A stretch of 64,000 bases of DNA from Comamonadaceae bacterium (lineage in GTDB: Bacteria; Pseudomonadota; Gammaproteobacteria; Burkholderiales; Burkholderiaceae_C). Of the stretch, positions 1 to 64,000 are shown piece by piece. Where the stretch lies: the NCBI GenBank assembly GCA_009996515.1, contig JAACZV010000009.1, forward strand, positions 62,001-126,000. The letters are read 5' to 3'. A program made the position numbers and the translations under genes. The notes under the pieces were generated by a model. The model saw nothing but the letters and a program-made list of their open reading frames with translations, had not been told where the DNA came from and did not search any database. Within the stretch, counting starts at the first letter, position 1; each line of letters starts with the position of its first letter.

Positions 1-510
1 GCGTGCCATGTAGAGGGCAGCCTCGTGGTGCATGTCCTCGTGCAGCAGCGCGAGGCGGAAGAAGTAGAGCGCGTCGTCGCCGTCGCCGGCCTCGCTCAGC
101 AGGGCCAGCGTCCGGGCCAACTGGCGGGCGAGGTCGTCGCGTGTCGCGGCGGCACCGGGCAGGGGCAGCTGCCAGCGGCTGTCGTGCGGCACCGCGCTGG
201 AGTCGTAGAGGGCGTCGGCATCCGGGCGCAGCGGCGCGAGACGGGGGGCATGGGGCTGGGCCCGGTGGCCGCGCCCGCGCTGGGGATTGCGCCCCACCCA
301 GAACTCCTGGAACCAGCCGACATGGCCCAGCTCCCACAGCGGCGGGTTGAGCTCGGCGCGCCGCGGCACGGCGAGATCCGGCAGGGCCCGCTCGAAGGCG
401 GCGAACGTGCCCAGCGTGTCGGCGCGGCTGGCGGCCAGCGCCCGGGCCAGCACCTCGGGGCCGCCCTGACGGGCATCCAGGGCGGCCCGGAGTAGGCTGC
501 TGTCGTGCAT
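1..510 (-). CDS. senA: Selenoneine synthase SenA, N-terminal 170 residues (cut by window edge)
   Basis: This is the start of a SenA/EgtB-type non-heme iron enzyme, which in the selenoneine pathway joins hercynine to a selenosugar. The visible part is the DinB-like helical domain. It has HVGWFQE near residue 63 and HEDMHHE at 157-163, the HX3HXE iron-binding pattern of EgtB-type enzymes. The C-terminal FGE-sulfatase domain lies beyond the edge. The ATG at 510 has a GAGGGA Shine-Dalgarno sequence. SenA rather than EgtB is inferred from the adjacent senB and senC. The start overlaps the divergent senB start by 6 nt. Confidence 0.85.
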   Translation of the reverse strand, partial: MHDSSLLRAALDARQGGPEVLARALAASRADTLGTFAAFERALPDLAVPRRAELNPPLWELGHVGWFQEFWVGRNPQRGRGHRAQPHAPRLAPLRPDADALYDSSAVPHDSRWQLPLPGAAATRDDLARQLARTLALLSEAGDGDDALYFFRLALLHEDMHHEAALYMAR

Positions 511-1476
511 CGTGATTCCCTCGTCATCGTGACGCCGGCCCTGGCCCAGGCCAACAACGGCAACTGGCAGACCGCCCACCGCTGGGCGCGGCTGCTGCGG
601 CCAGCTTACCGCGTGCGCCTGGCCGAGCAATGGGACGGCGGCGACGAGGCCTTGCTGATCGCGCTGCATGCGCGCCGCTCGGCGGCCTCCGTCGCGGCCT
701 GGCGCGCGGCCCATCCGGCGCGGCCCGTGCTGCTGGTGATGACGGGCACCGACCTCTACCGCGACATCGCCGGCGACGCGGCCGCCCAGCGCTCGCTGGT
801 GCTGGCCGACGCCCTCGTCGTGCTGAACGAGCTGGGGCCGCGCCAGCTGCCGCAGGCGCTGCGGGCCAAGGCTCAGGTGGTGCTGCAGTCCTGTGCGGCG
901 CGTGCGCCGCAGGCCCACACCCGGCGCCATCTGCGCGCCCTCATGGTGGGCCATCTGCGCGACGAGAAAGACCCGCGCTGCTACTGGCGTGCCGCGCGCC
1001 GCCTGGCCGGGCGGGCCGACATCCGGCTGGACCACATCGGCGCCGCGCTGGACCCGGCGCTGGGCGAGGAGGCCGCCGCGCTGGCGGCCACGCAGGCCAA
1101 CTTCCGCTGGCTGGGCGGGCTGGCGCACGAAGCCGTGCGGCGGCGCATCCAGGCCGCCCATGTGCTGGTCCACGCCAGCCGCATGGAAGGCGGCGCCCAT
1201 GTCGTCATCGAGGCCATCCGCAGCGGCACGCCGGTGCTGGCCTCACGCATAGACGGCAACCTGGGCCTGCTGGGCGAGGGCTACGAGGGCCTCTTCGAGC
1301 CCGGCGACGACGCGGGCCTCGCGACCCTGCTCGCGCAGGCCCGCGACGATGCCGATATGCTTGCCCGACTCACCGCCCAGCTCGCCCCTCGCGCCGCGCT
1401 CTTCGCGCCCGAGGCCGAGCGGGCCACGCTGCGCCGCCTGGTCGGGGCGCTGCTTTCAAGCCCCTCATCGCCATGA
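505..1476 (+). CDS. senB: Selenosugar synthase SenB (GT4-type glycosyltransferase)
   Basis: SenB makes the selenosugar donor for SenA, using selenophosphate and a UDP-sugar (established for the family). The 323-residue product has the typical N-terminus VTPALAQANNGNWQTA and a GT4 donor-site block (ASRMEGGAHVVIEA then SGTPVLAS) near residues 225-250. GTG 505 is chosen because it places the conserved IVTPA block about 8 residues in and a GGAG lies 12 nt upstream. GTG 529 would cut into that block. The stop overlaps the senC start as ATGA, so translation is probably coupled. Confidence 0.88.
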   Translation: MHRDSLVIVTPALAQANNGNWQTAHRWARLLRPAYRVRLAEQWDGGDEALLIALHARRSAASVAAWRAAHPARPVLLVMTGTDLYRDIAGDAAAQRSLVLADALVVLNELGPRQLPQALRAKAQVVLQSCAARAPQAHTRRHLRALMVGHLRDEKDPRCYWRAARRLAGRADIRLDHIGAALDPALGEEAAALAATQANFRWLGGLAHEAVRRRIQAAHVLVHASRMEGGAHVVIEAIRSGTPVLASRIDGNLGLLGEGYEGLFEPGDDAGLATLLAQARDDADMLARLTAQLAPRAALFAPEAERATLRRLVGALLSSPSSP

Positions 1477-2546
1477 ACGCTCCCGCCTGCCCCACGCCCG
1501 CCCAAGAACCCCGCCTGACCTCGCTGTCCCACGGCGGTGGCTGCGGCTGCAAGATCGCGCCCGGCGTGCTGTCCGAGATCCTGAAGGGCACGACGGCCAT
1601 GCCCATCCCCAAGGAGCTGCTGGTGGGCATAGAGACGTCCGACGACGCCGCCGTCTACCGGCTCAACGACGAGCAGGCGCTGATCGCGACGACGGACTTC
1701 TTCATGCCCATCGTCGACGACCCCTTCGATTTCGGCCGCATCGCCGCGACCAACGCGATCAGCGACGTCTACGCGATGGGCGGCCGGCCCATCCTGGCGC
1801 TGGCCCTGGTGGGCATGCCCATCAACGTGCTGTCCACGCAGACCATTGGCCACGTGCTGGAAGGCGGCGCCTCGGTCTGCCGCGCCGCGGGCATCCCGAT
1901 CGCCGGCGGCCACACCATCGACTCGGTGGAAGCCATCTACGGCCTGGTCGCGCTGGGCCTGGTGCATCCGCAGCGCGTCAAGCGCAACGCCGATGCGCGG
2001 CCCGGCGACGTGCTGGTGCTGGGCAAGCCGCTGGGCGTGGGCGTCATGAGCGCGGCGCTGAAGAAGGAGCAGCTGGACGCCGAGGGCTATGCCCGCATGA
2101 TCGCGACGACGACCAAGCTCAACACGCCGGGGCCGGATCTGGCCGCGCTGCCGGGCGTGCATGCGCTGACCGACGTGACCGGCTTCGGCCTGGCCGGCCA
2201 TGCGCTGGAGCTGGCGCGCGGCGCCCGCTGCACGGTGGAGCTGGACTGGCGCGGCGTGCCGCTGCTGGCCGGCGTGCGCGAGCTGGCCCAGCGCGGCTTC
2301 GTCACCGGCGCGTCGGGGCGCAACTGGGCCGGCTATGGCGGCGAGGTGCAGCTGCCGGCCGATTTCGCGGCCGAGGACCGGGCCTTGCTGACCGACCCGC
2401 AGACCAGCGGCGGCCTGCTGGTGTCCTGCGAGCCGGGCGCGGTGGATGCCGTGCTGGCGACCTTTGCGCGCCACGGCTTCGACGCGGCGGCCGTCGTGGG
2501 CCGCATCCTGCCGGCCCAGGCCAAGCCGCTGCAGGTCAGCGGCTGA
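1473..2546 (+). CDS. senC: Selenophosphate synthase SenC/SelD
   Basis: This enzyme makes selenophosphate from selenide and ATP. The 357-residue protein has the glycine-rich catalytic segment GGGCGCK at residues 21-27, with cysteine where some SelD proteins have selenocysteine, and a conserved ALTDVTGFGLAGH motif. The AIRS-type two-domain layout fits SelD. Its ATGA overlap with senB points to selenoneine synthesis as its main job, although it could also serve tRNA or selenoprotein use. Its TGA abuts the TGA of convergent mshL inside one TGATCA. Confidence 0.88.
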   Translation: MNAPACPTPAQEPRLTSLSHGGGCGCKIAPGVLSEILKGTTAMPIPKELLVGIETSDDAAVYRLNDEQALIATTDFFMPIVDDPFDFGRIAATNAISDVYAMGGRPILALALVGMPINVLSTQTIGHVLEGGASVCRAAGIPIAGGHTIDSVEAIYGLVALGLVHPQRVKRNADARPGDVLVLGKPLGVGVMSAALKKEQLDAEGYARMIATTTKLNTPGPDLAALPGVHALTDVTGFGLAGHALELARGARCTVELDWRGVPLLAGVRELAQRGFVTGASGRNWAGYGGEVQLPADFAAEDRALLTDPQTSGGLLVSCEPGAVDAVLATFARHGFDAAAVVGRILPAQAKPLQVSG

Positions 2547-4307
2547 TCAGTTCGGCCGCGGCGCTGTCGCGCCGTCCAGCCGGATCACGCGCCGCGAGCG
2601 GCCCTCGGTGTCGTCCAGCGACTCGCTGACAAGGCGGTTGTGCTGCTCCCAGTCCTCGGCGCTGCGGATGATGCTGGGCTTGATGAGGACCACCAGCTCG
2701 CGCTTGCGGCCGTTGTTGGCGCGGTTGCCGAACAGCAGGGACGTGAGCGGGTTGCTGTCGGCGCCGGGCAGGCCCGAGCCGCGGCGCGTGGCCTCCATCT
2801 GCATCAGGCCGCCGATGGCGACGATGTGGCCGTCGGGGATGCGCACCACGGTGTCGCTCTCGTTGACGCTGGCGCTGGCCAGCGGCAGCTGGAAATTGCC
2901 CACCGAGCCGAGGTTGACCTGCTTAACCTTCTCGGTCACGTTGGACACCGAGGGGTGGATGTGCAGCGTGATCATGTCGGCCGCGTCGATCTGCGGCGTC
3001 ACGTCCAGCGCGATGCCGCTGAAGAAGGGCGTCAGCGTCAGCGTCGGGATCTGGTTGGTCACGCCGTTGGTGCCGTTGGTGGTGTTGGTGCTGCTGTTGC
3101 TGCCGCTGATGCCGGTGATGAAGTAGTCGTCGGTGCCGACCTTGAGCACGGCCTTCTGGTTGTTCAGCGTCGCGATGCGCGGGCTGGACAGGATCTGCGT
3201 GTCGCCATGGCTCTCGATGAAGCTCAAGAGCGCCTGGAAGCCGCCGCGCGCCAGCGCCAGACCGAAGGTGCCGCCGCCGGCCGAGGGCAGGGGAATGAGG
3301 TCGGGCCAGGCGGGCTGCTGCGTGCCGGTGGACAGCACCGGCAGGCCGCGCGAGTTGCTGACCAGCGGGTTGATGATGGTGTTGACGCCCGTCGGGATGG
3401 AGGGGTTGACGCTGGTCTGGCCGACGGCGCTGCGGTCGCCGACGCGCGACCAGTCGATGCCGCTCTGATAGCCCTCGCGCAGCTCGACCTCGACGATCTT
3501 GGCCTCCAGCATGACCTGGCGCTCGACGGCGATGCGCGTCGCCCTCAGCCAGGCCTCGACGTGGCGCAGTTCCTCGGGCATGGCGCGCACGGCCACCGTG
3601 CCGGTCTGCGGGCTGGTGATGACGGTGCGGCCCTCGCTGCTGCCGACCAGGGCCTTCAGCGCGCTGCCGGTCTCGCTCCAGAAGTCGGCCGCGACCTTGG
3701 TGCTGAGCTGGCTGCTTTCCTGCTGCAGCACGGTGTTGGTCGGGCCGCCGGCCGGGGCGGGGGCCGCGCCATTGGTGGTGTTGGCCGGCGCGGCGCCCGA
3801 GCTGACGCGCACCTCGCTGCGGCCGCTGCGCTGGTGGGCCAGCGCGTTGATGGTGAAGACGCGGGTCTGCAGCGTCGGCGGGAAGACGGTGATGCGGCGG
3901 CCGTCGATGGCGTAGTCGAAGCCGTAGACCTCGCGGATGGCGTCCAGCGACTCGCGCAGCGTCACGCCCTTGAGCGTGACCGACAGCTGGCCCGCCACGG
4001 CCGGATGCACCAGCATGCTGTAGCGCGTGTCGCTGACCAGGGACAGGAAGACGTCGCGGGCCGGTGCGCCATTGACGATGAGGTCGAAGCGCGGCTCGGG
4101 CGGCGGCGTGGGCGCGGGAGGCGGCAACGGCGCTGCGGCCGGTTCGGAGGCCGCCGGCGCGGGCGAGGCGGGCGGCAGGGCGCGCTGGGCCTGCAGCTCC
4201 TCGCGCAGCGCCTGGCTGGGCTGGGCCAGGCGCAGCGGCTTGTCCGCGCAGCCCGCCAGCAGCAGGGCGGCGCTGAGCAGCAAGAGACGGGGGGCGGGGG
4301 CCTTCAT
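2547..4307 (-). CDS. mshL: MSHA biogenesis secretin MshL
   Basis: MshL forms the outer-membrane channel for the MSHA pilus. The 586-residue product starts with a lipoprotein signal ending in LAGC (Cys20), followed by a Pro/Ala-rich linker, an STN-like domain (RFDLIVNGAPARDVFLSL) and a C-terminal secretin domain containing SSPRIATLNNQKAVLKVG and the late block RIPDGHIVAIGGLM. ATG 4307 has a good AAGGAG Shine-Dalgarno sequence. It is the last gene of the operon and overlaps mshK by 4 nt. It ends directly against convergent senC with no terminator visible between them. Confidence 0.9.
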   Translation of the reverse strand: MKAPAPRLLLLSAALLLAGCADKPLRLAQPSQALREELQAQRALPPASPAPAASEPAAAPLPPPAPTPPPEPRFDLIVNGAPARDVFLSLVSDTRYSMLVHPAVAGQLSVTLKGVTLRESLDAIREVYGFDYAIDGRRITVFPPTLQTRVFTINALAHQRSGRSEVRVSSGAAPANTTNGAAPAPAGGPTNTVLQQESSQLSTKVAADFWSETGSALKALVGSSEGRTVITSPQTGTVAVRAMPEELRHVEAWLRATRIAVERQVMLEAKIVEVELREGYQSGIDWSRVGDRSAVGQTSVNPSIPTGVNTIINPLVSNSRGLPVLSTGTQQPAWPDLIPLPSAGGGTFGLALARGGFQALLSFIESHGDTQILSSPRIATLNNQKAVLKVGTDDYFITGISGSNSSTNTTNGTNGVTNQIPTLTLTPFFSGIALDVTPQIDAADMITLHIHPSVSNVTEKVKQVNLGSVGNFQLPLASASVNESDTVVRIPDGHIVAIGGLMQMEATRRGSGLPGADSNPLTSLLFGNRANNGRKRELVVLIKPSIIRSAEDWEQHNRLVSESLDDTEGRSRRVIRLDGATAPRPN

Positions 4308-4699
4308 GGCTTCTCCTTGGATGTCTTGGCGGCCGGGGCCGGTGGCGCGGGCGGGCGCTTCTCGACGCCGCCGTACAGCGGCTCGCGGCGGACCTGGCCG
4401 GCCTCGCGCAGCCACACGGCCTGCTCGGTGATGCGCTCGATGCGCGCGCCGTCCAGCCGATCGCCGATGCCGTAGCGGCGCCCGCGCTGCACGACATAGC
4501 CGCGCCCGTCGACGAAGACGACCTGGCGTATGGCCGGCTCGGCCGGCTCGCCGGGCTGGGCGCCGGAGGCCACCGTGGGCGGCGCCAGCGCGCTGCGCAG
4601 CGCGGGCGGCCAGGCCGTGGGGTCGCGCGCGGGCTCGTCGGCGCGCACGCCGGCACCGGCCAGCAGCAGCCACGGCAGCAGCAGGCACAGGGCTCTCAT
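4304..4699 (-). CDS. mshK: MSHA biogenesis protein MshK-like
   Basis: This small exported protein of 131 residues has a signal peptide ending near GVRADEPA and a short domain (QVVFVDGRGYVVQRGRRYGIGDRLDGARI) typical of MshK/PilP-like periplasmic adaptors. The tail is Pro/Lys-rich. It probably links the inner-membrane MshI/J proteins to the secretin. The assignment rests partly on position between mshJ and mshL, since the family is poorly conserved. It has ATGA overlaps on both sides. Confidence 0.75.
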   Translation of the reverse strand: MRALCLLLPWLLLAGAGVRADEPARDPTAWPPALRSALAPPTVASGAQPGEPAEPAIRQVVFVDGRGYVVQRGRRYGIGDRLDGARIERITEQAVWLREAGQVRREPLYGGVEKRPPAPPAPAAKTSKEKP

Positions 4700-5364
4700 G
4701 GCTGCACCTTCAAAAGAAAAATCTCGGCCTGCAGGCGCGGCGGCTCGCCGGCGCCGGTGCTCAGTCGCATCTCGCCCCAGCGCAGGCCCGGCAGCTCGCG
4801 CTCCAGCGCCTGCAGATAGCGCTGCGCGTCGCGGTAGCTGCCCTGCACCTGCAGCTCCACGCCCTGCCAGCTCAGGCCGGCGAGGTCGGGCTGGCGGCCT
4901 GCGGCCGCCTCGTCCAGCAGCCGCAGGCGCTCCAGCACCAGGCCGGGCTGCTGCGCGAGCAGCCGCTGCAGCACGGCGGGCAGGCCTTCGCCGGCCGAGC
5001 CGGCGCCGCGCAGCGCGTCGTCCAGCCGGGCACGCTCGGCGCGCGCGGCAGCCAGCTGGCGGTGCAGCGGGGCGGCGGAATCGCCGTCGCCCTGGCTGGC
5101 GGCGACGAACTGCTGGCGTTGCTGGCCCAGCTCGGCGGCCTGCCGCGCCGCCTCCTCGCTGCGCTGGCGGGCCCGCGCCGCCTGCGGCGACAGCACCAGC
5201 ATGTCGAACAAGGCCGCCAGCACGGCGACGATGCTCAGCAACAGGATGGCGCGCTCGCGCAGGCTGAGCGCGTCGATGCGCCGGGCCTGGCGCTGCCAGG
5301 CGGCATGCAGCGGCGCCAGGCGTCGGCCCGGCTGCGCGCGATCCATGGGCTTGCGCGCCTTCAT
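4696..5364 (-). CDS. mshJ: MSHA biogenesis protein MshJ (PilO-like)
   Basis: This 222-residue inner-membrane protein has a cytoplasmic N-terminus, one membrane helix (AILLLSIVAVLAALFDMLVL, about residues 42-61), an Ala/Arg/Glu-rich coiled-coil segment and a C-terminal ferredoxin-like part resembling PilO/GspM. It is expected to form the alignment subcomplex with MshI and the PilN-like protein. ATG 5364 overlaps the upstream stop. A second in-frame ATG at 5346 is possible. Confidence 0.8.
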   Translation of the reverse strand: MKARKPMDRAQPGRRLAPLHAAWQRQARRIDALSLRERAILLLSIVAVLAALFDMLVLSPQAARARQRSEEAARQAAELGQQRQQFVAASQGDGDSAAPLHRQLAAARAERARLDDALRGAGSAGEGLPAVLQRLLAQQPGLVLERLRLLDEAAAGRQPDLAGLSWQGVELQVQGSYRDAQRYLQALERELPGLRWGEMRLSTGAGEPPRLQAEIFLLKVQP

Positions 5365-6041
5365 CGCGCACCTCCCGAGGCGGCACTGGCCGCGGCCAGC
5401 GGTGCACTGACGACGCGGAAGGCCCACACCGGCAGGCGGCTCTGGGCCAGCGGGCTGCCTGCCTCCAGCAGCGGCTGGCCGGCGCCGGCCGTGCCCAGGC
5501 GTTCGACGCGCAGGGCCGACAGCTGCTGGCCGGCCAGCAGCGGATGGGTGGCGAGCCGGCCCAGCCAGGGGCGCAGCTGGGCGGTGTCCAGCGTGCCGCC
5601 CACCAGTTCGACGCGGCCCGGCGCATAGCGCAGCTCGCTGAGCCAGGCGGCCTCGGGCATGCTGCGGGCGACGAGGTCCAGCAGGTCGGAATGGCGCTGG
5701 CCGGCGGCAGGCCCGCCGCCTTCGCGGCCCAGGCTGGCCAGCAGCGCGCGGCGCTGGGCATTGCCGGCCTCCAGCTGCTGCCACTGCTGCCGCAGCGCGG
5801 CCAAGTCCTGCGGCGCGGGCAGGGCGGCATGGGCCGCGGCCAGTTGCTGGCGCTCCACGGCGTAGCGGGCCAGCAGCGCCTGATGGTCGGCCTCCGCCCG
5901 ACGCTCGCGCTGCTGCAGCGCCAGCGCCGTCAGCAGCCCCGCGGCGAGCAGCAGCCCGCTGGTCTGCAGCAGCGTCAGCGCCGACAGATGGCGCCGGGGC
6001 GCCAGCAGGATGGGGGCGAGGAGGTTGATCTGCTGGGCCAT
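5361..6041 (-). CDS. PilN-like MSHA assembly protein (MshI2)
   Basis: This 226-residue protein starts MAQQINLLAPILL, the PilN-type N-terminal motif that contacts the actin-like PilM/MshI partner. A single membrane helix (LLQTSGLLLAAGLLTALAL), a coiled coil and a PilN C-terminal domain (LSELRYAPGRVELVGGTLD) follow. It sits between mshI and mshJ with 4-nt overlaps on both sides, as PilM-PilN-PilO would. Confidence 0.82.
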   Translation of the reverse strand: MAQQINLLAPILLAPRRHLSALTLLQTSGLLLAAGLLTALALQQRERRAEADHQALLARYAVERQQLAAAHAALPAPQDLAALRQQWQQLEAGNAQRRALLASLGREGGGPAAGQRHSDLLDLVARSMPEAAWLSELRYAPGRVELVGGTLDTAQLRPWLGRLATHPLLAGQQLSALRVERLGTAGAGQPLLEAGSPLAQSRLPVWAFRVVSAPLAAASAASGGAR

Positions 6042-7018
6042 CAGAACCGCCGCGTCTCGGTGCGCAGGGCGGCGCCCAGCAGCGGGATGCAGGCGGCCAG
6101 CGCCTGCTCGGCATCGCCCTCGGCGGCGGGGGGCTGGGCGGCGAAGGCCGCCAGCGGGTCCAGCGCCACGGTGCGCAGGCCCAGCTCGCGCTGGATCAGC
6201 GCCGCGACCTCGGCGGCATGGCTGGCCGAGATGGCATACAGGCGCGCCAGCGGCAGTTCGGGCCAGCTGCGCTCCCAGACGTCGATGGAGCGCTGCAGCT
6301 CGACGATCAGCGGCGACTCCTGCGGCGCGTCGAAGTCGCCGCCGGGCTGGTACTCGAAACCCAGCGGCCGCTCGGCGGCGGGGCCGTCGTCGGGCTCGCC
6401 GCGGGCACGCGCCAGCAGGCCGGGGTCGGCCTCGATGCGGCGGGTGTAGAACAGCTCGTCGCCGGCGCAGACCACCAGCAGGCATTGCGTCGCCTCGATG
6501 AGGACGGCCGCGCAGGCGCGCGCGGCCAGGTCGTCGGCGCGGGCCTGGCGGGCCAGCAGGTTGCGCAGCGCCGTCTCCCAGATGTCGACGACACCGATCT
6601 GCTCGGTGATGTCGGCCGCGCCGTCCACCAGCGTCTGAATGGCGCTGCTGCGCGCGGCGACGACAAAGAGCTGGCGCTGGGCGCGCTCGACGTCGCCGCC
6701 GACATGCATGACGTCCAGCGTCAGCTCGGCGACGTCGACGTCCACCATCTCCTTGATCTGCCAGCGAGCCGCGGCCTTGAGCTCGTCCTGCGGCAGGTTG
6801 GGCGTGTCGACCTTGAGGATCTGGTAGTCGGCCGGGTCCAGCAGCGCGATGGCGTCGCCGGCGGCGATGGCGCCGGCCTGCGGCAGCAGGCCCCAGCGCA
6901 GCAGCCGGGCGGGCTGGTCGGCGGCGGGGCCGTCGGTCAGCACGAAGGCGTGGCGGTCGCCGACGCGGCGCAGCAGCAGGCGCTGGGCGCTGCGACGGGG
7001 GGACCAGGGCCAGCGCAT
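6041..7018 (-). CDS. mshI: MSHA biogenesis protein MshI (PilM-like)
   Basis: This 325-residue cytoplasmic protein of the PilM/MshI type has no membrane segment. Its recognisable stretches are QILKVDTPNLPQDELKAAARW and a block resembling the phosphate-binding part of actin-like folds. MshI binds the N-terminal tail of the PilN-like protein encoded next. The start overlaps the mshQ stop by 4 nt. Confidence 0.83.
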   Translation of the reverse strand: MRWPWSPRRSAQRLLLRRVGDRHAFVLTDGPAADQPARLLRWGLLPQAGAIAAGDAIALLDPADYQILKVDTPNLPQDELKAAARWQIKEMVDVDVAELTLDVMHVGGDVERAQRQLFVVAARSSAIQTLVDGAADITEQIGVVDIWETALRNLLARQARADDLAARACAAVLIEATQCLLVVCAGDELFYTRRIEADPGLLARARGEPDDGPAAERPLGFEYQPGGDFDAPQESPLIVELQRSIDVWERSWPELPLARLYAISASHAAEVAALIQRELGLRTVALDPLAAFAAQPPAAEGDAEQALAACIPLLGAALRTETRRF

Positions 7019-9855
7019 CAGAAGTTCTCCCGTTGATAGACGACGCCGTCGCTGCCGCGGTACAGCCCCCAGCTGGCGCGGGCGCTGGGGTCTTTGCCGG
7101 CGCCGCACCAGTTGCCGCGCAGGCCCGCCAGCCTGGCCCCCTGCGTGGCCTTGGCGCTGGGGCTCCAGCCGGCCGCGGCCAGGCAGGACTGGTCGGCCGG
7201 CGGCGCGGCGGCGTCCAGCGCAATGGCGACGTCGACGCTGAGGCGGGCGTTGCCGCCCTGCGTCAGCGTGATGAAGCTGCCGTTGACGGGGTCCACGGTG
7301 ACGCTGGCCGGGCTCATGCTGACCGCCTGTGGCGCCGGCCGGAAATTGCCGAAGCTGAGGTTGGCGGCGCTGACGCGGGTGCAGGCATCCCAGGTGTTGG
7401 TTCTGTAGGCGGCGAGGCCGCTGTCCCAGTACTGGGCCGTCAGCGGCAGGGTCAGCGCGCGGTTGGCGGCGCTCAGCCCATTTTGCAGGCGCAGTCGGCC
7501 GTAGCGCAGCGGGATTTGCCCCAGCAGCGCGCGGTCGGCGGTGGCGGCGGGCGGGCTGGTGGCCAGGTTCAGCGCCAGCATGGCCACGCCGTCGCTGTCC
7601 ACCGGCGCGATGCCGAACAGCGCCGTGTCGAAGGGGCCGGCGGGCGTGGCGCCGCGCACGGCGTTGGCCGTCAGGCCGACGTTGGCCACGCCGCCGCTCC
7701 AGCTGCCGCTGCCGCCCGAGGTGGTGAGGCCGGCGCCCTTGAAGCTGGTCGTGCCGGCGACGCCGGCGAGGTTGAGGTTGGCCGGCGTCGCCACATCCAG
7801 CTTGGCGAAGCTGCCCGCGTAGTTCCGCGTGGTTGCGCCGGCCAGGTTCTGCGCGGTCAGCGTGAAGGCCAGGCCGAAGTTCTCGCCCAGGTAGCTGAAG
7901 CCGGAGGCCGGCAGGCAGCCGAGGTCGCTGCGCTGTGTGACGGCGAAGCCGCTGAGCGCAAAGGCGGCGGGCACGAAGCGGCCGATGTTGGCGCTGGGCG
8001 TGCCCGTCACGCTGCCGCTGCCCAGGTAGCCGCCGGCGCTGGCCGTCGACGCCGTGATCTGCAGGATGCCGACCTCGCTGTAGGCCAGGTTGGCGACGCT
8101 GGCGCTGCCGCCGCTGAACTGTGCTCCGGCCAGCGTGGCGTTGCTCAGGCTGCCCGTCACGCCGCCGGCCGGCTGCACCAGGGCGGGCGTCAGCAGCACG
8201 CCCTCGGGCGTGTTCTCGCGGCCGAAGTTGGGCGTGGCCAGGCCGCCTGCCGTGACGGCCGTGATGCGGGCGCTGAAGCTGGCGCCGGCCTGCGTGAAGA
8301 CGGCGTCGCCGGGGCCCGCGGCGGCCGGGTTGGGCGCGCCGGCGGCATTGCCGATGTTGCTCACCGTGAAGCCGGCCGGCCGCGTGACGAAGGCATTGCT
8401 GGCGCCGCTGAGCGTGTCGCCATTGGCCGTGGTGTTGAAGAGCAGCGTCGTGCGGCCCACGTCGGCGAAGTTGAGCGTGAACGGCGCATTGCCGTTGGCA
8501 TCGAAGCTCATCGTCACGGCCGTGTAGCCCGGCGCCGTGGCGGCGTTGTTGCGCTGGATGGCGGTGGGCGTGCCGGCGTTGATGCTCATCAGGTTGGCGG
8601 CGCTGCAGGTCGACGGGTCCATGCACTGGTAGGCCCAGTTCACGCTGTGGCCGCCGCTGAGCGCCGCCTCGCAGGCCTGGGTGGTCGTGTTGCTGCGCAC
8701 GGCGCGCAGGAAGAGGGTGCCGGAGCTGCTGCCGGCCGTCTGCGTAGGCAGCGTGGCGGCGGCGCCGCCGGCGCTGGCCGACACGATGAGGCCGGCCCGG
8801 TTGAAGGTGGTGCTGCAGCTGTTGGCGGCGCTGCAGCTGCTGCCATTGGGGCAGCATTGCCGGCCGTTGGTGGCCGCCACGCTCTCCCCGCCCAGCGTGA
8901 CGCTCACGGCCGTGCCGTCCGCGCCGCCGGGCAGGCTCAGCGTGGTCGTCGCGACGCCGTTGACGAAGCCGACGCTGCTGCCGCCCAGAGTGCCGGCACT
9001 GCTGCTCAGCGTGGCGCTGCCGTTGACCGTGGTGTCGATGTTGGTGCAAGGGCTGCTGGCGTCGGCGCAGGCCTTGACGGTCAGCGTCGTGGGCAGGCAG
9101 GTCAGGCTGGCGGTCGGCAGCGACAGCTCGTAATGGTCGGTGCTGGCCACGGGCGCGCCGCTGCGCAGCGCCAGCAGCACGCCCAGGCTGGTCAGCACCG
9201 CATTGCCGCTGGACTGCCTGCTGCCCGAGGCGCCGCTGCCGGCCTGGGCGGCGTAGGACGCCGCCAGCACCACACCGTTGGGGCCGGCGCTGGTCGTGAC
9301 GGTGGCCGCCTGAGCCATGCCGGCCGGGCTGGCGACGCTGCCGCCGCCGGCCGTGGCCGCGTAAATGCCCAGCAGCAAGGTGTTGGCCGTGGTGGTCGTG
9401 ACCGAGGGCGCCGTGTAGGTGGAGGACGCGGCGTTGGCCTGCGAGGCGCTGGCGTCTATGGGCGTCGCCGTGTCGACGCCGCGGAAGGCCAGCGCGACGC
9501 CCGCGGTGCGTCCGCTGGAGCCCAGCTGCCAGCTGTAGCTGGCGGGTTCGGAGGCGGTGGCCAGCTTGCGGTAGACGGACAGGCCGATGGAGTTGTTGAT
9601 GCCGTCGTCCTGGCTGCGCACCAGCACCCAGCCGCTGGGCACGCTGATCATGTTCTGGTCCAGCGGCACGCTGCCGGTGCGCTGGGTCAGCACGGCCAGC
9701 ATCACATCGCCGGCGGCCAGGCCGGCGGGCCGGGCCAGCGAGATCAGATTGGTCGGCGACGACGAGGCCTGGCTGCTGGAGCCCACATAGCTGGGCGCCG
9801 CCGGGCTGGGCGGCGCGAGCAGCATCAGGGCCAGCAGGAGCAGCAGCTTGTTCAT
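7018..9855 (-). CDS. mshQ: Large MSHA-associated surface protein MshQ (DUF6701-type)
   Basis: This 945-residue secreted protein has a signal peptide (MNKLLLLLALMLLAPPSPAA) and long Ser/Thr/Ala/Gly-rich beta-strand repeats. It has paired cysteines (for example RQCCPNGSSCSAANSC) and a C-terminal DUF6701-like region of MshQ proteins. The composition suggests an adhesin or pilus-tip protein, and that role is inferred. ATG 9855 overlaps the mshP stop (ATGA). It is the longest gene of the operon. Confidence 0.82.
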   Translation of the reverse strand: MNKLLLLLALMLLAPPSPAAPSYVGSSSQASSSPTNLISLARPAGLAAGDVMLAVLTQRTGSVPLDQNMISVPSGWVLVRSQDDGINNSIGLSVYRKLATASEPASYSWQLGSSGRTAGVALAFRGVDTATPIDASASQANAASSTYTAPSVTTTTANTLLLGIYAATAGGGSVASPAGMAQAATVTTSAGPNGVVLAASYAAQAGSGASGSRQSSGNAVLTSLGVLLALRSGAPVASTDHYELSLPTASLTCLPTTLTVKACADASSPCTNIDTTVNGSATLSSSAGTLGGSSVGFVNGVATTTLSLPGGADGTAVSVTLGGESVAATNGRQCCPNGSSCSAANSCSTTFNRAGLIVSASAGGAAATLPTQTAGSSSGTLFLRAVRSNTTTQACEAALSGGHSVNWAYQCMDPSTCSAANLMSINAGTPTAIQRNNAATAPGYTAVTMSFDANGNAPFTLNFADVGRTTLLFNTTANGDTLSGASNAFVTRPAGFTVSNIGNAAGAPNPAAAGPGDAVFTQAGASFSARITAVTAGGLATPNFGRENTPEGVLLTPALVQPAGGVTGSLSNATLAGAQFSGGSASVANLAYSEVGILQITASTASAGGYLGSGSVTGTPSANIGRFVPAAFALSGFAVTQRSDLGCLPASGFSYLGENFGLAFTLTAQNLAGATTRNYAGSFAKLDVATPANLNLAGVAGTTSFKGAGLTTSGGSGSWSGGVANVGLTANAVRGATPAGPFDTALFGIAPVDSDGVAMLALNLATSPPAATADRALLGQIPLRYGRLRLQNGLSAANRALTLPLTAQYWDSGLAAYRTNTWDACTRVSAANLSFGNFRPAPQAVSMSPASVTVDPVNGSFITLTQGGNARLSVDVAIALDAAAPPADQSCLAAAGWSPSAKATQGARLAGLRGNWCGAGKDPSARASWGLYRGSDGVVYQRENF

Positions 9856-10322
9856 CGCGACAAGGTCCTCAGCAGCTGCCGTTCGACATAGTTGCGCTCG
9901 GTCGTCGCCGCGTTGGGGCAGGCGCCGCCGGCGGGCAGATTGCACGCGGTGGCCAGCAGCTCGTAGAAGACCAGGCTCTGCTCGCCATCGGCCAGGCTGC
10001 CGGCCGACGGCGTGCGCGTGCAGCTGACGGTGACCGTGAAGCCGGCGAGCTGGTCGGGCAGCGCGATGCTCTTGGCGGCGAAGCAGGCCGGCGGCAGCGT
10101 GCCGCTCAGGACCTGCCAGCTGCCCCATTCCAGGCCGGCCAGCGCGGCCTGGTAGGCGCGGGCGGCCGCCAGCTCGCCCGCCGAGCCCAGCTGCTGGCGC
10201 TGGCTCAGCGAGGCCAGCGCCACGCCCAGCACGGCCAGCGCCACCAGGATGAACAGCATGGACATCATCGTGAAGCCTGCGGCTGCAACGCGTACCGAAG
10301 CGGGCAGGGGGCGGGCCGTCAT
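9852..10322 (-). CDS. mshP: MSHA pilin-like protein MshP
   Basis: This 156-residue PilX/GspK-like protein has the N-terminal hydrophobic helix AAGFTMMSMLFILVALAVLG and a soluble domain with four cysteines. It has no canonical GFTLIE motif, as is usual for MshP. It overlaps mshO and mshQ by 4 nt each. It probably belongs to a pilus tip or initiation complex together with MshD, MshO and MshC. Confidence 0.8.
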   Translation of the reverse strand: MTARPLPASVRVAAAGFTMMSMLFILVALAVLGVALASLSQRQQLGSAGELAAARAYQAALAGLEWGSWQVLSGTLPPACFAAKSIALPDQLAGFTVTVSCTRTPSAGSLADGEQSLVFYELLATACNLPAGGACPNAATTERNYVERQLLRTLSR

Positions 10323-11110
10323 GGTAGGTTGTCCACGTGGACGGCATGGTAGAGATTCACCGTCTCGCCCCTGCGGCTCAGCGAGAGGCGCAGCGTGACC
10401 AGCGCGTAGCGGGCGGCCACCGCGCCGGCGTCGTAGCCAAAGGCGCAGGCGGTCACGTCGCGGGCCAGCACGGCGGCGCTGCCGCCGGACGGCGGATCGG
10501 GCTGGGCGGCGTTGAAGCCGTAGCCGCTGTGGCGCGTCAGCGTGCCTGCCGTGAGGTCGCAGCGGTAGCTGACCGGCGGCTCGATGGCGTAGACGCGGAA
10601 CGGCGGCGCCAGCAGCGGATTGGGCAGCGGCGCGCCGGTGAGGCCCACGCTGCCGGCATTGCCGGCCGCGTTGGTGGCGCTGCGGACGTTGCTCAGCGTG
10701 TAGGCGTCGGCGTCCGGCACGCCGGCGCCGAGGTTGTACCAGGCCAGTTGCTGGCCGGCGTGGCTGAGCCTGAGCGGCGGGCCGACGATGTCGAAGCTGT
10801 TGAGCGGCACGCCGAACTGCAGCGGGCTGCCGGACTCGGTGGCGTAGCGCGCCGCGCCGCTGACCGGGATCAGCTCCACGCTCTGGCCGCTGGCCGCGAC
10901 GCGCACGCTGTTGGGCAGGGCCTGGCTCAGGTCGCGGCCCAGGCGGCGCAGCGCGGTGTCGGCCGCGTCGCCCAGCTGGGCACGCGCCGCGCTGGAGAAG
11001 TACGCCGTCGTGGCCGGCGCGATGAAGACGGCCACGACGCCGATGACGATGCCGGTGAGGGCGATGACCAGCACCGACTCGATCAGCGTGAAGCCGCGCT
11101 GCGCCCTCAT
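10319..11110 (-). CDS. mshO: MSHA minor prepilin MshO
   Basis: This 263-residue prepilin starts MRAQRGFTLIESVLVIA, so it has a 6-residue leader cut after Gly6 and carries Glu5 in the mature form. It is long for a pilin, with a C-terminal domain resembling PilW/GspJ. The start lies 2 nt after the mshD stop. Confidence 0.85.
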   Translation of the reverse strand: MRAQRGFTLIESVLVIALTGIVIGVVAVFIAPATTAYFSSAARAQLGDAADTALRRLGRDLSQALPNSVRVAASGQSVELIPVSGAARYATESGSPLQFGVPLNSFDIVGPPLRLSHAGQQLAWYNLGAGVPDADAYTLSNVRSATNAAGNAGSVGLTGAPLPNPLLAPPFRVYAIEPPVSYRCDLTAGTLTRHSGYGFNAAQPDPPSGGSAAVLARDVTACAFGYDAGAVAARYALVTLRLSLSRRGETVNLYHAVHVDNLP

Positions 11111-11112
11111 GC

Positions 11113-11700
11113 TCAGTCCGGCGCGTTGGGCGCATAGCGGGTGCGCCAGCCCTGCAGGCCCAGGCTGCTGCCGTCGGGCGCCGTGACGGTGACGGTGATC
11201 CTGAGCGCCGCGCCGGCGGCCACGTTGTCCAGCGCGGCCGGCGCGACGTCCACCGTGGCGGCATAGCCCTCCAGGCCGGCGACGGCCGCGTTCGTCACGT
11301 CGCGGATGCCGGCCATGGCGAAGCCGGCGTAGTCGTTGACGTTGTTGAAGAAGCTGGCCGGGCCGTAGCGGGTCTGCCCGGCCTCGGGGCCGCTGCCTTC
11401 CGGCAGCGTGGCGCAGTCCGCCGCCGAGCCGGCCTTCGCGACATTGGCGTCGGTGGGATCGCACCAGGTGAAGGGCATCAGCTCGACCTCGCGCAGCAGC
11501 GACTCGGCGATGGCCAGCTGCTGGCGGCGCAGCATGGGGTCGGCGCTGGCCTGGGTGGCCGTGACGAAGACCTGCAGCAGCGCGGCCAGGGCGATGCCCA
11601 CGACGACGATGAAGAGCAGCAGTTCGATCAGGGTCAGGCCGCGCACGCGTCGGCCGGGGGGCATGGCCGGCATGCGGGAAATGCTAGCCCAGCCGTGCAT
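11113..11700 (-). CDS. mshD: MSHA minor prepilin MshD
   Basis: This type IV prepilin carries the processing motif VRGLTLIELLLFIVVVG. ATG 11700 gives a 21-residue leader and 195 residues in total and has a weak TGAGG upstream. ATG 11673 and ATG 11664 would give the shorter leaders more usual for pilins, so the start is uncertain. The domain (RQQLAIAESLLREVELMPF) resembles MshD/PilV. Confidence 0.82.
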   Translation of the reverse strand: MHGWASISRMPAMPPGRRVRGLTLIELLLFIVVVGIALAALLQVFVTATQASADPMLRRQQLAIAESLLREVELMPFTWCDPTDANVAKAGSAADCATLPEGSGPEAGQTRYGPASFFNNVNDYAGFAMAGIRDVTNAAVAGLEGYAATVDVAPAALDNVAAGAALRITVTVTAPDGSSLGLQGWRTRYAPNAPD

Positions 11701-11709
11701 GTCCAGGCC

Positions 11710-12156
11710 TCAGGGTGTGGCGTAGATCAGCCCCGTGTCAGCCTCGAGGCGGTAGGCCTGGCTGTAGCCGCCATAGGCGACGGTGGCCGTCAGGGCCGTG
11801 CCGGTGCTGCTGGCCGTGGCGCCGCTGTTGCCGGCGTTGAAGGTCAGCGTGCGGCTGCCGCCCTCGGCGATGCAGGGGCTCTCCGTCGCCGGGCAGGGCA
11901 GCGTGTCGATGACGGCGCCGCCGGCATAGGCCCAGCTGACGCCGCTGCCGGTGAGGGTGGCCACGATGGGCCGGCGCTGCTGCAGCGCCAGGCGCAGCAT
12001 GGCCTGGTGGCGGGCCACCAGGTCGTCGCCGAACGAGCGCAGCCGCCACAGCGTCGTGTCCACCATCCGGGGGAGGGCGAACACCGCCAGGGCGGCCGTG
12101 ATGACGATGACGAGGATGAGCTCGATCAGCGTGAAGCCACGCGAGTCGCGCGGCAT
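11710..12156 (-). CDS. mshC: MSHA minor prepilin MshC
   Basis: This 148-residue GspH-like prepilin has the leader MPRDSRG followed by FTLIELILVIVITAALAVFALP. Two cysteines occur late in the protein. The start lies 4 nt after the mshA stop, in the same transcription unit. Confidence 0.85.
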   Translation of the reverse strand: MPRDSRGFTLIELILVIVITAALAVFALPRMVDTTLWRLRSFGDDLVARHQAMLRLALQQRRPIVATLTGSGVSWAYAGGAVIDTLPCPATESPCIAEGGSRTLTFNAGNSGATASSTGTALTATVAYGGYSQAYRLEADTGLIYATP

Positions 12157-12160
12157 GGCA

Positions 12161-12562
12161 TCAGGAGATGCCGGTGGCGGTGAAGTTGGCGGTGGCCGTG
12201 TTGCCGCTGAGCGACTGCGTCAACGTGCAGGTGACCGTGTTGTCCGCGGTGATGGCGGCGGCCGTGATGGTGTAGCCGCTGGGCAGGCCCGTGCCGGCGG
12301 TGCCGGTATAGGACTGCATGGTCTTCTCGACGTCGGTGCAGTTGGCGACGGCCACGCCCTTGGTGCTGTTGGCCTTGCGCGAGGCGTAGTTGATCGCCGA
12401 GCCCGAACTCAGCGCGCCGGCCACGCCGTTGAGGGCGGCGGCCCGCGCCTCGGTGTCGACGCCGACGAACTTGGGCAGTGCCACGGCCGCCAGCACGCCG
12501 AGGATGACGATGACCATCACCAGCTCGATCAGGGTGAAGCCGGCCTGACGGGACTTGTTCAT
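12161..12562 (-). CDS. mshA: MSHA major pilin-like protein MshA
   Basis: This 133-residue prepilin has a short leader (MNKSRQAG), then [25 protein letters not shown], and a small pilin domain with two cysteines that probably form the C-terminal disulfide. ATG 12562 has a strong AGGAAGG Shine-Dalgarno sequence and follows the longest gap in the operon (12563-12713). This fits separate, high expression of the main subunit. It could correspond to MshB instead, but only one such gene is present. Confidence 0.83.
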
Positions 12563-12660
12563 GGATGCCTTCCTGCGCTAGCGGCGCTGTTTTGCGGTGA
12601 CGGCATGATCAGCCGCGCGGGCGGCGATGAGAAGTGAAAAGCGCACAAACTTTATGAGCG

Positions 12661-12676
12661 GCCGCAGTCATGCGGC
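12661..12676 (-). other. Small hairpin between mshG and mshA
   Basis: A perfect 6-bp inverted repeat (GCCGCA, loop GTCA, TGCGGC) sits in the 151-nt gap between mshG and mshA. No T-run follows it in the transcribed direction. It may act in RNA processing or attenuation that separates the pilin mRNA from the assembly genes, but this is inference. I see nothing else definite in the gap. Confidence 0.35.
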
Positions 12677-12713
12677 GAAGCGTTGCATGCTGCACACATC
12701 GGGCTCAGCGGCC

Positions 12714-13943
12714 TTAACGGCCCATGGCGGCCTGGCCCAGGCCCCACAGCGGCAGGAACACACCCAGGGCCAGCACCAGCAGCAGCGCGCCGATGAGGGC
12801 CAGCAGCACCGGCTCGATGGCGGCGGACAGGCCCTTGATGGCGTAGTCGGTCTCGCGTTCGTACATCTGCGCGATCTCGGTCATCAGCGTGTCCAGCTCG
12901 CCGGTCTCCTCGCCCACCGCGATCATCTGCAGCACGATGGGCGTGAACACGCCGGTGGCGGTGGCGCAGCGCGAGATGCTCTCGCCACGCTCGACGCCGT
13001 CGCGCATCTGCTCGATGCGGGCGGCGATGTAGGCGTTGTCCACCGTCTGGGCGACCACCGTCATGGCCTGGCTGATGGGCACGCCCGAGCGGCTGGCCAG
13101 CGCGAAGCTGCGCGCGAAGCGGGCCAGCGTGGCCTTGAGCACGATGCTGCCGGCGATGGGCAGGCGCAGCTTGAAGCGGTCCCAGGCATAGCGGCCGCCC
13201 GTCGTGGCCAGCCAGTTGCGCCAGGCCAGCGCCAGTGCGATGACGGCGGCCAGCAGCGCGGGCCACCACTTCACCATCCAGCCCGAGAAGCCCAGCAGGA
13301 TGCGCGTCATCAGCGGCAGCTCGGCCTTGAAATGGGCGAAGACGTCGGCGAACTTGGGCAGCACCACGAGGTTGATGACTACCAGCGCGATGGCCATCGC
13401 GACGACCACCATCAGGGGATAGCGCAGCGCCTGCCTGATGCGGGCGCGGGTGTCCAGCTCGAACTCCAGGTACTCGGACAGGCGCTGCAAGACCTCGGTC
13501 AGCCGCCCGGTCAGCTCGCCGACACGGGTCATGGCGACGTAGAAGCTGCCGAACACCTGCGGGTGGCGGGCGAAGGCCGTGGCCAGCTCGCGGCCCTGGT
13601 CCAGGCTGGCACGCACGTCGCGCAGCAGGCTCGCCATGCCGGTATGGCTGGTGGAGGCCTCGAGGCCGGCCAGCGCGCGCAGGATGGGCACGCCGGCCTT
13701 CTGCAGCGTGTAGAGCTGGCGCGTCAGCAGCAGGGCGTCTTCCTGCCTGATGGGCTTGGCGAGCAGGGCCTGCAGCCAATCGCCCCGCTCGACGGGACCG
13801 GCCGCTGCCGCGGTCGGCTCGATGCTGACGGGCACCACGCCGCCGGCCATCAGCTGGGCGGCGACGGCGTCGCTGCTGGCGGCGTCGACGACGCCCTGCA
13901 CCAGCTCGCCACGCTCGTTTCTGCCCTTGAATGCGAAGTTCAT
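12714..13943 (-). CDS. mshG: MSHA platform protein MshG (GspF family)
   Basis: This 409-residue inner-membrane platform protein has two GspF domains and three long hydrophobic segments (for example PLMVVVAMAIALVVINLVVL). The conserved turn VGEETGELDTLM is near residue 345. It couples the MshE motor to pilin assembly. ATG 13943 has an AAGGGG Shine-Dalgarno sequence. It lies downstream of mshE with a 31-nt gap. Confidence 0.9.
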   Translation of the reverse strand: MNFAFKGRNERGELVQGVVDAASSDAVAAQLMAGGVVPVSIEPTAAAAGPVERGDWLQALLAKPIRQEDALLLTRQLYTLQKAGVPILRALAGLEASTSHTGMASLLRDVRASLDQGRELATAFARHPQVFGSFYVAMTRVGELTGRLTEVLQRLSEYLEFELDTRARIRQALRYPLMVVVAMAIALVVINLVVLPKFADVFAHFKAELPLMTRILLGFSGWMVKWWPALLAAVIALALAWRNWLATTGGRYAWDRFKLRLPIAGSIVLKATLARFARSFALASRSGVPISQAMTVVAQTVDNAYIAARIEQMRDGVERGESISRCATATGVFTPIVLQMIAVGEETGELDTLMTEIAQMYERETDYAIKGLSAAIEPVLLALIGALLLVLALGVFLPLWGLGQAAMGR

Positions 13944-13974
13944 GTCAGCCCCTTGCGGCGCCAGGCCCGCTTCG

Positions 13975-15705
13975 TCATTCCGCGTCGACGCTGATGCGCA
14001 CCGCCTCGGCCAGCGAGGTCTGGCCCTCGCGCACCAGGGCCAGGCTGCGGTCGGCCAGGGTCTTGCCCCGGAGGGCGCGGCGCGCGGCGGCCAGGAAGGC
14101 GCCGGCATCGCTCTTCTGGATGGCCAGCGCCATGTCGGGGTCGATCTCCAGCATCTCGTAAATGCCGCGCCGGCCCTGGTAGCCCGTGCCGTGGCAGTCC
14201 GCGCAGCCGCGCCCCTTGACGCTCTCCACGGGGCCCGGCGGCTCGCCGTTCATGGCCAGCACCTCGTTGAGCCAGGCCTGCTCCTGCGGCGTGGCCTGGT
14301 GCGGCTCGGCGCAATGCCGGCACACGCCGCGCAGCAGGCGCTGCGCCAGCACGGCCTGCAGCGAAGTGGCCACCATGAAGGGCGGGGCGTCCATGTCCAG
14401 CAGCCGGAACGGCGTGGAGAGGCTGTCCTTGGTGTGCAGCGTGGACAGCAGCAGATGGCCCGTGATGGCCGCACGCAGGCCGATCTCGGCGGTTTCGGCA
14501 TCGCGCATCTCGCCGACCAGGATGACGTCCGGGTCCTGGCGCAGCGCGGCGCGCAGCACCTTGGCGAAGTCCAGGTCGATCTTGTCGTTGACCTGCACCT
14601 GGGTCAGCCCGGGCAGGCGGTACTCGATGGGGTCCTCGGCCGTGATGATCTTGAGCTTGTCGGCGTCCAGCTCGGCCAGCGCGGCGTACAGCGTGGAGGT
14701 CTTGCCCGAGCCGGTCGGGCCGGTGACCAGGATCATGCCGGCGTCGCGCGCCAGCAGTTCGCGGAAGCGCTTGAGCATGTCCTCGGGCATGCCGAGGTCG
14801 CCAAGCCGCCGCAGCGCCGTGCCCTGGCCCAGCAGGCGCATGACGACGGATTCGCCGTACTGGCTGGGCATGGTGGAGAGGCGCACGTCCAGCGTGCGGT
14901 CCGACAGCCGCAGCGTGAAGCGGCCGTCCTGGGGCAGGCGCTTCTCGGAGATGTCGAGGCCGGCCATCAGCTTGAGCCGCTGCGCCAGCGCCGGGGCGAT
15001 GCGCTTGTCGGCCTGCGTCAGCGTCTGCAGGATGCCGTCGACGCGGTTGCGGATGACCAGCGCCCCTTCCTGGGGCTCGATGTGCACGTCGGAGGCGCCG
15101 GCCCGCGTCGCGTCCTCGAACACCGACTGCAGCAGGCGCACCACTGGCGCGCCCTCCTGGCCCACGCTGGCCTGCAGCGCGCCGAAGTCCACCGCGTCGC
15201 CGAGGTCTTTCTCCAGCGCCTTGGCCAGGCCCGAGATCTCGTCACCGCGGCGGTAATGCCTGTCGTAGACGGCGGCCAGCTGGCTGTCGGCGACGACGGC
15301 CATGGCCAGGCGGCGCTTGAGCAGCCGGGCCAGCTCGTCGAAGCCGAACAGGTCCAGCGGGTCGGCCATGGCGACCAGCAGCGTGTCGCCGCGCTCCTCC
15401 AGCACCAGCGCCCGGAAGCGCCGCGCCGGCGTCTCGGGCAGCAGCCGCACCAGCTCGGTCTTGAGCGGGAAGGTCTTGAGGTTGACGAAGGGCACGCGCA
15501 GTTGGCGGGCCAGCACATGGGCCAGCGCCTCTTCGGTGATGAGGCCGGCCTCGATGAGGATGCGGCCCAGCTTCTTGCCGGTGGCGCGCTGCAGCTCCAG
15601 CGCCTGGGTCAGCTGCTCGGCCGAGATCAGCTGCTGCTCGACGAGGACGTCGCCGAGGCGCAGCTTGGGGCGGGGAACTGCGGCGGCGGCGTCGGCTTCG
15701 CTCAT
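13975..15705 (-). CDS. mshE: MSHA assembly ATPase MshE
   Basis: This 576-residue GspE/PilB-type extension ATPase has two MshEN motifs at about residues 17-40 (LRLGDVLVEQQLISAEQLTQ) and 45-69, the c-di-GMP-binding module described for MshE. A Walker A (GPTGSGKT), an Asp box, a Walker B (DPDVILVGEMRD), a His box (LLSTLHTKDS) and a C-terminal Zn-binding set (CRHC, CADC) follow. Pilus extension is therefore probably controlled by c-di-GMP. The start follows the upstream TAG by 2 nt. Confidence 0.92.
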   Translation of the reverse strand: MSEADAAAAVPRPKLRLGDVLVEQQLISAEQLTQALELQRATGKKLGRILIEAGLITEEALAHVLARQLRVPFVNLKTFPLKTELVRLLPETPARRFRALVLEERGDTLLVAMADPLDLFGFDELARLLKRRLAMAVVADSQLAAVYDRHYRRGDEISGLAKALEKDLGDAVDFGALQASVGQEGAPVVRLLQSVFEDATRAGASDVHIEPQEGALVIRNRVDGILQTLTQADKRIAPALAQRLKLMAGLDISEKRLPQDGRFTLRLSDRTLDVRLSTMPSQYGESVVMRLLGQGTALRRLGDLGMPEDMLKRFRELLARDAGMILVTGPTGSGKTSTLYAALAELDADKLKIITAEDPIEYRLPGLTQVQVNDKIDLDFAKVLRAALRQDPDVILVGEMRDAETAEIGLRAAITGHLLLSTLHTKDSLSTPFRLLDMDAPPFMVATSLQAVLAQRLLRGVCRHCAEPHQATPQEQAWLNEVLAMNGEPPGPVESVKGRGCADCHGTGYQGRRGIYEMLEIDPDMALAIQKSDAGAFLAAARRALRGKTLADRSLALVREGQTSLAEAVRISVDAE

Positions 15706-15707
15706 GG

Positions 15708-18233
15708 CTAGGTGTTGCTGGTGGCGTGGACTTCGGCGATGGTGGTGAGGCCCTGCAGCACCTTGACGATGCCGTCCTGGCGCAGCGAACGCATGCCCTC
15801 GGCCAGCGCGGCCTGCTGCAGCTCCTCGGCGCGGGCGCCGGTCTGGATCATGCGGCGGATGTGCTTGGACACGCTCAACAGCTCGTGCAGGCCGGCGCGG
15901 CCCTTGAAGCCGCTGTGGCCGCAGGCCGGGCAGCCGGTGCTCGTGAACTTCATCAGCCGGCCGTTGCGGCCGTGCTGCTGGGCCCACTGGGCCGCCAGGG
16001 CCTGGCGGTCGGGCCGCGACTCGGCGGGGAAGACGTGCAGATAGTCGTCCAGCAGCTCGGCCAGCTCGGCATCGGCCAGCGGCTCGGCCGTCTGGCAGGA
16101 CGCGCAGCTGCGCCGCACCAGGCGCTGGGCCAGCACGGCCAGCAGCGAGTCGGCGAAGTTGAACGGGTCCATGCCCATGTCCAGCAGCCGCGTGATGGTC
16201 TCGGGCGCGCTGTTGGTGTGCAGCGTGGACAGCACCAGGTGGCCGGTCAGCGAGGCCTCGACGGCGATCTCGGCCGTCTCCTGGTCGCGGATCTCGCCCA
16301 CCATGATGACGTCGGGGTCGGCGCGCAGGAAGGAGCGCAGCGCCTTGGCGAAGGTCCAGTCGATCTTGGGATTCACCTGCACCTGGCGCAGGCCGGCCTG
16401 GGTGATCTCGACCGGGTCCTCGGCGGTCCAGATCTTGCGGTCTGGCGTGTTGATATGGCTGAGCGCCGAGTGCAGCGTCGTCGTCTTGCCCGAGCCGGTG
16501 GGGCCCACGCACAGCACCATGCCGTAGGGGCGGGCCACGGCCGTCTGCAGCGCCGCGAGATTGGCGGCGGTCAGGCCGATGCGGTCCAGCGGCATGGGCT
16601 TGCTGCTGGCCAGCAGCCGCATGACGACGTCCTCCAGCCCGTTGTTGGTCGGGATGGTGGCGACGCGCAGCTCCAGCTTGTGCTGGGCCGAGAAGCGCGC
16701 GAAATTGATCTTGCCGTCCTGCGGCTTGCGGCGCTCGGAGATGTCGAGGTCGCACATGATCTTGATGCGCGCGATCATCGCGTTGCGGTAGGTGTGGGGC
16801 AGCTCCAGATAGGGCTGCAGCACGCCGTCGCGGCGGAAGCGGATCTTGAGCTTCTCCTTGCCGGGGTAGGTCTCGATGTGGATGTCGGACACGCCCTGGC
16901 CATGCGCCTCGATGATCATGGAGTTGATGAGGCGCACCAGCGAGTTGTCGCTCTGCTCGATGGGCGACTCGTCTTCCTTGGCGGAGCGCTCGCTGCTGTC
17001 GCGCTCCAGGCTCTCGATGAGCTTGTTGGAGCTCTCCAGCGTGAAGTCGGGCTGGAAGTCGGGCAGGGTGTCGACGTTGCCGCGCGGCAGCGCGTCGGCG
17101 CCGTAGCGCTCGAAGGCGGCGGGAATGGCGAACTGCAGCGTGCCCAGCTTGGTCAGCGTCGGCACGACCTTGAGCTGGGTGACGAACTCCACCTCGTCCA
17201 GCGCATCGCGCCGCGTCGGGTCTTCCATCGCGACGATGAGCCGGCCGTCGCGCAGCACCAGCGGCAACACCTCCAGGCGCTTGGCCACCGCATGCGGCAG
17301 CTTGCGCACCGCGTCGGGCTCGATGGCGAACTTCTCGACGTCCACCACCGGATAGCCCATCTTGCGCGCCAGCGCCGACTGCAGCTGGGCCCGGCTGATG
17401 ACGCCCTTGCGCACAAGCAGCTCGCCCAGCGGCACGGAGCGGTCCTCGCGCTGCTGCAGCAAGGCCTGGTCCAGCTGCTCGGGCGTGACGAGCTCCAGCG
17501 CCAGCAGCGCCTCGCCGATGCGCACCATGGGCATCTTGGCCTGCTGTTCGATGGCCTGCAGCAGCTGCTCGGGCGTGACGATGTGCTGCTCCACGAGGAT
17601 GTCGCCGACACGGCGCTGGCGCAGGCCGGTCTGCTCGACGGCGGCGGCCTGCAGCTGCGCGGGCGTGACCAGCTCCTGCTTGAGCAGCAGGTCGCCGATG
17701 CGCTCGCCGATCTCGAAATGCGCCAGCACCTCGCGCGGCACGAAGACGCGGCGCACGGAATCGTCGTCGGCGGACAGCGGCGGGAACAGGAACAGGCCCA
17801 GAGCGTCGTGATGGTGGCCTATGGTCACGCCCTTGAGCTCGTCGCCGCCGTTGAAGACGATGCGGAAATCCGAGCGCGGGCGCTGGTCCACGCTGAGCGG
17901 CGAGTTCAGGTCGCCGGCATCGCGCGGCGGCACCGTCAGCGGGCGCTGCAGCTTGAGGGCGCGGAACTGGCTGAACTTCAGCGGCATGCTGTTGCGCGCC
18001 GGCGGCACGTTGATCTGCACGATGCGCTCGGCCGCGTCCAGCTTCAGCAGCTGGCCGACGCTGCGGCTGTTGTTCAGGCCCAGGATCTCGCAGGCCTCCT
18101 GGCCGCGCTGCACCTCGGGCTGCGGGTAGGCGGCATAGGGCGGGCAGGGCCAGAGAAAGCCCGACGCCGGGGCGCTGGGGGTGGCCTCGGCATCGCCATT
18201 GGGCCAGGGCAGGGGCTGGGACGGGTCGATCAT
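15708..18233 (-). CDS. Extended GspE-type ATPase with four MshEN motifs
   Basis: This 841-residue protein is about 260 residues longer than MshE. Residues 125-170 hold a small beta-rich stretch (FRIVFNGGDELKGVTIGHHH) that recalls DUF6982-like domains. Four tandem MshEN-like motifs begin near residues 176, 207, 236 and 266, followed by a full ATPase: Walker A GPTGSGKT at 577-584, Walker B DPDVIMVGEIRD at 639-650, His box STLHTN, and CxxC pairs at 710/713 and in TGCPACGHSGFKG. It leads the MSHA operon. It may be a second motor or a c-di-GMP-tuned partner of MshE, and the role is unknown. Confidence 0.85.
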   Translation of the reverse strand: MIDPSQPLPWPNGDAEATPSAPASGFLWPCPPYAAYPQPEVQRGQEACEILGLNNSRSVGQLLKLDAAERIVQINVPPARNSMPLKFSQFRALKLQRPLTVPPRDAGDLNSPLSVDQRPRSDFRIVFNGGDELKGVTIGHHHDALGLFLFPPLSADDDSVRRVFVPREVLAHFEIGERIGDLLLKQELVTPAQLQAAAVEQTGLRQRRVGDILVEQHIVTPEQLLQAIEQQAKMPMVRIGEALLALELVTPEQLDQALLQQREDRSVPLGELLVRKGVISRAQLQSALARKMGYPVVDVEKFAIEPDAVRKLPHAVAKRLEVLPLVLRDGRLIVAMEDPTRRDALDEVEFVTQLKVVPTLTKLGTLQFAIPAAFERYGADALPRGNVDTLPDFQPDFTLESSNKLIESLERDSSERSAKEDESPIEQSDNSLVRLINSMIIEAHGQGVSDIHIETYPGKEKLKIRFRRDGVLQPYLELPHTYRNAMIARIKIMCDLDISERRKPQDGKINFARFSAQHKLELRVATIPTNNGLEDVVMRLLASSKPMPLDRIGLTAANLAALQTAVARPYGMVLCVGPTGSGKTTTLHSALSHINTPDRKIWTAEDPVEITQAGLRQVQVNPKIDWTFAKALRSFLRADPDVIMVGEIRDQETAEIAVEASLTGHLVLSTLHTNSAPETITRLLDMGMDPFNFADSLLAVLAQRLVRRSCASCQTAEPLADAELAELLDDYLHVFPAESRPDRQALAAQWAQQHGRNGRLMKFTSTGCPACGHSGFKGRAGLHELLSVSKHIRRMIQTGARAEELQQAALAEGMRSLRQDGIVKVLQGLTTIAEVHATSNT

Positions 18234-18329
18234 GGGCTAGCGCTGACGGAGTGCCGGCGATTATGGAGGGCGCCACGGCCCGCCCACCCTGGAAAAACAC
18301 GGTAGGCGCGGCTTCGCGACAATCACGGC

Positions 18330-18983
18330 ATGAACATCCTGCTCACCGGCTTCGAGCCCTTTGGCGGCGACGCCATCAACCCGTCCTGGGAAGTGGCGCG
18401 TTCGCTGCAGGGCCAGGTCATGGGCGACGCCACCGTGCATGCGCGCTGCCTGCCCACCAGCTTCCGCGCCGCGCCCGCGGCCCTGGAAGCGGCGCTGACC
18501 GTCTTCAAGCCCGAGCTGGTCATCGCGCTGGGCCTGGCCAGCGGGCGCGCGGAGATCTCCATCGAACGGGTGGCCGTCAACCTGATCGACGCCCGCATCC
18601 CCGACAACGCCGGCGACAGGCCGCAGGATGTGCCGGTGCGGGCCGATGCCCCCGCGGCCTATTTCTCGACGCTGCCCGTCAAGGCCATGCGCAACGGGCT
18701 GCGCGCGGCCGGCCATCCGGCGGGGCTGTCGCTGACGGCCGGGGCCTTCGTCTGCAACCAGGTCTTCTTCGAGCTGCAGCACCGGCTGGCCGGCCGCGGC
18801 GTGAAGAGCGGCTTCATCCATCTGCCGGCCCTGCCCGAGCAGGCGGCACGCGCCCAGCCGGCGGTGGCCAGCATGGGGCTGGCGGCCCAGATCGATGCGA
18901 TCCGGCTGGCCATCGCGATCGCGCTGGACGGCGGCGAGGCGCTGGCGTCGGCCGGGCCCGACGAGGGCGCGCCGACGAGCTGA
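18330..18983 (+). CDS. pcp: Pyroglutamyl-peptidase I
   Basis: This 217-residue cytosolic cysteine peptidase removes N-terminal pyroglutamate. The start is MNILLTGFEPFGG. The catalytic residues are visible as Glu79 (EISIERVAVN), Cys142 (GAFVCNQVF) and His164 (GFIHLPALPEQ). Length and motifs match the C15 family. It stands alone, ending head-on against the anti-sigma gene within a shared TGATCA. Confidence 0.93.
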   Translation: MNILLTGFEPFGGDAINPSWEVARSLQGQVMGDATVHARCLPTSFRAAPAALEAALTVFKPELVIALGLASGRAEISIERVAVNLIDARIPDNAGDRPQDVPVRADAPAAYFSTLPVKAMRNGLRAAGHPAGLSLTAGAFVCNQVFFELQHRLAGRGVKSGFIHLPALPEQAARAQPAVASMGLAAQIDAIRLAIAIALDGGEALASAGPDEGAPTS

Positions 18984-19178
18984 TCACTCGCCCGGCTGCT
19001 GCCGCCAGCGTGCACTGGCCAGGCGCATCAGCCGCACCTGGCGGGCGAAGCGGCGGCAGTTGCTGCAGACCTGGCGATGCAGCCGCAGCGACAGCCGCTC
19101 GGCCAGCGGCATGCGGCGGTCCTCGGCCTGCAGCGTGATTTGCGTCGCCTCACGGCAACTGATGTTCAGCTTGATCAA
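18984..19178 (-). CDS. Small zf-HC2 anti-sigma factor
   Basis: This 64-residue soluble protein has an HX3CX2C motif (HRQVCSNC) and an early Cys in ISCREAT, typical of small zinc-binding anti-sigma factors. The start is taken as TTG 19178. It overlaps the sigma stop as TTGA, and AGGAG lies about 5 nt upstream. There is no membrane segment, so it should act in the cytoplasm on the ECF sigma encoded just before it. The signal it senses may be metal or oxidative stress (inference). Confidence 0.8.
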   Translation of the reverse strand: MIKLNISCREATQITLQAEDRRMPLAERLSLRLHRQVCSNCRRFARQVRLMRLASARWRQQPGE

Positions 19179-19753
19179 GACGCTCCTCCCCCGGGCGCGG
19201 CGTCGAACCAGCCGGCCTGCAGGCATTCCCGCAGCCGCAGCCGGGCCCGGTGCAGCATGACCCAGAGATTGGTCGGCGAGATGGCCAGTTCCTTACAGAT
19301 CTCGTCGGACTCCAGCTCCAGCCACTCGCGCATCATGAAGAGCCGCCCCTGCTGGCCGGGCAGCTTGTCGACGCAGGCCTCCAGCACCTTCATGAAGTCG
19401 AGCTGGCGCAGCACGGCTTCGGGGTCGCCCCAGTCGTGCTGCGCCTCGCGCCAATGGCCGTCGGCGGCGAACAGCAGCTCGTCCAGGTCCTCGCCGTCGT
19501 CGGCGCTGGCCGTCGTCGACAGCTCGCGGCTGTTGCGGCGGATCTGGTCGACCAGCTTGTGCTTGAGGATGCCGATGAGCCAGGTCTTGAGCTGGCTGGC
19601 GCCGGCAAAGGCCTGGGGTTTCTCGAGCGCCGCGAGCAGCGTCTCGGAGACCGCGTCCTCGGCCCAGGCCGGATTGCGCAGCTGCAGCCTGGCGTACTTC
19701 AGCAGCACCGGGCGCAAGGCCTCGATCTGGTGGGAAAACTCGGCTGAGGCCAT
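19175..19753 (-). CDS. ECF RNA polymerase sigma factor
   Basis: This 192-residue ECF sigma has region 2 (NPAWAEDAVSETLLAALEKP, LKTWLIGILKHKLVDQIRR), a linker with an acidic patch, and region 4 (FMMREWLELESDEICKELAISPTNLWVMLHRARLRLRECL). It is divergent from the bufferin operon and upstream of its own anti-sigma gene, so it probably controls both. It resembles the sigma factors that accompany DUF2282/DUF692 clusters. Confidence 0.9.
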   Translation of the reverse strand: MASAEFSHQIEALRPVLLKYARLQLRNPAWAEDAVSETLLAALEKPQAFAGASQLKTWLIGILKHKLVDQIRRNSRELSTTASADDGEDLDELLFAADGHWREAQHDWGDPEAVLRQLDFMKVLEACVDKLPGQQGRLFMMREWLELESDEICKELAISPTNLWVMLHRARLRLRECLQAGWFDAAPGGGAS

Positions 19754-19766
19754 GGCGGCGGGCAGT

Positions 19767-19794
19767 GTAAGGACCGGGCCGGATCTTGCGACTT
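19767..19794 (+). promoter_or_regulatory. Candidate ECF-type promoter of the bufferin operon
   Basis: The 101-nt gap between the sigma gene and the DUF2282 gene contains GTAAGG at 19767-19772, 16 nt, then CGACTT at 19789. This resembles the GTAACC-N16-CGAA pattern that I recall for Caulobacter SigF promoters, which drive a homologous operon. No sigma70-like promoter is evident there. Confidence 0.5.
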
Positions 19795-19854
19795 CAGCCT
19801 CGTCGCCCCATCATCGGCGGCTTTTTTCGCCCACCGGCTTTCGGAGACCTGTCC

Positions 19855-20112
19855 ATGAAGAACCCCGCCCTCCTGTCCTCGGCCCTCGCCACCGCGCTAT
19901 CGCTGGGCCTTGTCGCCCAGGCCCAGGCCGCCGACGCCGCCAAGGAAAAATGCTATGGCATCGCCAAGGCCGGCCAGAACGACTGCGCCACGGCCAGCCA
20001 TGCCTGCGCCGGCCTGGCCAAGGCCGACAAGGACCCGGCCGAGTGGAAGTACGTCGCCAAGGGCAGCTGCGAGAAGGATGGCGGCTCCACCAAGGCCCCG
20101 GCCAAGAAGTGA
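19855..20112 (+). CDS. bufA: Bufferin precursor peptide (DUF2282, BufA1-like)
   Basis: This 85-residue exported peptide has the signal [25 protein letters not shown] and a mature part with four cysteines in the DUF2282 pattern: [20 protein letters not shown] and KGSCEK. In this family a DUF692 MNIO enzyme with a partner converts cysteines to thiooxazole groups, giving a copper-binding periplasmic metallopeptide. ATG 19855 is chosen over ATG 19786 because it starts the signal peptide and has GGAG upstream. It is the first gene of the operon. Confidence 0.88.
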
Positions 20113-20116
20113 AGGC

Positions 20117-20968
20117 TTGACCTCGCACGACGCAGCGCCGCCCCCCGCTTGCGTGGGCATAGGCTGGCGCCAGCCTCACTACGAAGCGCTGCTGTCACTG
20201 CGGCCGGCGCTGGACTTCATCGAGGTCCATGCCGAGAACTTCTTCGCCGATGGCGGCATCGCGCTGGCCGTGCTGGACACCGGCCGCGCGGCCTACCCGG
20301 TCAGCCTGCACGGCGTGGGCCTGGGCCTGGGGTCGGCGGCCGGGCTGGATGGCTGGCACCTGGAACGCCTGGCCCGCCTCGTGGAGCGCGTGCAGCCGGG
20401 CTGGGTGTCCGACCACGCCTGCTTCGCCCGCGTCGGCTCGGGGCTGCACGCGGCCGACCTGCTGCCCATTCCCTTCAACGACGAGTCGCTCGCGCTGCTG
20501 GCCCGCCATGTGGACCAGGTGCAGCAGCGCCTGGGCCGCGCCATGCTGGTGGAGAACATCAGCGCCTATGTGGGCTGGGGCGAGGACACGCTGGCCGAGC
20601 CCGAGTTCTTCAACGAGCTGACGCGTCGCAGCGGCTGCGGCCTGCTGCTGGACGTCAACAACCTGGTCGTCAATGCGCGCAACGCCGGCCACGGGCCAGA
20701 GGCCGCGGCGCGCGAGGCGATGCGCTGGGTCGACGCGATCCGCCCCGGCAGCGTCGGCGAGATCCATCTGGCCGGGCATTTCGAGCGCGAGGACGGCCTG
20801 GTCATCGACGATCACGGCAGCCGCGTGCGCGACGAGGTCTGGCGCGTCTACGCCCATGCCCTGGCCCGCTTCGGGCCCACGCCGACGCTGATCGAATGGG
20901 ACACGGAGCTGCCCGAGCTCGACGTGCTGCTGGCCGAGGCCCGGCGGGCGAGGGGGCTGCAGCCATGA
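20117..20968 (+). CDS. bufB: Bufferin-modifying MNIO enzyme (DUF692, BufB)
   Basis: This 283-residue TIM-barrel enzyme of the multinuclear non-heme iron oxidase family should modify cysteines of the adjacent precursor. Family blocks are all present: [58 protein letters not shown] and LIEWDTELP. No ATG is available. TTG 20117 gives the usual 12-residue lead before GIGWR, while GTG 20153 would start at the motif itself. It begins 4 nt after the precursor stop. Confidence 0.9.
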
Positions 20969-21660
20969 AGGCCGGGCAGCAGGCCTTGCTCGACGCGCTG
21001 CTGGGCCGTGGCGAGCCGCCCGCGGGGCTGAGCGGCGGCGCGCGCGGCCTGGCGGCCTACCGCGGCAACCTGGTGGCGTTGTCCGCCCGGGCGCTGGCTC
21101 CGCCCTTCGGCCAGCTGCGCGAGACGCTGGGCGAGGCCGAGTTCGAGGCACTGGCCTGGACGTTCTGGCGTGCCCATCCGCCCGAGCGCGGCGACCTCGG
21201 CGAATGGGGCGGGGCGCTGGCGGGCTTTCTGGCCGAGCGCGCGGGCGAGGCCTCCGGCCTGCCCGACCTGGCGCGGCTGGGCTGGGCGCTGCACCGGGCC
21301 GAGCGGGCCGCGGATGCCGTGCTGGACGCCGAGTCGCTGACGCTGCTGGGCCAGCTGCCGCCCGAGACGCTGTGGCTGAGGCTGCGCCCCGGCGTCGCGC
21401 TGCTGGCGCAGACCGGCGGGCCGGTGCTGGTCTGGCGACAGGGCTGGCGCGGGCAATGGCAGGCGCTGCCGGCCGCCGAGGCCGCCTTCATGCGCGGCCT
21501 GCTCGACGGCGCCAGCCTGGCCGACGCACTCGCGGCCGCCGAGGTGAAAGGTTCCGCCGCCGCCACCGACTTCGACTTCAGCGCCTGGCTGCAAGCCGCG
21601 CTGCGCAAGACCTGGCTGCAAGGAGTCGGGGCCGCGCCACCGCCACCGAGCACGCCATGA
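20965..21660 (+). CDS. bufC: Bufferin maturation partner (DUF2063, BufC)
   Basis: This 231-residue protein has an N-terminal DUF2063 DNA-binding-like domain ([29 protein letters not shown]) and a C-terminal winged part. In MNIO systems this protein type presents the precursor to the DUF692 enzyme. Its start overlaps the bufB stop (ATGA), which indicates coupled synthesis. Confidence 0.87.
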
Positions 21661-22151
21661 ATACGCTGATCAACACCACGCTGCGCACCTTCACCGACCC
21701 AGGACTGGCGCCCAGCCGGCTGCCGGCGCCACTGCAGCCGCTGCTGGGGCAGCTGCAGTCGCTGGCGCTGCTGGCGGCGCGGCTGTACGTGGCCCGCATC
21801 TTCTTCAGGTCGGGCCTGACCAAGCTGCACGACTGGTCGTCGACGCTGGCGCTGTTCCACGACGTCTACGCGGTGCCGCTGCTGCCGCCCACGCTGGCGG
21901 CCTACCTCGGCACGGCCGGCGAGCTGGTGCTGCCGGTGCTGCTGGTGCTGGGCCTGGCCGGGCGCTTCGCCGGCGCGGGCCTGTTCGTCGTCAACCTGAT
22001 GGCGGCGCTGTCGCTGATGGCCGACGACTTCACGCCGGTGGCCCAGGCCCAGCACACGCTATGGGGCGTGCTGGCCCTGGCCATCGCGCTGTTCGGCGCC
22101 GGCCGCTGGTCCGTCGACCGCCTTATTCGCGCGGGCGGAAGGTCAGGATGA
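21657..22151 (+). CDS. bufD: DoxX-family membrane protein (BufD-like)
   Basis: This 164-residue inner-membrane protein has about four helices and the DoxX signature RIFFRSGLTKLHDW. DoxX proteins are regular fourth members of bufferin operons, perhaps supplying electrons or redox balance, but the exact role is not known. It overlaps bufC by 4 nt. Its 3' end overlaps convergent tolA by 29 nt. Confidence 0.85.
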   Translation: MNTLINTTLRTFTDPGLAPSRLPAPLQPLLGQLQSLALLAARLYVARIFFRSGLTKLHDWSSTLALFHDVYAVPLLPPTLAAYLGTAGELVLPVLLVLGLAGRFAGAGLFVVNLMAALSLMADDFTPVAQAQHTLWGVLALAIALFGAGRWSVDRLIRAGGRSG

Positions 22152-23019
22152 GCACCGGCGGCACGCGGCCGTCGACGTCGCGCGGCAGCGTCTCGGCCTT
22201 CTCGATGGCGCGCAGCACGGCGCGGTCCCATTCGCCGTCGCCGCTGGCCTTGAGCACCTTGCTGCCCAGGATGCGGCCGTCGGGGCCCAGCGCCACCTGC
22301 ACCTCGGCGGTGGGGTTGGCGCCGCCGTCGTCGGCGTAGATGATGAGCGGGCGGATCTTGCCCTTGATGCGGCCCGCATAGCCGGACGAGGGTGCCGAGT
22401 TCTGCGCGGCGCTGCCGGTGGAGCCCGGCGTGCCGCCCGCCATGCCCTGGATGCGGCGCAGGTTTTCCTGGCGCAGCGCCTCGCGGCGGGCATCGGCCTC
22501 CTTGGCTTCCTTCGCGGCCTTGGCCTTCTTGCGATCCTGCTCTTCCTTCTCCGCCTTCTCCGCCTTCTCTGCCTTCTCTGCCTTCTCCTTGGCGGCTTTT
22601 TCCTTCGCCTGCTTTTCCTTGGCGGCCTTCTCGCGTTCCAGCTTCTCCTGCCTGGCCGCCTCCTCGCGGGCCTTCTCTTCCTTGAGCTTCTTGGCCTTGG
22701 CGATGGCGATCTCGGCCTCGCGCTGCTCGGCCGCCTCCGCGGCGGCGCGTTGCTGTGCCGCCTGCAGGTCGGGTTTCGGGTCGGGTTTAGGCTCGGACTT
22801 GGGCGCTTCGGGCTCGGGTTCGGGCGGCGCCTCCTCGCGCGGCGCGGCGACCTGCGGCACGGCCGACCACAGCTCCGCCTCGAAGGCCGCCGACGAATCG
22901 CTGCGCCAGTGCAGGCCGTAGCTCAGCGCCAGGATCAGCAGGCCATGGGCGATCAGCGCCAGGGTCAGCCCCCGGCCCAGGCCGGCGGCTTCGGGAGGGC
23001 GCAGCGTGGCCGTGCTCAT
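22123..23019 (-). CDS. tolA: Cell-envelope integrity protein TolA
   Basis: This 298-residue protein has an N-terminal membrane anchor (LTLALIAHGLLILALSYGLHW), a Pro-rich stretch, a long Lys/Glu/Ala helical spacer (roughly residues 85-190) and a TonB/TolA-like C-terminal domain (AEVQVALGPDGRILGSKVLKASG). It spans the periplasm to connect TolQR with the outer membrane. It overlaps tolR by 1 nt. tolB and pal do not follow. The next gene on the left is convergent bufD. Confidence 0.9.
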   Translation of the reverse strand: MSTATLRPPEAAGLGRGLTLALIAHGLLILALSYGLHWRSDSSAAFEAELWSAVPQVAAPREEAPPEPEPEAPKSEPKPDPKPDLQAAQQRAAAEAAEQREAEIAIAKAKKLKEEKAREEAARQEKLEREKAAKEKQAKEKAAKEKAEKAEKAEKAEKEEQDRKKAKAAKEAKEADARREALRQENLRRIQGMAGGTPGSTGSAAQNSAPSSGYAGRIKGKIRPLIIYADDGGANPTAEVQVALGPDGRILGSKVLKASGDGEWDRAVLRAIEKAETLPRDVDGRVPPVLILTFRPRE

Positions 23020-23453
23020 CAGCTGGCCGAGGCGCCGCTCTTCACGGCCAGGCCCACGCGCTGGATGCCGGCGCGCTGCAGCACGTCCATGACCTGCACG
23101 ACGGCCTCGTACTTGACGTTCTTGTCGGCGGAGATGACGACCGGGTTGTTGCCGTCCTGGCCCTGCGCCTTCTTGACGCGCTCGGCCAGGCGGTTGACCG
23201 GGATGGACTCGGGCTCCAGCTGGTCGAGCTTGATCTTGAGCTTCTCGTCGGTGCCGACGATGACCTGGATGACATGCTCGGGCTGCTGGCGGCTCTTGCC
23301 CACGCTGGGCAGGTCGACGAGGCCGGTGGTGATCAGCGGCGCGCTGACCATGAAGATGATGAGCAGCACCAGCATCACGTCGATGAAGGGGACCATGTTG
23401 ATCTCGTTCATCGTGCGGCGCCGGCGACCGCCGCGGGCGGAAACGGAAGCCAT
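23019..23453 (-). CDS. tolR: TolR (ExbD/TolR family)
   Basis: This 144-residue inner-membrane protein has one N-terminal helix (MVPFIDVMLVLLIIFMVSAP, with the conserved proton-path Asp) and a periplasmic domain ending with DKNVKYEAVVQVMDVLQRAGI. It couples proton flow to TolA with TolQ. An in-frame ATG at MNEINM is possible, but the basic RRRR lead before it is normal for TolR. Confidence 0.92.
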   Translation of the reverse strand: MASVSARGGRRRRTMNEINMVPFIDVMLVLLIIFMVSAPLITTGLVDLPSVGKSRQQPEHVIQVIVGTDEKLKIKLDQLEPESIPVNRLAERVKKAQGQDGNNPVVISADKNVKYEAVVQVMDVLQRAGIQRVGLAVKSGASAS

Positions 23454-23487
23454 CAGCGGCGCCCGGCCGCCCGAAGGCGCTGATGCG

Positions 23488-23500
23488 CCCCCTCGGGGGG
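23488..23500. repeat. G/C dyad in the tolQ-tolR gap
   Basis: The 81-nt gap between tolQ and tolR holds CCCCCTCGGGGGG, a nearly perfect self-complementary G/C dyad, followed by GCAGAGAGCGGAGCGAACG. Similar dyads occur at 34155 and 50070. They look like short dispersed repeats common in Burkholderiales intergenic DNA. No T-run is present to make it a standard terminator. Confidence 0.4.
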
Positions 23501-23534
23501 CAGAGAGCGGAGCGAACGTGGGGGCATCATGACT

Positions 23535-24209
23535 TCAGTGCTGCGTCGCGTTGCGTTGCAGGATGTTGGAGAACTCCTCGATGAAGGTCTCCAGCGTGAT
23601 CGCGCTGCGGTCGATCTGGCGCGCGAAGCGGTTGTAGGCCAGCACGGCCGGGATGGCGGCGAACAGGCCGATGGCGGTGGCCACCAGCGCTTCGGCGATG
23701 CCCGGCGCCACGGTGGCCAGCGTGACCTGCTGCAGGTTGGACAGGCCCACGAAGGCGTGCATGATGCCCCAGATGGTGCCGAACAGGCCCACATAGGGCG
23801 AGACCGAGCCGACCGAGGCGAGGAAGGACAGATTGCTCTCCATCGCGTCCAGCTCGCGCTGGAAGCTGGCGCGCATGGCACGGCGGGCCGCGTCCAGCAG
23901 CGCGCCGGCGTCCGTCACGCGCTTCTCGCGCAGCTTGAGGAACTCGCGCATGCCGGACGCGAAGATGCGCTCCAGCGGCGCGCCGTCCTGGCGGCTGCCC
24001 ACCGACTGGTAGAGGTCGTTGAGGTTCTTGCCGCTCCAGAACTCGGCCTCGAAGGCGTCGTTGCGGCGCTTGATCTGGCCCAGGCCGATGAGCTTGCCGA
24101 AGATGACGCTCCAACTGGCCAGCGACACCAGCAGCAAGCCCGCGATGACGAGCTGCACGGCCAGGCTGGCGTGCAGGATCAGGGAGACGATGGAAAGGTC
24201 TTGGTTCAT
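23535..24209 (-). CDS. tolQ: TolQ (MotA/TolQ/ExbB family)
   Basis: This 224-residue protein has three membrane helices and the conserved VAPGIAEALVATAIGLFAAIPAVLAYN segment, plus the GLFGTIWGIMHAF helix. It forms the proton channel with TolR. The start overlaps the ybgC stop (ATGA), as in the standard ybgC-tolQ order. Confidence 0.93.
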   Translation of the reverse strand: MNQDLSIVSLILHASLAVQLVIAGLLLVSLASWSVIFGKLIGLGQIKRRNDAFEAEFWSGKNLNDLYQSVGSRQDGAPLERIFASGMREFLKLREKRVTDAGALLDAARRAMRASFQRELDAMESNLSFLASVGSVSPYVGLFGTIWGIMHAFVGLSNLQQVTLATVAPGIAEALVATAIGLFAAIPAVLAYNRFARQIDRSAITLETFIEEFSNILQRNATQH

Positions 24210-24616
24210 GCGTTGGTCGTTGCCAGGATGGCCGCTTGAACGGCGTCGGGCAGGCGTTGGGGTTTGAGGTCGTCGGCGCGCACGCAGCCGATGCGGATCT
24301 CGCCTTCGGCCAGCAGCGTGTCACCGCGCAGCGCACGCTGGCGCACCACCAGGCTGGCGCGGCCGGCAGGCTCGGGTTCGACGGTGATGGTCAGCAAGTC
24401 GTCCAGCCGGGCCGGCGCGAGATAGCGCAGGCTGGTGGCCGCAACGACGAACATCAGGCCGGTGTCCTCGCGCAGCCGCTGCTGCTCGACGCCGGCGGCG
24501 CGCAGCCATTCGGTGCGGGCGCGCTCGAAGAACTTCAGGTAGTTGGCGTAGAACACGATGCCGCCGGCATCGGTGTCCTCCCAGTAGACGCGGATGGGGA
24601 AGCGGAACTCGCTCAC
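24206..24616 (-). CDS. ybgC: Acyl-CoA thioesterase YbgC
   Basis: This 136-residue hot-dog thioesterase starts FRFPIRVYWEDTDAGGIVFYANYLKFFERARTEWL, containing the 4HBT catalytic Asp in EDTDAGG. It is usually linked to the Tol-Pal operon and acts on short-chain or phospholipid-related acyl-CoA. It overlaps both neighbours by 4 nt. Confidence 0.93.
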   Translation of the reverse strand: MSEFRFPIRVYWEDTDAGGIVFYANYLKFFERARTEWLRAAGVEQQRLREDTGLMFVVAATSLRYLAPARLDDLLTITVEPEPAGRASLVVRQRALRGDTLLAEGEIRIGCVRADDLKPQRLPDAVQAAILATTNA

Positions 24617-25803
24617 GCCAGCACCTCACGCAGCCGGGCGACGGCTTCCTCGAGGTCTTCCATCGACGACGCGAAAGACAGCCGCATCCAGCGCTGCGGG
24701 TCGGCAACGCCGAAGTCGCGCCCCGGCGTCAGCGCGACCTGGGCGCGCTCCAGCAGCTCATGGGCGAACACCCAGCTGTCGGCGTGAAAGCGCGAGATGT
24801 CCATCCAGGCGTAGAAGGCGCCATCCGGGGGCACAGGCACGGTCAGGCCCAGCGCATTGAGCGCGGGCACGATGAAGTCGCGGCGCTGCTTCAGCACGAC
24901 ACGGCGGCGTTCATACTCGGCGATGGACCCGGGCTCAAAGCAGGCCAGCGCCGCCAGTTGCGACAGCGTGGACGGGCAGATGTAGAAGTTCTGCGCCAGC
25001 CGCTCGATGGCCGGCACCAGCGCGGGGGGCAGCACCAGCCAGCCCAGCCGCCAGCCCGTCATGCCGAAGTATTTGGAGAAGCTGTTGACCGAGACGATGT
25101 CGTCGCCCAGGCCGCCCGGCAGCTCCAGCGCGCTGTGGCCGAAGTGCTCCTCGTAGCTCAGCGGCAGATAGATTTCATCGACGACGGTGACGCCGCCGCG
25201 CTCGCGCACAAAGCCGGCTATTTTCGCCAGCACCTCGGGCGCGATGGACGTGCCGGTGGGGTTGCTGGGCGAGGCCAGCAGCACACCGCGCGTGGCCGGC
25301 GTCCAGGCCTCGCGCACCTGCGCGGCGCCCAGCTGGAAGCGCTCGGCCGCCCCGGTGGGCAGCAGGCGCGGCGTGGCGTCGGCGGCCGTCACGAAGTGGC
25401 GGTTGCAGGGGTAGCAGGGGTCGGGCATCAACACCTCGTCGCCGCGCTCGAACAGCGCCAGGCAGGCGAGTTGCAGCGCCGCCGACGCGCCGGCCGTGAT
25501 GGCGATGCGCTCGGGCGCGATCTGCAGGCCGAAGCGCTGGCCGTACCAGTGCGAGATGGCCTCGCGCAGCGCCGGCAGGCCCAGTGCATCGGTGTAGGGC
25601 GTGGGTCCTTGCGCGATGCGGGCCGCGGCCTCGCGCACGGCCGGGGCGGCGCCGAAGTCCGGCTCGCCGATGTTGAGCCGGATCATGCGCCGGCCGCCCC
25701 GGGCCGGATCGCACAGCGGGCCGGCCGCGACCCGGGCCGCGGCCTTGGCCAGCTCCATCACATAGAAGGGCTCGATGCGGTCGACCCGCGCGGCAAGCTT
25801 CAT
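24613..25803 (-). CDS. PLP-dependent aminotransferase, class I/II
   Basis: This 396-residue fold-type I aminotransferase has LNIGEPDF near the start, [17 protein letters not shown] and the PLP lysine in [17 protein letters not shown]. The substrate is not clear from sequence. Related proteins use aspartate, alanine or aromatic amino acids. It sits between nusB and ybgC with 4-nt overlaps, an order common in Burkholderiales. Confidence 0.85.
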
Positions 25804-26282
25804 CGGCGCGCGCTGACCTCGAGGGGGCGCAGGTCCACGGCCGCGCGGTCCAGCACGCCGTTGACGTATTTGTGGCCGTCGGTGCCACCGAAGGACTTGG
25901 CCAGCTCGACCGCCTCGTTGATGGCGACCTTGTAGGGGATGTCGATGCAGTGCTTGAGCTCGTAGGCGCCGATCAGCAGGATGGCATGCTCGATGGGCGA
26001 GAGCTCCGTCGTCTTACGGTCCACATGGCGGGACAGGATGGCATCCAGGTCGGCGGCCTCGTTCACGCAGCCGGTCAGCAGCGCGTCGTAATGCTTGACG
26101 TCCAGCTTGGCATAGCCTTCCTGCTCGCGGCCCAGCGCCATGATGGCGCCGATGTCCTCGCCGGTCAGCAGCCACTGGTAGAGGCCTTGCACGGCCGCCT
26201 CGCGCGAGCGGCGGCGGGCGGACTTGACGGGGGCGCGCTTGGCGCCGGGTCTGGCGGCGGTCTTGGCGGGGGTGGCGTTCAC
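25800..26282 (-). CDS. nusB: Transcription antitermination factor NusB
   Basis: This 160-residue helical RNA-binding protein has [23 protein letters not shown] and [43 protein letters not shown], both typical of NusB. A basic 25-residue N-terminal tail precedes the domain. It overlaps ribH and the aminotransferase gene by 4 nt each, the usual ribH-nusB pairing. Confidence 0.95.
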
Positions 26283-26752
26283 TCGATGTCTTTCAGCAGA
26301 TTGGCCATCTCGACGGCAACGCGGGCGGCGTCGCGGCCCTTGGGCTCGGCACGGGCCCAGGCCTGGGCTTCGTTCTCGACGGTCAGGATGGCGTTCGCGA
26401 TGGGCAGGCCGTGGTCCAGGCCGACGCGCGTGACGGCGGCGCCGCTTTCGTTGGCGACCAGCTCGAAGTGATAGGTCTCGCCGCGGATGATGCAGCCCAG
26501 CGCGATCAGCGCGTCGTAGTCATTGCTCTCGGCCAGCGCCTGCAACGCCAGCGGCACCTCCAGCGCGCCGGGCACCGTCACATGGCGTATGGCCTCGGCG
26601 GGCACGCCCAGCACCGACAGCTCGGCCAGGCAGGCGCTGGCCAGGGCCGAGGTGATGGCGTCGTTGAAGCGTGCCTGGACGATGGCGACGGTCAGTTCGC
26701 TGCCGTCGAGGGCGCCCTCGAAGCCGGGCCGGCCTTGGTCGGAATCTTGCAT
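26279..26752 (-). CDS. ribH: 6,7-dimethyl-8-ribityllumazine synthase
   Basis: This 157-residue enzyme makes the lumazine precursor of riboflavin. Motifs include [31 protein letters not shown] and [19 protein letters not shown]. It lies 18 nt after ribB(X) and overlaps nusB. Confidence 0.95.
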
Positions 26753-26770
26753 CGCTTGCCTCCGGTCGTT

Positions 26771-27868
26771 TCAGCAGGAAGGGGGGGCGACGAAGCCGGT
26801 AACTTCGAGGCCGTAGCCGGTCATGCTGGGCATGCGGCGCGGGCTGCCCAGCAGCCTCATGCGGTGCACGCCCAGGGCCTTCAGGATCTGGGCGCCGACG
26901 CCGTAGATGCGCAGATCCATGGGGCCCTTGGAGACCGCGGCAGGCTCGCGGGACTGCACGCGGGCCAGCACGCGGGCCGCATCCTCGCCGCAGTTCATCA
27001 GCACCGCGACGCCGCCGGGGCTGGCCTGGATGGCCGCCAGCGCGGCGGGCAGGCCCCAGGAATGGCCGCAGGCGCCGGCCTCCAGCAGGTCCAGCACCGA
27101 CAGCGGCTCGTGCACCCGCACCAGCACCTCCTCGCCGGGCTGCCAGACGCCATGGCACAGGGCCAGGTGGGTACCGCCCGTGCGGTCGGTGAAGACCTGG
27201 CAGTCGAACTCGCCCTGGGCCGTGTTCAAGCGGCGCTGGGCGATGCGGGTGATCAGGCTCTCGTGACGGCTGCGGTACTCGATCAGGTCGGCGATGGTGC
27301 CTATCTTCAGGCCGTGTTCCTTGGCGAAGATCTCCAGGTCGGGCAACCGGGCCATGGTGCCGTCGTCCTTCATGATCTCGCAGATGACCGAGGTGGCCGA
27401 CAGGCCGGCCATGCGGGCCAGGTCGCAGCCGGCCTCGGTATGGCCGGCACGCATCAGCACGCCGCCGTCCTGGGCCTGCAGCGGGAAGATGTGGCCGGGC
27501 TGGACCAGATCGCTGGCCTTGGCGTCGGGGGCGACGGCAGCCTGCACGGTGCGGGCGCGGTCCGCGGCCGAAATGCCTGTGGTGACGCCGGTGGCGGCCT
27601 CGATGGACACCGTGAAGGCCGTGCCATGCTGGGTGCCGTTGCGCCGCGTCATGGGCGGCAGTTGCAGGCGCTCGCAATGCTCGCGCGGCAGCGTCAGGCA
27701 GATCAGGCCACGGCCATGCTTGGCCATGAAGTTGATGGCCTCGGGCGTGACGAGGTCGGCGGCGAGGACGAGATCGCCCTCGTTTTCGCGGTCTTCCTCG
27801 TCGACCAGGATGACCATGCGGCCGGCGGCCAGCTCGGCGACCAGCTCGGGAATAGGGGAGATGGGCAT
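26771..27868 (-). CDS. ribB: DHBP synthase with degenerate GTP cyclohydrolase II domain (RibBX type)
   Basis: In this 365-residue protein, residues 1-205 form a complete 3,4-dihydroxy-2-butanone-4-phosphate synthase with DEEDRENEGDLV and HTEAGCDLA. Residues 210-365 resemble GTP cyclohydrolase II (RIYGVGAQILKALGV is kept). The Zn-binding cysteine set is lost: the expected C/C-x-C region reads VHEPLSVLDLLEAGACGHSW, with one Cys only (267). It therefore should make only DHBP, like described RibBX hybrids. Confidence 0.85.
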   Translation of the reverse strand: MPISPIPELVAELAAGRMVILVDEEDRENEGDLVLAADLVTPEAINFMAKHGRGLICLTLPREHCERLQLPPMTRRNGTQHGTAFTVSIEAATGVTTGISAADRARTVQAAVAPDAKASDLVQPGHIFPLQAQDGGVLMRAGHTEAGCDLARMAGLSATSVICEIMKDDGTMARLPDLEIFAKEHGLKIGTIADLIEYRSRHESLITRIAQRRLNTAQGEFDCQVFTDRTGGTHLALCHGVWQPGEEVLVRVHEPLSVLDLLEAGACGHSWGLPAALAAIQASPGGVAVLMNCGEDAARVLARVQSREPAAVSKGPMDLRIYGVGAQILKALGVHRMRLLGSPRRMPSMTGYGLEVTGFVAPPSC

Positions 27869-27917
27869 AGCCGGCGATTGTAGGTGGCGACCCTAGGGGC
27901 TGGCGCCGCGTGGGGCG

Positions 27918-28949
27918 TTACATGGGCCGCAGTCGAAGCCGCAGATCCTGTCCGACGGCCGTGGCCTCGACGAACCGCCAGCGTCGCGCCTGCTCCAGCC
28001 CGGCCAGCGGCGCCAGAGCCGCCAGCGGGCGGCCCTCGCCGATCAGCAACGGCGCCTGGTAGACCAGCAGCTCGTCGACCAGGCCGGCGTCCAGGAAGGC
28101 GCCGGACAGCGTCGGGCCGGCTTCCACGTGCAACTCGTTGATGCCCTGGCGGCCCAGCTCGGCGAGCAGGGCGGGCAGGTCGGCGCGGCCGGGCCCGATG
28201 ACGCGGGCCTCGCCGGGCGGCTGCAGCACGCGGGCGCCGGCCGGCATGCGGCCCTGCGGGTCCAGCACCAGGCGCAGCGGCTGCCGGGCGGTGGGCACCA
28301 GGCGCACGTCCAGGCGCGGATCGTCGGCCAGCACCGTGCCTATGCCGGTCAGCACGGCGCCGGCGCGCTTGCGCCAGGCATGGCCGTCGGCACGGGCGGC
28401 CTCGCCGGTGATCCACTGGCTGCGGCCGTCGGGCAGGGCGGTGCGACCGTCCAGCGAGACGGCCGACTTCAGCCGCACGAAGGGCCGGCCGCGCTGCATG
28501 CGCGAGAAGAAGCCGATGTTGATCTCCTGGGCCGCCGCGGCGATGGCGGCGTCGGCCAGCTCGACAGCGACGCCCGCGGCCCGCAGCCGCGCCAGGCCCT
28601 GGCCGGCAACCTGGGGGTTGGGGTCTTGCACGGCGCAGACGACGCGGGCGATGCCGGCCGCGATCAGCGCGTCGCAGCAGGGGGGCGTGCGGCCATGGTG
28701 GGAGCAGGGCTCCAGCGTGACGACGGCCGTCGCGCCGCGCACCTCATGGCCGCGGGCCGCGGCGTCGCGCAGCGCCATGACCTCGGCATGGGCCTGGCCC
28801 GCGGCCTGGGTGTGGCCGGCACCCAGCTCGCGGCCGTCGGGCGCCAGGATGACGCAGCCGACGCGGGGGTTGGGGTCGCTCAGGCCCACGGCCTGTTCGG
28901 CCAGCGAAAGCGCGCGCCGCAGTGCGGCGTGGAAGTCTGGCGGATTCAT
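27918..28949 (-). CDS. ribD: Bifunctional pyrimidine deaminase/reductase RibD
   Basis: This 343-residue riboflavin enzyme has a deaminase domain with the zinc motif HAEVMAL and PCSHHGRTPPC, then a reductase domain (VRLKSAVSLDGRTALPDG, GPTLSGAFLDAGLVDELLVY). It follows pilV after 20 nt and precedes ribB. Riboflavin synthase (ribE), which usually lies between ribD and ribBA in related bacteria, is absent: only 49 nt separate the two genes. Confidence 0.94.
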   Translation of the reverse strand: MNPPDFHAALRRALSLAEQAVGLSDPNPRVGCVILAPDGRELGAGHTQAAGQAHAEVMALRDAAARGHEVRGATAVVTLEPCSHHGRTPPCCDALIAAGIARVVCAVQDPNPQVAGQGLARLRAAGVAVELADAAIAAAAQEINIGFFSRMQRGRPFVRLKSAVSLDGRTALPDGRSQWITGEAARADGHAWRKRAGAVLTGIGTVLADDPRLDVRLVPTARQPLRLVLDPQGRMPAGARVLQPPGEARVIGPGRADLPALLAELGRQGINELHVEAGPTLSGAFLDAGLVDELLVYQAPLLIGEGRPLAALAPLAGLEQARRWRFVEATAVGQDLRLRLRPM

Positions 28950-28969
28950 GCCGCCAGTCTAGCCAGCGC

Positions 28970-30286
28970 TCAGGGCTGCAGCTGGATCGTCGAGTAGTCG
29001 GCAAACACGCCATGCGCCGGATCGACGGCGGGCGCCGTGGGGCAGGCCAGATTGCCGCGCACGACCAGGAAGTTCTGGCGCGTCAGCGAGCCGGCCACCT
29101 TGGCATACACGGCCGGATGCTCCTCGTTCTCCAGCCCCCGCAGGTCGGCCGTGAATCCGCCACCGCTGCCGTTGTAGTCGGCGCTGTAGCGGCAGACGCG
29201 GTAGTCGCTGGCGCCGGTGCCGATGGCGAAGCCCGTCAGCACCAGCTTGCCCGACCAGGTGGGGCGCGAGCCGGCGGCGCCGGCATCGGGCGGGTAGACG
29301 ATGCAGTAGTAGCTGACGAAGGCCGGGCTGCTGGCCGAGTCATTGAAGCAGTCCGGCAGGTTCACGCCGGAGGGCGCCGTTGCGGCGACGCTGTCCAGCA
29401 CGATGTTGCCGCCGCTCATCACCGGCGCGCCCTGGGGGTTCAGGCGCGGTAGCAGATAAGTGCCGTTGACCAGGCCGAGGCCCAGCGCAAAGCCATTGGC
29501 TTCGGGTGCCGTGGGGTTGGGCGGGTTGGTGTTGGAGAAGCGGATCACGCCGCTGAGCAGATAGCCGACCGTGTTGTTCCTGCACGAGTCGACATCGGCC
29601 GTCGTGAGCGTGGACACGGGCGTGCCCGCCGGGATGGAGCATTTGCCGACGATGACGCCGCTCAGGTTGTTGAAGACCCAGACCGTGCTACCCAGGTCGC
29701 TGGGGCGGAAGGCGCTGACGTCCTTGTCCAGCCGCGTGGCCCCGGGCGGAATGGCCGCATGGCGGCCGGACGGCTGGATCACCGGGCTGGGCGGCGCGCG
29801 GGTCACGACGGCGCTGAAGACCGGGTCCACGGAGGCGATGACCGTGTCGAGATTGACGAACTGCGCGCCGCCGGTGCGGTCCGTCCAGCTGACGTTCACG
29901 CGCACCGTCACGCCCTGTCCGCCGGTCGCGAGATTGCCGACGCGGCGCCACACGGCATAAGTGGTGTTGGAGTCGGGGGGCGACTGCAGCTCAGGGTCGG
30001 TCTGGTCGGTGATGTCGCTGTAGAGCCGGGCGGTGGCTGGCACGCCGGGGCCGGCGGCCAGCGCGGAGAAGTCGCGCAGTCTGGCGATCTCCGCGCGGGC
30101 GATGCGCATGGCCTCGCTGCGCTGCTTGGCCAGCTCGGCGCCGAAGCGCAGATTGCTCATCAGCCCCACCAGGGCCAGCATGCCGAAGGACATGACCAGC
30201 AAGGCCACCAGGGCCTCGATCAGCGTGACGCCGCGCTGGCTCGCAAGGCTCAGGCGCGGGGACGGGGCGGGTAGGCGCTTGGGCAT
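28970..30286 (-). CDS. pilV: Minor prepilin PilV-like
   Basis: This 438-residue prepilin has a 19-residue leader ending SQRG, then VTLIEALVALLVMSFGMLALVG, the PilV N-terminus. It is much longer than ordinary PilV (often 150-200 residues), with a large Pro/Thr/Asn-rich C-terminal part that may be an adhesive or tip domain. ATG 30286 is chosen over ATG 30343 because it lies just after the pilX stop and gives a normal leader. Confidence 0.8.
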   Translation of the reverse strand: MPKRLPAPSPRLSLASQRGVTLIEALVALLVMSFGMLALVGLMSNLRFGAELAKQRSEAMRIARAEIARLRDFSALAAGPGVPATARLYSDITDQTDPELQSPPDSNTTYAVWRRVGNLATGGQGVTVRVNVSWTDRTGGAQFVNLDTVIASVDPVFSAVVTRAPPSPVIQPSGRHAAIPPGATRLDKDVSAFRPSDLGSTVWVFNNLSGVIVGKCSIPAGTPVSTLTTADVDSCRNNTVGYLLSGVIRFSNTNPPNPTAPEANGFALGLGLVNGTYLLPRLNPQGAPVMSGGNIVLDSVAATAPSGVNLPDCFNDSASSPAFVSYYCIVYPPDAGAAGSRPTWSGKLVLTGFAIGTGASDYRVCRYSADYNGSGGGFTADLRGLENEEHPAVYAKVAGSLTRQNFLVVRGNLACPTAPAVDPAHGVFADYSTIQLQP

Positions 30287-30299
30287 GGGGCGGCCTGGG

Positions 30300-31607
30300 T
30301 CAGTTGGGATCGCCATCGAACAAGCCGCCCGAAACCCGCACAAAGCTGCCCCGGCGGTTGCGCAACTGGTTGGCGATGGACTGCAGGTACTGGATGTCCA
30401 TGCTGCCGGTTGCGGTCATGTTGCCCTGGACCAGCACCATGCCGGTGATCAGCGAGGTCAGCCCACCGGTGTTGCTCCAGTCCAGGTTGCCCAGCACCAG
30501 CAGCGCGCCATTGATCTGCATGGGTCCGGTCAGCGTGACGGCGCCGTTGACGATGATGAGCGGCGGATCGCTGACGTTGCCGACGACCACATTGGTGCTG
30601 ATGGCCATGGGGCCTTCCACCCACAGCATGCGCTGGCCTGCGGCATAGGCGGCCTGCAGGTCCGGGCCGCAGTCGCCGGCCGTGCAGCTGACCACGCGCA
30701 GCGCCGGATGGTTCTGATAGCGGCTGGCCGCCATGCCCATATAGGCTCGGAAGAAGCCGTCGGCGGACAGGTTTCTCAAGGCCTCGTCGTCGAAGACGCT
30801 GGCCTGGGCGGCCGGCGTGCCGGGCACGCTGTCCATGCGGGTGTCGTTGAGCACCGGTGCCGCCTCGCCCGAGACCACCAGCAGGCCCGAAGACGCCGGA
30901 TCGGCGTTGTGCAGGCCCAGCCCGCCGCTGCCGGCGGTGGTCAGGCTGCCCTTGACCGTCAGCGGCGCGGCCGGCGTCGACGGCATGGCGGCGACGAAGG
31001 CGATGGCGGCCGTCTGCGCAGAGGTCGCGCTGGCCAGCTGGCTGCGTGCCTCGGCACCGCTGGCACAGCTGTCGACGCTGCTGTCGGTGCAGCCCTGCGA
31101 GGTCAGCTGAAAGCTGCCGTAGCGTTGCACGCCTTCACTGCCCACGGCAATGCCGAAGCTGGGCACGAGCGCGCCCGGAACGGTCGTGGCCGGCTGAATG
31201 GTGCGCGTGCCGGGGTCAGGGCAGCGGCAGCTCAGGCCGTTGCCGGAGCGGGCGCAGTCGACCGCGAAACTGGTGGGCGTGGCCATCTGGCTCCGGGTGC
31301 CGCGATCGACCGGCGAAATGGAGAGGTAGCGATCCACGAAGCGGGTGCCGCCCGTGGCCAGGGGCTGGCAATTGGCATCGATGCCGGTGCCGTTCAGCAG
31401 GGCCAGGGTCCATTCGATGCCGCCATCGGCCATCTCCTGGGCCAGGCTGGCGCGGTAATAGCTGCCCGAGATGCGCTGCTCGAACACCAGGCTGCGGTTG
31501 GCATAGGCCGCCAGCAAGGCCATGACGAGGAACAGCACCATGACCACCACCAGCGTGGCCGCGCCGCGCTGCGCCGGCCGGCTTGCCATGCGGTGCCCCG
31601 GCCTCAT
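30300..31607 (-). CDS. pilX: Minor pilin-like protein PilX
   Basis: This 435-residue protein has the PilX-type N-terminal helix QRGAATLVVVMVLFLVMALLAAYANRSLVFEQR and a long extracellular part with several cysteines (SQGCTDSSVDSCASG, SCTAGDCG). It should join the pilus tip or priming complex. ATG 31607 overlaps the pilW stop (ATGA). Confidence 0.82.
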   Translation of the reverse strand: MRPGHRMASRPAQRGAATLVVVMVLFLVMALLAAYANRSLVFEQRISGSYYRASLAQEMADGGIEWTLALLNGTGIDANCQPLATGGTRFVDRYLSISPVDRGTRSQMATPTSFAVDCARSGNGLSCRCPDPGTRTIQPATTVPGALVPSFGIAVGSEGVQRYGSFQLTSQGCTDSSVDSCASGAEARSQLASATSAQTAAIAFVAAMPSTPAAPLTVKGSLTTAGSGGLGLHNADPASSGLLVVSGEAAPVLNDTRMDSVPGTPAAQASVFDDEALRNLSADGFFRAYMGMAASRYQNHPALRVVSCTAGDCGPDLQAAYAAGQRMLWVEGPMAISTNVVVGNVSDPPLIIVNGAVTLTGPMQINGALLVLGNLDWSNTGGLTSLITGMVLVQGNMTATGSMDIQYLQSIANQLRNRRGSFVRVSGGLFDGDPN

Positions 31608-32338
31608 GGGCAGACTCCGGCGATGTCGTCGGACGGGATTTTTTCGCTGAAGGTCAGCGTGCGCCTGACGTTGCTGTCCGACTTGGCGACGGCCTGGATG
31701 GTGAAGTCCACCCGGCGCACCGTCAGCGTGGGGCAGGGGCCGCCCGGCGGGCAGTTGCACACGTCTGCCAGCGAAATCTGCTGCTGGTTGATGACGGGCA
31801 CGAAGCTCTCGATCAACACCGCATCCGGATCGGTGATGGGCTGCCAGTTGGGCTGACCGTTCACCAGGCCCAGCTGCAGGTAGAGCGTCTTGCTGCTCAG
31901 GCGTATGCCGAACTGCTCGTTGCTGGCCAGCACGTTGCTCGTGTTCACGGCCGTTCCGCCGGGCGTGGGGCGCGCATAGCGGTAGAACAGGTCGCTGCCG
32001 CCGGGCGTCGTTTGCGTCACCGCCGTATACGGGCTGGCGGCCGCGGGCTTGGCCGGGATGGCGCCGCGCGCGGGCTCCCAGACGCCATTGGCCGGCAGCC
32101 CGCGATAGCCGGCGCGGCGCAGGTCCTGCTGCAGCAGGTCGGCCGCGACCCGCAGGTCTTGCTGCATCTGCACCTCCAGCATCAGCCGGCGATGCTCGAT
32201 GATCTGCCGGGTGGCCACCAGCGCGGCACCGGCGGTGACGATGAGCCCGACGGTGATGCCCACCATCAGCTCGACCAAGCCCATGCCGCGCTCGGCGAAG
32301 CGGTGACCGGCGCGGCGCATGCGAGGACTCAGGCGCAT
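31604..32338 (-). CDS. pilW: Minor prepilin PilW
   Basis: This 244-residue prepilin has FAERG followed by MGLVELMVGITVGLIVTAGAAL, with Glu5 present, and the PilW block RRLMLEVQMQQDLRVAADLLQQDLRRAGYRG. Two in-frame ATGs are plausible, 32338 (10-nt overlap with fimT) and 32320. Neither has a strong Shine-Dalgarno sequence. Confidence 0.82.
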   Translation of the reverse strand: MRLSPRMRRAGHRFAERGMGLVELMVGITVGLIVTAGAALVATRQIIEHRRLMLEVQMQQDLRVAADLLQQDLRRAGYRGLPANGVWEPARGAIPAKPAAASPYTAVTQTTPGGSDLFYRYARPTPGGTAVNTSNVLASNEQFGIRLSSKTLYLQLGLVNGQPNWQPITDPDAVLIESFVPVINQQQISLADVCNCPPGGPCPTLTVRRVDFTIQAVAKSDSNVRRTLTFSEKIPSDDIAGVCP

Positions 32339-32922
32339 TTGGCAAACCCCGTCATGTCGCCGGCGGGTGAACATGTCCTGACCCGACCGGCGGTGTTGAG
32401 ATCCACGCGCAGCGCATACCCCTTCTTCAGGCCGACGATGTCGACATGAAAGCCCTGGGTATCCACCCCCATCTGTTCACGCGTGAAGCGGACCTGGTTG
32501 GCCCCTCCCGCCCACGAGGTGGCGGCGGCGCTGAACTTCACATAGTCCTGCGGCAGCTGAAACAGGCGCAACGATCTGGACGTCGTGCCCGGGCAAATGT
32601 CCCCGGCCGGGAAGTAGCACCTGCATTTATTCAGGCCTGCCGCCGTGACGACGGCGGCACAGCTCATCTTCGCGCTCGGATCCGGGTCGAAGCGCGCGAT
32701 CAGGACGGAGCTGGTGGCATTGGTCTCTGCCTTTGCGTAGGTCAGGATGCCCGCCACCTCCTCGGCGGCGGCGATCACGCGGCGCCGCTCCAGCAGATCG
32801 GCCATGGACGGCACGGCGACCGCCACCAATAGGGCCAGCACGCCCAGCCCGACCAGGATCTCGACCAGGGTCAGGCCCGATCGGTGGGTCTTCAGCGCGC
32901 GCGGGCCCTTGTTCATGCTCAT
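32329..32922 (-). CDS. fimT: FimT/GspH-like minor prepilin (first of two)
   Basis: This 197-residue prepilin has the leader HRSG, then LTLVEILVGLGVLALLVAVAVPSMADLLERRRVI, a FimT/GspH-like start. Several cysteines lie in the C-terminal half (NKCRCYFPAGDIC). ATG 32922 overlaps the pilE-like stop. It may correspond to pilU/fimU of other clusters. Confidence 0.8.
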   Translation of the reverse strand: MSMNKGPRALKTHRSGLTLVEILVGLGVLALLVAVAVPSMADLLERRRVIAAAEEVAGILTYAKAETNATSSVLIARFDPDPSAKMSCAAVVTAAGLNKCRCYFPAGDICPGTTSRSLRLFQLPQDYVKFSAAATSWAGGANQVRFTREQMGVDTQGFHVDIVGLKKGYALRVDLNTAGRVRTCSPAGDMTGFAKCA

Positions 32923-33392
32923 CTGGGCCAGCACAGCGCGGAGGTGTCCTGGCTGCTGCCCGTGTTGCCGGGGTCGCCCGAAGCGGTGTATCCGGGCGTC
33001 GCCCCCTTCAAGGTCACGGTGAAGCTCTTGCAGGCCGTGTCGCGAGCCTGCTTGCCCCCGGCCACCGGCGTTGCCGTCGCGACATAGCCGATCGTGAAGG
33101 TCGGCGGGTCGTTGACACCGCTCAGGCTGACCTGGTAGTGCGGCGTGATTTTGGCAATGTCCAGGTTCAAGTCGCTCAGCGACGACGCATAGTTGCTGAC
33201 ATTGCCGCGATAGCGCTCCTGGGCCTGCATGACGGCCGTCAGCGCGGCGATGGCATCCGCCCGCCGGCCGCGCTGCATATGGGCGGTGTAGGCCGGATAG
33301 GCAATGGCGGCCAGGATGCCGGCCACCACCAGGGCGACCATCAGCTCGATGAGGCTGAAGCCCGGGCTCCGTGAGCGGCAAGCGGTCTGCAT
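32919..33392 (-). CDS. pilE: PilE-like type IV prepilin
   Basis: This 157-residue prepilin has a 12-residue leader ending SRSPG and FSLIELMVALVVAGILAAIAYPAYTAHMQRGRRADA, the PilE minor-pilin type. ATG 33392 is preferred. The upstream ATG 33425 would lengthen the leader to 23. It overlaps the next fimT-like gene by 4 nt. Confidence 0.82.
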   Translation of the reverse strand: MQTACRSRSPGFSLIELMVALVVAGILAAIAYPAYTAHMQRGRRADAIAALTAVMQAQERYRGNVSNYASSLSDLNLDIAKITPHYQVSLSGVNDPPTFTIGYVATATPVAGGKQARDTACKSFTVTLKGATPGYTASGDPGNTGSSQDTSALCWPR

Positions 33393-33492
33393 CGCCCCAT
33401 TCTCTAGAGCCCTCCGCGGCTCCAACGGGGCGCACGCACCGCTCGTCAGCCGAGTCGCGCCGCCGGTCGGCGACCACCGCGAACAGGGGGGC

Positions 33493-34041
33493 TCAGGCGC
33501 ACTTGGGGATGGTCCCCATCTTGGCGCCGACAGCGCAGCTGCGCACCCGGCCCGTGATGGCGACGACCTGGCGGATCGCCGTGTCGCCGTTCAGCCGCAG
33601 CTCGATGCTGCCGGTCTGTGCCACCAGGCCCTGGCGATGCAGGAACTCCAGCGTCTCGGCATTGCTGCTGATCTGCAGCGGCTGGCCGGCGGACAGCCAT
33701 TCGGCCTTGATGACCTGGCTGCCGGGCTTCTTGCAGACCGCCTGGCCGCCGGCGCAGTCGCAGTCGTTCTTCGCGCCGGTGTGCAGCACATAGCAGGCAT
33801 TGGCACCCTTGCCGCTGACCCGGAAGAACACCGCATCGCCCAGCCGCACCGCCTCGCTGCGGGCGAAGCGCAGGTCGGCCCCCAGCGTTTCGGCGCTGGC
33901 GCGCAGCTTTTGCTGCTGATGCAGCTGGCGCATGGCCGGCAGGGCCTGGCCCAGCAGCGCGGCGCAGATGCCGACACCTGCGCAAAGCTCGACGAGGGTG
34001 AAGCCACGTTGGCTGCGGCGGGCGTTGGCGGTGCGGTTCAT
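33493..34041 (-). CDS. FimT/GspH-like minor prepilin (second copy)
   Basis: This 182-residue prepilin has RRSQRG followed by FTLVELCAGVGICAALLGQALPAMRQL. The domain is GspH-like and Cys-rich (NDCDCAGGQAVCKK, VRSCAV, PKCA). The C-terminus GTIPKCA parallels GFAKCA of the other FimT protein, which suggests duplication. ATG 34041 has GGGGAAG upstream. It is the first gene of the minor-pilin set, separated from the pilE-like gene by 100 nt. Confidence 0.8.
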   Translation of the reverse strand: MNRTANARRSQRGFTLVELCAGVGICAALLGQALPAMRQLHQQQKLRASAETLGADLRFARSEAVRLGDAVFFRVSGKGANACYVLHTGAKNDCDCAGGQAVCKKPGSQVIKAEWLSAGQPLQISSNAETLEFLHRQGLVAQTGSIELRLNGDTAIRQVVAITGRVRSCAVGAKMGTIPKCA

Positions 34042-34154
34042 GGTGCTTCCCCGGGTTCGTTGCTGATGGAACGAACTCTAGAAAGCGGGCACGGCCGCGT
34101 CTTTCCCTCCAAGGGCGGGGCGAGGAGGGGTGAGCGGCTGCGCCATCCCCCGCG

Positions 34155-34170
34155 CCCCCTCCGAAGGGGG
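34155..34170. repeat. G/C dyad between nrdR and the pilin set
   Basis: CCCCCT, loop CCGA, AGGGGG forms a 6-bp hairpin in the 145-nt gap between nrdR and the fimT-like gene. No T-run follows on either strand, so a factor-independent terminator is not supported. It belongs to the same type of dispersed dyad as 23488 and 50070. Confidence 0.4.
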
Positions 34171-34186
34171 ATAGGGTCAACCCGGA

Positions 34187-34630
34187 TCAGATTTCCCGGA
34201 TCAGCTGCCGGAACTCGTCGACATCCTCGAAGCTGCGGTAGACCGACGCGAAGCGCACATAGGCCACCTTGTCGATGCGCTTGAGCTCGCGCATGACCAG
34301 CTCGCCGAGGCGGGTGGACGCGATCTCGCGCGCGCCGCTGGCCAGCAGCTTCTCCTCGATGCGGTTGATGGCGGCGTCGATCTGCTCGACGCTGACCGGC
34401 CGCTTGCGCAGCGCCAGCTGCATGGAGGCGCGCAGCTTGGCGGGATCGAAGTCGGCGCGCCGCCCGTCCTTCTTGACGACCGAGGGCAGGGTGATGTCGG
34501 CCCGCTCATAGGTCGTGAAGCGCTTGTCGCAGGACAGGCAGCGGCGCCGGCGCCGGACGACGTCGCCCTCGTCCGACTCCCGGGTCTCGGAGACCTGGGT
34601 TTCGGTGTGAGAGCAGAACGGGCAGCGCAT
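34187..34630 (-). CDS. nrdR: Transcriptional repressor NrdR
   Basis: This 147-residue repressor of ribonucleotide reductase genes starts MRCPFCSH and has a second pair CLSCDKRF, forming the zinc ribbon. An ATP-cone domain follows ([29 protein letters not shown]). It follows glyA by 9 nt, a conserved betaproteobacterial pairing. Confidence 0.95.
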
Positions 34631-34639
34631 GGTGCGGGA

Positions 34640-35893
34640 TTAACCGCGGTAGACCGGGAAGGCCGCCGTCAGCGCGGCGACCTTCTCGCGCACGACGGCC
34701 AGGTTGGCCTCGTCGTGCGGCTTGTCCAGCACGTCGGCGATCAGGTGGGCGGTCTGGCGCACCTGCTCTTCCTTGAAGCCGCGCGTCGTCATGGCCGGCG
34801 TACCCAGCCGGATGCCGCTGGTGACCATGGGCTTCTGCGGGTCGTTGGGGATGCCGTTCTTGTTGCAGGTCATGTGGGCGGCGCCCAGGATGGCCTCGGC
34901 TTCCTTGCCGGTCAGGTTCTTGGGGCGCAGGTCCACCAGCATGACGTGGCTTTCCGTACCGCCGGAAACGATGCGCAGGCCGCGCTCGATCAGCGTGTCG
35001 GCCAGTACCTTGGCGTTCTTGACGACCTGCTCCTGGTAGGCCTTGAACTCGGGCGTCAGCGCCTCCTTGAAGGCCACGGCCTTGCCGGCGATGACGTGCA
35101 TCAGCGGGCCGCCCTGGATGCCGGGGAAGATCGCCGAGTTGATCTTCTTGGCGATGTCTTCCTTGTTCGTCAGGATGATGCCGCCGCGCGGGCCGCGCAG
35201 GCTCTTGTGCGTGGTGGACGTGACGACGTCGGCGTGGGGCAGGGGATTGGGGTAGACGCCCGCGGCGATCAGGCCGGCGTAATGGGCCATGTCCACCATG
35301 AAGTAGGCGCCGATCTCCTTGGCGATCTTGCCGAAGCGCTCGAAGTCGATGCGCAGCGAGTAGGCCGAGGCGCCGGCGATGATGAGCTTGGGCTTCTTCT
35401 CGCGGGCCAGGGCTTCCATCGCGTCGTAGTCGATCTCTTCCTTGGCGTTCAGGCCGTAGGAGATGACGTTGAACCACTTGCCGCTCATGTTCAGCGCCAT
35501 GCCGTGGGTCAGGTGGCCGCCCTCGGACAGGCTCATGCCCATGATGGTGTCGCCGGGCTGCAGCAGCGCGAAGAACACGCCCTGGTTGGCCTGCGAGCCC
35601 GAGTTGGGCTGCACGTTGGCGAACTCGGCGCCGAACAGCTGCTTGACGCGGTCGATGGCCAGTTGCTCGGCCACGTCCACGTACTCGCAGCCGCCGTAGT
35701 AGCGCTTGCCGGGGTAGCCCTCGGCGTACTTGTTGGTCAGCTGGCTGCCCTGGGCTTGCATCACCGCGGGCGAGGTGTAGTTCTCGCTGGCGATCAGCTC
35801 GATGTGGTCTTCCTGGCGGCGGTTCTCGTTCTGGACGGCGGTCCAGAGCTCGGGGTCGACCAGGGCGAGGGTGGAGGTGGTGCGGTCAAACAT
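34640..35893 (-). CDS. glyA: Serine hydroxymethyltransferase
   Basis: This 417-residue PLP enzyme makes glycine and 5,10-methylene-THF from serine. Motifs include [46 protein letters not shown]-like (seen as [10 protein letters not shown]) and the PLP lysine in [18 protein letters not shown] 35893 matches the family start [15 protein letters not shown]. The 5' leader carries a ZTP riboswitch, linking expression to folate/one-carbon stress. Confidence 0.96.
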
Positions 35894-35954
35894 GTGGGTG
35901 TTCCGAAGGTCAGGCGGTGAATCCCCGACGATCGCGGCAGGCACGACGTCCGGG

Positions 35955-36062
35955 GCTGCCCAGGCGAACGGCTGACAGCGGCCCCTGCGAGCCGCCTCAC
36001 GCTCCCCGGTGGTGGCCCACCTCGGGACAGCTCGTGCCCCTGATCGCCAGTCGCGTGAGCCG
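35955..36062 (-). ncRNA. ZTP (pfl-type) riboswitch in the glyA leader
   Basis: The minus-strand leader reads GCGACTGGCGAT, then GTGGGCCACCACCGGGGAGC, then GCCGTTCGCCTGGGCA, the conserved blocks of the ZMP/ZTP riboswitch. The class senses purine-pathway ZTP/ZMP when 10-formyl-THF is low and often controls glyA. Just downstream, CCCCGGACG (about 35956-35948) can pair with CGTCGGGG (about 35928-35921). No U-run follows, so control may be at translation or through an alternative pairing. Confidence 0.85.
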
Positions 36063-36088
36063 TCAGTGTAAGTCAGCGGCGCCCGGCT

Positions 36089-36934
36089 TCAGCGCAGCAT
36101 GGCCACCTGGGCCGACTCGCCGGTGGGCGCCGATGCGGCCTCGCGCAGCGGACGGGCGCTGGCGTTGGCCGGCACGGGTCGGCCCGCCGCCACGGCCTTC
36201 AGCAGATCATGCTCGGCCATCACGCGGGCCGTGTAGCCGGTGTCGTCGGGCAGATTGGCCGCGCCCACGTAGTAGCGCAGCCCCTCCTCCAGACCGCCGG
36301 CGCGCTGGATGCACTCCTTCAGCACCTGCACGCCCACGCGCAGGTTGGTGACCGGATCGAAGGCGGCCAGCGTGCCGCCGAAGGCCTCGTACTTGTCGTC
36401 GTGCACCCGCGTCATGACCTGCATCAGGCCTTGCGCGCCGACGGTGCTCTGCGCAAAGGGGTTGAAGCCCGATTCGATGGCCATGATGGACAGGATCAGC
36501 GTTGGCTCCACCTTGGCGCGCTGGCCCACGGCCCAGGCCTCTTGCACCAGCCGGCTGATGGGCTCCGGCGCCACCCGGTAGCGCCGTGCCAGCCAATGCG
36601 CCACGGCGGCCTGCTGGCGGCTGAGGCCGCGCGGGTCGGTGGCGGTGGCGCGGGCGACGGCTTCCGGCTCTGCCGGCAGCAGCAGTGCGCTACCGTCGGC
36701 CTCGGCGCGGGCCTCCTGGCGAGCATGCAGCCAGCCCAGCGTGGCGGACTCCAGCTTCTCGCGCAGGCCGGCCTGGCTCGTGAACACCAGCAGAACGGCC
36801 ACCACGGCCAGCCCCAGCAGGGCCAGCGTGTTGTGGCTGACCACGAGCAGGCCTTGGCCGATGTCCTTCACGAACAGCGACGCCGCATCCCGCGTGTGGC
36901 GGGCCAGGCTGTAAAGGTCTTGACGTGTCGTCAT
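36089..36934 (-). CDS. Lytic transglycosylase, SLT domain, membrane-anchored
   Basis: This 281-residue protein has one N-terminal membrane helix (NTLALLGLAVVAVLLVFTS) and an SLT domain: the catalytic Glu is in IMAIESGFNPFAQSTVGAQGLMQVM, followed by NLRVGVQVLKECI and GLRYYVGAAN. It would cleave peptidoglycan glycan strands. The short C-terminal tail is Ala/Pro-rich. It is divergent from ubiD. The transglycosylase class is clear, the exact paralogue is not. Confidence 0.85.
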   Translation of the reverse strand: MTTRQDLYSLARHTRDAASLFVKDIGQGLLVVSHNTLALLGLAVVAVLLVFTSQAGLREKLESATLGWLHARQEARAEADGSALLLPAEPEAVARATATDPRGLSRQQAAVAHWLARRYRVAPEPISRLVQEAWAVGQRAKVEPTLILSIMAIESGFNPFAQSTVGAQGLMQVMTRVHDDKYEAFGGTLAAFDPVTNLRVGVQVLKECIQRAGGLEEGLRYYVGAANLPDDTGYTARVMAEHDLLKAVAAGRPVPANASARPLREAASAPTGESAQVAMLR

Positions 36935-37157
36935 GCGACTCCTTGTGCTGCCGCATCCCGGTTCGGGCCTCGCGGGGTGCGGGGCTCGTGGCCTGGGGCG
37001 ACGGTGATAATTTCCCGGTCGATCGCTCTGGCCTGTGGCAGCTTGGTGCCCGGAGGGCCCGACCGGGCGGGTTTAAGTGGAAACCCGAGTTCGCGAATTT
37101 TACGAGACCGAAATAACCCGTCAAGGTTGTTGCGGACTTTCAAAACTACTTTTGGTT
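36935..37157. other. Divergent intergenic region between the transglycosylase gene and ubiD
   Basis: This 223-nt gap must hold two divergent promoters. It contains an AT-richer stretch (37087-37157) before ubiD and a GC dyad around 37050-37070 (CCCGG...CCGGG). I cannot identify a convincing -35/-10 pair. No small ORF with a Shine-Dalgarno sequence was found. Confidence 0.4.
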
Positions 37158-38717
37158 ATGAAATACAAGGACCTGAGGGACTTCATCACCGGCCTGGAGG
37201 GGCTGGGTGAGCTCAAGCGCGTGCGTGAAAAAGTCTCGCCGGTGCTGGAGATGACGGCCCTCAGCGACCGGGTGCTGAGGGCCGGCGGACCGGCCCTGCT
37301 GTTCGAGGCGCCGGAGGGGTTTTCCACCCCCGCCTTGACCAATCTTTTCGGGACAACCCGCCGCGTCGCACTCGGCATGGGCGCTGAGTCTCTGACCGAT
37401 TTGAGGGACGTTGGCCGGGTGCTCGCCAGCCTCAAGGAGCCCGAGCCACCCAAGGGCCTGAAGGACGCCGGAAAGCTGCTGCAGATGGCCAAGGCCTTGT
37501 GGGACATGAAGCCCGCCCTGCAGCGCCGCGCGGCCTGCCAGGAAGAGGTGCTGGAGGGGGCCGACATCGACCTCGGCCGCCTGCCCATCCAGAAATGCTG
37601 GCCGGACGATGCCGCCCCCCTGATCACGTGGGGTCTGGTCATCACCCGGGGCCCGGCGCGCACCCGCCAGAACCTGGGCATCTACCGCCAGCAGCTCATT
37701 TCTCGCCGGCAGGTCATCATGCGCTGGCTGGCCCATCGCGGCGGCGCACTCGACTTCCGCGACTTCGCGCTGGCCCACCCGGGCCAGCCCTTTCCCATCG
37801 CCGTGGCGCTGGGCGCCGACCCGGCCACCATCCTCGGCGCCGTCACGCCGGTGCCCGATTCGCTGTCGGAATACCAGTTCGCCGGCCTGTTGCGCGGTTC
37901 GCGCACCGAGCTGGTCAACACCGGCGTCGGCCACGACCAGCCGCTGCAGGCGCCGGCCTCGGCCGAGATCGTGCTGGAAGGCCATATCCCGCCGGCCGCG
38001 CCGGGCTACACCGGCGTCAGCGAGCATGACGTGCCGCTGAAGGAGAAGGACGGCTATCTGCATGCGCTGGAGGGGCCGTTCGGCGACCACACCGGCTATT
38101 ACAACGAGCAGGACTGGTTCCCCGTCTTCGAGATCACGCGCCAGACCCAGCGCAGCAACCCCATCTACCACTCCACCTATACCGGCAAGCCGCCAGACGA
38201 GCCGGCCATCCTGGGCGTGGCGCTCAACGAGGTCTTCGTGCCCATCCTGCAGAAGCAGTTCCCGGAGATCGTGGACTTCTATCTGCCCCCCGAGGGCTGC
38301 AGCTACCGCATGGCCGTCGTGTCCATCAAAAAGTCCTACCCCGGCCACGCCAAGCGGCTGCTGTTCGGCATCTGGAGCTTTCTGCGCCAGTTCATGTACA
38401 CCAAGTTCATCGTCGTCGTGGACGACGACATCGACACGCGCAACTGGCAGGAGGTGATCTGGGCCATCACCACCCGCATGGACCCCGTGCGCGACACCAC
38501 GCTGGTGGACAACACGCCCATCGACTACCTGGACTTCGCCTCGCCGGTCAGCGGCCTGGGCGGCAAGATGGGGCTGGACGCCACCAACAAATGGCCCGGC
38601 GAGACCACGCGGGAATGGGGGCGGGGCATCAGTCTGCCGCCCGAGATCACGGCGCGCGCCGAAGCGCTATTCGGGCAACTATTCTTGAAGGACGCTGCAG
38701 GCTCGCCTACTGTTTGA
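37158..38717 (+). CDS. ubiD: UbiD-family decarboxylase (3-octaprenyl-4-hydroxybenzoate carboxy-lyase)
   Basis: This 519-residue prenylated-FMN decarboxylase belongs to ubiquinone synthesis. It starts [22 protein letters not shown], the canonical UbiD N-terminus, with [29 protein letters not shown] and [10 protein letters not shown] following. ATG 37158 has no visible Shine-Dalgarno sequence, but homology fixes it. It needs a UbiX partner, not in the window. A hairpin terminator follows at 38812. Confidence 0.93.
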
Positions 38718-38811
38718 TTGCCTTTTGAGGCAAACCCTCTGGCGCAATCTTTGCGCGCCAGGAGCCCCCTCGGCAAATTGCCGTGGAGCCCCAAGGTGGC
38801 ATCGCCACCCG

Positions 38812-38850
38812 CCCCGCCCGGCCCGCAAGCCCGGCGGGGTTTCTATTTCT
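38812..38850 (+). terminator. Rho-independent-type terminator after ubiD
   Basis: CCCCGCC at 38812-38818 pairs with GGCGGGG at 38833-38839, and two more G-C pairs follow across one mismatch. TTTCTATTTCT comes directly after. It lies about 95 nt after the ubiD stop and just before the end of the convergent YdcF gene. Confidence 0.7.
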
Positions 38851-38856
38851 GCGGCC

Positions 38857-39657
38857 TCAATGTCCTGCCCACCAGGCCAGCTGCTCGTACACCAGATAGC
38901 GCACGCGCGCGAAGCCCTCGGGGGACGGACACCAGTCGTCGAAGCTGCCCAGCCCGTCCACGCCCAGTCCGACGGGTGCCGGCAGCAGGCTCAGGCCCAG
39001 CGGCGCCGCTTCGGCCTCGAAGGCGCGCAGCGCGCGGCGCATATGGGCGGCATGGGTGACGAGAAGCACCTGCTTCACGCCCGCCGCCGCCAGCACGGGC
39101 AAGGTGTGGGCGGCGTTCTCGCGCGTGTCCCGCGAACTGGCTTCGGCCCAGCGCAGCGGCAGCCCGTAGTCCTCGGCGGCGACGCGGGCGATGGTCTGGG
39201 CCTCGGGCTGCTTCAGCTCGGTCGCCGTCCAGCCTATGCCCCCCGTGAAGCCCAGCGGCCAGCCCGTGCGGCGGGCCAGCCAGACGCCATAGGCCAGCCG
39301 CTCGGCCGTGGTGGCGGTCGGCACGCCGGCGCCAAACTCCGGCGCCAGGCGGCGCACGCCCCCACCCAGCACCAGCACGGCACCGTCGGGGCGGCCGCGC
39401 AAGGCATCGACCTGGGCCGGCCGCAGCGGCACGGGCTGGCCCAGGGCCCGGCTCAACAGCTCGCCCATGGCCTCGGTGGCCGACAGCCAGATGCCCAGCA
39501 GCGCCAGCACCAGCACCACGCCGCCCAGGCGCCGGCCCCGCCTGAGGCGCCAGCCGCCCCAGGCGGCCAGCAGCAGCAGCGGGGCGGGAGGCAGAACAGC
39601 CGCCAGCACAAGGGTCTTGAAGCCGGAATAGTCGAGCGCGATCACGCGCGCCATCAT
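38857..39657 (-). CDS. YdcF/ElyC-family protein (DUF218)
   Basis: This 266-residue inner-membrane protein has two N-terminal helices (TLVLAAVLPPAPLLLLAAWGG and LGGVVLVLALLGIWLSATEA), then a DUF218 domain with AVLVLGGG, SRDTRENA and VTHAAHMRRALRAFE. Relatives such as ElyC influence envelope carbon-lipid metabolism and peptidoglycan. The specific substrate is unknown. ATG 39657 or 39654 is possible. It is divergent from the DUF748 gene with under 30 nt between the starts. Confidence 0.83.
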   Translation of the reverse strand: MMARVIALDYSGFKTLVLAAVLPPAPLLLLAAWGGWRLRRGRRLGGVVLVLALLGIWLSATEAMGELLSRALGQPVPLRPAQVDALRGRPDGAVLVLGGGVRRLAPEFGAGVPTATTAERLAYGVWLARRTGWPLGFTGGIGWTATELKQPEAQTIARVAAEDYGLPLRWAEASSRDTRENAAHTLPVLAAAGVKQVLLVTHAAHMRRALRAFEAEAAPLGLSLLPAPVGLGVDGLGSFDDWCPSPEGFARVRYLVYEQLAWWAGH

Positions 39658-39685
39658 CGCCGACAGGAATAATGCGTCCGCCGTG

Positions 39686-42600
39686 ATGAACCCCTTGTGC
39701 TTTTCCTTCCGCCCCCGCCTGCTGCTCTGGACCCTGGCTGCGCTGTCGGCGTTGGGCACGCTGCTGCTGCTGATCGTCACGCTGGCCCTGCCGGGCTGGG
39801 TCACCGGCCGCGGCGCCGAACTGGCCAGCCAGGCCCTGGGGCGGCCGGTCCGCATCGAGGAGGCCCATTTCCAGCCCTGGCGCCTGGCCCTGGTGGCCGA
39901 GGGCCTGAGCATTGCCGGCCCGCGTGCCGGCGACCCACCGCTGTTCACGCTGGCCAAGCTGGATGCGGCGCTGTCGCTGCGCTCCCTGCTGCGCGGCCGG
40001 GCCGTCGTCGAGTCGCTGACGCTGACCCGTCCCGAGCTGCGCGTTGCGCGCCTGGCCGAGGGCCGCTACGACATCGACGACCTGATCCAGCGCCTGGCGG
40101 CCAAGCCCGCCGTGCCCGGCGCGCCCGAGCCGGCGGAGCCCGAGTTCGCCGTCTACAACATCCAGCTCAGCGAGGGCCGCATCGTCTTCGACGACCGCCC
40201 CGTGCAGCGCCAGCACGAGCTCGCCGACCTGCGCCTGGCCCTGCCTTTCCTGTCCACGCTGCCGGCCGACGTCGAGGCCAAGGTTCAGCCCCATCTCAGC
40301 GGCCAGCTGGACGGGGTCGCCTTCGACAGCCGCGCCGAGGCACTGCCCTTCGCCGAGGACGCCAGCGCCCGCCTGTCCTTCAAGCTGGCCGGCCTGGACC
40401 TCGCGCCGCTGGCCGCCTATGTGCCGGCCAGTACGCCGCTGCGCCTGCGCGGCGGCCGGCTGGATGTCGACCTCGCCGTGGACTTCGCCGAGCGGCCCAA
40501 GCAGCCGCCCAGCGTCAGGTTCAGCGGCCTGCTGCAACTCCACGAGCTGGCGCTCACCCGGCCGGGCGGCGGCCCGCTGCTGGGCTTCAGGCGCCTGAGC
40601 CTGGCGCTGGCCGACGTGCAGCCGCTGCGCCGCCAGCTCGGCTTCGGCCAGATCCTGCTGGAGGCGCCCGACCTGAGCTGGGTGGAGCCGCCGCCGGCCG
40701 GGCAGGGCGGCGCGTCCCAGCCCTGGCAGGTCAGCGTCGCCGGCGTGGAGGTCAAGGATGGGCGCTTCACCGCCAGCAAGAACCTCGTGCTGGACGCCAT
40801 CCAGCTCAAGCTCGGCGCGGCCGCCTGGCCGCTGAAGGCACCGGCCCAGCTCGATGCCAGCCTGTGCCTGGACGAGGCCGTGCTGAGCGCGCAGGCCAGG
40901 CTGGCGCCCGACTTGCTGGAGGCCGATGCCGAGCTGGACGGTCTGGCCGTCGAGCGCCTGGCCGCCTGGCTGCCGCTGCCTGGCGGCGCGCGGCTGGCCG
41001 CCGCCGTGTCGACCAAGGCCGGTCTGCGGGTGCCGCAGCCGCTGGCCGAGGGCGCCGCCAACCGCGCGCAGCTGACGCTGTCCGAGCTGCAGGCCAGGGA
41101 CGTGCGGTTGAGCCTGCCCGGCACCCCCAGGCTGCTGACACTGGCCTCGGCCCGGCTGGACAAGGCCAGCGTCGAGCCGGCCGCCCGCAGCCTCAGCCTG
41201 GGCCTGCTGACGCTGGACGCGCCTCGCGCCCAGCTCGCCCGCGAGCGCGACGGCCGGCTCAACGTCGCCGCCATGCTGCCGCCCGAGGGCGAGGGCGCCG
41301 CGCGCGACGCCGGCCCCGGCTGGAAGCTGCAGCTCGCCGGCCTGGCCGTGGAGCGCGGCGCGCTGCACTGGCACGATGCCGCCGTGCCCGCCGGCGTGAC
41401 GCCGGTGGCACTAGCCGTCGAGCCGCTGCGGTTGCAGCTGGGCGCCCTGGCCTGGCCGGCCAAGGCGCCCGTGCAGGCCCAGCTGTCGGCCCAGCTCGCG
41501 GCGCTGGGCGCCAATGACCGGCCGCAGGCGGCCAGCGCCGGCAGCCTGCAGTGGCGCGGTCGCCTGGGGCTGGCGCCGCTGTCGGCCAGCGGCAGCCTGC
41601 AGGCCAAGGCGCTGCCGCTGCAATTGCTGACGGCCTACCTCGACCCGGCCTGGGGGCTGCAGCTGCAGCGTGCCGAGCTGGGGTTGGCGACCGAGTTCAG
41701 CGCCAGCCAGCAGGCCGGCGGCAGCTGGTCGGCCAGCGTCGGCGGCGATGTCCGCGTGGGGCCGCTCATCGTCACGCAGGTGCGCACGCTCGACGGCGAG
41801 CGCGTCGTCGGGGAAGAGCTGCTGAGCTGGCAGCAGCTGCAGCTGGACGGCCTCAAGCTGGCGCTGGCGCCGGGCGCACCGCCGCGCCTGGTCGTGCGCG
41901 AGGCCCAGCTGGACGATGCCTATGCCCGCCTCATCGTCAACGAGCAGGGCCGCTTCAATCTGCGCGACATCGGCCCGGCCGAGGCGGCGTCTGCCGCATC
42001 CGCTGCGTCTGCTGCGTCAGCCGCAGCGGCCCCCACGCCGGAGTTCGCGGCCGAACGCATCCGCGTCAGCCGCGGCACCGTCGACTTCAGCGACCGCTAC
42101 GTGCGCCCCAACTACAGCGCCCGCCTGACCGAGCTGCAGGGTTCGCTGGGCGCGTTCTCATCCGCCAGCCCGGAGATGGCGCCGCTGACGCTGCGCGGCA
42201 AGATCGCCGGCACCGGGCTGCTGGAGATCGACGGCCAGCTCAAGCCCGGTGCGCCGCTGGCCATGGACGTGGCCGCCAACGCCACCGACATCGAGCTCGC
42301 GCCGCTGTCGCCCTACGCCGGCAAGTACGCGGGCTACGCCATCGAGCGCGGCAAGCTGTCCACCAAGCTGCGCTACAAGGTCGAGCCCGGCGGCCAGCTG
42401 GTGGCCAGCAACCAGATCATCCTCAACCAGCTCACCTTCGGCGACAAGGTCGACAGCCCGGACGCGACGACGCTGCCGGTGCGCTTCGCCGTCGCGCTGC
42501 TGAAGGACCGCAACGGCGTCATCGACGTGAACCTGCCCGTCAGCGGCTCGCTGAAAGACCCCGAGTTCAGCGTCGGCGGCATTGTCTGGAAGCTCATCCT

Positions 42601-43174
42601 CAACCTCATCGGCAAGGCGCTGACCTCGCCGTTCGCGCTGTTCAGTGGCAGCGACACCCCGGAGGAGGCGCAGATCGCCTTCCGGCCCGGCAGCGTGGAG
42701 CTGTCCGCCATCGACCAGCTGGACCGCATCGCCAAGCTGCTGGTCGACAAGCCCGGCGTGCAGCTGACGCTGACCGGCTGGGCCGGCATCGCGGCCGAGA
42801 GCCAGGCCATCCGCGAGCAGCGCCTGGCCCAGGCCCTGCGCGCCGAGACCGCGCTGCTGACCAACCCGGCGCCGGATGCGGCGCTCAGGCGCCTCTACCA
42901 GAACAGCAAGCTGCCCAACAAGCCGAAGAACCTCATCGGCCTGCCCAAGGACTTGCCGCCGGAGCAGATGCGTGGCCTGCTGCTGGGCAGTTATGCCGTC
43001 GACGACGAAGCCCTGCGCCAGCTGGCCCTGGCGCGCGCCACCGCCGTGCGCGACGCGCTGCTGGCCCGCGGCGCGCCCAATGCCCGCGTCTTCGTCGCTG
43101 CGCCCAAGGTCTGCGACCAGGCTTGCGACGAGGTCTGGCGCCCCCATGTCGAGATGACCCTCGGCGCCCATTGA
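39686..43174 (+). CDS. Giant AsmA-like DUF748 protein
   Basis: This protein of about 1162 residues has one N-terminal membrane helix (LLLWTLAALSALGTLLLLIVTLALPGW) and a long periplasmic beta-rich body of AsmA/TamB type. The DUF748 hallmark KLRYKVEPGGQLVASNQIILNQLTFGD is followed by LPVSGSLKDPEFSVGGIVWK, and a short OmpA-like end comes last (LDRIAKLLVDKPGVQLTLTGWAG). Such bridge-like proteins are thought to carry lipid between membranes. A low-complexity Ala/Ser stretch lies near residues 765-783. GTG 39683 is an alternative start. Confidence 0.82.
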   Translation: MNPLCFSFRPRLLLWTLAALSALGTLLLLIVTLALPGWVTGRGAELASQALGRPVRIEEAHFQPWRLALVAEGLSIAGPRAGDPPLFTLAKLDAALSLRSLLRGRAVVESLTLTRPELRVARLAEGRYDIDDLIQRLAAKPAVPGAPEPAEPEFAVYNIQLSEGRIVFDDRPVQRQHELADLRLALPFLSTLPADVEAKVQPHLSGQLDGVAFDSRAEALPFAEDASARLSFKLAGLDLAPLAAYVPASTPLRLRGGRLDVDLAVDFAERPKQPPSVRFSGLLQLHELALTRPGGGPLLGFRRLSLALADVQPLRRQLGFGQILLEAPDLSWVEPPPAGQGGASQPWQVSVAGVEVKDGRFTASKNLVLDAIQLKLGAAAWPLKAPAQLDASLCLDEAVLSAQARLAPDLLEADAELDGLAVERLAAWLPLPGGARLAAAVSTKAGLRVPQPLAEGAANRAQLTLSELQARDVRLSLPGTPRLLTLASARLDKASVEPAARSLSLGLLTLDAPRAQLARERDGRLNVAAMLPPEGEGAARDAGPGWKLQLAGLAVERGALHWHDAAVPAGVTPVALAVEPLRLQLGALAWPAKAPVQAQLSAQLAALGANDRPQAASAGSLQWRGRLGLAPLSASGSLQAKALPLQLLTAYLDPAWGLQLQRAELGLATEFSASQQAGGSWSASVGGDVRVGPLIVTQVRTLDGERVVGEELLSWQQLQLDGLKLALAPGAPPRLVVREAQLDDAYARLIVNEQGRFNLRDIGPAEAASAASAASAASAAAAPTPEFAAERIRVSRGTVDFSDRYVRPNYSARLTELQGSLGAFSSASPEMAPLTLRGKIAGTGLLEIDGQLKPGAPLAMDVAANATDIELAPLSPYAGKYAGYAIERGKLSTKLRYKVEPGGQLVASNQIILNQLTFGDKVDSPDATTLPVRFAVALLKDRNGVIDVNLPVSGSLKDPEFSVGGIVWKLILNLIGKALTSPFALFSGSDTPEEAQIAFRPGSVELSAIDQLDRIAKLLVDKPGVQLTLTGWAGIAAESQAIREQRLAQALRAETALLTNPAPDAALRRLYQNSKLPNKPKNLIGLPKDLPPEQMRGLLLGSYAVDDEALRQLALARATAVRDALLARGAPNARVFVAAPKVCDQACDEVWRPHVEMTLGAH

Positions 43175-43183
43175 AAGCCATCG

Positions 43184-43720
43184 ATGTCCGCAACGAATCT
43201 TGAACGCATCACCCTGGCCGGCGGCTGTTTCTGGTGCCTGGAAGCCGTCTACGAGCGCGTGCGCGGCGTGCACCACGTCGAGAACGGCTACAGCAACGGC
43301 CAGGCCGCCCACCCCAACTACGAACAGGTCTGCAGCGGCAACACCGGCCACGCGGAGGTGGTGCGCATCGACTTCGCCCCCGCCGAGGTCTCGCTGCGCG
43401 AGCTGCTGGAGGTCTTCTTCACCATCCACGACCCGACCACGCTGAACCGCCAGGGCGCCGACGTGGGCAGCCAGTACCGCTCCGGCATCTACTGGCACAC
43501 CGAGGCGCAGCGCGCGCTCGCGGCCGAGGTGCTGCAGGAGGCCAATGCTCACCATGGCGGCCGCGTCGTCACCGAGCTGCTGCCCGAGACCAACTACCAC
43601 GCGGCCGAGGCCTATCACCAGCACTACTACGCCCGCAACCCCGACCAGGGCTATTGCGCCTTCGTCGTCGCGGGCAAGGTGGACAAGTTCCTCGCCAGCT
43701 TCAAGCGGCTCGTCAAGTGA
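43184..43720 (+). CDS. msrA: Peptide-methionine (S)-S-oxide reductase MsrA
   Basis: This 178-residue enzyme repairs oxidised methionine. The catalytic Cys is in GGCFWCLEAVYERVRGV. HVENGYSNG, GHAEVVRIDF, DPTTLNRQGADVGSQYRS and YHQHYY fit MsrA. It follows the DUF748 gene by 9 nt and overlaps the ABC ATPase start (TGATG). Confidence 0.95.
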   Translation: MSATNLERITLAGGCFWCLEAVYERVRGVHHVENGYSNGQAAHPNYEQVCSGNTGHAEVVRIDFAPAEVSLRELLEVFFTIHDPTTLNRQGADVGSQYRSGIYWHTEAQRALAAEVLQEANAHHGGRVVTELLPETNYHAAEAYHQHYYARNPDQGYCAFVVAGKVDKFLASFKRLVK

Positions 43721-44364
43721 TGCTGGCCTGGCAGGGCCTGGCCCATCGCTACGCGGGCGCCGAGCAAGCCCTGCGCTATGCCGACTTCACACTCGGCAGC
43801 GGGCGGCATCTGCTACTGCGCGGCGCCTCGGGTTCGGGCAAGTCCACGCTGCTGGCCTTGCTGGCGGGCCTGCTGCGCGTGCAGCAGGGCATGCTGAACG
43901 TTGCCGGCACCGAACTGGCCGGCATGAGCCCGCGGGCACTGGACGCCTGGCGCGGCGCGACGCTGGGCGTGGTGCCGCAGCGCCTGCATCTGAGCGAGGC
44001 CCTGACGGTGGCGGAGAACCTCGCGCTGCCGGCGCTGGCGGCGGGGCAGGGCGCCGACCCCGCGCGTGCGGCCGAGCTGCTGCAGGCGCTGGGCATCGCC
44101 GCGCTGTCGGGCCGCCGGCCGCACCAGCTCAGCGTGGGTCAGGCCCAGCGCGTGGCGCTGGCCCGTGCGCTGATGCGCCGGCCGCGCCTGCTGCTGGCCG
44201 ACGAGCCCAGCGCCAACCTGGACGACGGGCACACCGCCAACATGCTGGCGCTGCTGCTGGACACGGCCCGGCGCGAGGGCTGCACGCTGGTCGTCGCCAG
44301 CCACGATGCCCGGGTCGTCCAGGCCTTGAATGCGCGTGACGATGTGGCGGAGGTGGTGCTGTGA
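43720..44364 (+). CDS. ABC transporter ATP-binding protein (MacB/LolD type)
   Basis: This 214-residue ATPase has Walker A GASGSGKST, signature LSVGQAQRVALARAL, Walker B LLLADEPSANLD and switch His in VVASHD. It pairs with the FtsX-like permease encoded next (GTGA overlap). With the DUF3299 gene it resembles the Pseudomonas PA4064-PA4066 and Vibrio Zrg zinc-related sets, from which the function is inferred. Confidence 0.88.
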   Translation: MLAWQGLAHRYAGAEQALRYADFTLGSGRHLLLRGASGSGKSTLLALLAGLLRVQQGMLNVAGTELAGMSPRALDAWRGATLGVVPQRLHLSEALTVAENLALPALAAGQGADPARAAELLQALGIAALSGRRPHQLSVGQAQRVALARALMRRPRLLLADEPSANLDDGHTANMLALLLDTARREGCTLVVASHDARVVQALNARDDVAEVVL

Positions 44365-45554
44365 TCCGCCTCGCCTGGAAATACCTCTGGTCCAGCCCGC
44401 TGACGACCGCGCTCAACCTGCTGCTGCTGACGCTGGGCCTGGCGGCCGTCACCTTCGTGCTGCGCGCCAGCGCCCAGGTCGAGTCCGGGCTCAGGCGCGA
44501 CCTGGCCGGCATCGACCTCGTCGTCGGCGCCAAGGGCAGCCCCATGCAGATCATGCTGGCCGGCGTCTTCCACCTGGACGCACCGACCGGCAACATCCCG
44601 CTGGCGACCCTGGAGTCGCTGAAGCGCCAGCCGCTGGTCGCTCAGGCCGTGCCACTGTCGCTGGGCGATGCCTTCCGCGGCTTCCGCATCGTGGGCACGA
44701 CGCCGGACTACCTGGAGCTGTACGGCGCGAAGCTGGGGCAGGGCGCTGCCTGGACGAAGCCGATGCAGGCCGTGCTGGGCGCCGAGGTCGCGCGCGCGAG
44801 CGGGCTCAAGGTCGGCGACCGCTTTGCCGGCAGCCATGGGCTGGGCGAGGGCGGCGGCGCGCATGGCGACCATCTCTTCGAGGTGGTGGGCGTGCTGGCC
44901 GACTCGAGCAGCGTGCTGGACCGCCTGGTGCTGACGGACCTGGCGTCGGTGTGGGAGGTGCACGAGGAACACCACGCGGGCGAGGTTCACGAGGACGCCG
45001 AGCAGCGGCGCGAGACCACGCTGATCCTGGTGCGCTACCGCAGCCCGCTGGCGGCCGTCATGCTGCCGCGCTGGGTCAATGCCCAGGACGGCCTGCAGTC
45101 GGCCGCGCCGGCGCTGGAAACGGCGCGGCTGATGCGGCTGGTGGGGGCCGGCACCGAGGTGCTGCGCGGTTTCGGCATCGTGCTGCTGGCCGCCGCCGGC
45201 CTGTCGGTCTGGGTGGCGCTGCTGCATGCCGTGCGTGCGCGCCAGGGCGACCTGGCCATGCTGCGCATGCTGGGCGCGCCGGCCTCGCGCGTCGCCGCGC
45301 TGATCGCGCTGGAGGCGGTGCTGCTGGCCGGCCTGGCGGCCGCGCTGGGCCTGCTCGCGGGGCATGGGCTGGTGGCGCTGCTGGAGCGGCTGCTGGCCGC
45401 GCGGCAGTCGCTGCGCCTGGGCCCGCTGGGCTGGAGCGAGGCCGAATGGCTGGTGCCGCTGCTGGCCACGGCGCTCGCGCTGCTGGCCGCCGCCTGGCCC
45501 GCGTGGCGGGCCTACCGGCTGGACGTCACCACCTTGCTGCAAGCGCCGCGCTGA
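44361..45554 (+). CDS. FtsX-like ABC permease with His-rich loop
   Basis: This 397-residue permease has an N-terminal helix, a large periplasmic domain and three C-terminal helices (FtsX/MacB topology). A His/Glu-rich segment (VHEEHHAGEVHEDAEQRR, about residues 200-217) suggests metal binding, most likely zinc. The start is GTG 44361, overlapping the ATPase stop. Confidence 0.85.
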   Translation: MIRLAWKYLWSSPLTTALNLLLLTLGLAAVTFVLRASAQVESGLRRDLAGIDLVVGAKGSPMQIMLAGVFHLDAPTGNIPLATLESLKRQPLVAQAVPLSLGDAFRGFRIVGTTPDYLELYGAKLGQGAAWTKPMQAVLGAEVARASGLKVGDRFAGSHGLGEGGGAHGDHLFEVVGVLADSSSVLDRLVLTDLASVWEVHEEHHAGEVHEDAEQRRETTLILVRYRSPLAAVMLPRWVNAQDGLQSAAPALETARLMRLVGAGTEVLRGFGIVLLAAAGLSVWVALLHAVRARQGDLAMLRMLGAPASRVAALIALEAVLLAGLAAALGLLAGHGLVALLERLLAARQSLRLGPLGWSEAEWLVPLLATALALLAAAWPAWRAYRLDVTTLLQAPR

Positions 45555-45572
45555 ACGCCGACAATCGCCACC

Positions 45573-46061
45573 ATGAAGTTCAAAGCCCTCGCTCTCGTCC
45601 TTGCGCTGTCCGCCTCGGCAGCCTTCGCTCAGACCGCGCCCAGCATCGGCCAGGGCCCCGGCTACCACGATCCGCGCAGCCCCTTCAAGCCGCTGGAGGA
45701 ACGCGCGGACATCCTGTCGTGGAAGCTGCTGTCCCAGGTCACGGCCCGAGCCGAGAAGAAGAAGATCATCCCGACCTTCCCGGCGGCCGTGCAGGCGCTG
45801 GACCGCAAGACGGTCAAGGTGCAGGGCTTCATGATGCCGCTGGAGGCGGGCGACAAGCAGCAGCATTTCCTGCTGTCCGCCGTGCCGACGACCTGCTCCT
45901 TCTGCGTGCCCGCGGGGCCCGAGGGCCTGGTGGAGGTGCGCACCAAGAAGCCGGTGCGCTACACGCTGGAGCCGGTCGTCGTCGAGGGCCAGCTGGCCGT
46001 GCTCAGCGACGACCCCTACGGCCTGTACTACCGTGTCGAGGACGGCAACGCCGTCCACTGA
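45573..46061 (+). CDS. DUF3299 periplasmic protein
   Basis: This 162-residue protein has a signal peptide (MKFKALALVLALSASAAFA) and a DUF3299 domain with VKVQGFMMPLE and a CxxC-like pair TTCSFCVPAGPEGLVEV. DUF3299 proteins regularly follow this ABC pair in zinc-responsive operons. The function is not established. It starts 18 nt after the permease stop. Confidence 0.83.
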   Translation: MKFKALALVLALSASAAFAQTAPSIGQGPGYHDPRSPFKPLEERADILSWKLLSQVTARAEKKKIIPTFPAAVQALDRKTVKVQGFMMPLEAGDKQQHFLLSAVPTTCSFCVPAGPEGLVEVRTKKPVRYTLEPVVVEGQLAVLSDDPYGLYYRVEDGNAVH

Positions 46062-46063
46062 GG

Positions 46064-46699
46064 CTAGGGCGCAAGGCGCTCGCGCAGCCAGTCGGCGCCG
46101 TCCAGCCTGAAGCGCAGGCGGTCGTGCAGCCGCGAGCGGCGGCCCTGCCAGAACTCGAACATGTCCGGCACCAGCCGGAAGCCGCCCCAGTGCGGCGGTC
46201 GCTCCGGGTTCAGGCCGTGCTGCACGGCGGCCTTGGCGGCGTTGGCCACCAGCACCGCGCGGCCGCTGATGACGCGGCTCTGCGGCGAGGCCCAGGCGCC
46301 CAGCCGCGAATCCAGCGGGCGGCTCTTGAAGTAGTCGTCCGACTCCTGGGCCGAGGTCTTCTCGACGCGGCCCTCGATGCGCACGACGCGCTCCATCTCC
46401 ACCCAATGGAACTGCAGCGCCGCATAAGGGTTCTGCGCCAGCTCCTGGCCCTTGCGGCTGTCGTAGTTGGTGAACCAGACCAGGCCGCGCGCGTCGCAGC
46501 CCTTGAGCAGCACGACGCGCGTCGACGGCCGCCCGCCCGCACCGACGGTCGCCACCGTCATCGCCGTGGGCTCCGACACGTCGTGGGCGATGGCCTCATC
46601 CATCCAGCGTTGGAACAGCGCCAGCGGGCCGTCCGTGGCCTGGGCCTCGTCCAGTTCCCCCAGTTCGTAGCTCTTTCGAAATTCACTCAGCTTGCTCAT
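46064..46699 (-). CDS. pdxH: Pyridoxine/pyridoxamine 5'-phosphate oxidase
   Basis: This 211-residue FMN enzyme makes pyridoxal 5'-phosphate. Motifs include [45 protein letters not shown] and the C-terminal [14 protein letters not shown]. It stands alone and converges on the DUF3299 gene with a 2-nt gap. Confidence 0.95.
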
Positions 46700-46832
46700 G
46701 GGACGAAGTATGCAGACCTTCCCTTAAGTGAACCTACCAGTTTCAAGTGCAAGGCCACTGGGCATGCTTGTGGCACCGCAGCAAACGGCGCAGACCGTCG
46801 CTAGGCAGAGGGCTTGGAAGGATTGATTGCAA

Positions 46833-47438
46833 ATGACAAAGCGACGCCCCGCCGTCGTCGTGCTGGCCGCTGGACGCGGCTCGCGGTTCAGAGGCTCAGG
46901 CCACAAGCTCGAGCAGCGCCTGAGCGCTGCCTCCCCCGACACGGTACTGGCCTCCAGCCTGCACCATGCCATCGCGACACAGCTGCCCATGCTCGTCGTG
47001 ACGACCTCGGCCCTGGCGCCCGTGGTCCAAAGGCTGGTCCCGGCGCGCGATGTGCTGATCCTGCCCGAACGTGATGCCCAGGGCCGACCGCACCCCGTCG
47101 GCATGGGGCACTCCATCGCCGCCGGCGTCAGCGCCACCGGGGATGCGGACGGCTGGCTCATCCTGCCGGCCGACATGCCCCTGATCCAGCCCGCCACCAT
47201 CCTGGCCATTGCCGAGGGGCTGGAGCGCTACCCCGTCTGCTATGCCCAGCACCGTGGCCTCCAGGGCCATCCGGTCGGCTTCGGCACGGAGCTCTATTCC
47301 GAACTGGTGGGCCTGCAGGGCGACGAGGGCGCGCGGCGCATCGTGGCGCGCTATGCCGCCCAGCCCATCGCCGTGGACGACCCCGGCGTGCGCATCGACG
47401 TGGACACCATCGAAGACCTGGCCCGGCTGCAGGGCTAG
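46833..47438 (+). CDS. MobA/MocA-like nucleotidyltransferase
   Basis: This 201-residue protein has the NTP-transferase N-terminus AVVVLAAGRGSRF and LPADMPLIQPATI, plus HPVGFG, all of the molybdenum-cofactor cytidylyltransferase type (MocA-like). No molybdoenzyme gene is adjacent, so the substrate is uncertain. The Shine-Dalgarno AAGGA lies about 12 nt before ATG 46833 and 6 nt before an in-frame TTG 46827, which is an alternative start. Confidence 0.78.
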   Translation: MTKRRPAVVVLAAGRGSRFRGSGHKLEQRLSAASPDTVLASSLHHAIATQLPMLVVTTSALAPVVQRLVPARDVLILPERDAQGRPHPVGMGHSIAAGVSATGDADGWLILPADMPLIQPATILAIAEGLERYPVCYAQHRGLQGHPVGFGTELYSELVGLQGDEGARRIVARYAAQPIAVDDPGVRIDVDTIEDLARLQG

Positions 47439-47445
47439 GTGCGGC

Positions 47446-48078
47446 TCACAGCGGCGCGCACAGGCCGTGCTGCGCGGCCAGATGGGCTTGACGCTCCAGC
47501 TCCATGTCGCGGATGCCGTGCTCGCGCAAGCCCTGAACGGTGCGCAGCAGATAGTCCAGCGTCGTGCCATAGCGGCCGCTGGCATGGCGGAAGATGTGCA
47601 GCAGCTCGGGCTCATGCAGCGGCCCGGTCCAGTTCGGGCTGCGCCGCGACAGCGTGAAGGCCAGCGCACGCAGCCGGCCCGAGGGCGTGTCGCAGTTCAG
47701 CCAGCGTGGCTCGTAGACGCCGTTGGGCATCTCGCGCGCCCACAGCTGCGGCAGCACGGCCTCGCCGGCTTCGCGCGGAACGCGGTAGACCAGCCCCCGG
47801 CAGCTGCCGCCCGAGACCAGGGCCAGCACCAGGCCCGGCTGCTGCGGCGAGCCGCGGTTCACGCGCGAGCGCATGCGCAGCACACGGTGAAAGCCCAGCA
47901 CGCGAGCAGGCAGGGCCTGGGCATACTCGAAATCCGGCCGCCAGATCAGTGAGCCGTAGGCGAACAGCAGCAGATCGTTGCCGCTGGAGCGCCATTCGGC
48001 CGTCGTGCGCTGCAGCAGTTGCGAGCTGCGGGCCGGCCCGTGGGGAAGCTGGATTGCCTGAGACGCCATGCCTGCCAT
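47446..48078 (-). CDS. chaC: Glutathione-specific gamma-glutamylcyclotransferase (ChaC family)
   Basis: This protein of about 210 residues has the ChaC signature FAYGSLIWRPDFEYAQ, then RGLVYRVP and YLLRTVQGLREHGIRD. Family members cleave glutathione to 5-oxoproline and Cys-Gly. ATG 48078 is chosen, and ATG 48069 is equally possible. It is divergent from edd. Confidence 0.88.
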   Translation of the reverse strand: MAGMASQAIQLPHGPARSSQLLQRTTAEWRSSGNDLLLFAYGSLIWRPDFEYAQALPARVLGFHRVLRMRSRVNRGSPQQPGLVLALVSGGSCRGLVYRVPREAGEAVLPQLWAREMPNGVYEPRWLNCDTPSGRLRALAFTLSRRSPNWTGPLHEPELLHIFRHASGRYGTTLDYLLRTVQGLREHGIRDMELERQAHLAAQHGLCAPL

Positions 48079-48123
48079 CTTGTCACGTCGGTACCCAGGC
48101 CGTAACCCGCAAGCCCCTCTGGG

Positions 48124-48142
48124 CAAGTAATATGGTTACTTG
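48124..48142. promoter_or_regulatory. Perfect palindrome upstream of edd, HexR-like operator
   Basis: CAAGTAATATGGTTACTTG is a perfect 7-bp inverted repeat around TATGG, 46 nt before the edd start. Its core GTAAT-N3-GTTAC resembles the HexR consensus (TGTAAT-N3-ATTACA type). HexR is the KDPG-responsive repressor of edd-eda in many proteobacteria. No hexR gene is in this window. Confidence 0.65.
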
Positions 48143-48187
48143 AATTCCCAAGGGGCGGTTACGTCGACCGACTCCAGGAGATACCGC

Positions 48188-50017
48188 ATGAATTCCACCC
48201 TCGTTACCGTCACGCAACGCATCCGGGAGCGCAGCGCCCGGCTGCGCGGCGACTACCTGGCCCGCATTGCCCAGCTCAGCCAGCGCCAGCGCGGCTTCGA
48301 GCGCATGGGCTGCGCCAACGTCGCCCACGCCGTCGCGGCGCTGCCGTCCAACGACAAGCTGCGCATCGTCGCCGAGAAGGCACCGCACCTGGGCATCGTC
48401 ACGGCCTACAACGACATGCTGTCGGCCCACCAGCCCTACGAGAGCTATCCGGCCCAGATCCGTGCCGAGGCGCATCGCCTGGGCGCCACCGTGCAGGTGG
48501 CCGGCGGCGTGCCCGCCATGTGCGACGGCGTCACGCAAGGCCTGCCCGGCATGGAGCTGAGCCTGTTCTCGCGCGACACCATCGCAATGAGCACGGCCAT
48601 TGCGCTGACGCATGACGTCTTCGACGCCGCGCTGCTGCTGGGTATCTGCGACAAGATCGTGCCCGGGCTGCTCATTGGTGCGCTGCACTTCGGCCATCTG
48701 CCCTGCGTCTTCGTGCCGGCCGGCCCCATGGGCACCGGCATCTCCAACAGCGACAAGGCCAAGGTGCGCGAGCTCTACGCGCAGGGCAAGGTCGGGCGGG
48801 ACGAGCTGCTGAAGAGCGAGTCCGCCGCCTACCACGGCGCCGGCACCTGCACCTTCTATGGCACGGCCAACAGCAACCAGATGCTGCTGGAGGCCATGGG
48901 CCTGCACGTGCCCGGCAGCGCCTTCGTGCATCCGCAGGACGAACTGCGCACGGCGCTGACCCGCGAGGCCGTCGGCACCGCGCTGGACATCAGCGGCCGG
49001 CTTGCGGGCAAGCCCGCCAAGCCCATCGGCCAGCTGGTCGACGAGCGCTGCATCGTCAATGCCATGGTGGCGCTGCTGGCCACCGGCGGCTCGACCAACC
49101 ACTTGATCCACTGGGTCGCCGTGGCCCGCTCGGCCGGCATCCTGATCGACTGGACGGACTTCTCCGAGCTGTCGGCCGTCGTGCCGCTGCTGGCGCGCGT
49201 CTATCCCAACGGCAGCGCCGACGTGAACCAGTTCCAGGCCGCCGGCGGCCCCGGCTTCGTCATTCGCGAGCTGCTGGATGCCGGCCTGATGCACGAGGAC
49301 GTGCTGTCGGTCGGCGGCGATGGGCTGCGCCCCTACAGCTTCGTGCCCGTCGCGGTGGGGCAGGGTGGCGAGGTCCGCCGCGAGCCGCTGCCCGCGGCCA
49401 GCACCGACGACGGCGTCGTGCGTACGGCGGCCGCGCCCTTCAGTGCCACCGGCGGCCTCAAGCTGCTGGCCGGCAACCTGGGGCGCGCCGTCATCAAGGT
49501 CTCGGCCGTGCCCGAAGACCGCCACACGGTCGAGGCGCCTTGCCGCATCTTCACGACGCAAGAGGCCATGCTGGCCGCGTTCAAGGCCGGCGAGCTGGAG
49601 CGCGACGTTGTCGTCGTCGTGCGCTTCCAGGGCCCGCATGCCAACGGCATGCCCGAGCTGCACAAGCTGACGCCGCCTCTGGCGGTGCTGCAGGGCAAGG
49701 GCTTCCGTGTCGCCCTGGTCACCGACGGCCGCATGAGCGGCGCCTCGGGCAAGGTGCCCGCGGCCATCCACGTCAGCCCCGAGGCGCTGGCCGGCGGCCC
49801 GCTGGCGCGTCTGCGCGACGGCGACGTCGTGCGCGTCTGCGCGCTGAGCGGCAGCCTGCAGGCCCTGGTCGACGCGGCCGAGTGGGATGCGCGCGAGGTC
49901 GCCCAGCTCACCCCGGCCGAGGCCGACGTCAACGCCCATGGCCTGGGCCGCGAGCTCTTCGCCGGCCTGCGCCGCAATGTGCTGAGCGCCGAGGAAGGCG
50001 CTTGCACCTGGTTGTGA
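48188..50017 (+). CDS. edd: 6-phosphogluconate dehydratase
   Basis: This 609-residue iron-sulfur dehydratase of the Entner-Doudoroff pathway makes KDPG. Conserved segments are [68 protein letters not shown] and [18 protein letters not shown], with the cluster cysteines in these. ATG 48188 has AGGAG 7 nt upstream. eda follows 165 nt later. Confidence 0.96.
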
Positions 50018-50069
50018 AGCGAGCCCCCCGCCCCGTCTGGCGGCGCTGAACGCGCACCAACCTGGTCGG

Positions 50070-50082
50070 TCCCCCGAGGGGA
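50070..50082. repeat. G/C dyad in the edd-eda gap
   Basis: The 165-nt gap 50018-50182 holds TCCCCCGAGGGGA, a short self-complementary dyad, and a second longer GC-rich inverted region (GGGCCGCAAGC to GCGGCCC). No ORF is supported. These may reduce or tune expression of eda relative to edd. They resemble the dyads at 23488 and 34155. Confidence 0.4.
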
Positions 50083-50182
50083 CGCCGAAGCCTGCGGCAT
50101 TGGGCCGCAAGCTTCGCCAGGCGGGCCGGCTCGGGAGCGGCCCAGCGCCCGGCCCGAATACCGCGGTTTCATGGAGAACGAA

Positions 50183-50806
50183 ATGATCGACACCCTCAGC
50201 CTGGCCAGCCACGGCCCCGTCATCCCCGTCATCGTCATCCAGCGCCTGGAAGACGCCGTGCCGCTGGCCGAAGCGCTGGTCGCCGGCGGCATCAAGGTGC
50301 TGGAAGTGACGCTGCGCACCCCCGTTGCGCTGCAGGCCATGGAAGCCATGGCCAAGGTGCCGGGCGCCATCGTCGGCGCCGGCACGCTGCGCACGCCGCA
50401 GGACGTGGCCAACGCCAAGAACGCCGGCTGCCAGTTTGGCGTCAGCCCCGGCTACACCGACGCGCTGGCCGCGGCCTGCCAGGCCCAGGGCCTGCCGCTG
50501 CTGCCCGGCGTGTCCACGGCCTCCGAGGTCATGCAGGCCAATGCCGCGGGCTTCGGCTTCCTGAAGCTGTTCCCGGCCGTGGCGGTCGGCGGCGTGAACC
50601 TGCTGAAGTCGCTGGCCGGCCCCTTCCCGGACGTGGCCTTCTGCCCCACAGGGGGCATCTCGCTGGAGACCGCGCCGCAGTTCCTGAAGCTGCCCAACGT
50701 CAAGGTCTGCGGCGGCTCCTGGTTGACGCCCCAGGACGCCATCGACGCCAAGGACTGGGCGCGCATCACCCAGCTGGCCCGCGAGGCTGCGGCACTGCGC
50801 GCCTGA
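50183..50806 (+). CDS. eda: 2-keto-3-deoxy-6-phosphogluconate aldolase
   Basis: This 207-residue class I aldolase splits KDPG to pyruvate and glyceraldehyde 3-phosphate. Motifs are PVIVIQRLEDAVPLAEALVAGGI, LEVTLRTP, GAGTLRTPQDV and FLKLFPAV with the Schiff-base lysine. ATG 50183 is preferred over ATG 50171 because GGAG at 50173-50176 is its Shine-Dalgarno sequence, 6 nt upstream, and this sits inside the longer ORF. Confidence 0.95.
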   Translation: MIDTLSLASHGPVIPVIVIQRLEDAVPLAEALVAGGIKVLEVTLRTPVALQAMEAMAKVPGAIVGAGTLRTPQDVANAKNAGCQFGVSPGYTDALAAACQAQGLPLLPGVSTASEVMQANAAGFGFLKLFPAVAVGGVNLLKSLAGPFPDVAFCPTGGISLETAPQFLKLPNVKVCGGSWLTPQDAIDAKDWARITQLAREAAALRA

Positions 50807-50817
50807 CGCAGCCGGGC

Positions 50818-51363
50818 TCAGGCCGGCGGCAGGTCGAACAGCAGGCAGGTGGTCGACGCGTGGGCGTAGAGCTTGCCGTCGTGGCCGACCAGCGTGGCCT
50901 CGGCCGTCGTCACCTGCCGGCCGCGATGCACCACCTTGCCGATCGCGCGCACCAGCGGCACCTTGTCGCTCAGCGCGCGCACCAGGTTGACCTTGAACTC
51001 CAGCGTCGTGTAGCCGCGCCCCACGGGCAGCGTCGTGTGCACGGAGCAGCCCAGCGCCGAGTCCAGCAGGGTGGCGAACCAGCCGCCGTGCACGCTGCCC
51101 AGCGGGTTGTAGTGCTTGAACTGCGGCCGGCCCTGGAAGACGGCCAGGCCGTCCTCGACCGCGATGAGCTGGAAGTCCAGCGTCTCGCTGATGGGCGGGC
51201 GCGGCGCGAGGCCGTCCAGCATGGCCTGCATCTGCTGCAGGCCGGTCTTGCCGGCCAGCAGGGCGGGCGAAGCCAGGCCGGTGTCCTGCTGCTGGCGTGA
51301 ACGCGCGGCGGCCTCGTCGGCCCGCCATTGGGCCAGCACGTCGTCGGGGGAGGGGAGGGTCAT
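50818..51363 (-). CDS. PaaI-family hot-dog thioesterase
   Basis: This 181-residue protein of PaaI/4HBT type has FKHYNPLGSVHGGWFATLLDSALG, the family's Asn-x5-His-Gly-Gly pattern with an acidic residue on the following helix, and VVHRGRQVTTAEATLV. It probably hydrolyses an aryl- or acyl-CoA, substrate unknown. It converges on eda with 11 nt between the stops. Confidence 0.85.
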   Translation of the reverse strand: MTLPSPDDVLAQWRADEAAARSRQQQDTGLASPALLAGKTGLQQMQAMLDGLAPRPPISETLDFQLIAVEDGLAVFQGRPQFKHYNPLGSVHGGWFATLLDSALGCSVHTTLPVGRGYTTLEFKVNLVRALSDKVPLVRAIGKVVHRGRQVTTAEATLVGHDGKLYAHASTTCLLFDLPPA

Positions 51364-51431
51364 GATCGCGGCTTCAAGCGGAGAAGCCGCGCATTCTGCG
51401 CAAGGGTGGCACGCCGCGCTGTCACCCGGGT

Positions 51432-51848
51432 TCAGGCGGCCAGGCGCTGCTCCATGCCGCCCATGCGCCCGATGGGCTGGGTGTTGCGCAGCGCATCCAG
51501 CACCGGCCCCTGCCAGGGCAGCAGATAGACCAGCGTCGCCAGCGTCGCGCGCCGCCGCGATGACAGCAGCGGCCGGCCGTGATCGTCCAGCAGCAGCACG
51601 TTGGAGCGCACATTGAGCGGGTCGGCCTGCACGACGGTGGCCTCGGCCATCTCGACCCAGTCCCACTCCAGCCAGGCGCGGGCATCGGCATAGCAGCGCT
51701 CCCAGCGCGTGGAACCGCTCACCCGGTGCTCGGCTCCGCGCGGGCGGTTCACATGGGTCTGCGCATGCCTCACATCCTGCGCGGCGCCAGACAAGGCGGC
51801 AGCGGGCCAGCACAGACTGCCCTCGGGCAACTGGAACAGGGTTGACAT
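51432..51848 (-). CDS. Hypothetical protein divergent from the LuxR regulator
   Basis: This 138-residue soluble protein is not recognised. It has no signal peptide or membrane helix. It contains a Trp-rich segment (WERCYADARAWLEWDWVEMAE) and an Asp/Arg-rich end. ATG 51848 has a strong AGGAAGG Shine-Dalgarno sequence, supporting translation. It is divergent from the LuxR-type gene, with about 100 nt between starts, so it may share regulation. Confidence 0.65.
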   Translation of the reverse strand: MSTLFQLPEGSLCWPAAALSGAAQDVRHAQTHVNRPRGAEHRVSGSTRWERCYADARAWLEWDWVEMAEATVVQADPLNVRSNVLLLDDHGRPLLSSRRRATLATLVYLLPWQGPVLDALRNTQPIGRMGGMEQRLAA

Positions 51849-51912
51849 GCGATACCTTCCTGCGTGTGTTTCCAACGGGACCGCAGTCTCGGATCGGCGA
51901 GAGGGCCGAACA

Positions 51913-51932
51913 AGCTGGCAGACTTGGCAGGT
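51913..51932. promoter_or_regulatory. Weak lux-box-like site in front of the LuxR gene
   Basis: AGCTGGCAGACTTGGCAGGT shows the CT-N12-AG spacing of lux-type boxes, with about 6 of 10 positions symmetric. It lies just before ATG 51933 and 16 nt before ATG 51948 of the regulator gene. It might allow autoregulation. The match is weak. Confidence 0.35.
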
Positions 51933-51947
51933 ATGGGTAAGCCCGAA

Positions 51948-52661
51948 ATGAACTATCAGCAGCTGATCGATGTCGGGCTGAGCGAAGACTTCGAGAGCTT
52001 TGAGCGCCGGCTGGTCGCGACGGCGGATGCCATGGGTTTTCCGATCATCTCGGGCATGTTGATGCGGGGAGTCCTGCAGGACAGCGGGATGCAGATCACC
52101 ACGTACGGCAATACCCCTGCAGGCTATCTAGAGGCCGCCCGCGACCGTGACGACGCTTTGCGAGACCCAGTCGTGACCCATCTGATGACGCAGACCGTGC
52201 CCGTGGTCTACGACCAGGCCACCTATGTTTCTGCAGGAGCGGGAGAGCTATGGGAAGTTCAGGCGCCGTACGGCTACAAGACTGGAATCGCAGTCAAGTT
52301 GCATTTGCCAGGTGACAGGCATTTCGTGCTCGGCGTAGATCGTGATGAGACGCTGCCCGCTGCAGGTGCGCCCTTGATGCACATGGTGGCCGGCCTTCAA
52401 CTTCTCGCTGCTCATGCACTCACGGCGGCTGACCGACTGCTGAGCCCAAAGCTGAACAAGGGTGACCTGCCCAAGTTGACCAAGCGGGAACTGGACGTGC
52501 TGAGCTGGACGGCGCAGGGCAAGACGGCCTGGGAGGTCAGCGTCATCCTGGGCATGAGCGAGAAGACCGTGAACTTCCATCTGGGCAATGCGATGCGCAA
52601 GCTGGAGGTCACGTCCAAGCACCAGGCGGTGCTCAAGTGCGTGGCGGCTGGAGTTCTCTAG
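51948..52661 (+). CDS. LuxR-family regulator with autoinducer-binding-like domain (solo)
   Basis: This 237-residue protein has an N-terminal autoinducer-binding domain and a C-terminal GerE helix-turn-helix (LTKRELDVLSWTAQGKTAWEVSVILGMSEKTVNFHLGNAMRKL). Aligned by eye to TraR, Asp73 and Pro74 match D70 and P71 and Gly113 matches G113, but Trp57, Tyr61 and Trp85 appear as Tyr60, Ala64 and Tyr88, so the ligand may differ from acyl-homoserine lactones. No luxI is in the window. ATG 51933 is an alternative start. Codon use looks less GC-biased than in its neighbours. Confidence 0.85.
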   Translation: MNYQQLIDVGLSEDFESFERRLVATADAMGFPIISGMLMRGVLQDSGMQITTYGNTPAGYLEAARDRDDALRDPVVTHLMTQTVPVVYDQATYVSAGAGELWEVQAPYGYKTGIAVKLHLPGDRHFVLGVDRDETLPAAGAPLMHMVAGLQLLAAHALTAADRLLSPKLNKGDLPKLTKRELDVLSWTAQGKTAWEVSVILGMSEKTVNFHLGNAMRKLEVTSKHQAVLKCVAAGVL

Positions 52662-52677
52662 GTCTTTAGGCCCAGGA

Positions 52678-52697
52678 ACCTGGCAACCTTGCTAGGT
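52678..52697. promoter_or_regulatory. Lux-box-like dyad downstream of the LuxR gene
   Basis: ACCTGGCAACCTTGCTAGGT is a 20-bp dyad with 8 of 10 symmetric positions and the CT-N12-AG signature of lux/las-type boxes. It lies 17-36 nt after the luxR stop and 68 nt before the next start. It is a good candidate for activation of the downstream ORFs by the neighbouring regulator. No clear -10 element could be assigned. Confidence 0.6.
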
Positions 52698-52764
52698 TTC
52701 TAGGGGGGCGAAAAAAGGGACAGTTCGGTCAAGCGAATTTTTTCCCTTCCCACAGGAGCCCCTC

Positions 52765-52821
52765 ATGTACCTCATCGACCTGATCTACGAAGTCCTCGGC
52801 GTCCCCCGTTTCGGCGGCTGA
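52765..52821 (+). CDS. 18-codon ORF with strong ribosome binding site
   Basis: MYLIDLIYEVLGVPRFGG is encoded after CACAGGAGCCCCTC, an excellent AGGAG at 6-7 nt spacing, and ends in TGA. It may be a short peptide or leader. Alternatively it is the true 5' end of the next gene: the run of five C at 52803-52807 could, by a -1 shift or a one-base indel, join it to a reading frame without stops (FRRLTVNPDRLAEMY) that continues into the alpha-CTD-like ORF. Position between a lux-type dyad and that ORF makes either reading interesting. Confidence 0.5.
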   Translation: MYLIDLIYEVLGVPRFGG

Positions 52822-52847
52822 CCGTCAACCCAGACAGATTGGCCGAG

Positions 52848-53213
52848 ATGTACGCGGCTGCGGATTGCGAGGGTGACCAGCTCCAGAACACGAGCTCCGC
52901 ACCCCAGCTCCCTCCGACAACGTCGCTGCCCCCGGCCCTGATCCCGACTGCATTGCCCAACCGCACAGGCATCGTGTCCATTTCCGCTGAGACCTATGCC
53001 CGGCTGCTGAGCCTCGCCGACCAGGCACCGCTCGAGGCCCTGGCCTTGACGCCGCGCACGCTGGCGCGCGCCAAGACGCTGGGCTACAACCGGATCGGCC
53101 AGATCCGCGGCACGCCGACCAACCGGCTGCTGGCGGACCTGGGGGAAGACCGTGCGGACGAGTTGAAGCGTGCCCTCTACGACTTCGGCATGCGCCAGCA
53201 CGGCAGCGATTGA
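52848..53213 (+). CDS. Small protein with RNA polymerase alpha-CTD-like domain
   Basis: The protein has about 121 residues: a Pro/Thr-rich N-terminal half with no known fold and a C-terminal part (LEALALTPRTLARAKTLGY, then NRIGQI, LLADLGEDRADELKRALYDFGM). This part matches the alpha-CTD pattern of RpoA, including the helix-hairpin-helix LGExRAxELKxxL. Such a domain could bind DNA or activators. The start is uncertain: ATG 52848 and TTG 52839 lack a Shine-Dalgarno sequence, and the true start may be ATG 52765 through a frameshift. A strong terminator follows, supporting a real transcript. Confidence 0.6.
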   Translation: MYAAADCEGDQLQNTSSAPQLPPTTSLPPALIPTALPNRTGIVSISAETYARLLSLADQAPLEALALTPRTLARAKTLGYNRIGQIRGTPTNRLLADLGEDRADELKRALYDFGMRQHGSD

Positions 53214-53244
53214 TGGACTGATCTCGTCCATGAGTTTCCCGAAC

Positions 53245-53273
53245 ACAGGCCGCGTCAGCGGCCTGTCTTTCTT
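53245..53273 (+). terminator. Strong terminator after the alpha-CTD-like gene
   Basis: ACAGGCCGC, loop GTCA, GCGGCCTGT make a perfect 9-bp stem (53245-53266), followed by CTTTCTT. It lies 32 nt after the stop of the alpha-CTD-like gene and before the CAT-family gene, so the LuxR-peptide-alpha-CTD block ends here. Confidence 0.8.
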
Positions 53274-53301
53274 GGGCGCAGCTCATGCGAGCATGTCGCC
53301 C

Positions 53302-53949
53302 ATGCAAGACCGCGAGATTCCCCTTGATGCCTGGCCGCGCCGCGCCGCGCTCGAACACTTCCGCCACATGGCCCAGCCGGCATTCAGCGTCACCGCACCG
53401 GTGGACGTGACCGGCCTGCGCGAGCGCGCCGCCCGCCATGGGGCCACGCCCTGGCTGGCCTACCACCACGCCGCGCTGGAAGCCGCCAACACGATCGACG
53501 CCATGCGCCAGACCCTGGGCGCCGAGGGCTTGGTCGTGCGCGAGTTCGCGGTCATCCACGCCAGCACCACGGTGCTGCGCGACGACGGCAGCTTCGGCAT
53601 CGTCACGCTGCCGCGCGAGCCCTCGCTGGCCGAGTTCGCCGCGCGCGCCCGTCCGAACGTCGAACGCGTGCGCCGGGCCAGCGGCGACCTGTTCGCGGCC
53701 GACGAGCCCGGCGCGGTGCACGAGGAGACGCTGGTGCACATGACGACGCTGCCCTGGCTGGCCTTCACGGCCTTCACCCATGCCCGCGGCCAGGGCGACG
53801 ACCGGCCCAAGCTGGCTTTCGGCCGCTTCACCGAACAGGCCGGCCGGCTGCTGATGCCGGTGGCCGTGGACGTGCACCACGCACTCTGCGACGGCGTGCA
53901 TGTGGGCCGCTTTTTCGAACAGTTGCAGGCCCGGCTGGACGCCATCTAG
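53302..53949 (+). CDS. Chloramphenicol acetyltransferase-family protein
   Basis: This protein of about 215 residues has the CAT-family length and the active-site motif VDVHHALCDGVHVGRFFEQLQ, with catalytic His in HHxxxDG. The N-terminus IPLDAWPRRAALEHFRHM also matches the family. Many chromosomal CAT-like proteins do not confer resistance, so the substrate is unknown. ATG 53302 fits homology. ATG 53293 and 53230 are alternatives. Confidence 0.8.
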   Translation: MQDREIPLDAWPRRAALEHFRHMAQPAFSVTAPVDVTGLRERAARHGATPWLAYHHAALEAANTIDAMRQTLGAEGLVVREFAVIHASTTVLRDDGSFGIVTLPREPSLAEFAARARPNVERVRRASGDLFAADEPGAVHEETLVHMTTLPWLAFTAFTHARGQGDDRPKLAFGRFTEQAGRLLMPVAVDVHHALCDGVHVGRFFEQLQARLDAI

Positions 53950-54050
53950 AACCTGCCACCGTCTCCCCGGCCTCCGCTTTTCTGGGGATGATGGGCGGAG
54001 GTGCCGATGCAAGACTGGCTGCACCGGTCCTTTTTCGTGAGGCTTAGTGC

Positions 54051-55775
54051 ATGAGTCCACCGCGTCAACTGGTGCTGCTGTGCGACGGCACCAACAACAA
54101 CCTCAGCGGCCGCCATTCGGACACCCATGTGGTGCTGCTGGCCGAACTGCTGAGGCTCTTCCCCGACGACGGCCGCCTCGTCTACTACGACCCGGGCGTC
54201 GGCAACCCCGAGCAGCTGCCTGGCACGACCGTGATGGACAAGATCCAGCGCGCACTGGATCGCATCGACGGCCTGGCCTTCGGCCGCGGGCTGTACGACA
54301 ACGTCGCGGAAGGCTATCGCTTCCTGATGTCCAACTGGCAGCCGGGCGACCAGATCTACCTGTTTGGCTTCTCGCGCGGCGCCTTCACGGCGCGCTCCAT
54401 CGGCGGCCTGGTGAATGCCTTCGGCATCATCGACAGTCACCAGGACACGCTGGTCGCTAGCCTGGTGTCGACCTATTTCGCCAAGGCCTCGCCGGAGCGC
54501 AGCGACATCACCCAGCAGGCTGCCCGCCTGTTCGGCCAGGGCCTGACGCCCGAGGCCTGGCCCGCCGTGCATTTCGTCGGCGTCTGGGACACCGTGGCCA
54601 GCGTGGGCCTGCCGCCCTTCGGGCTGAAGATCACCGCCCGCCCCAACCTGGACGACAAGCATTTCCGGCATGTGCGCCAGGCCCTGGCGCTGGACGAGCA
54701 GCGCGCCCAGTTCCTGCCCCGTGCCTACGAGCAGGACGACGGTGCATTCCTGATGAAGAACGGCGAACCGGGCGACATCCAGCAGCGCTGGTTCCGCGGC
54801 TCGCACTGCGACGTGGGCGGCGGCAACGAGTACCCCTACAGCGAGCTGTCCCGGGCGCCCTTCGCCTGGCTGGTGGCCGAGGCCCTGCGGTGCGGCCTGC
54901 GGGTGCCGGTGCCGCCCGGTCACGCGCCCCTGCTGACGGAGCACGACGTGTTCCGCGTGATGCCCGAGCTCGATCCGCCCAAGCCGGCGCGCTTCGCGGC
55001 CCTCATCAACAGCCAGACCCATGCGACGCCGCTGTGGGCGTTGACCGGGCTGAAGGTGCGCGACACCGCGCGCGCTCTCGTGGATGGCCAGCCCAGCAAG
55101 CAGGTGAAGATGGCTGCGCATCCCAGCGTCGCCGACTGGAAGCATGCCTTCCCCGCGCGCACCGCCTGGCGCGAGCGCGGTGGCGATACGGCGTCCTGGC
55201 TCAAGCTGCTGCTGGGCCTGGTGATGGTGGCCGCGCTGATGGTGCTGGCCGGCTGGGCGCAGCTGGAGCCGCAAGGCCTGCTGCCGTCGCTGTCGCGGCT
55301 GGACGAGATCATGGCCGCCAACCAGGACTTCCAGGCCTGGCAGCTGAGTCTTCAGCCCATGGCCGATTGGACCGCGCATGCCGGCGTCTTCGCCCGGCCG
55401 CGCCTGGCCTTGCTGGTGGATGTCGGACTGATCGCCGCCTGGGCCTGGGTGCTGTCGCTGTGGACCTGCCGGGCCTTTGCGCGCCACGCGGGCCTGATCC
55501 AGGTGGGCACGACGCCACCCGCCTGGCTCAATTGCGCGGGCTGGGCCCTGCCCATCGCGGTCGGCGCCGACCTGCTGGAGGACTTGTTCTCCTGGCTGTC
55601 GCTGGCCGGCGCGCAGGCCGCGCCCGAGGCGGTCTGGCTCTGGCTGCCGCGCCTGCTGATGACGACGTCCAGCGCCGTCAAATGGGTGGCGCTGGCCGGT
55701 GTTGCGCTGTTGATCCTGAGCTCAACAACGCGCCGCCATCGTCAGCCGTCCAGGGTCACGATGACCGGTGCGTGA
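54051..55775 (+). CDS. DUF2235 (Tle1-like) alpha/beta-hydrolase with C-terminal membrane helices
   Basis: In this 574-residue protein, residues 5-300 form a DUF2235 hydrolase: LCDGTNNN at the start, the nucleophile elbow GFSRGAFTARSIGGL, VGVWDTVASVG and the late His in WFRGSHCDVGGG. About four hydrophobic helices follow from residue 380 (LGLVMVAALMVLAGWAQL and others). Such proteins include type VI secretion phospholipase effectors (Tle1). No T6SS or immunity gene is visible nearby, so this link is unproven. Its 3' end overlaps convergent xthA by 34 nt. Confidence 0.8.
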   Translation: MSPPRQLVLLCDGTNNNLSGRHSDTHVVLLAELLRLFPDDGRLVYYDPGVGNPEQLPGTTVMDKIQRALDRIDGLAFGRGLYDNVAEGYRFLMSNWQPGDQIYLFGFSRGAFTARSIGGLVNAFGIIDSHQDTLVASLVSTYFAKASPERSDITQQAARLFGQGLTPEAWPAVHFVGVWDTVASVGLPPFGLKITARPNLDDKHFRHVRQALALDEQRAQFLPRAYEQDDGAFLMKNGEPGDIQQRWFRGSHCDVGGGNEYPYSELSRAPFAWLVAEALRCGLRVPVPPGHAPLLTEHDVFRVMPELDPPKPARFAALINSQTHATPLWALTGLKVRDTARALVDGQPSKQVKMAAHPSVADWKHAFPARTAWRERGGDTASWLKLLLGLVMVAALMVLAGWAQLEPQGLLPSLSRLDEIMAANQDFQAWQLSLQPMADWTAHAGVFARPRLALLVDVGLIAAWAWVLSLWTCRAFARHAGLIQVGTTPPAWLNCAGWALPIAVGADLLEDLFSWLSLAGAQAAPEAVWLWLPRLLMTTSSAVKWVALAGVALLILSSTTRRHRQPSRVTMTGA

Positions 55776-56512
55776 TCGCTGGGCCGCTCGTTCTTGCGCG
55801 GCAGCTTGTCGATCTCGCAGGCCGTCACGCGGGGCTTGAGTGCCGCGCTGACGAGGATGTGGTCGATGCGCAGGCCCTGGTTCTTGCGGAAGGCCAGGTT
55901 GCGGTAGTCCCACCAGCTCCAGCTCTTGGGCGGCTGCTCGAAGAGGCGGAAGGCGTCGGTCAGGCCCAGGCCCAGCAGCTGCTGGAAATGCTCGCGCTCC
56001 TCGGGCGTGCAGTGGATCTGGCCGGCCCAGGCGACCGGGTCGTAGACGTCGCGGTCCTCGGGGGCGATGTTGAAGTCGCCCATCAGCACCAGCTCGGGAT
56101 GGCGCTTCATCTCCTCGGCCAGCCAGCCGCGCAGGCCGGTCAGCCAGTTCATCTTGTAGGTGAACTTGTCGCTGTCGGGCGCCTGGCCGTTGGGGAAATA
56201 GCCGCCGATGACGCGCACGCCGCCCACGGTGCCGGCGATGACGCGGGCCTGATCGTCGGCGAAGCCGGTGATGTTCTTGACGACGTCCGTCGCCGGCTCG
56301 CGGCTGATCAGCGCCACGCCGTTGTAGGTCTTCTGGCCGAACCACTGCACCTGCCAGCCGGCGGCACCGAAATCGGCGGTGGGGAACTTGTCGTCGGTGA
56401 GCTTGGTTTCCTGCAGCACCAGCGCATCGACCGGGTGGGCGGCCAGCCAGTCCAGCACCTGGGGCAGGCGCACGGCGAGGGAGTTGACGTTCCAGGTGGC
56501 GAACTTTTTCAT
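55742..56512 (-). CDS. xthA: Exodeoxyribonuclease III
   Basis: This 256-residue EEP-family AP endonuclease/3' exonuclease starts MKKFATWNVNSL. It has LVLQETKL, GYFPNG, GDFNIAPEDRDVYDP and a final SDHAPVIVTL, the complete catalytic set. ATG 56512 is chosen by the family start, and the 10-codon upstream extension is rejected. Confidence 0.93.
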   Translation of the reverse strand: MKKFATWNVNSLAVRLPQVLDWLAAHPVDALVLQETKLTDDKFPTADFGAAGWQVQWFGQKTYNGVALISREPATDVVKNITGFADDQARVIAGTVGGVRVIGGYFPNGQAPDSDKFTYKMNWLTGLRGWLAEEMKRHPELVLMGDFNIAPEDRDVYDPVAWAGQIHCTPEEREHFQQLLGLGLTDAFRLFEQPPKSWSWWDYRNLAFRKNQGLRIDHILVSAALKPRVTACEIDKLPRKNERPSDHAPVIVTLDG

Positions 56513-56581
56513 CACGACGGTCTCAATGCAGTTGGCGCGCATTGTGACCGGCGCGTGGCCGGCCTCGCCGGCTTGCCGCGC

Positions 56582-57349
56582 TCAGCGGCAGGTGTAGCCG
56601 CCGTCCACGACCAGCTCGCTGCCGGTGACGAACTTGCTTTCGTCGCTGGCCAGGTAGACGCAGGCCCAGCCGATGTCGTCGGGCTCGCCCATGTGGCCCA
56701 GCGGATGCAGGGCGGCGGTGGCGGCCCTGGCCGCGGCCGGGTCGGCCTGGGTCTTCAGGAAGCCGTCGACCATGGGCGTCCAGATGAAGCCGGGATGCAC
56801 GCTGTTCACGCGGATGCGGTCGGCGGCGTACAGCAGCGCGTCGGTCTTGGTCATCATGCGCACGGCGCCCTTGCTGGCGTGATAGGGCGGCACGTCCGCG
56901 CCGCCGACCAGGCCGTAGATGCTGGACAGGTTGACGATGCTGCCCCCGCCGGCCTCGCGCATCTGCGCGATGACGTGCTTGGTGCCCAGGAACACGCCGC
57001 GCACATTGACCGCCTGCACGCGCTCGAACTCCTCCACGCTGAGCTCGTGCGTGGGCTTGTTGGGCCCGGCGATGCCGGCATTGTTGATGAGTGCCGTGAT
57101 CGGCCCGAAGCGCTGCCGCACCTCGGCAAACACGCGGCCGACCTGCGCCTCGTCGCTAACGTCCAGATGCCAGTAGGCGGCCTGGCCGCCGCGCTCGCGT
57201 ATCGCCGCGACGACCGCCTCGCCGCGGCCGTCGTCGAGGTCGGTCACCGCCACGCGGGCGCCCTCGCTGGCTATCAGCCGGCTGATCGCCTCGCCGATGC
57301 CCATGGCGCCGCCGGTGACCAGGGCCACCTTGTCCTTGAGCCTGTCCAT
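56582..57349 (-). CDS. Short-chain dehydrogenase/reductase (first of two)
   Basis: This 255-residue classical SDR has a nucleotide-binding TGGAMGIGEA, NNAG, the catalytic Ser in NLSS and YHASKGAV (Tyr-x3-Lys). Asp in VTDLDD suggests NAD preference. The end GSELVVDGGYTCR is typical. ATG 57349 has AGGAGA upstream. The substrate is unknown, with a sugar or hydroxy acid dehydrogenase plausible given the neighbouring sugar genes. Confidence 0.88.
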   Translation of the reverse strand: MDRLKDKVALVTGGAMGIGEAISRLIASEGARVAVTDLDDGRGEAVVAAIRERGGQAAYWHLDVSDEAQVGRVFAEVRQRFGPITALINNAGIAGPNKPTHELSVEEFERVQAVNVRGVFLGTKHVIAQMREAGGGSIVNLSSIYGLVGGADVPPYHASKGAVRMMTKTDALLYAADRIRVNSVHPGFIWTPMVDGFLKTQADPAAARAATAALHPLGHMGEPDDIGWACVYLASDESKFVTGSELVVDGGYTCR

Positions 57350-57455
57350 GCCGATCTCCTCAACGATGCCGCCCCGCACGGGGTGGCTGGTCGCACTGTC
57401 GCGCCGGCTCTCGCTGAGCGGGTTGAGATCGATCAAGTCGCGCGCATTCGGGCCG

Positions 57456-58877
57456 TCAGGGCCCGGCCTCGGCCGAGGTGTCGCAGTCCAGACAGGTCTC
57501 GATGGGCGGCGGCGGCAGGTGCAGGTCGTTGCCGAGCTGGCGCAGGGCCGTGCGCAGGCCTTCCTCGATGACCGGGTGATAGAAGGGGCAGTCCAGCATC
57601 TGCTGCACGGTGTCGCCGCGCTGCACGCTCCAGGCCAGCAGATGGCCCAGGTGTTCGGCCGCCGGGCCGATCATCTCGGCGCCCAGCAGCCGGCCCGTGC
57701 CGCGCTCGGCATAGACGTGCAGGCCGCCGCGGTTGACGAGCATCACGCGGCTGCGCCCCTGGTCGGCGAAGCTGACGCGGCCGGTGTCGAAGCCGCGCCC
57801 CGCGGCGACGAGCTCCGCGTGGCTGGCGCCGGCGATGGCGATCTGCGGCTCGCTGAAGACGATGGCCAGCGGCGCGCGGCGCGGACGATGGTGGACGTCG
57901 GGCCAGCGCGCCGCGTTGTCGCCGGCGATGCGGCCGGCGTCGGCGGCCTCGTGCAGCAGCGGCCGGTCGCTGCTGACGTCGCCGGCGATGAACACCGGCG
58001 AGTCGCCCCACTGGCCGGTGTGGCGGTCGATCAGCGGGTGGCCGCGGGCATCGCGCGGCAGGCCCAGGGCCTCCAGCCCCAGTCCATCGAGATTGGGCTG
58101 GCGGCCGGCCGTGCAGAGCAGCGCGTCGAAGCGTTCGCCGCCAAGGACGACTTCGTCTCCGTCCAGCGCCGGCTCCAGCGCGCCGGCCTGCAGCGTCAGC
58201 GGCAGCTCCTGGGCAAACAGCTGGCGGGCCAGCAGCTGCAGCTCGGGGTCGGTCAGCGGCCCGACGCGCTCGCCGCGGGCGAACAGGCGCACGCGCACGC
58301 CCAGCTTGTGCAAGGCCAGGGCCAGCTCCAGCCCGATGACGCCGGCCCCGACGACGGCCAGCGAGCGCGGCAGATCGTCCCAGTCGAAGACATCGTCGTT
58401 GACGAGCAGCCGCTCGCCCAGGCGCTCGCGCCAGCCCGCCGGCACGACCGGCCGCGAGCCGGTGGCGATGACGACGCCGCGGGCCTCGACGCGCTGGCCG
58501 TCGACGTCCAGCGCGCCCGGGCCGGTGAAGCGTGCGCGGCCCAAGAGCCGGGTCGCCTCGGGCCAGCCGTTGACGGTGTCCAGCACGAAGCCGACGAAGC
58601 GGTCGCGCTCGCTGCGCACGCGCTGCATGACGGCGCGGCCGTCGATGCGGGGGGCCGCTGCCCGCACGCCGAAGCGATGGGCCTCGCGCACGGACTGGGC
58701 GGCCTCGGCCGCGGCGATCAGCAGCTTGCTGGGCATGCAGCCGACGCGGGCGCAGGTCGTGCCGTAATGGGCCGCCTCGATGAGCAGCACGCGGTCGGTG
58801 TGCACCCGCGCGGCACGGTAGGCCGCCATGCCGGCGGAGCCCGCGCCGATGATGGCCACGTCGCAGGAGAGGGTCAT
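57456..58877 (-). CDS. Dihydrolipoamide dehydrogenase-like flavoprotein
   Basis: This 473-residue pyridine nucleotide-disulfide oxidoreductase has FAD site IIGAGSAGMAAYRAA, the redox pair in TTCARVGCMPSKLL, NAD site VVGAGVIGLELALAL and C-terminal CPFYHPVIEEGL with the His-Glu dyad partner. It is related to Lpd or MerA-like enzymes, but no 2-oxoacid dehydrogenase genes are adjacent, so its partner is unknown. ATG 58877 fits the FAD motif. Confidence 0.86.
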   Translation of the reverse strand: MTLSCDVAIIGAGSAGMAAYRAARVHTDRVLLIEAAHYGTTCARVGCMPSKLLIAAAEAAQSVREAHRFGVRAAAPRIDGRAVMQRVRSERDRFVGFVLDTVNGWPEATRLLGRARFTGPGALDVDGQRVEARGVVIATGSRPVVPAGWRERLGERLLVNDDVFDWDDLPRSLAVVGAGVIGLELALALHKLGVRVRLFARGERVGPLTDPELQLLARQLFAQELPLTLQAGALEPALDGDEVVLGGERFDALLCTAGRQPNLDGLGLEALGLPRDARGHPLIDRHTGQWGDSPVFIAGDVSSDRPLLHEAADAGRIAGDNAARWPDVHHRPRRAPLAIVFSEPQIAIAGASHAELVAAGRGFDTGRVSFADQGRSRVMLVNRGGLHVYAERGTGRLLGAEMIGPAAEHLGHLLAWSVQRGDTVQQMLDCPFYHPVIEEGLRTALRQLGNDLHLPPPPIETCLDCDTSAEAGP

Positions 58878-58933
58878 GACAGCATCCTGAGGACTGGGTT
58901 GCCTAGGATAGCCCCCGGGGTCGACGCCCGTTC

Positions 58934-59887
58934 TCAACGCCCGTTGAGAGGGCGTCGCGCCGCCTCCTCGCGCAGGCAGTGCAGCATCAGCTCGGCGCCG
59001 GGCGAGAGCTGGTGGCCGCGGCGGGTCACGATGCCGTAGACGTCCATGCGCAGGCCCAGATCGAAGCCCAGCACCTCCAGCAGGCCGGTCGCCAGATAGG
59101 GCTTGACCAGTTCCACGGGCAGGGCCGAGACCATGTCAGACTGGCCCAGCAGGCTGGTGATGACGGGCAGGGACAGCGTCTCCACCGTCTGCTGCGGCTG
59201 GCCCAGGCCGGCCGACAGGAACAGGGCGGTCAGGCGGTCGCGCAGGATGCTGCCGCCGGGAGGCAGGATCCAGCTCTGGCCGGCCAGCTCCGCCAGGCTG
59301 AGGTCATCACGCCCGGCCAGCGGATGGCCGGCGCGCACGACCAGGCAATGGGGCTCGTCGGTCAGCGGCTCGAAGCTGAGCTGGGCGGCGGACTCGCTGT
59401 CCAGCACGCGGCCGATCACCAGGTCCAGCTCGCCGTTCTGCAGGTGCTGGATGAGGAGCTTGCTGGTGTCCACCGACACGGCCACGTGCACGCGCGGCTG
59501 GCGGGCCTTCAGCAGCGTAATGGCCGCGGGCAGCAGCGTCGTCGAGGGCGTCAGCACCGCGCCCACGGACACCCGGCCCGACAGCCCGGACAGCAGCTCC
59601 ATGACCTCCTGGTGGCCCGCGTCCAGTTCGGCCAGCGCCGCACCGGCGCGGCGGATCATGACCTCGCCATACCAGGTCGGCGCCACGCCGCGCGGCAGGC
59701 GCTCGAACAGCTTGACGCCCAGCGCGTGCTCCAGGTCGGACAGAAGCTTGGACGCGGCCGGCTGGGTCAGGTGGGCGGCCTGCGCGGCATGCAGGATGGA
59801 GCCGTGCCGCCCCAGCTCCACCAGCAGCACGAGCTGGCGGGTCTTGAGGTGGGAGCGGACGAATCGATCCGAGCGCGGGTCGGTCAT
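58934..59887 (-). CDS. LysR-family regulator, GbpR-like
   Basis: This 317-residue LysR protein has an N-terminal HTH (LVELGRHGSILHAAQAAHLTQPAASKLLSDLEHALGVKLFERLPRGVAPT) and a substrate-binding domain. The early segment and HTH match GbpR-type regulators of sugar-binding protein genes. It lies next to the AraFGH-like transporter and the SDR gene, all on the minus strand, and probably responds to the imported sugar. Confidence 0.86.
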   Translation of the reverse strand: MTDPRSDRFVRSHLKTRQLVLLVELGRHGSILHAAQAAHLTQPAASKLLSDLEHALGVKLFERLPRGVAPTWYGEVMIRRAGAALAELDAGHQEVMELLSGLSGRVSVGAVLTPSTTLLPAAITLLKARQPRVHVAVSVDTSKLLIQHLQNGELDLVIGRVLDSESAAQLSFEPLTDEPHCLVVRAGHPLAGRDDLSLAELAGQSWILPPGGSILRDRLTALFLSAGLGQPQQTVETLSLPVITSLLGQSDMVSALPVELVKPYLATGLLEVLGFDLGLRMDVYGIVTRRGHQLSPGAELMLHCLREEAARRPLNGR

Positions 59888-59905
59888 GCGTGGTGTCTGC
59901 TGGCG

Positions 59906-60673
59906 TTACTCGTGATAAAGCTGGGAACGGCCACCGTCGATGAGGATGTCGGTGGCATTGATGAAGCGGGCCTCGTCGCTGGCGAGGAAGAGGGCGGTGT
60001 AGGCCACTTCCTCGGGCGTGCCGATGCGTTTGCAGGGCAGCAGCTCGACCTGGCGGGCGACCTCCTCGGGCGGCAGGCCGGCCAGCCATTCGACGACGCG
60101 TTCGGACAGGATCAGCCCCGGCGAGATCGAGTTGACGCGCACGTTGCGGGCCGCGTACTGGATGCCCAGCGCCTTGGTCAGGCCGATCAGCGCATGCTTG
60201 GCGACCGGGTAGGGGAAGGCGTCGGGAACGATGCGGTGGCCGTGCACCGAGGCGATGTTGACGATGCTGCCGCCGCCGCCCGCCAGCATGCCGGGCAGCA
60301 CCGCGCGGCTGCAGTGCAGCGCGCCTTCGAGGTCCACCGCGAAGCAGCGCTGCCACTGGGCGGCCGTCATCGCCAGCGGCTCGGCGAAGACGTTCATGCC
60401 GGCGTTGTTGACCAGCACGTCGATAGTGCCGAAGCGCGCCGCACCGCGCGCGGCCATGTCCTGCACGGCGGCCTCGTCGGCGACGTCGGCGGCGGCGAAC
60501 AGGGCGCTGTCTTCGCCCAGCTCGGCCAGCAGCGCCTCGCTCTGCGCCGAGGCCGCCAGATCGTTGAGGATGACGCTGGCGCCCTCGGCGACGAACAGCC
60601 GCGCGACGGCCCGGCCTATGCCCTGGCTGGCCCCCGTCACCAGGGCCACCTTGCCGTGCAGCCGTGCCCCCAT
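59906..60673 (-). CDS. Short-chain dehydrogenase (second copy), probable sugar dehydrogenase
   Basis: This 255-residue SDR has TGASQGIGRA, NNAGMNV, IASVHGHR and YPVAKHAL (Tyr-x3-Lys). Relatives next to arabinose/galactose transporters oxidise aldoses to lactones. It lies 4 nt after araH in the same transcription unit and is followed by the LysR gene. Confidence 0.85.
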   Translation of the reverse strand: MGARLHGKVALVTGASQGIGRAVARLFVAEGASVILNDLAASAQSEALLAELGEDSALFAAADVADEAAVQDMAARGAARFGTIDVLVNNAGMNVFAEPLAMTAAQWQRCFAVDLEGALHCSRAVLPGMLAGGGGSIVNIASVHGHRIVPDAFPYPVAKHALIGLTKALGIQYAARNVRVNSISPGLILSERVVEWLAGLPPEEVARQVELLPCKRIGTPEEVAYTALFLASDEARFINATDILIDGGRSQLYHE

Positions 60674-60677
60674 CGCG

Positions 60678-61667
60678 TCAGGCTCGGCGCTCGCCGCGCG
60701 TCTTCAGCTGGTCCAGCAGCACGGCGGCCAGCAGGATGAGGCCGCGCACCAGGTACTGGTAGAACGCGTCGACGTTGAGCAGGTTCATGACGTTCTCGAC
60801 CGTGCCCATGATGAGCACGCCGATGACGACGCCGAAGATGCGCGCCTTGCCACCCTGCAACGACACGCCGCCCAGCACGCAGGCCGAGATGACGTCCAGC
60901 TCGAAGCCGGTGGCCGCGTTGGGCTGGCCGCTGGTGATGCGGGCCGACAGGATGAGCCCGGCCAGCGCCGTGACGACGCCTTGCAGCAGGAAGATCCAGA
61001 CGCGCAACCGCTCCACGCGCACGCCGGCCAGGCGGGCCGCCTCGGGGTTGCCGCCTATGGCCAGCGCGTTGCGCCCGAAGACGGTGTGGTTGAGCAGCAC
61101 GCCGAAGATCAGGAAGCAGGTGGCCGTCATCCAGATCGGCAGCGGCAGGTTCAGCAAGGTGGTGTCACCGAAGGAGATGAAACCCTCGTCGGCAATGCCC
61201 ACCGCCTGGCCCTGGGACACGATGAAGGCCAGGCCGCGCACCATCAGCATGGTGGCCAGCGTCGCGATCAGCGCGTTCACGCGCAGATAGGCGATCAGCA
61301 CGCCATTGCCCGCGCCAATCAGCGCGCCGGCCAGCAGGCCGCTGCCTATGGCCAGCGGCACGCTGCCGCTGCGTTCCAGCACGATGGCCCCCAGCACGCC
61401 GGCGAAGGCGATGGTCGAGCCCACCGAGAGGTCGAAGTCGCGCGAGGCCAGGCAGAACATCATCGTGCAGGCCACCATGCCGATCTGGGCGACCGACAGC
61501 AGCAGGCCCACGATGTTGGCCGCGGAGAAGAAGTTCTCCACCGAGAACGCCAGCACGACGAAGAGCAGGGCGTAGCCCAGCGTCATGCTGTGCTCCTTGA
61601 GCAGGGCGCGGGCGGGGGAGGTCATGGCGGGGCGAGTGTCGGGTTGGGGCAGGGAGGTCGTGTTCAT
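60678..61667 (-). CDS. araH: Sugar ABC transporter permease, AraH-like
   Basis: This 329-residue permease has about ten hydrophobic segments and the typical AraH/RbsC stretch DFDLSVGSTIAFAGVLGAIVL and GGVSLQGGKARIFGVVIGVLIMG. ATG 61667 is preferred. The in-frame TTG 61673 overlaps the araG stop and is an alternative. It forms the channel with AraG and AraF-like proteins. Confidence 0.87.
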   Translation of the reverse strand: MNTTSLPQPDTRPAMTSPARALLKEHSMTLGYALLFVVLAFSVENFFSAANIVGLLLSVAQIGMVACTMMFCLASRDFDLSVGSTIAFAGVLGAIVLERSGSVPLAIGSGLLAGALIGAGNGVLIAYLRVNALIATLATMLMVRGLAFIVSQGQAVGIADEGFISFGDTTLLNLPLPIWMTATCFLIFGVLLNHTVFGRNALAIGGNPEAARLAGVRVERLRVWIFLLQGVVTALAGLILSARITSGQPNAATGFELDVISACVLGGVSLQGGKARIFGVVIGVLIMGTVENVMNLLNVDAFYQYLVRGLILLAAVLLDQLKTRGERRA

Positions 61668-61669
61668 GG

Positions 61670-63199
<1,530 letters not shown>

Positions 63200-63200
63200 G

Positions 63201-64000
63201 TCAGAGGCCCATTTGCTTCCGGATCTCGGCCTGGTTATGGCGCGTCATCAGCGTGCCGCTGGTCAGCGTGACGGGCGGCGGCGCCTTGCCGGCCGTGGCC
63301 CATTCGTACACGGCGACGGCGGTCTCGTAGCCATGGCGCTTGGGGCTGATCAGCACGGTGCCGAAGAAGCCGGTAGGTGCGGCCTTGGAGAACTCGTTGA
63401 GCGCCGTCTGGCTGCCGCCTATGCCTATGCCCACCATCGCGTCCTGCTTGATGCCGCGCCCCTCGGCCGCACGCACGGCGCCCAGCACGGCTTCGTCGTT
63501 CAGGCCGAAGGCCACCCAGCGCTTGAACTTGGCGTTCTTCGTGAACGCGATGTTGGCGGCGTTGAAGGCGCTCTCGGTATCGGTCTTGGCCTGCGGCGCG
63601 TCGACGAGGTTGCCTGCCGGCAGGCCGGCGGCCTTCAGCGCGTCCAGCGCGCCCTGGGTGCGCTCGCGGGCGGTGGGGAGCTGGTCGAAGGCCACGCGCA
63701 GCGCGCCGACCTCGTCGAGCTTCCAGCCGCGCGCCTTGATCTCCTCGACCAGGCCTTGCCCGGCCTGCTTGCCGATCTCGTAGGCCGAGATGCCCATGTG
63801 CGGGATGTCGGCGATGGGCTTGCCCGCGCCGTCGACGAGCTGGTCGTCCACCGACATGACCTTGAGCTTGTGGCGCTTGGCCGCGCGGTTGACGGCCACG
63901 CCCAGCTTCACGTCCGGCGCGCAGATGACGAAACCCACCGCTTTCTGCGCGGCCAGGTTGTCGATGGCCGCCATCATCTTCTCGCCGTTGGGGATGCCGA
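63201..64000 (-). CDS. araF: Sugar-binding protein, AraF-like (5' end beyond window)
   Basis: The C-terminal about 266 residues of a periplasmic sugar-binding protein are present, ending EIRKQMGL. Landmarks [25 protein letters not shown] and [22 protein letters not shown] resemble E. coli AraF (L-arabinose). The sugar could be arabinose, galactose or fucose. The signal peptide lies outside. The stop is 1 nt before the araG start. Confidence 0.86.

Follow-up and report, generated by a model that had tools for sequence, protein, structure and literature searches.

We propose that a small locus in the 64,000-nucleotide stretch of DNA analysed here, hereafter the window, is a regulatory circuit in which a LuxR-type protein would read a ribosomally made peptide encoded just behind its own gene, and we give this reading a probability of about 0.57. 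The LuxR family is known for reading other molecules, and the sequences suggest that here it may read a peptide. The peptide gene adjoins the receptor gene and is conserved together with it, both in the loci of the genus Roseateles and among a wider set of LuxR entries. The features of the locus are as follows.

51432-51848, minus strand: RsaM-family (DUF4902) gene, divergent from luxR (PF16245, match to PDB 4o2h)
51912-51933, no strand: second, weaker dyad AAGCTGGCAGACTTGGCAGGTA, extending by one base into the luxR start codon
51933-52661, plus strand: luxR, 242 aa, without a LuxI-type partner (PF03472, PF00196)
52677-52698, no strand: lux-type 22-bp dyad AACCTGGCAACCTTGCTAGGTT, 66 bases 5' of the short ORF
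52754-52758, plus strand: Shine-Dalgarno sequence AGGAG of the short ORF, seen in the sequence six bases 5' of its ATG
52765-52821, plus strand: 18-codon peptide gene encoding MYLIDLIYEVLGVPRFGG and ending with a stop codon, assigned to the leaderless form of the LuxR-adjacent peptides
52974-53213, plus strand: free-standing alpha-CTD-like gene, 79 aa from GTG 52974, with the stop codon at 53211-53213
53245-53266, plus strand: intrinsic-terminator-like hairpin with a 9-pair stem (terminator scan; folding z -4.3)

A preliminary description of this DNA had presented luxR, the dyad, the 18-codon ORF, the small protein and the hairpin as one unit, and each of these elements was found in its place. 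The gene order is kept in Roseateles, where the unit reads rsaM (minus strand), luxR, 22-bp dyad, 18-codon ORF, alpha-CTD-like gene and terminator, and both the dyad and the length of the ORF are retained in all 17 fully read loci of the genus. The conserved unit is larger than had been described, as the divergent RsaM-family gene and a second dyad overlapping the start of luxR also belong to it. The RsaM-family gene matches PF16245 with an E-value of 3.4e-6 (27.4 bits against a cut-off of 25) and PDB entry 4o2h (BCAM1869) with an E-value of 3.4e-6. By tblastn, an RsaM-like match accompanies luxR-A at all 17 Roseateles loci, is present at all nine paralogue loci and is found at 54 of the 59 survey loci (L094-L152). 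The terminator scan of the region gave two such sites against 1.2 expected, which taken by itself is not a significant excess; a sigma-70 promoter scan of the same region returned 0 promoters. The interval that separates the peptide ORF from the alpha-CTD core contains, at 52872-52901, an element, GGTGACCAGCTCCAGAACACGAGCTCCGCA, which recurs in many Roseateles loci and contains an AGCTC/GAGCT inverted repeat (AGCCC/GGGCT in L029 and L032). Past the terminator-like hairpin we observed a chloramphenicol acetyltransferase family protein (53299-53949; PF00302, E 4e-22), and at 54051-55775 a protein with a Tle1-like phospholipase-type domain (PF09994, E 2e-70).

The dyad was found in 17/17 Roseateles loci, with the consensus AACCTGGAAGACTTGCTAGGTT. 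Within the 4.58-Mb genome of the window, 52677-52698 is its only exact match; when up to three mismatches were allowed, the pattern occurred at two places only, this one and 51912-51933, and the reversed control pattern gave 0 matches in the same genome at the same tolerance. The targets recognisable at this tolerance are therefore luxR itself and the peptide/alpha-CTD unit. The best-scoring upstream site stands at the luxR-start position in all 17 Roseateles loci, a placement that makes autoregulation possible. An 18th Roseateles locus (L066 of G006), in which luxR is cut by the contig end, also carries the dyad and an 18-codon ORF, MKIIDLVYQILGLPKLGG; in this genome luxR-A is apparently split across two contigs (L036 and L066), possibly with an insertion element at the break.

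All 17 fully read Roseateles loci have an ORF that starts with ATG, is preceded by GGAG and is exactly 18 codons long. Residues G12, P14 and G17 are invariant over these loci, and I4, D5 and L11 differ in one or two of them. The pN/pS ratio is 0.70 in frame, lower than in the other frames (0.84 and 1.8), which weakly supports selection on the ORF. We did not find a C39 peptidase in the genome of the window, nor in the flanks examined at the 17 Roseateles loci; 10 of the 20 genomes of the genus have one somewhere. Given that the genome of the window lacks a detectable C39 peptidase and that we know of no export route for its leaderless peptide, the latter might act solely inside the cell.

Just 3' of luxR and behind a dyad, a short ORF is also present at paralogous LuxR genes and in other genera. 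We searched a profile made from eight LuxR proteins against 200 genomes of the bacterial family and detected the lineage, at an E-value of 1e-45 or lower, in 53 of them, which represent 35 of 141 genera. In 300 order-wide genomes it was present in three, two of which belong to the same family; the sole relative of the order sample outside the family, in G327, has no such short ORF. The set of 98 LuxR entries consisted of 70 of the 76 family matches, 17 luxR-A genes, nine paralogues and two others. The remaining six family matches are Roseateles genes already counted in the luxR-A, paralogue or other sets, and eight further Roseateles paralogues were left out. Three entries with fewer than 300 bases downstream were excluded, leaving 95. 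An ORF was accepted when it had an ATG start, a purine-rich Shine-Dalgarno sequence and the pattern P-x(1-4)-[GTRN]-[GWFCVNS] ending no more than two residues from the C-terminus; this rule was drafted after the peptides had been seen, and the shuffled sequences were judged by the identical rule. In such conditions, 75 of the 95 entries had a short ORF ending in a core that resembles P-x-x-G-x, against 4.6% of 9,500 dinucleotide-preserving shuffles; the corresponding values were 85/95 and 26.8% when the core could lie anywhere in the ORF.

Curation by eye, with five matches removed and L135 added, left 81 of the 95 entries with a peptide. Ten of the 14 entries that have no accepted peptide are extra copies in the LuxR clusters of G108, G138 and G238, and an eleventh, L150, encodes a double-glycine peptide that starts from GTG. 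Among 13 LuxR entries outside the 95, including L079 and L080 of G019 and the lower-scoring L086-L093, two pass the C-terminal rule and five pass with the core anywhere, with ORFs unlike the family; inspection by eye of four more LuxR genes of G019 gave no peptide ORF. A search of the plasmid collection with one leader-type LuxR gave no match, and an Rfam search of five loci gave three tRNA matches only. When a genome holds several copies, the core differs from one LuxR to the other: PRFGG and PYGGGN in the genome of the window (G000), PRNGG and PRQGW in G026, LPRVGGW and FPRVGF in G120.

In G108, G238 and G138 (L129, L131 and L137) four to five LuxR genes of the lineage stand together, with one recognised peptide precursor in each cluster, and one LuxR match each in G138 and G238 contains stop codons. 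At a second Roseateles luxR-peptide pair (L074, L075, L077, L078, L083, L084 and L085), we also observed a double hairpin, AAAGCGACACCTCCATCGCTTTCGTTCGGCGCCCCCCGAACG, conserved with small differences. It lies 3' of the peptide ORF, is accompanied by terminator-like sequence and resembles a small RNA with C-rich loops; Rfam gave no match to it in L074, L078 and L084.

Such a distribution bears on the idea that the short ORF acts as a leader peptide and, through its translation, controls expression of the downstream alpha-CTD-like gene. The ORF is indeed short, has a strong Shine-Dalgarno sequence and lies 5' of a gene, from which it is separated by a partly conserved element. However, LuxR-adjacent short ORFs are present in genera where we found no alpha-CTD-like gene, the ORF has no run of a single codon, and its invariant residues G12, P14 and G17 lie near its end, so that we consider this idea highly improbable. 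Since the peptide ORF accompanies LuxR in genera in which the alpha-CTD-like gene was not found (with the exception of one weak match), the peptide is the more widely conserved partner of the LuxR lineage.

The curated peptides have two forms. We called leader-type the loci with a precursor of 45 residues or more, and they represent 42 of the 81; the 39 others are shorter, 28 of them from the genus Roseateles, and the shortest is the 9-residue MICLPRVGW. Outside Roseateles most of the LuxR-adjacent peptides are double-glycine precursors. Exact tandem copies of the core were found in 12 of 53 survey precursors, for example five of GPNGGW or four of DPSPKGTW; in the precursor of L098 the tandem cores are imperfect. 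The box CTGTAAGAGTTGACAG, or a near variant, lies 3' of luxR in 36 of the 42 leader-type loci. A C39 peptidase match is located within 5 kb downstream in 36/42 leader-type loci versus 0/10 leaderless survey loci (an eleventh, with too little sequence, was omitted), giving a Fisher p of 5e-7 that ignores relatedness. An HlyD-like ORF is present in 33 survey loci, every one of them leader-type. Pfam recognised a C39-ABC exporter in L103, where it also recognised an HlyD adaptor, and in L106. A core specific to each regulator, cores in tandem, an exporter and a box 5' of the ORF are what is expected of a signal and its receptor.

A bacteriocin controlled by LuxR would, however, leave much of the same pattern, and for this reason we regard as the main rival the reading in which the peptides are effectors, small, secreted and bacteriocin-like in the case of the leader-type and intracellular microproteins in that of the leaderless ones, switched on by a LuxR solo that answers another ligand. 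The combination of a double-glycine leader with HlyD and a C39-ABC exporter is typical for bacteriocins. In addition, the best NCBIfam match of the exporter is the NHLP bacteriocin exporter, although at 484 bits it falls below the cut-off of 853; with four precursors, NCBIfam gave matches below cut-off or none. An ABC-2 permease ORF upstream of rsaM was found in 30 of the 59 survey loci (25 leader-type, two leaderless and three without a curated peptide), and in L103 an ABC ATPase adjoins it by Pfam. This transporter may serve as an immunity system or may simply happen to lie next to these genes; its presence upstream of many survey loci slightly weakens the case for the circuit and strengthens that for the bacteriocin. 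On the other hand, in about half of the loci, where gene calling was crude, no ABC-2 ORF was found. Moreover, the cores have only about 5-8 residues, some of them in tandem, with a fixed type of end and a distinct sequence for each LuxR copy, and MICLPRVGW is too small for a typical bacteriocin. Taken together, these features leave the effector reading tentative, as a serious but clearly less probable explanation than a peptide signal.

We then come to the receptor. The LuxR protein of the window matches the autoinducer-binding domain Autoind_bind (PF03472, E 8.3e-13) and the GerE domain (PF00196, E 1.9e-20), both over the cut-off. We aligned it with LasR, in which we take Y56, W60, D73 and W88 to be residues of the AHL pocket. 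T61, Y65 and Y93 stand at the positions of Y56, W60 and W88, and D78 corresponds to D73, so that Asp73 alone is kept of the four positions compared. The preliminary description had called this regulator a LuxR solo, and indeed a search with the LuxI-family Pfam model (PF00765) revealed no LuxI-type synthase in the genome of the window. The sole match to this model in the genome was rejected as a LuxI candidate, being an exosortase-associated acyltransferase (TIGR03694, 238 bits). This acyltransferase (L156, 496-1281, minus strand) exceeds the LuxI-family Pfam cut-off and could be mistaken for an AHL synthase. With altered pocket positions and an acyltransferase as the only LuxI-family match, an AHL is not expected to be the ligand of this LuxR.

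An ordinary AHL-sensing solo with unrelated small ORFs in its neighbourhood thus appears scarcely credible to us. The regulator does belong to the LuxR family, and divergent rsaM-luxR solo pairs are described in Pelomonas, Kinneretia and Albitalea in the consulted part of PMC10710839; but the changed pocket, a peptide ORF at a fixed position behind the dyad in 17/17 loci and a frequency of such ORFs far above that of the shuffles all argue against it. We also considered, and rejected as evidence, a coevolution between the LuxR pocket and the last residue of the peptide. The position of LasR W88 is Trp in 42 of 47 Trp-ending rows versus 2 of 32 other rows; on the tree there are two pocket changes and four peptide-end changes, and independent pairs give p = 1.

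The small protein encoded between the peptide and the hairpin had been likened to the alpha-CTD of RpoA. Its ORF has in-frame starts at TTG 52839, ATG 52848 and GTG 52974, giving 79 to 124 aa depending on the start, and the segment common to all aligned relatives begins at GTG 52974 or within two residues of it. The protein was found in 18 of 20 genomes of the genus Roseateles and in none of 40 other genomes compared. In the family sample it was found in 4 of 200 genomes, three of them Roseateles and the fourth a weak match with a stop codon, so that the gene is almost confined to Roseateles. We modelled 17 of the 18 sequences with AlphaFold2 (G006 omitted), with a mean pLDDT of 88.5, and Foldseek places RNA polymerase alpha subunits or alpha-CTDs at the top of the matches to the models, with an rmsd of 1.4 A for 3gfk_B and 1.5 A for 1z3e_B. 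The Foldseek probability is about 1 (1.00 for 3gfk_B) but the best E-value is 0.003, none being below 0.001, and from rank 20 onward other proteins, such as RAD51 complexes, are intermixed. A PDB profile search gave 13 RpoA entries among 15 matches, each marginal (E 0.02-1.3); its top match, 4fm3 (E 0.006), is not RpoA. Pfam gave no match for this protein. The small protein thus models as an RNA polymerase alpha-CTD fold, and the likeness drawn in the preliminary description is supported by both the AlphaFold2 model and Foldseek. As for the presumed DNA-contact set of the alpha-CTD (R265, N268, G296, K298, S299 and E302), our reading of the alignment is that the equivalents of R265, G296 and E302 seem to be kept and those of N268, K298 and S299 changed.

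The preliminary description had placed this protein at the centre of the locus, recruiting or redirecting RNA polymerase at LuxR-bound promoters, with the short ORF as a secondary element. The fold match, the presence of the gene in 18/20 genomes of the genus and its location on the same strand, ahead of the terminator-like hairpin, agree with such a role. LuxR-type activators do contact the alpha-CTD, as stated in part of PMC13043044; a free copy could, by analogy, block or bridge the contact between LuxR and polymerase. Nevertheless, the luxR-peptide pair exists in genera where, bar one weak match, the alpha-CTD-like gene was not found, the presumed DNA-contact residues are partly changed, and the protein has no alpha-NTD that would link it to polymerase. 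We therefore judge it unlikely that the alpha-CTD-like protein is the core of the system. If it does touch LuxR, it would be a natural mimic of a polymerase contact.

In the peptide-LuxR circuit that we favour, the LuxR protein would bind the dyad at 52677-52698 and switch on the short ORF, and the alpha-CTD-like gene would be switched on by read-through. The short ORF would encode the cognate signal of LuxR, a ribosomally made peptide, and the autoinducer-binding domain would read its C-terminal core, V-P-R-F-G-G in the window. RsaM would have a tuning role, and feedback on luxR and rsaM would come from the second dyad, which overlaps the luxR start. In the relatives the signal would be made as a double-glycine precursor, then trimmed and exported by the adjoining C39 exporter, and in Roseateles it would be produced leaderless. 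Finally, the alpha-CTD-like protein would be an output specific to the genus, which may compete with or replace the alpha-CTD of RNA polymerase at LuxR-bound promoters. The DNA sequence itself gives the core, so that any receptor can be tested directly with a synthetic version of its peptide. Numerous LuxR solos are orphans to which no ligand has been assigned; were the proposal true, this lineage would gain a predictable and synthesizable ligand, encoded next door.

In the open full-text papers searched, a scope that leaves aside bioRxiv and most subscription journals, we found no description of a luxR-peptide pairing. It is likewise undescribed in the consulted parts of the LuxR-solo surveys PMC10134790 and PMC4338825, the quorum-sensing review PMC13220807 and the RpoA paper PMC10566545.

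Several known systems share part of this anatomy. The predicted fold of the small protein is that of the RpoA alpha-CTD; unlike RpoA, the protein is free-standing, without an alpha-NTD, and its identity in the best alpha-CTD matches is 20-28%. ComC-type double-glycine pheromones are used with C39 exporters in Gram-positive bacteria, where the receptor is a histidine kinase. The related leader-type loci also combine a precursor leader with a peptidase-ABC exporter, but the regulator is here a one-component LuxR-type protein and the bacteria are Gram-negative. Receptors of the RRNPP and RopB-LCP kind are cytosolic and have a TPR domain, whereas Pfam recognised LuxR-type domains and no TPR in the receptor of the window. 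According to the part of PMC10518010 consulted, RopB-LCP of Firmicutes also has a very short leaderless peptide gene beside the gene of a cytosolic receptor; its receptor is of the Rgg kind and its LCPs have 8-9 aa. The arrangement of the window resembles type 6 of the RsaM review, a divergent rsaM-luxR solo pair noted in Pelomonas, Kinneretia, Albitalea, Xenophilus and Thauera, although in the main text of that review the words 'peptide' and 'ABC transporter' each occur 0 times (PMC10710839, part of the article). If our proposal is true, peptide signalling of the Gram-positive style would exist in Proteobacteria, through a receptor family usually regarded as sensing AHLs. A further likeness, in the ligand, is with the OryR/PipR group, whose LuxR-family regulators do not answer AHLs: PipR of Pseudomonas sp. 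GM79, a peptide-responsive LuxR-type protein, responds to the tripeptide Ser-His-Ser at relatively high concentration (PMC4981722, in part). In the same part of that paper, pipR lies beside peptide-transporter and peptidase genes and PipR answers plant material, whereas here the regulator is adjoined by a peptide gene of its own.
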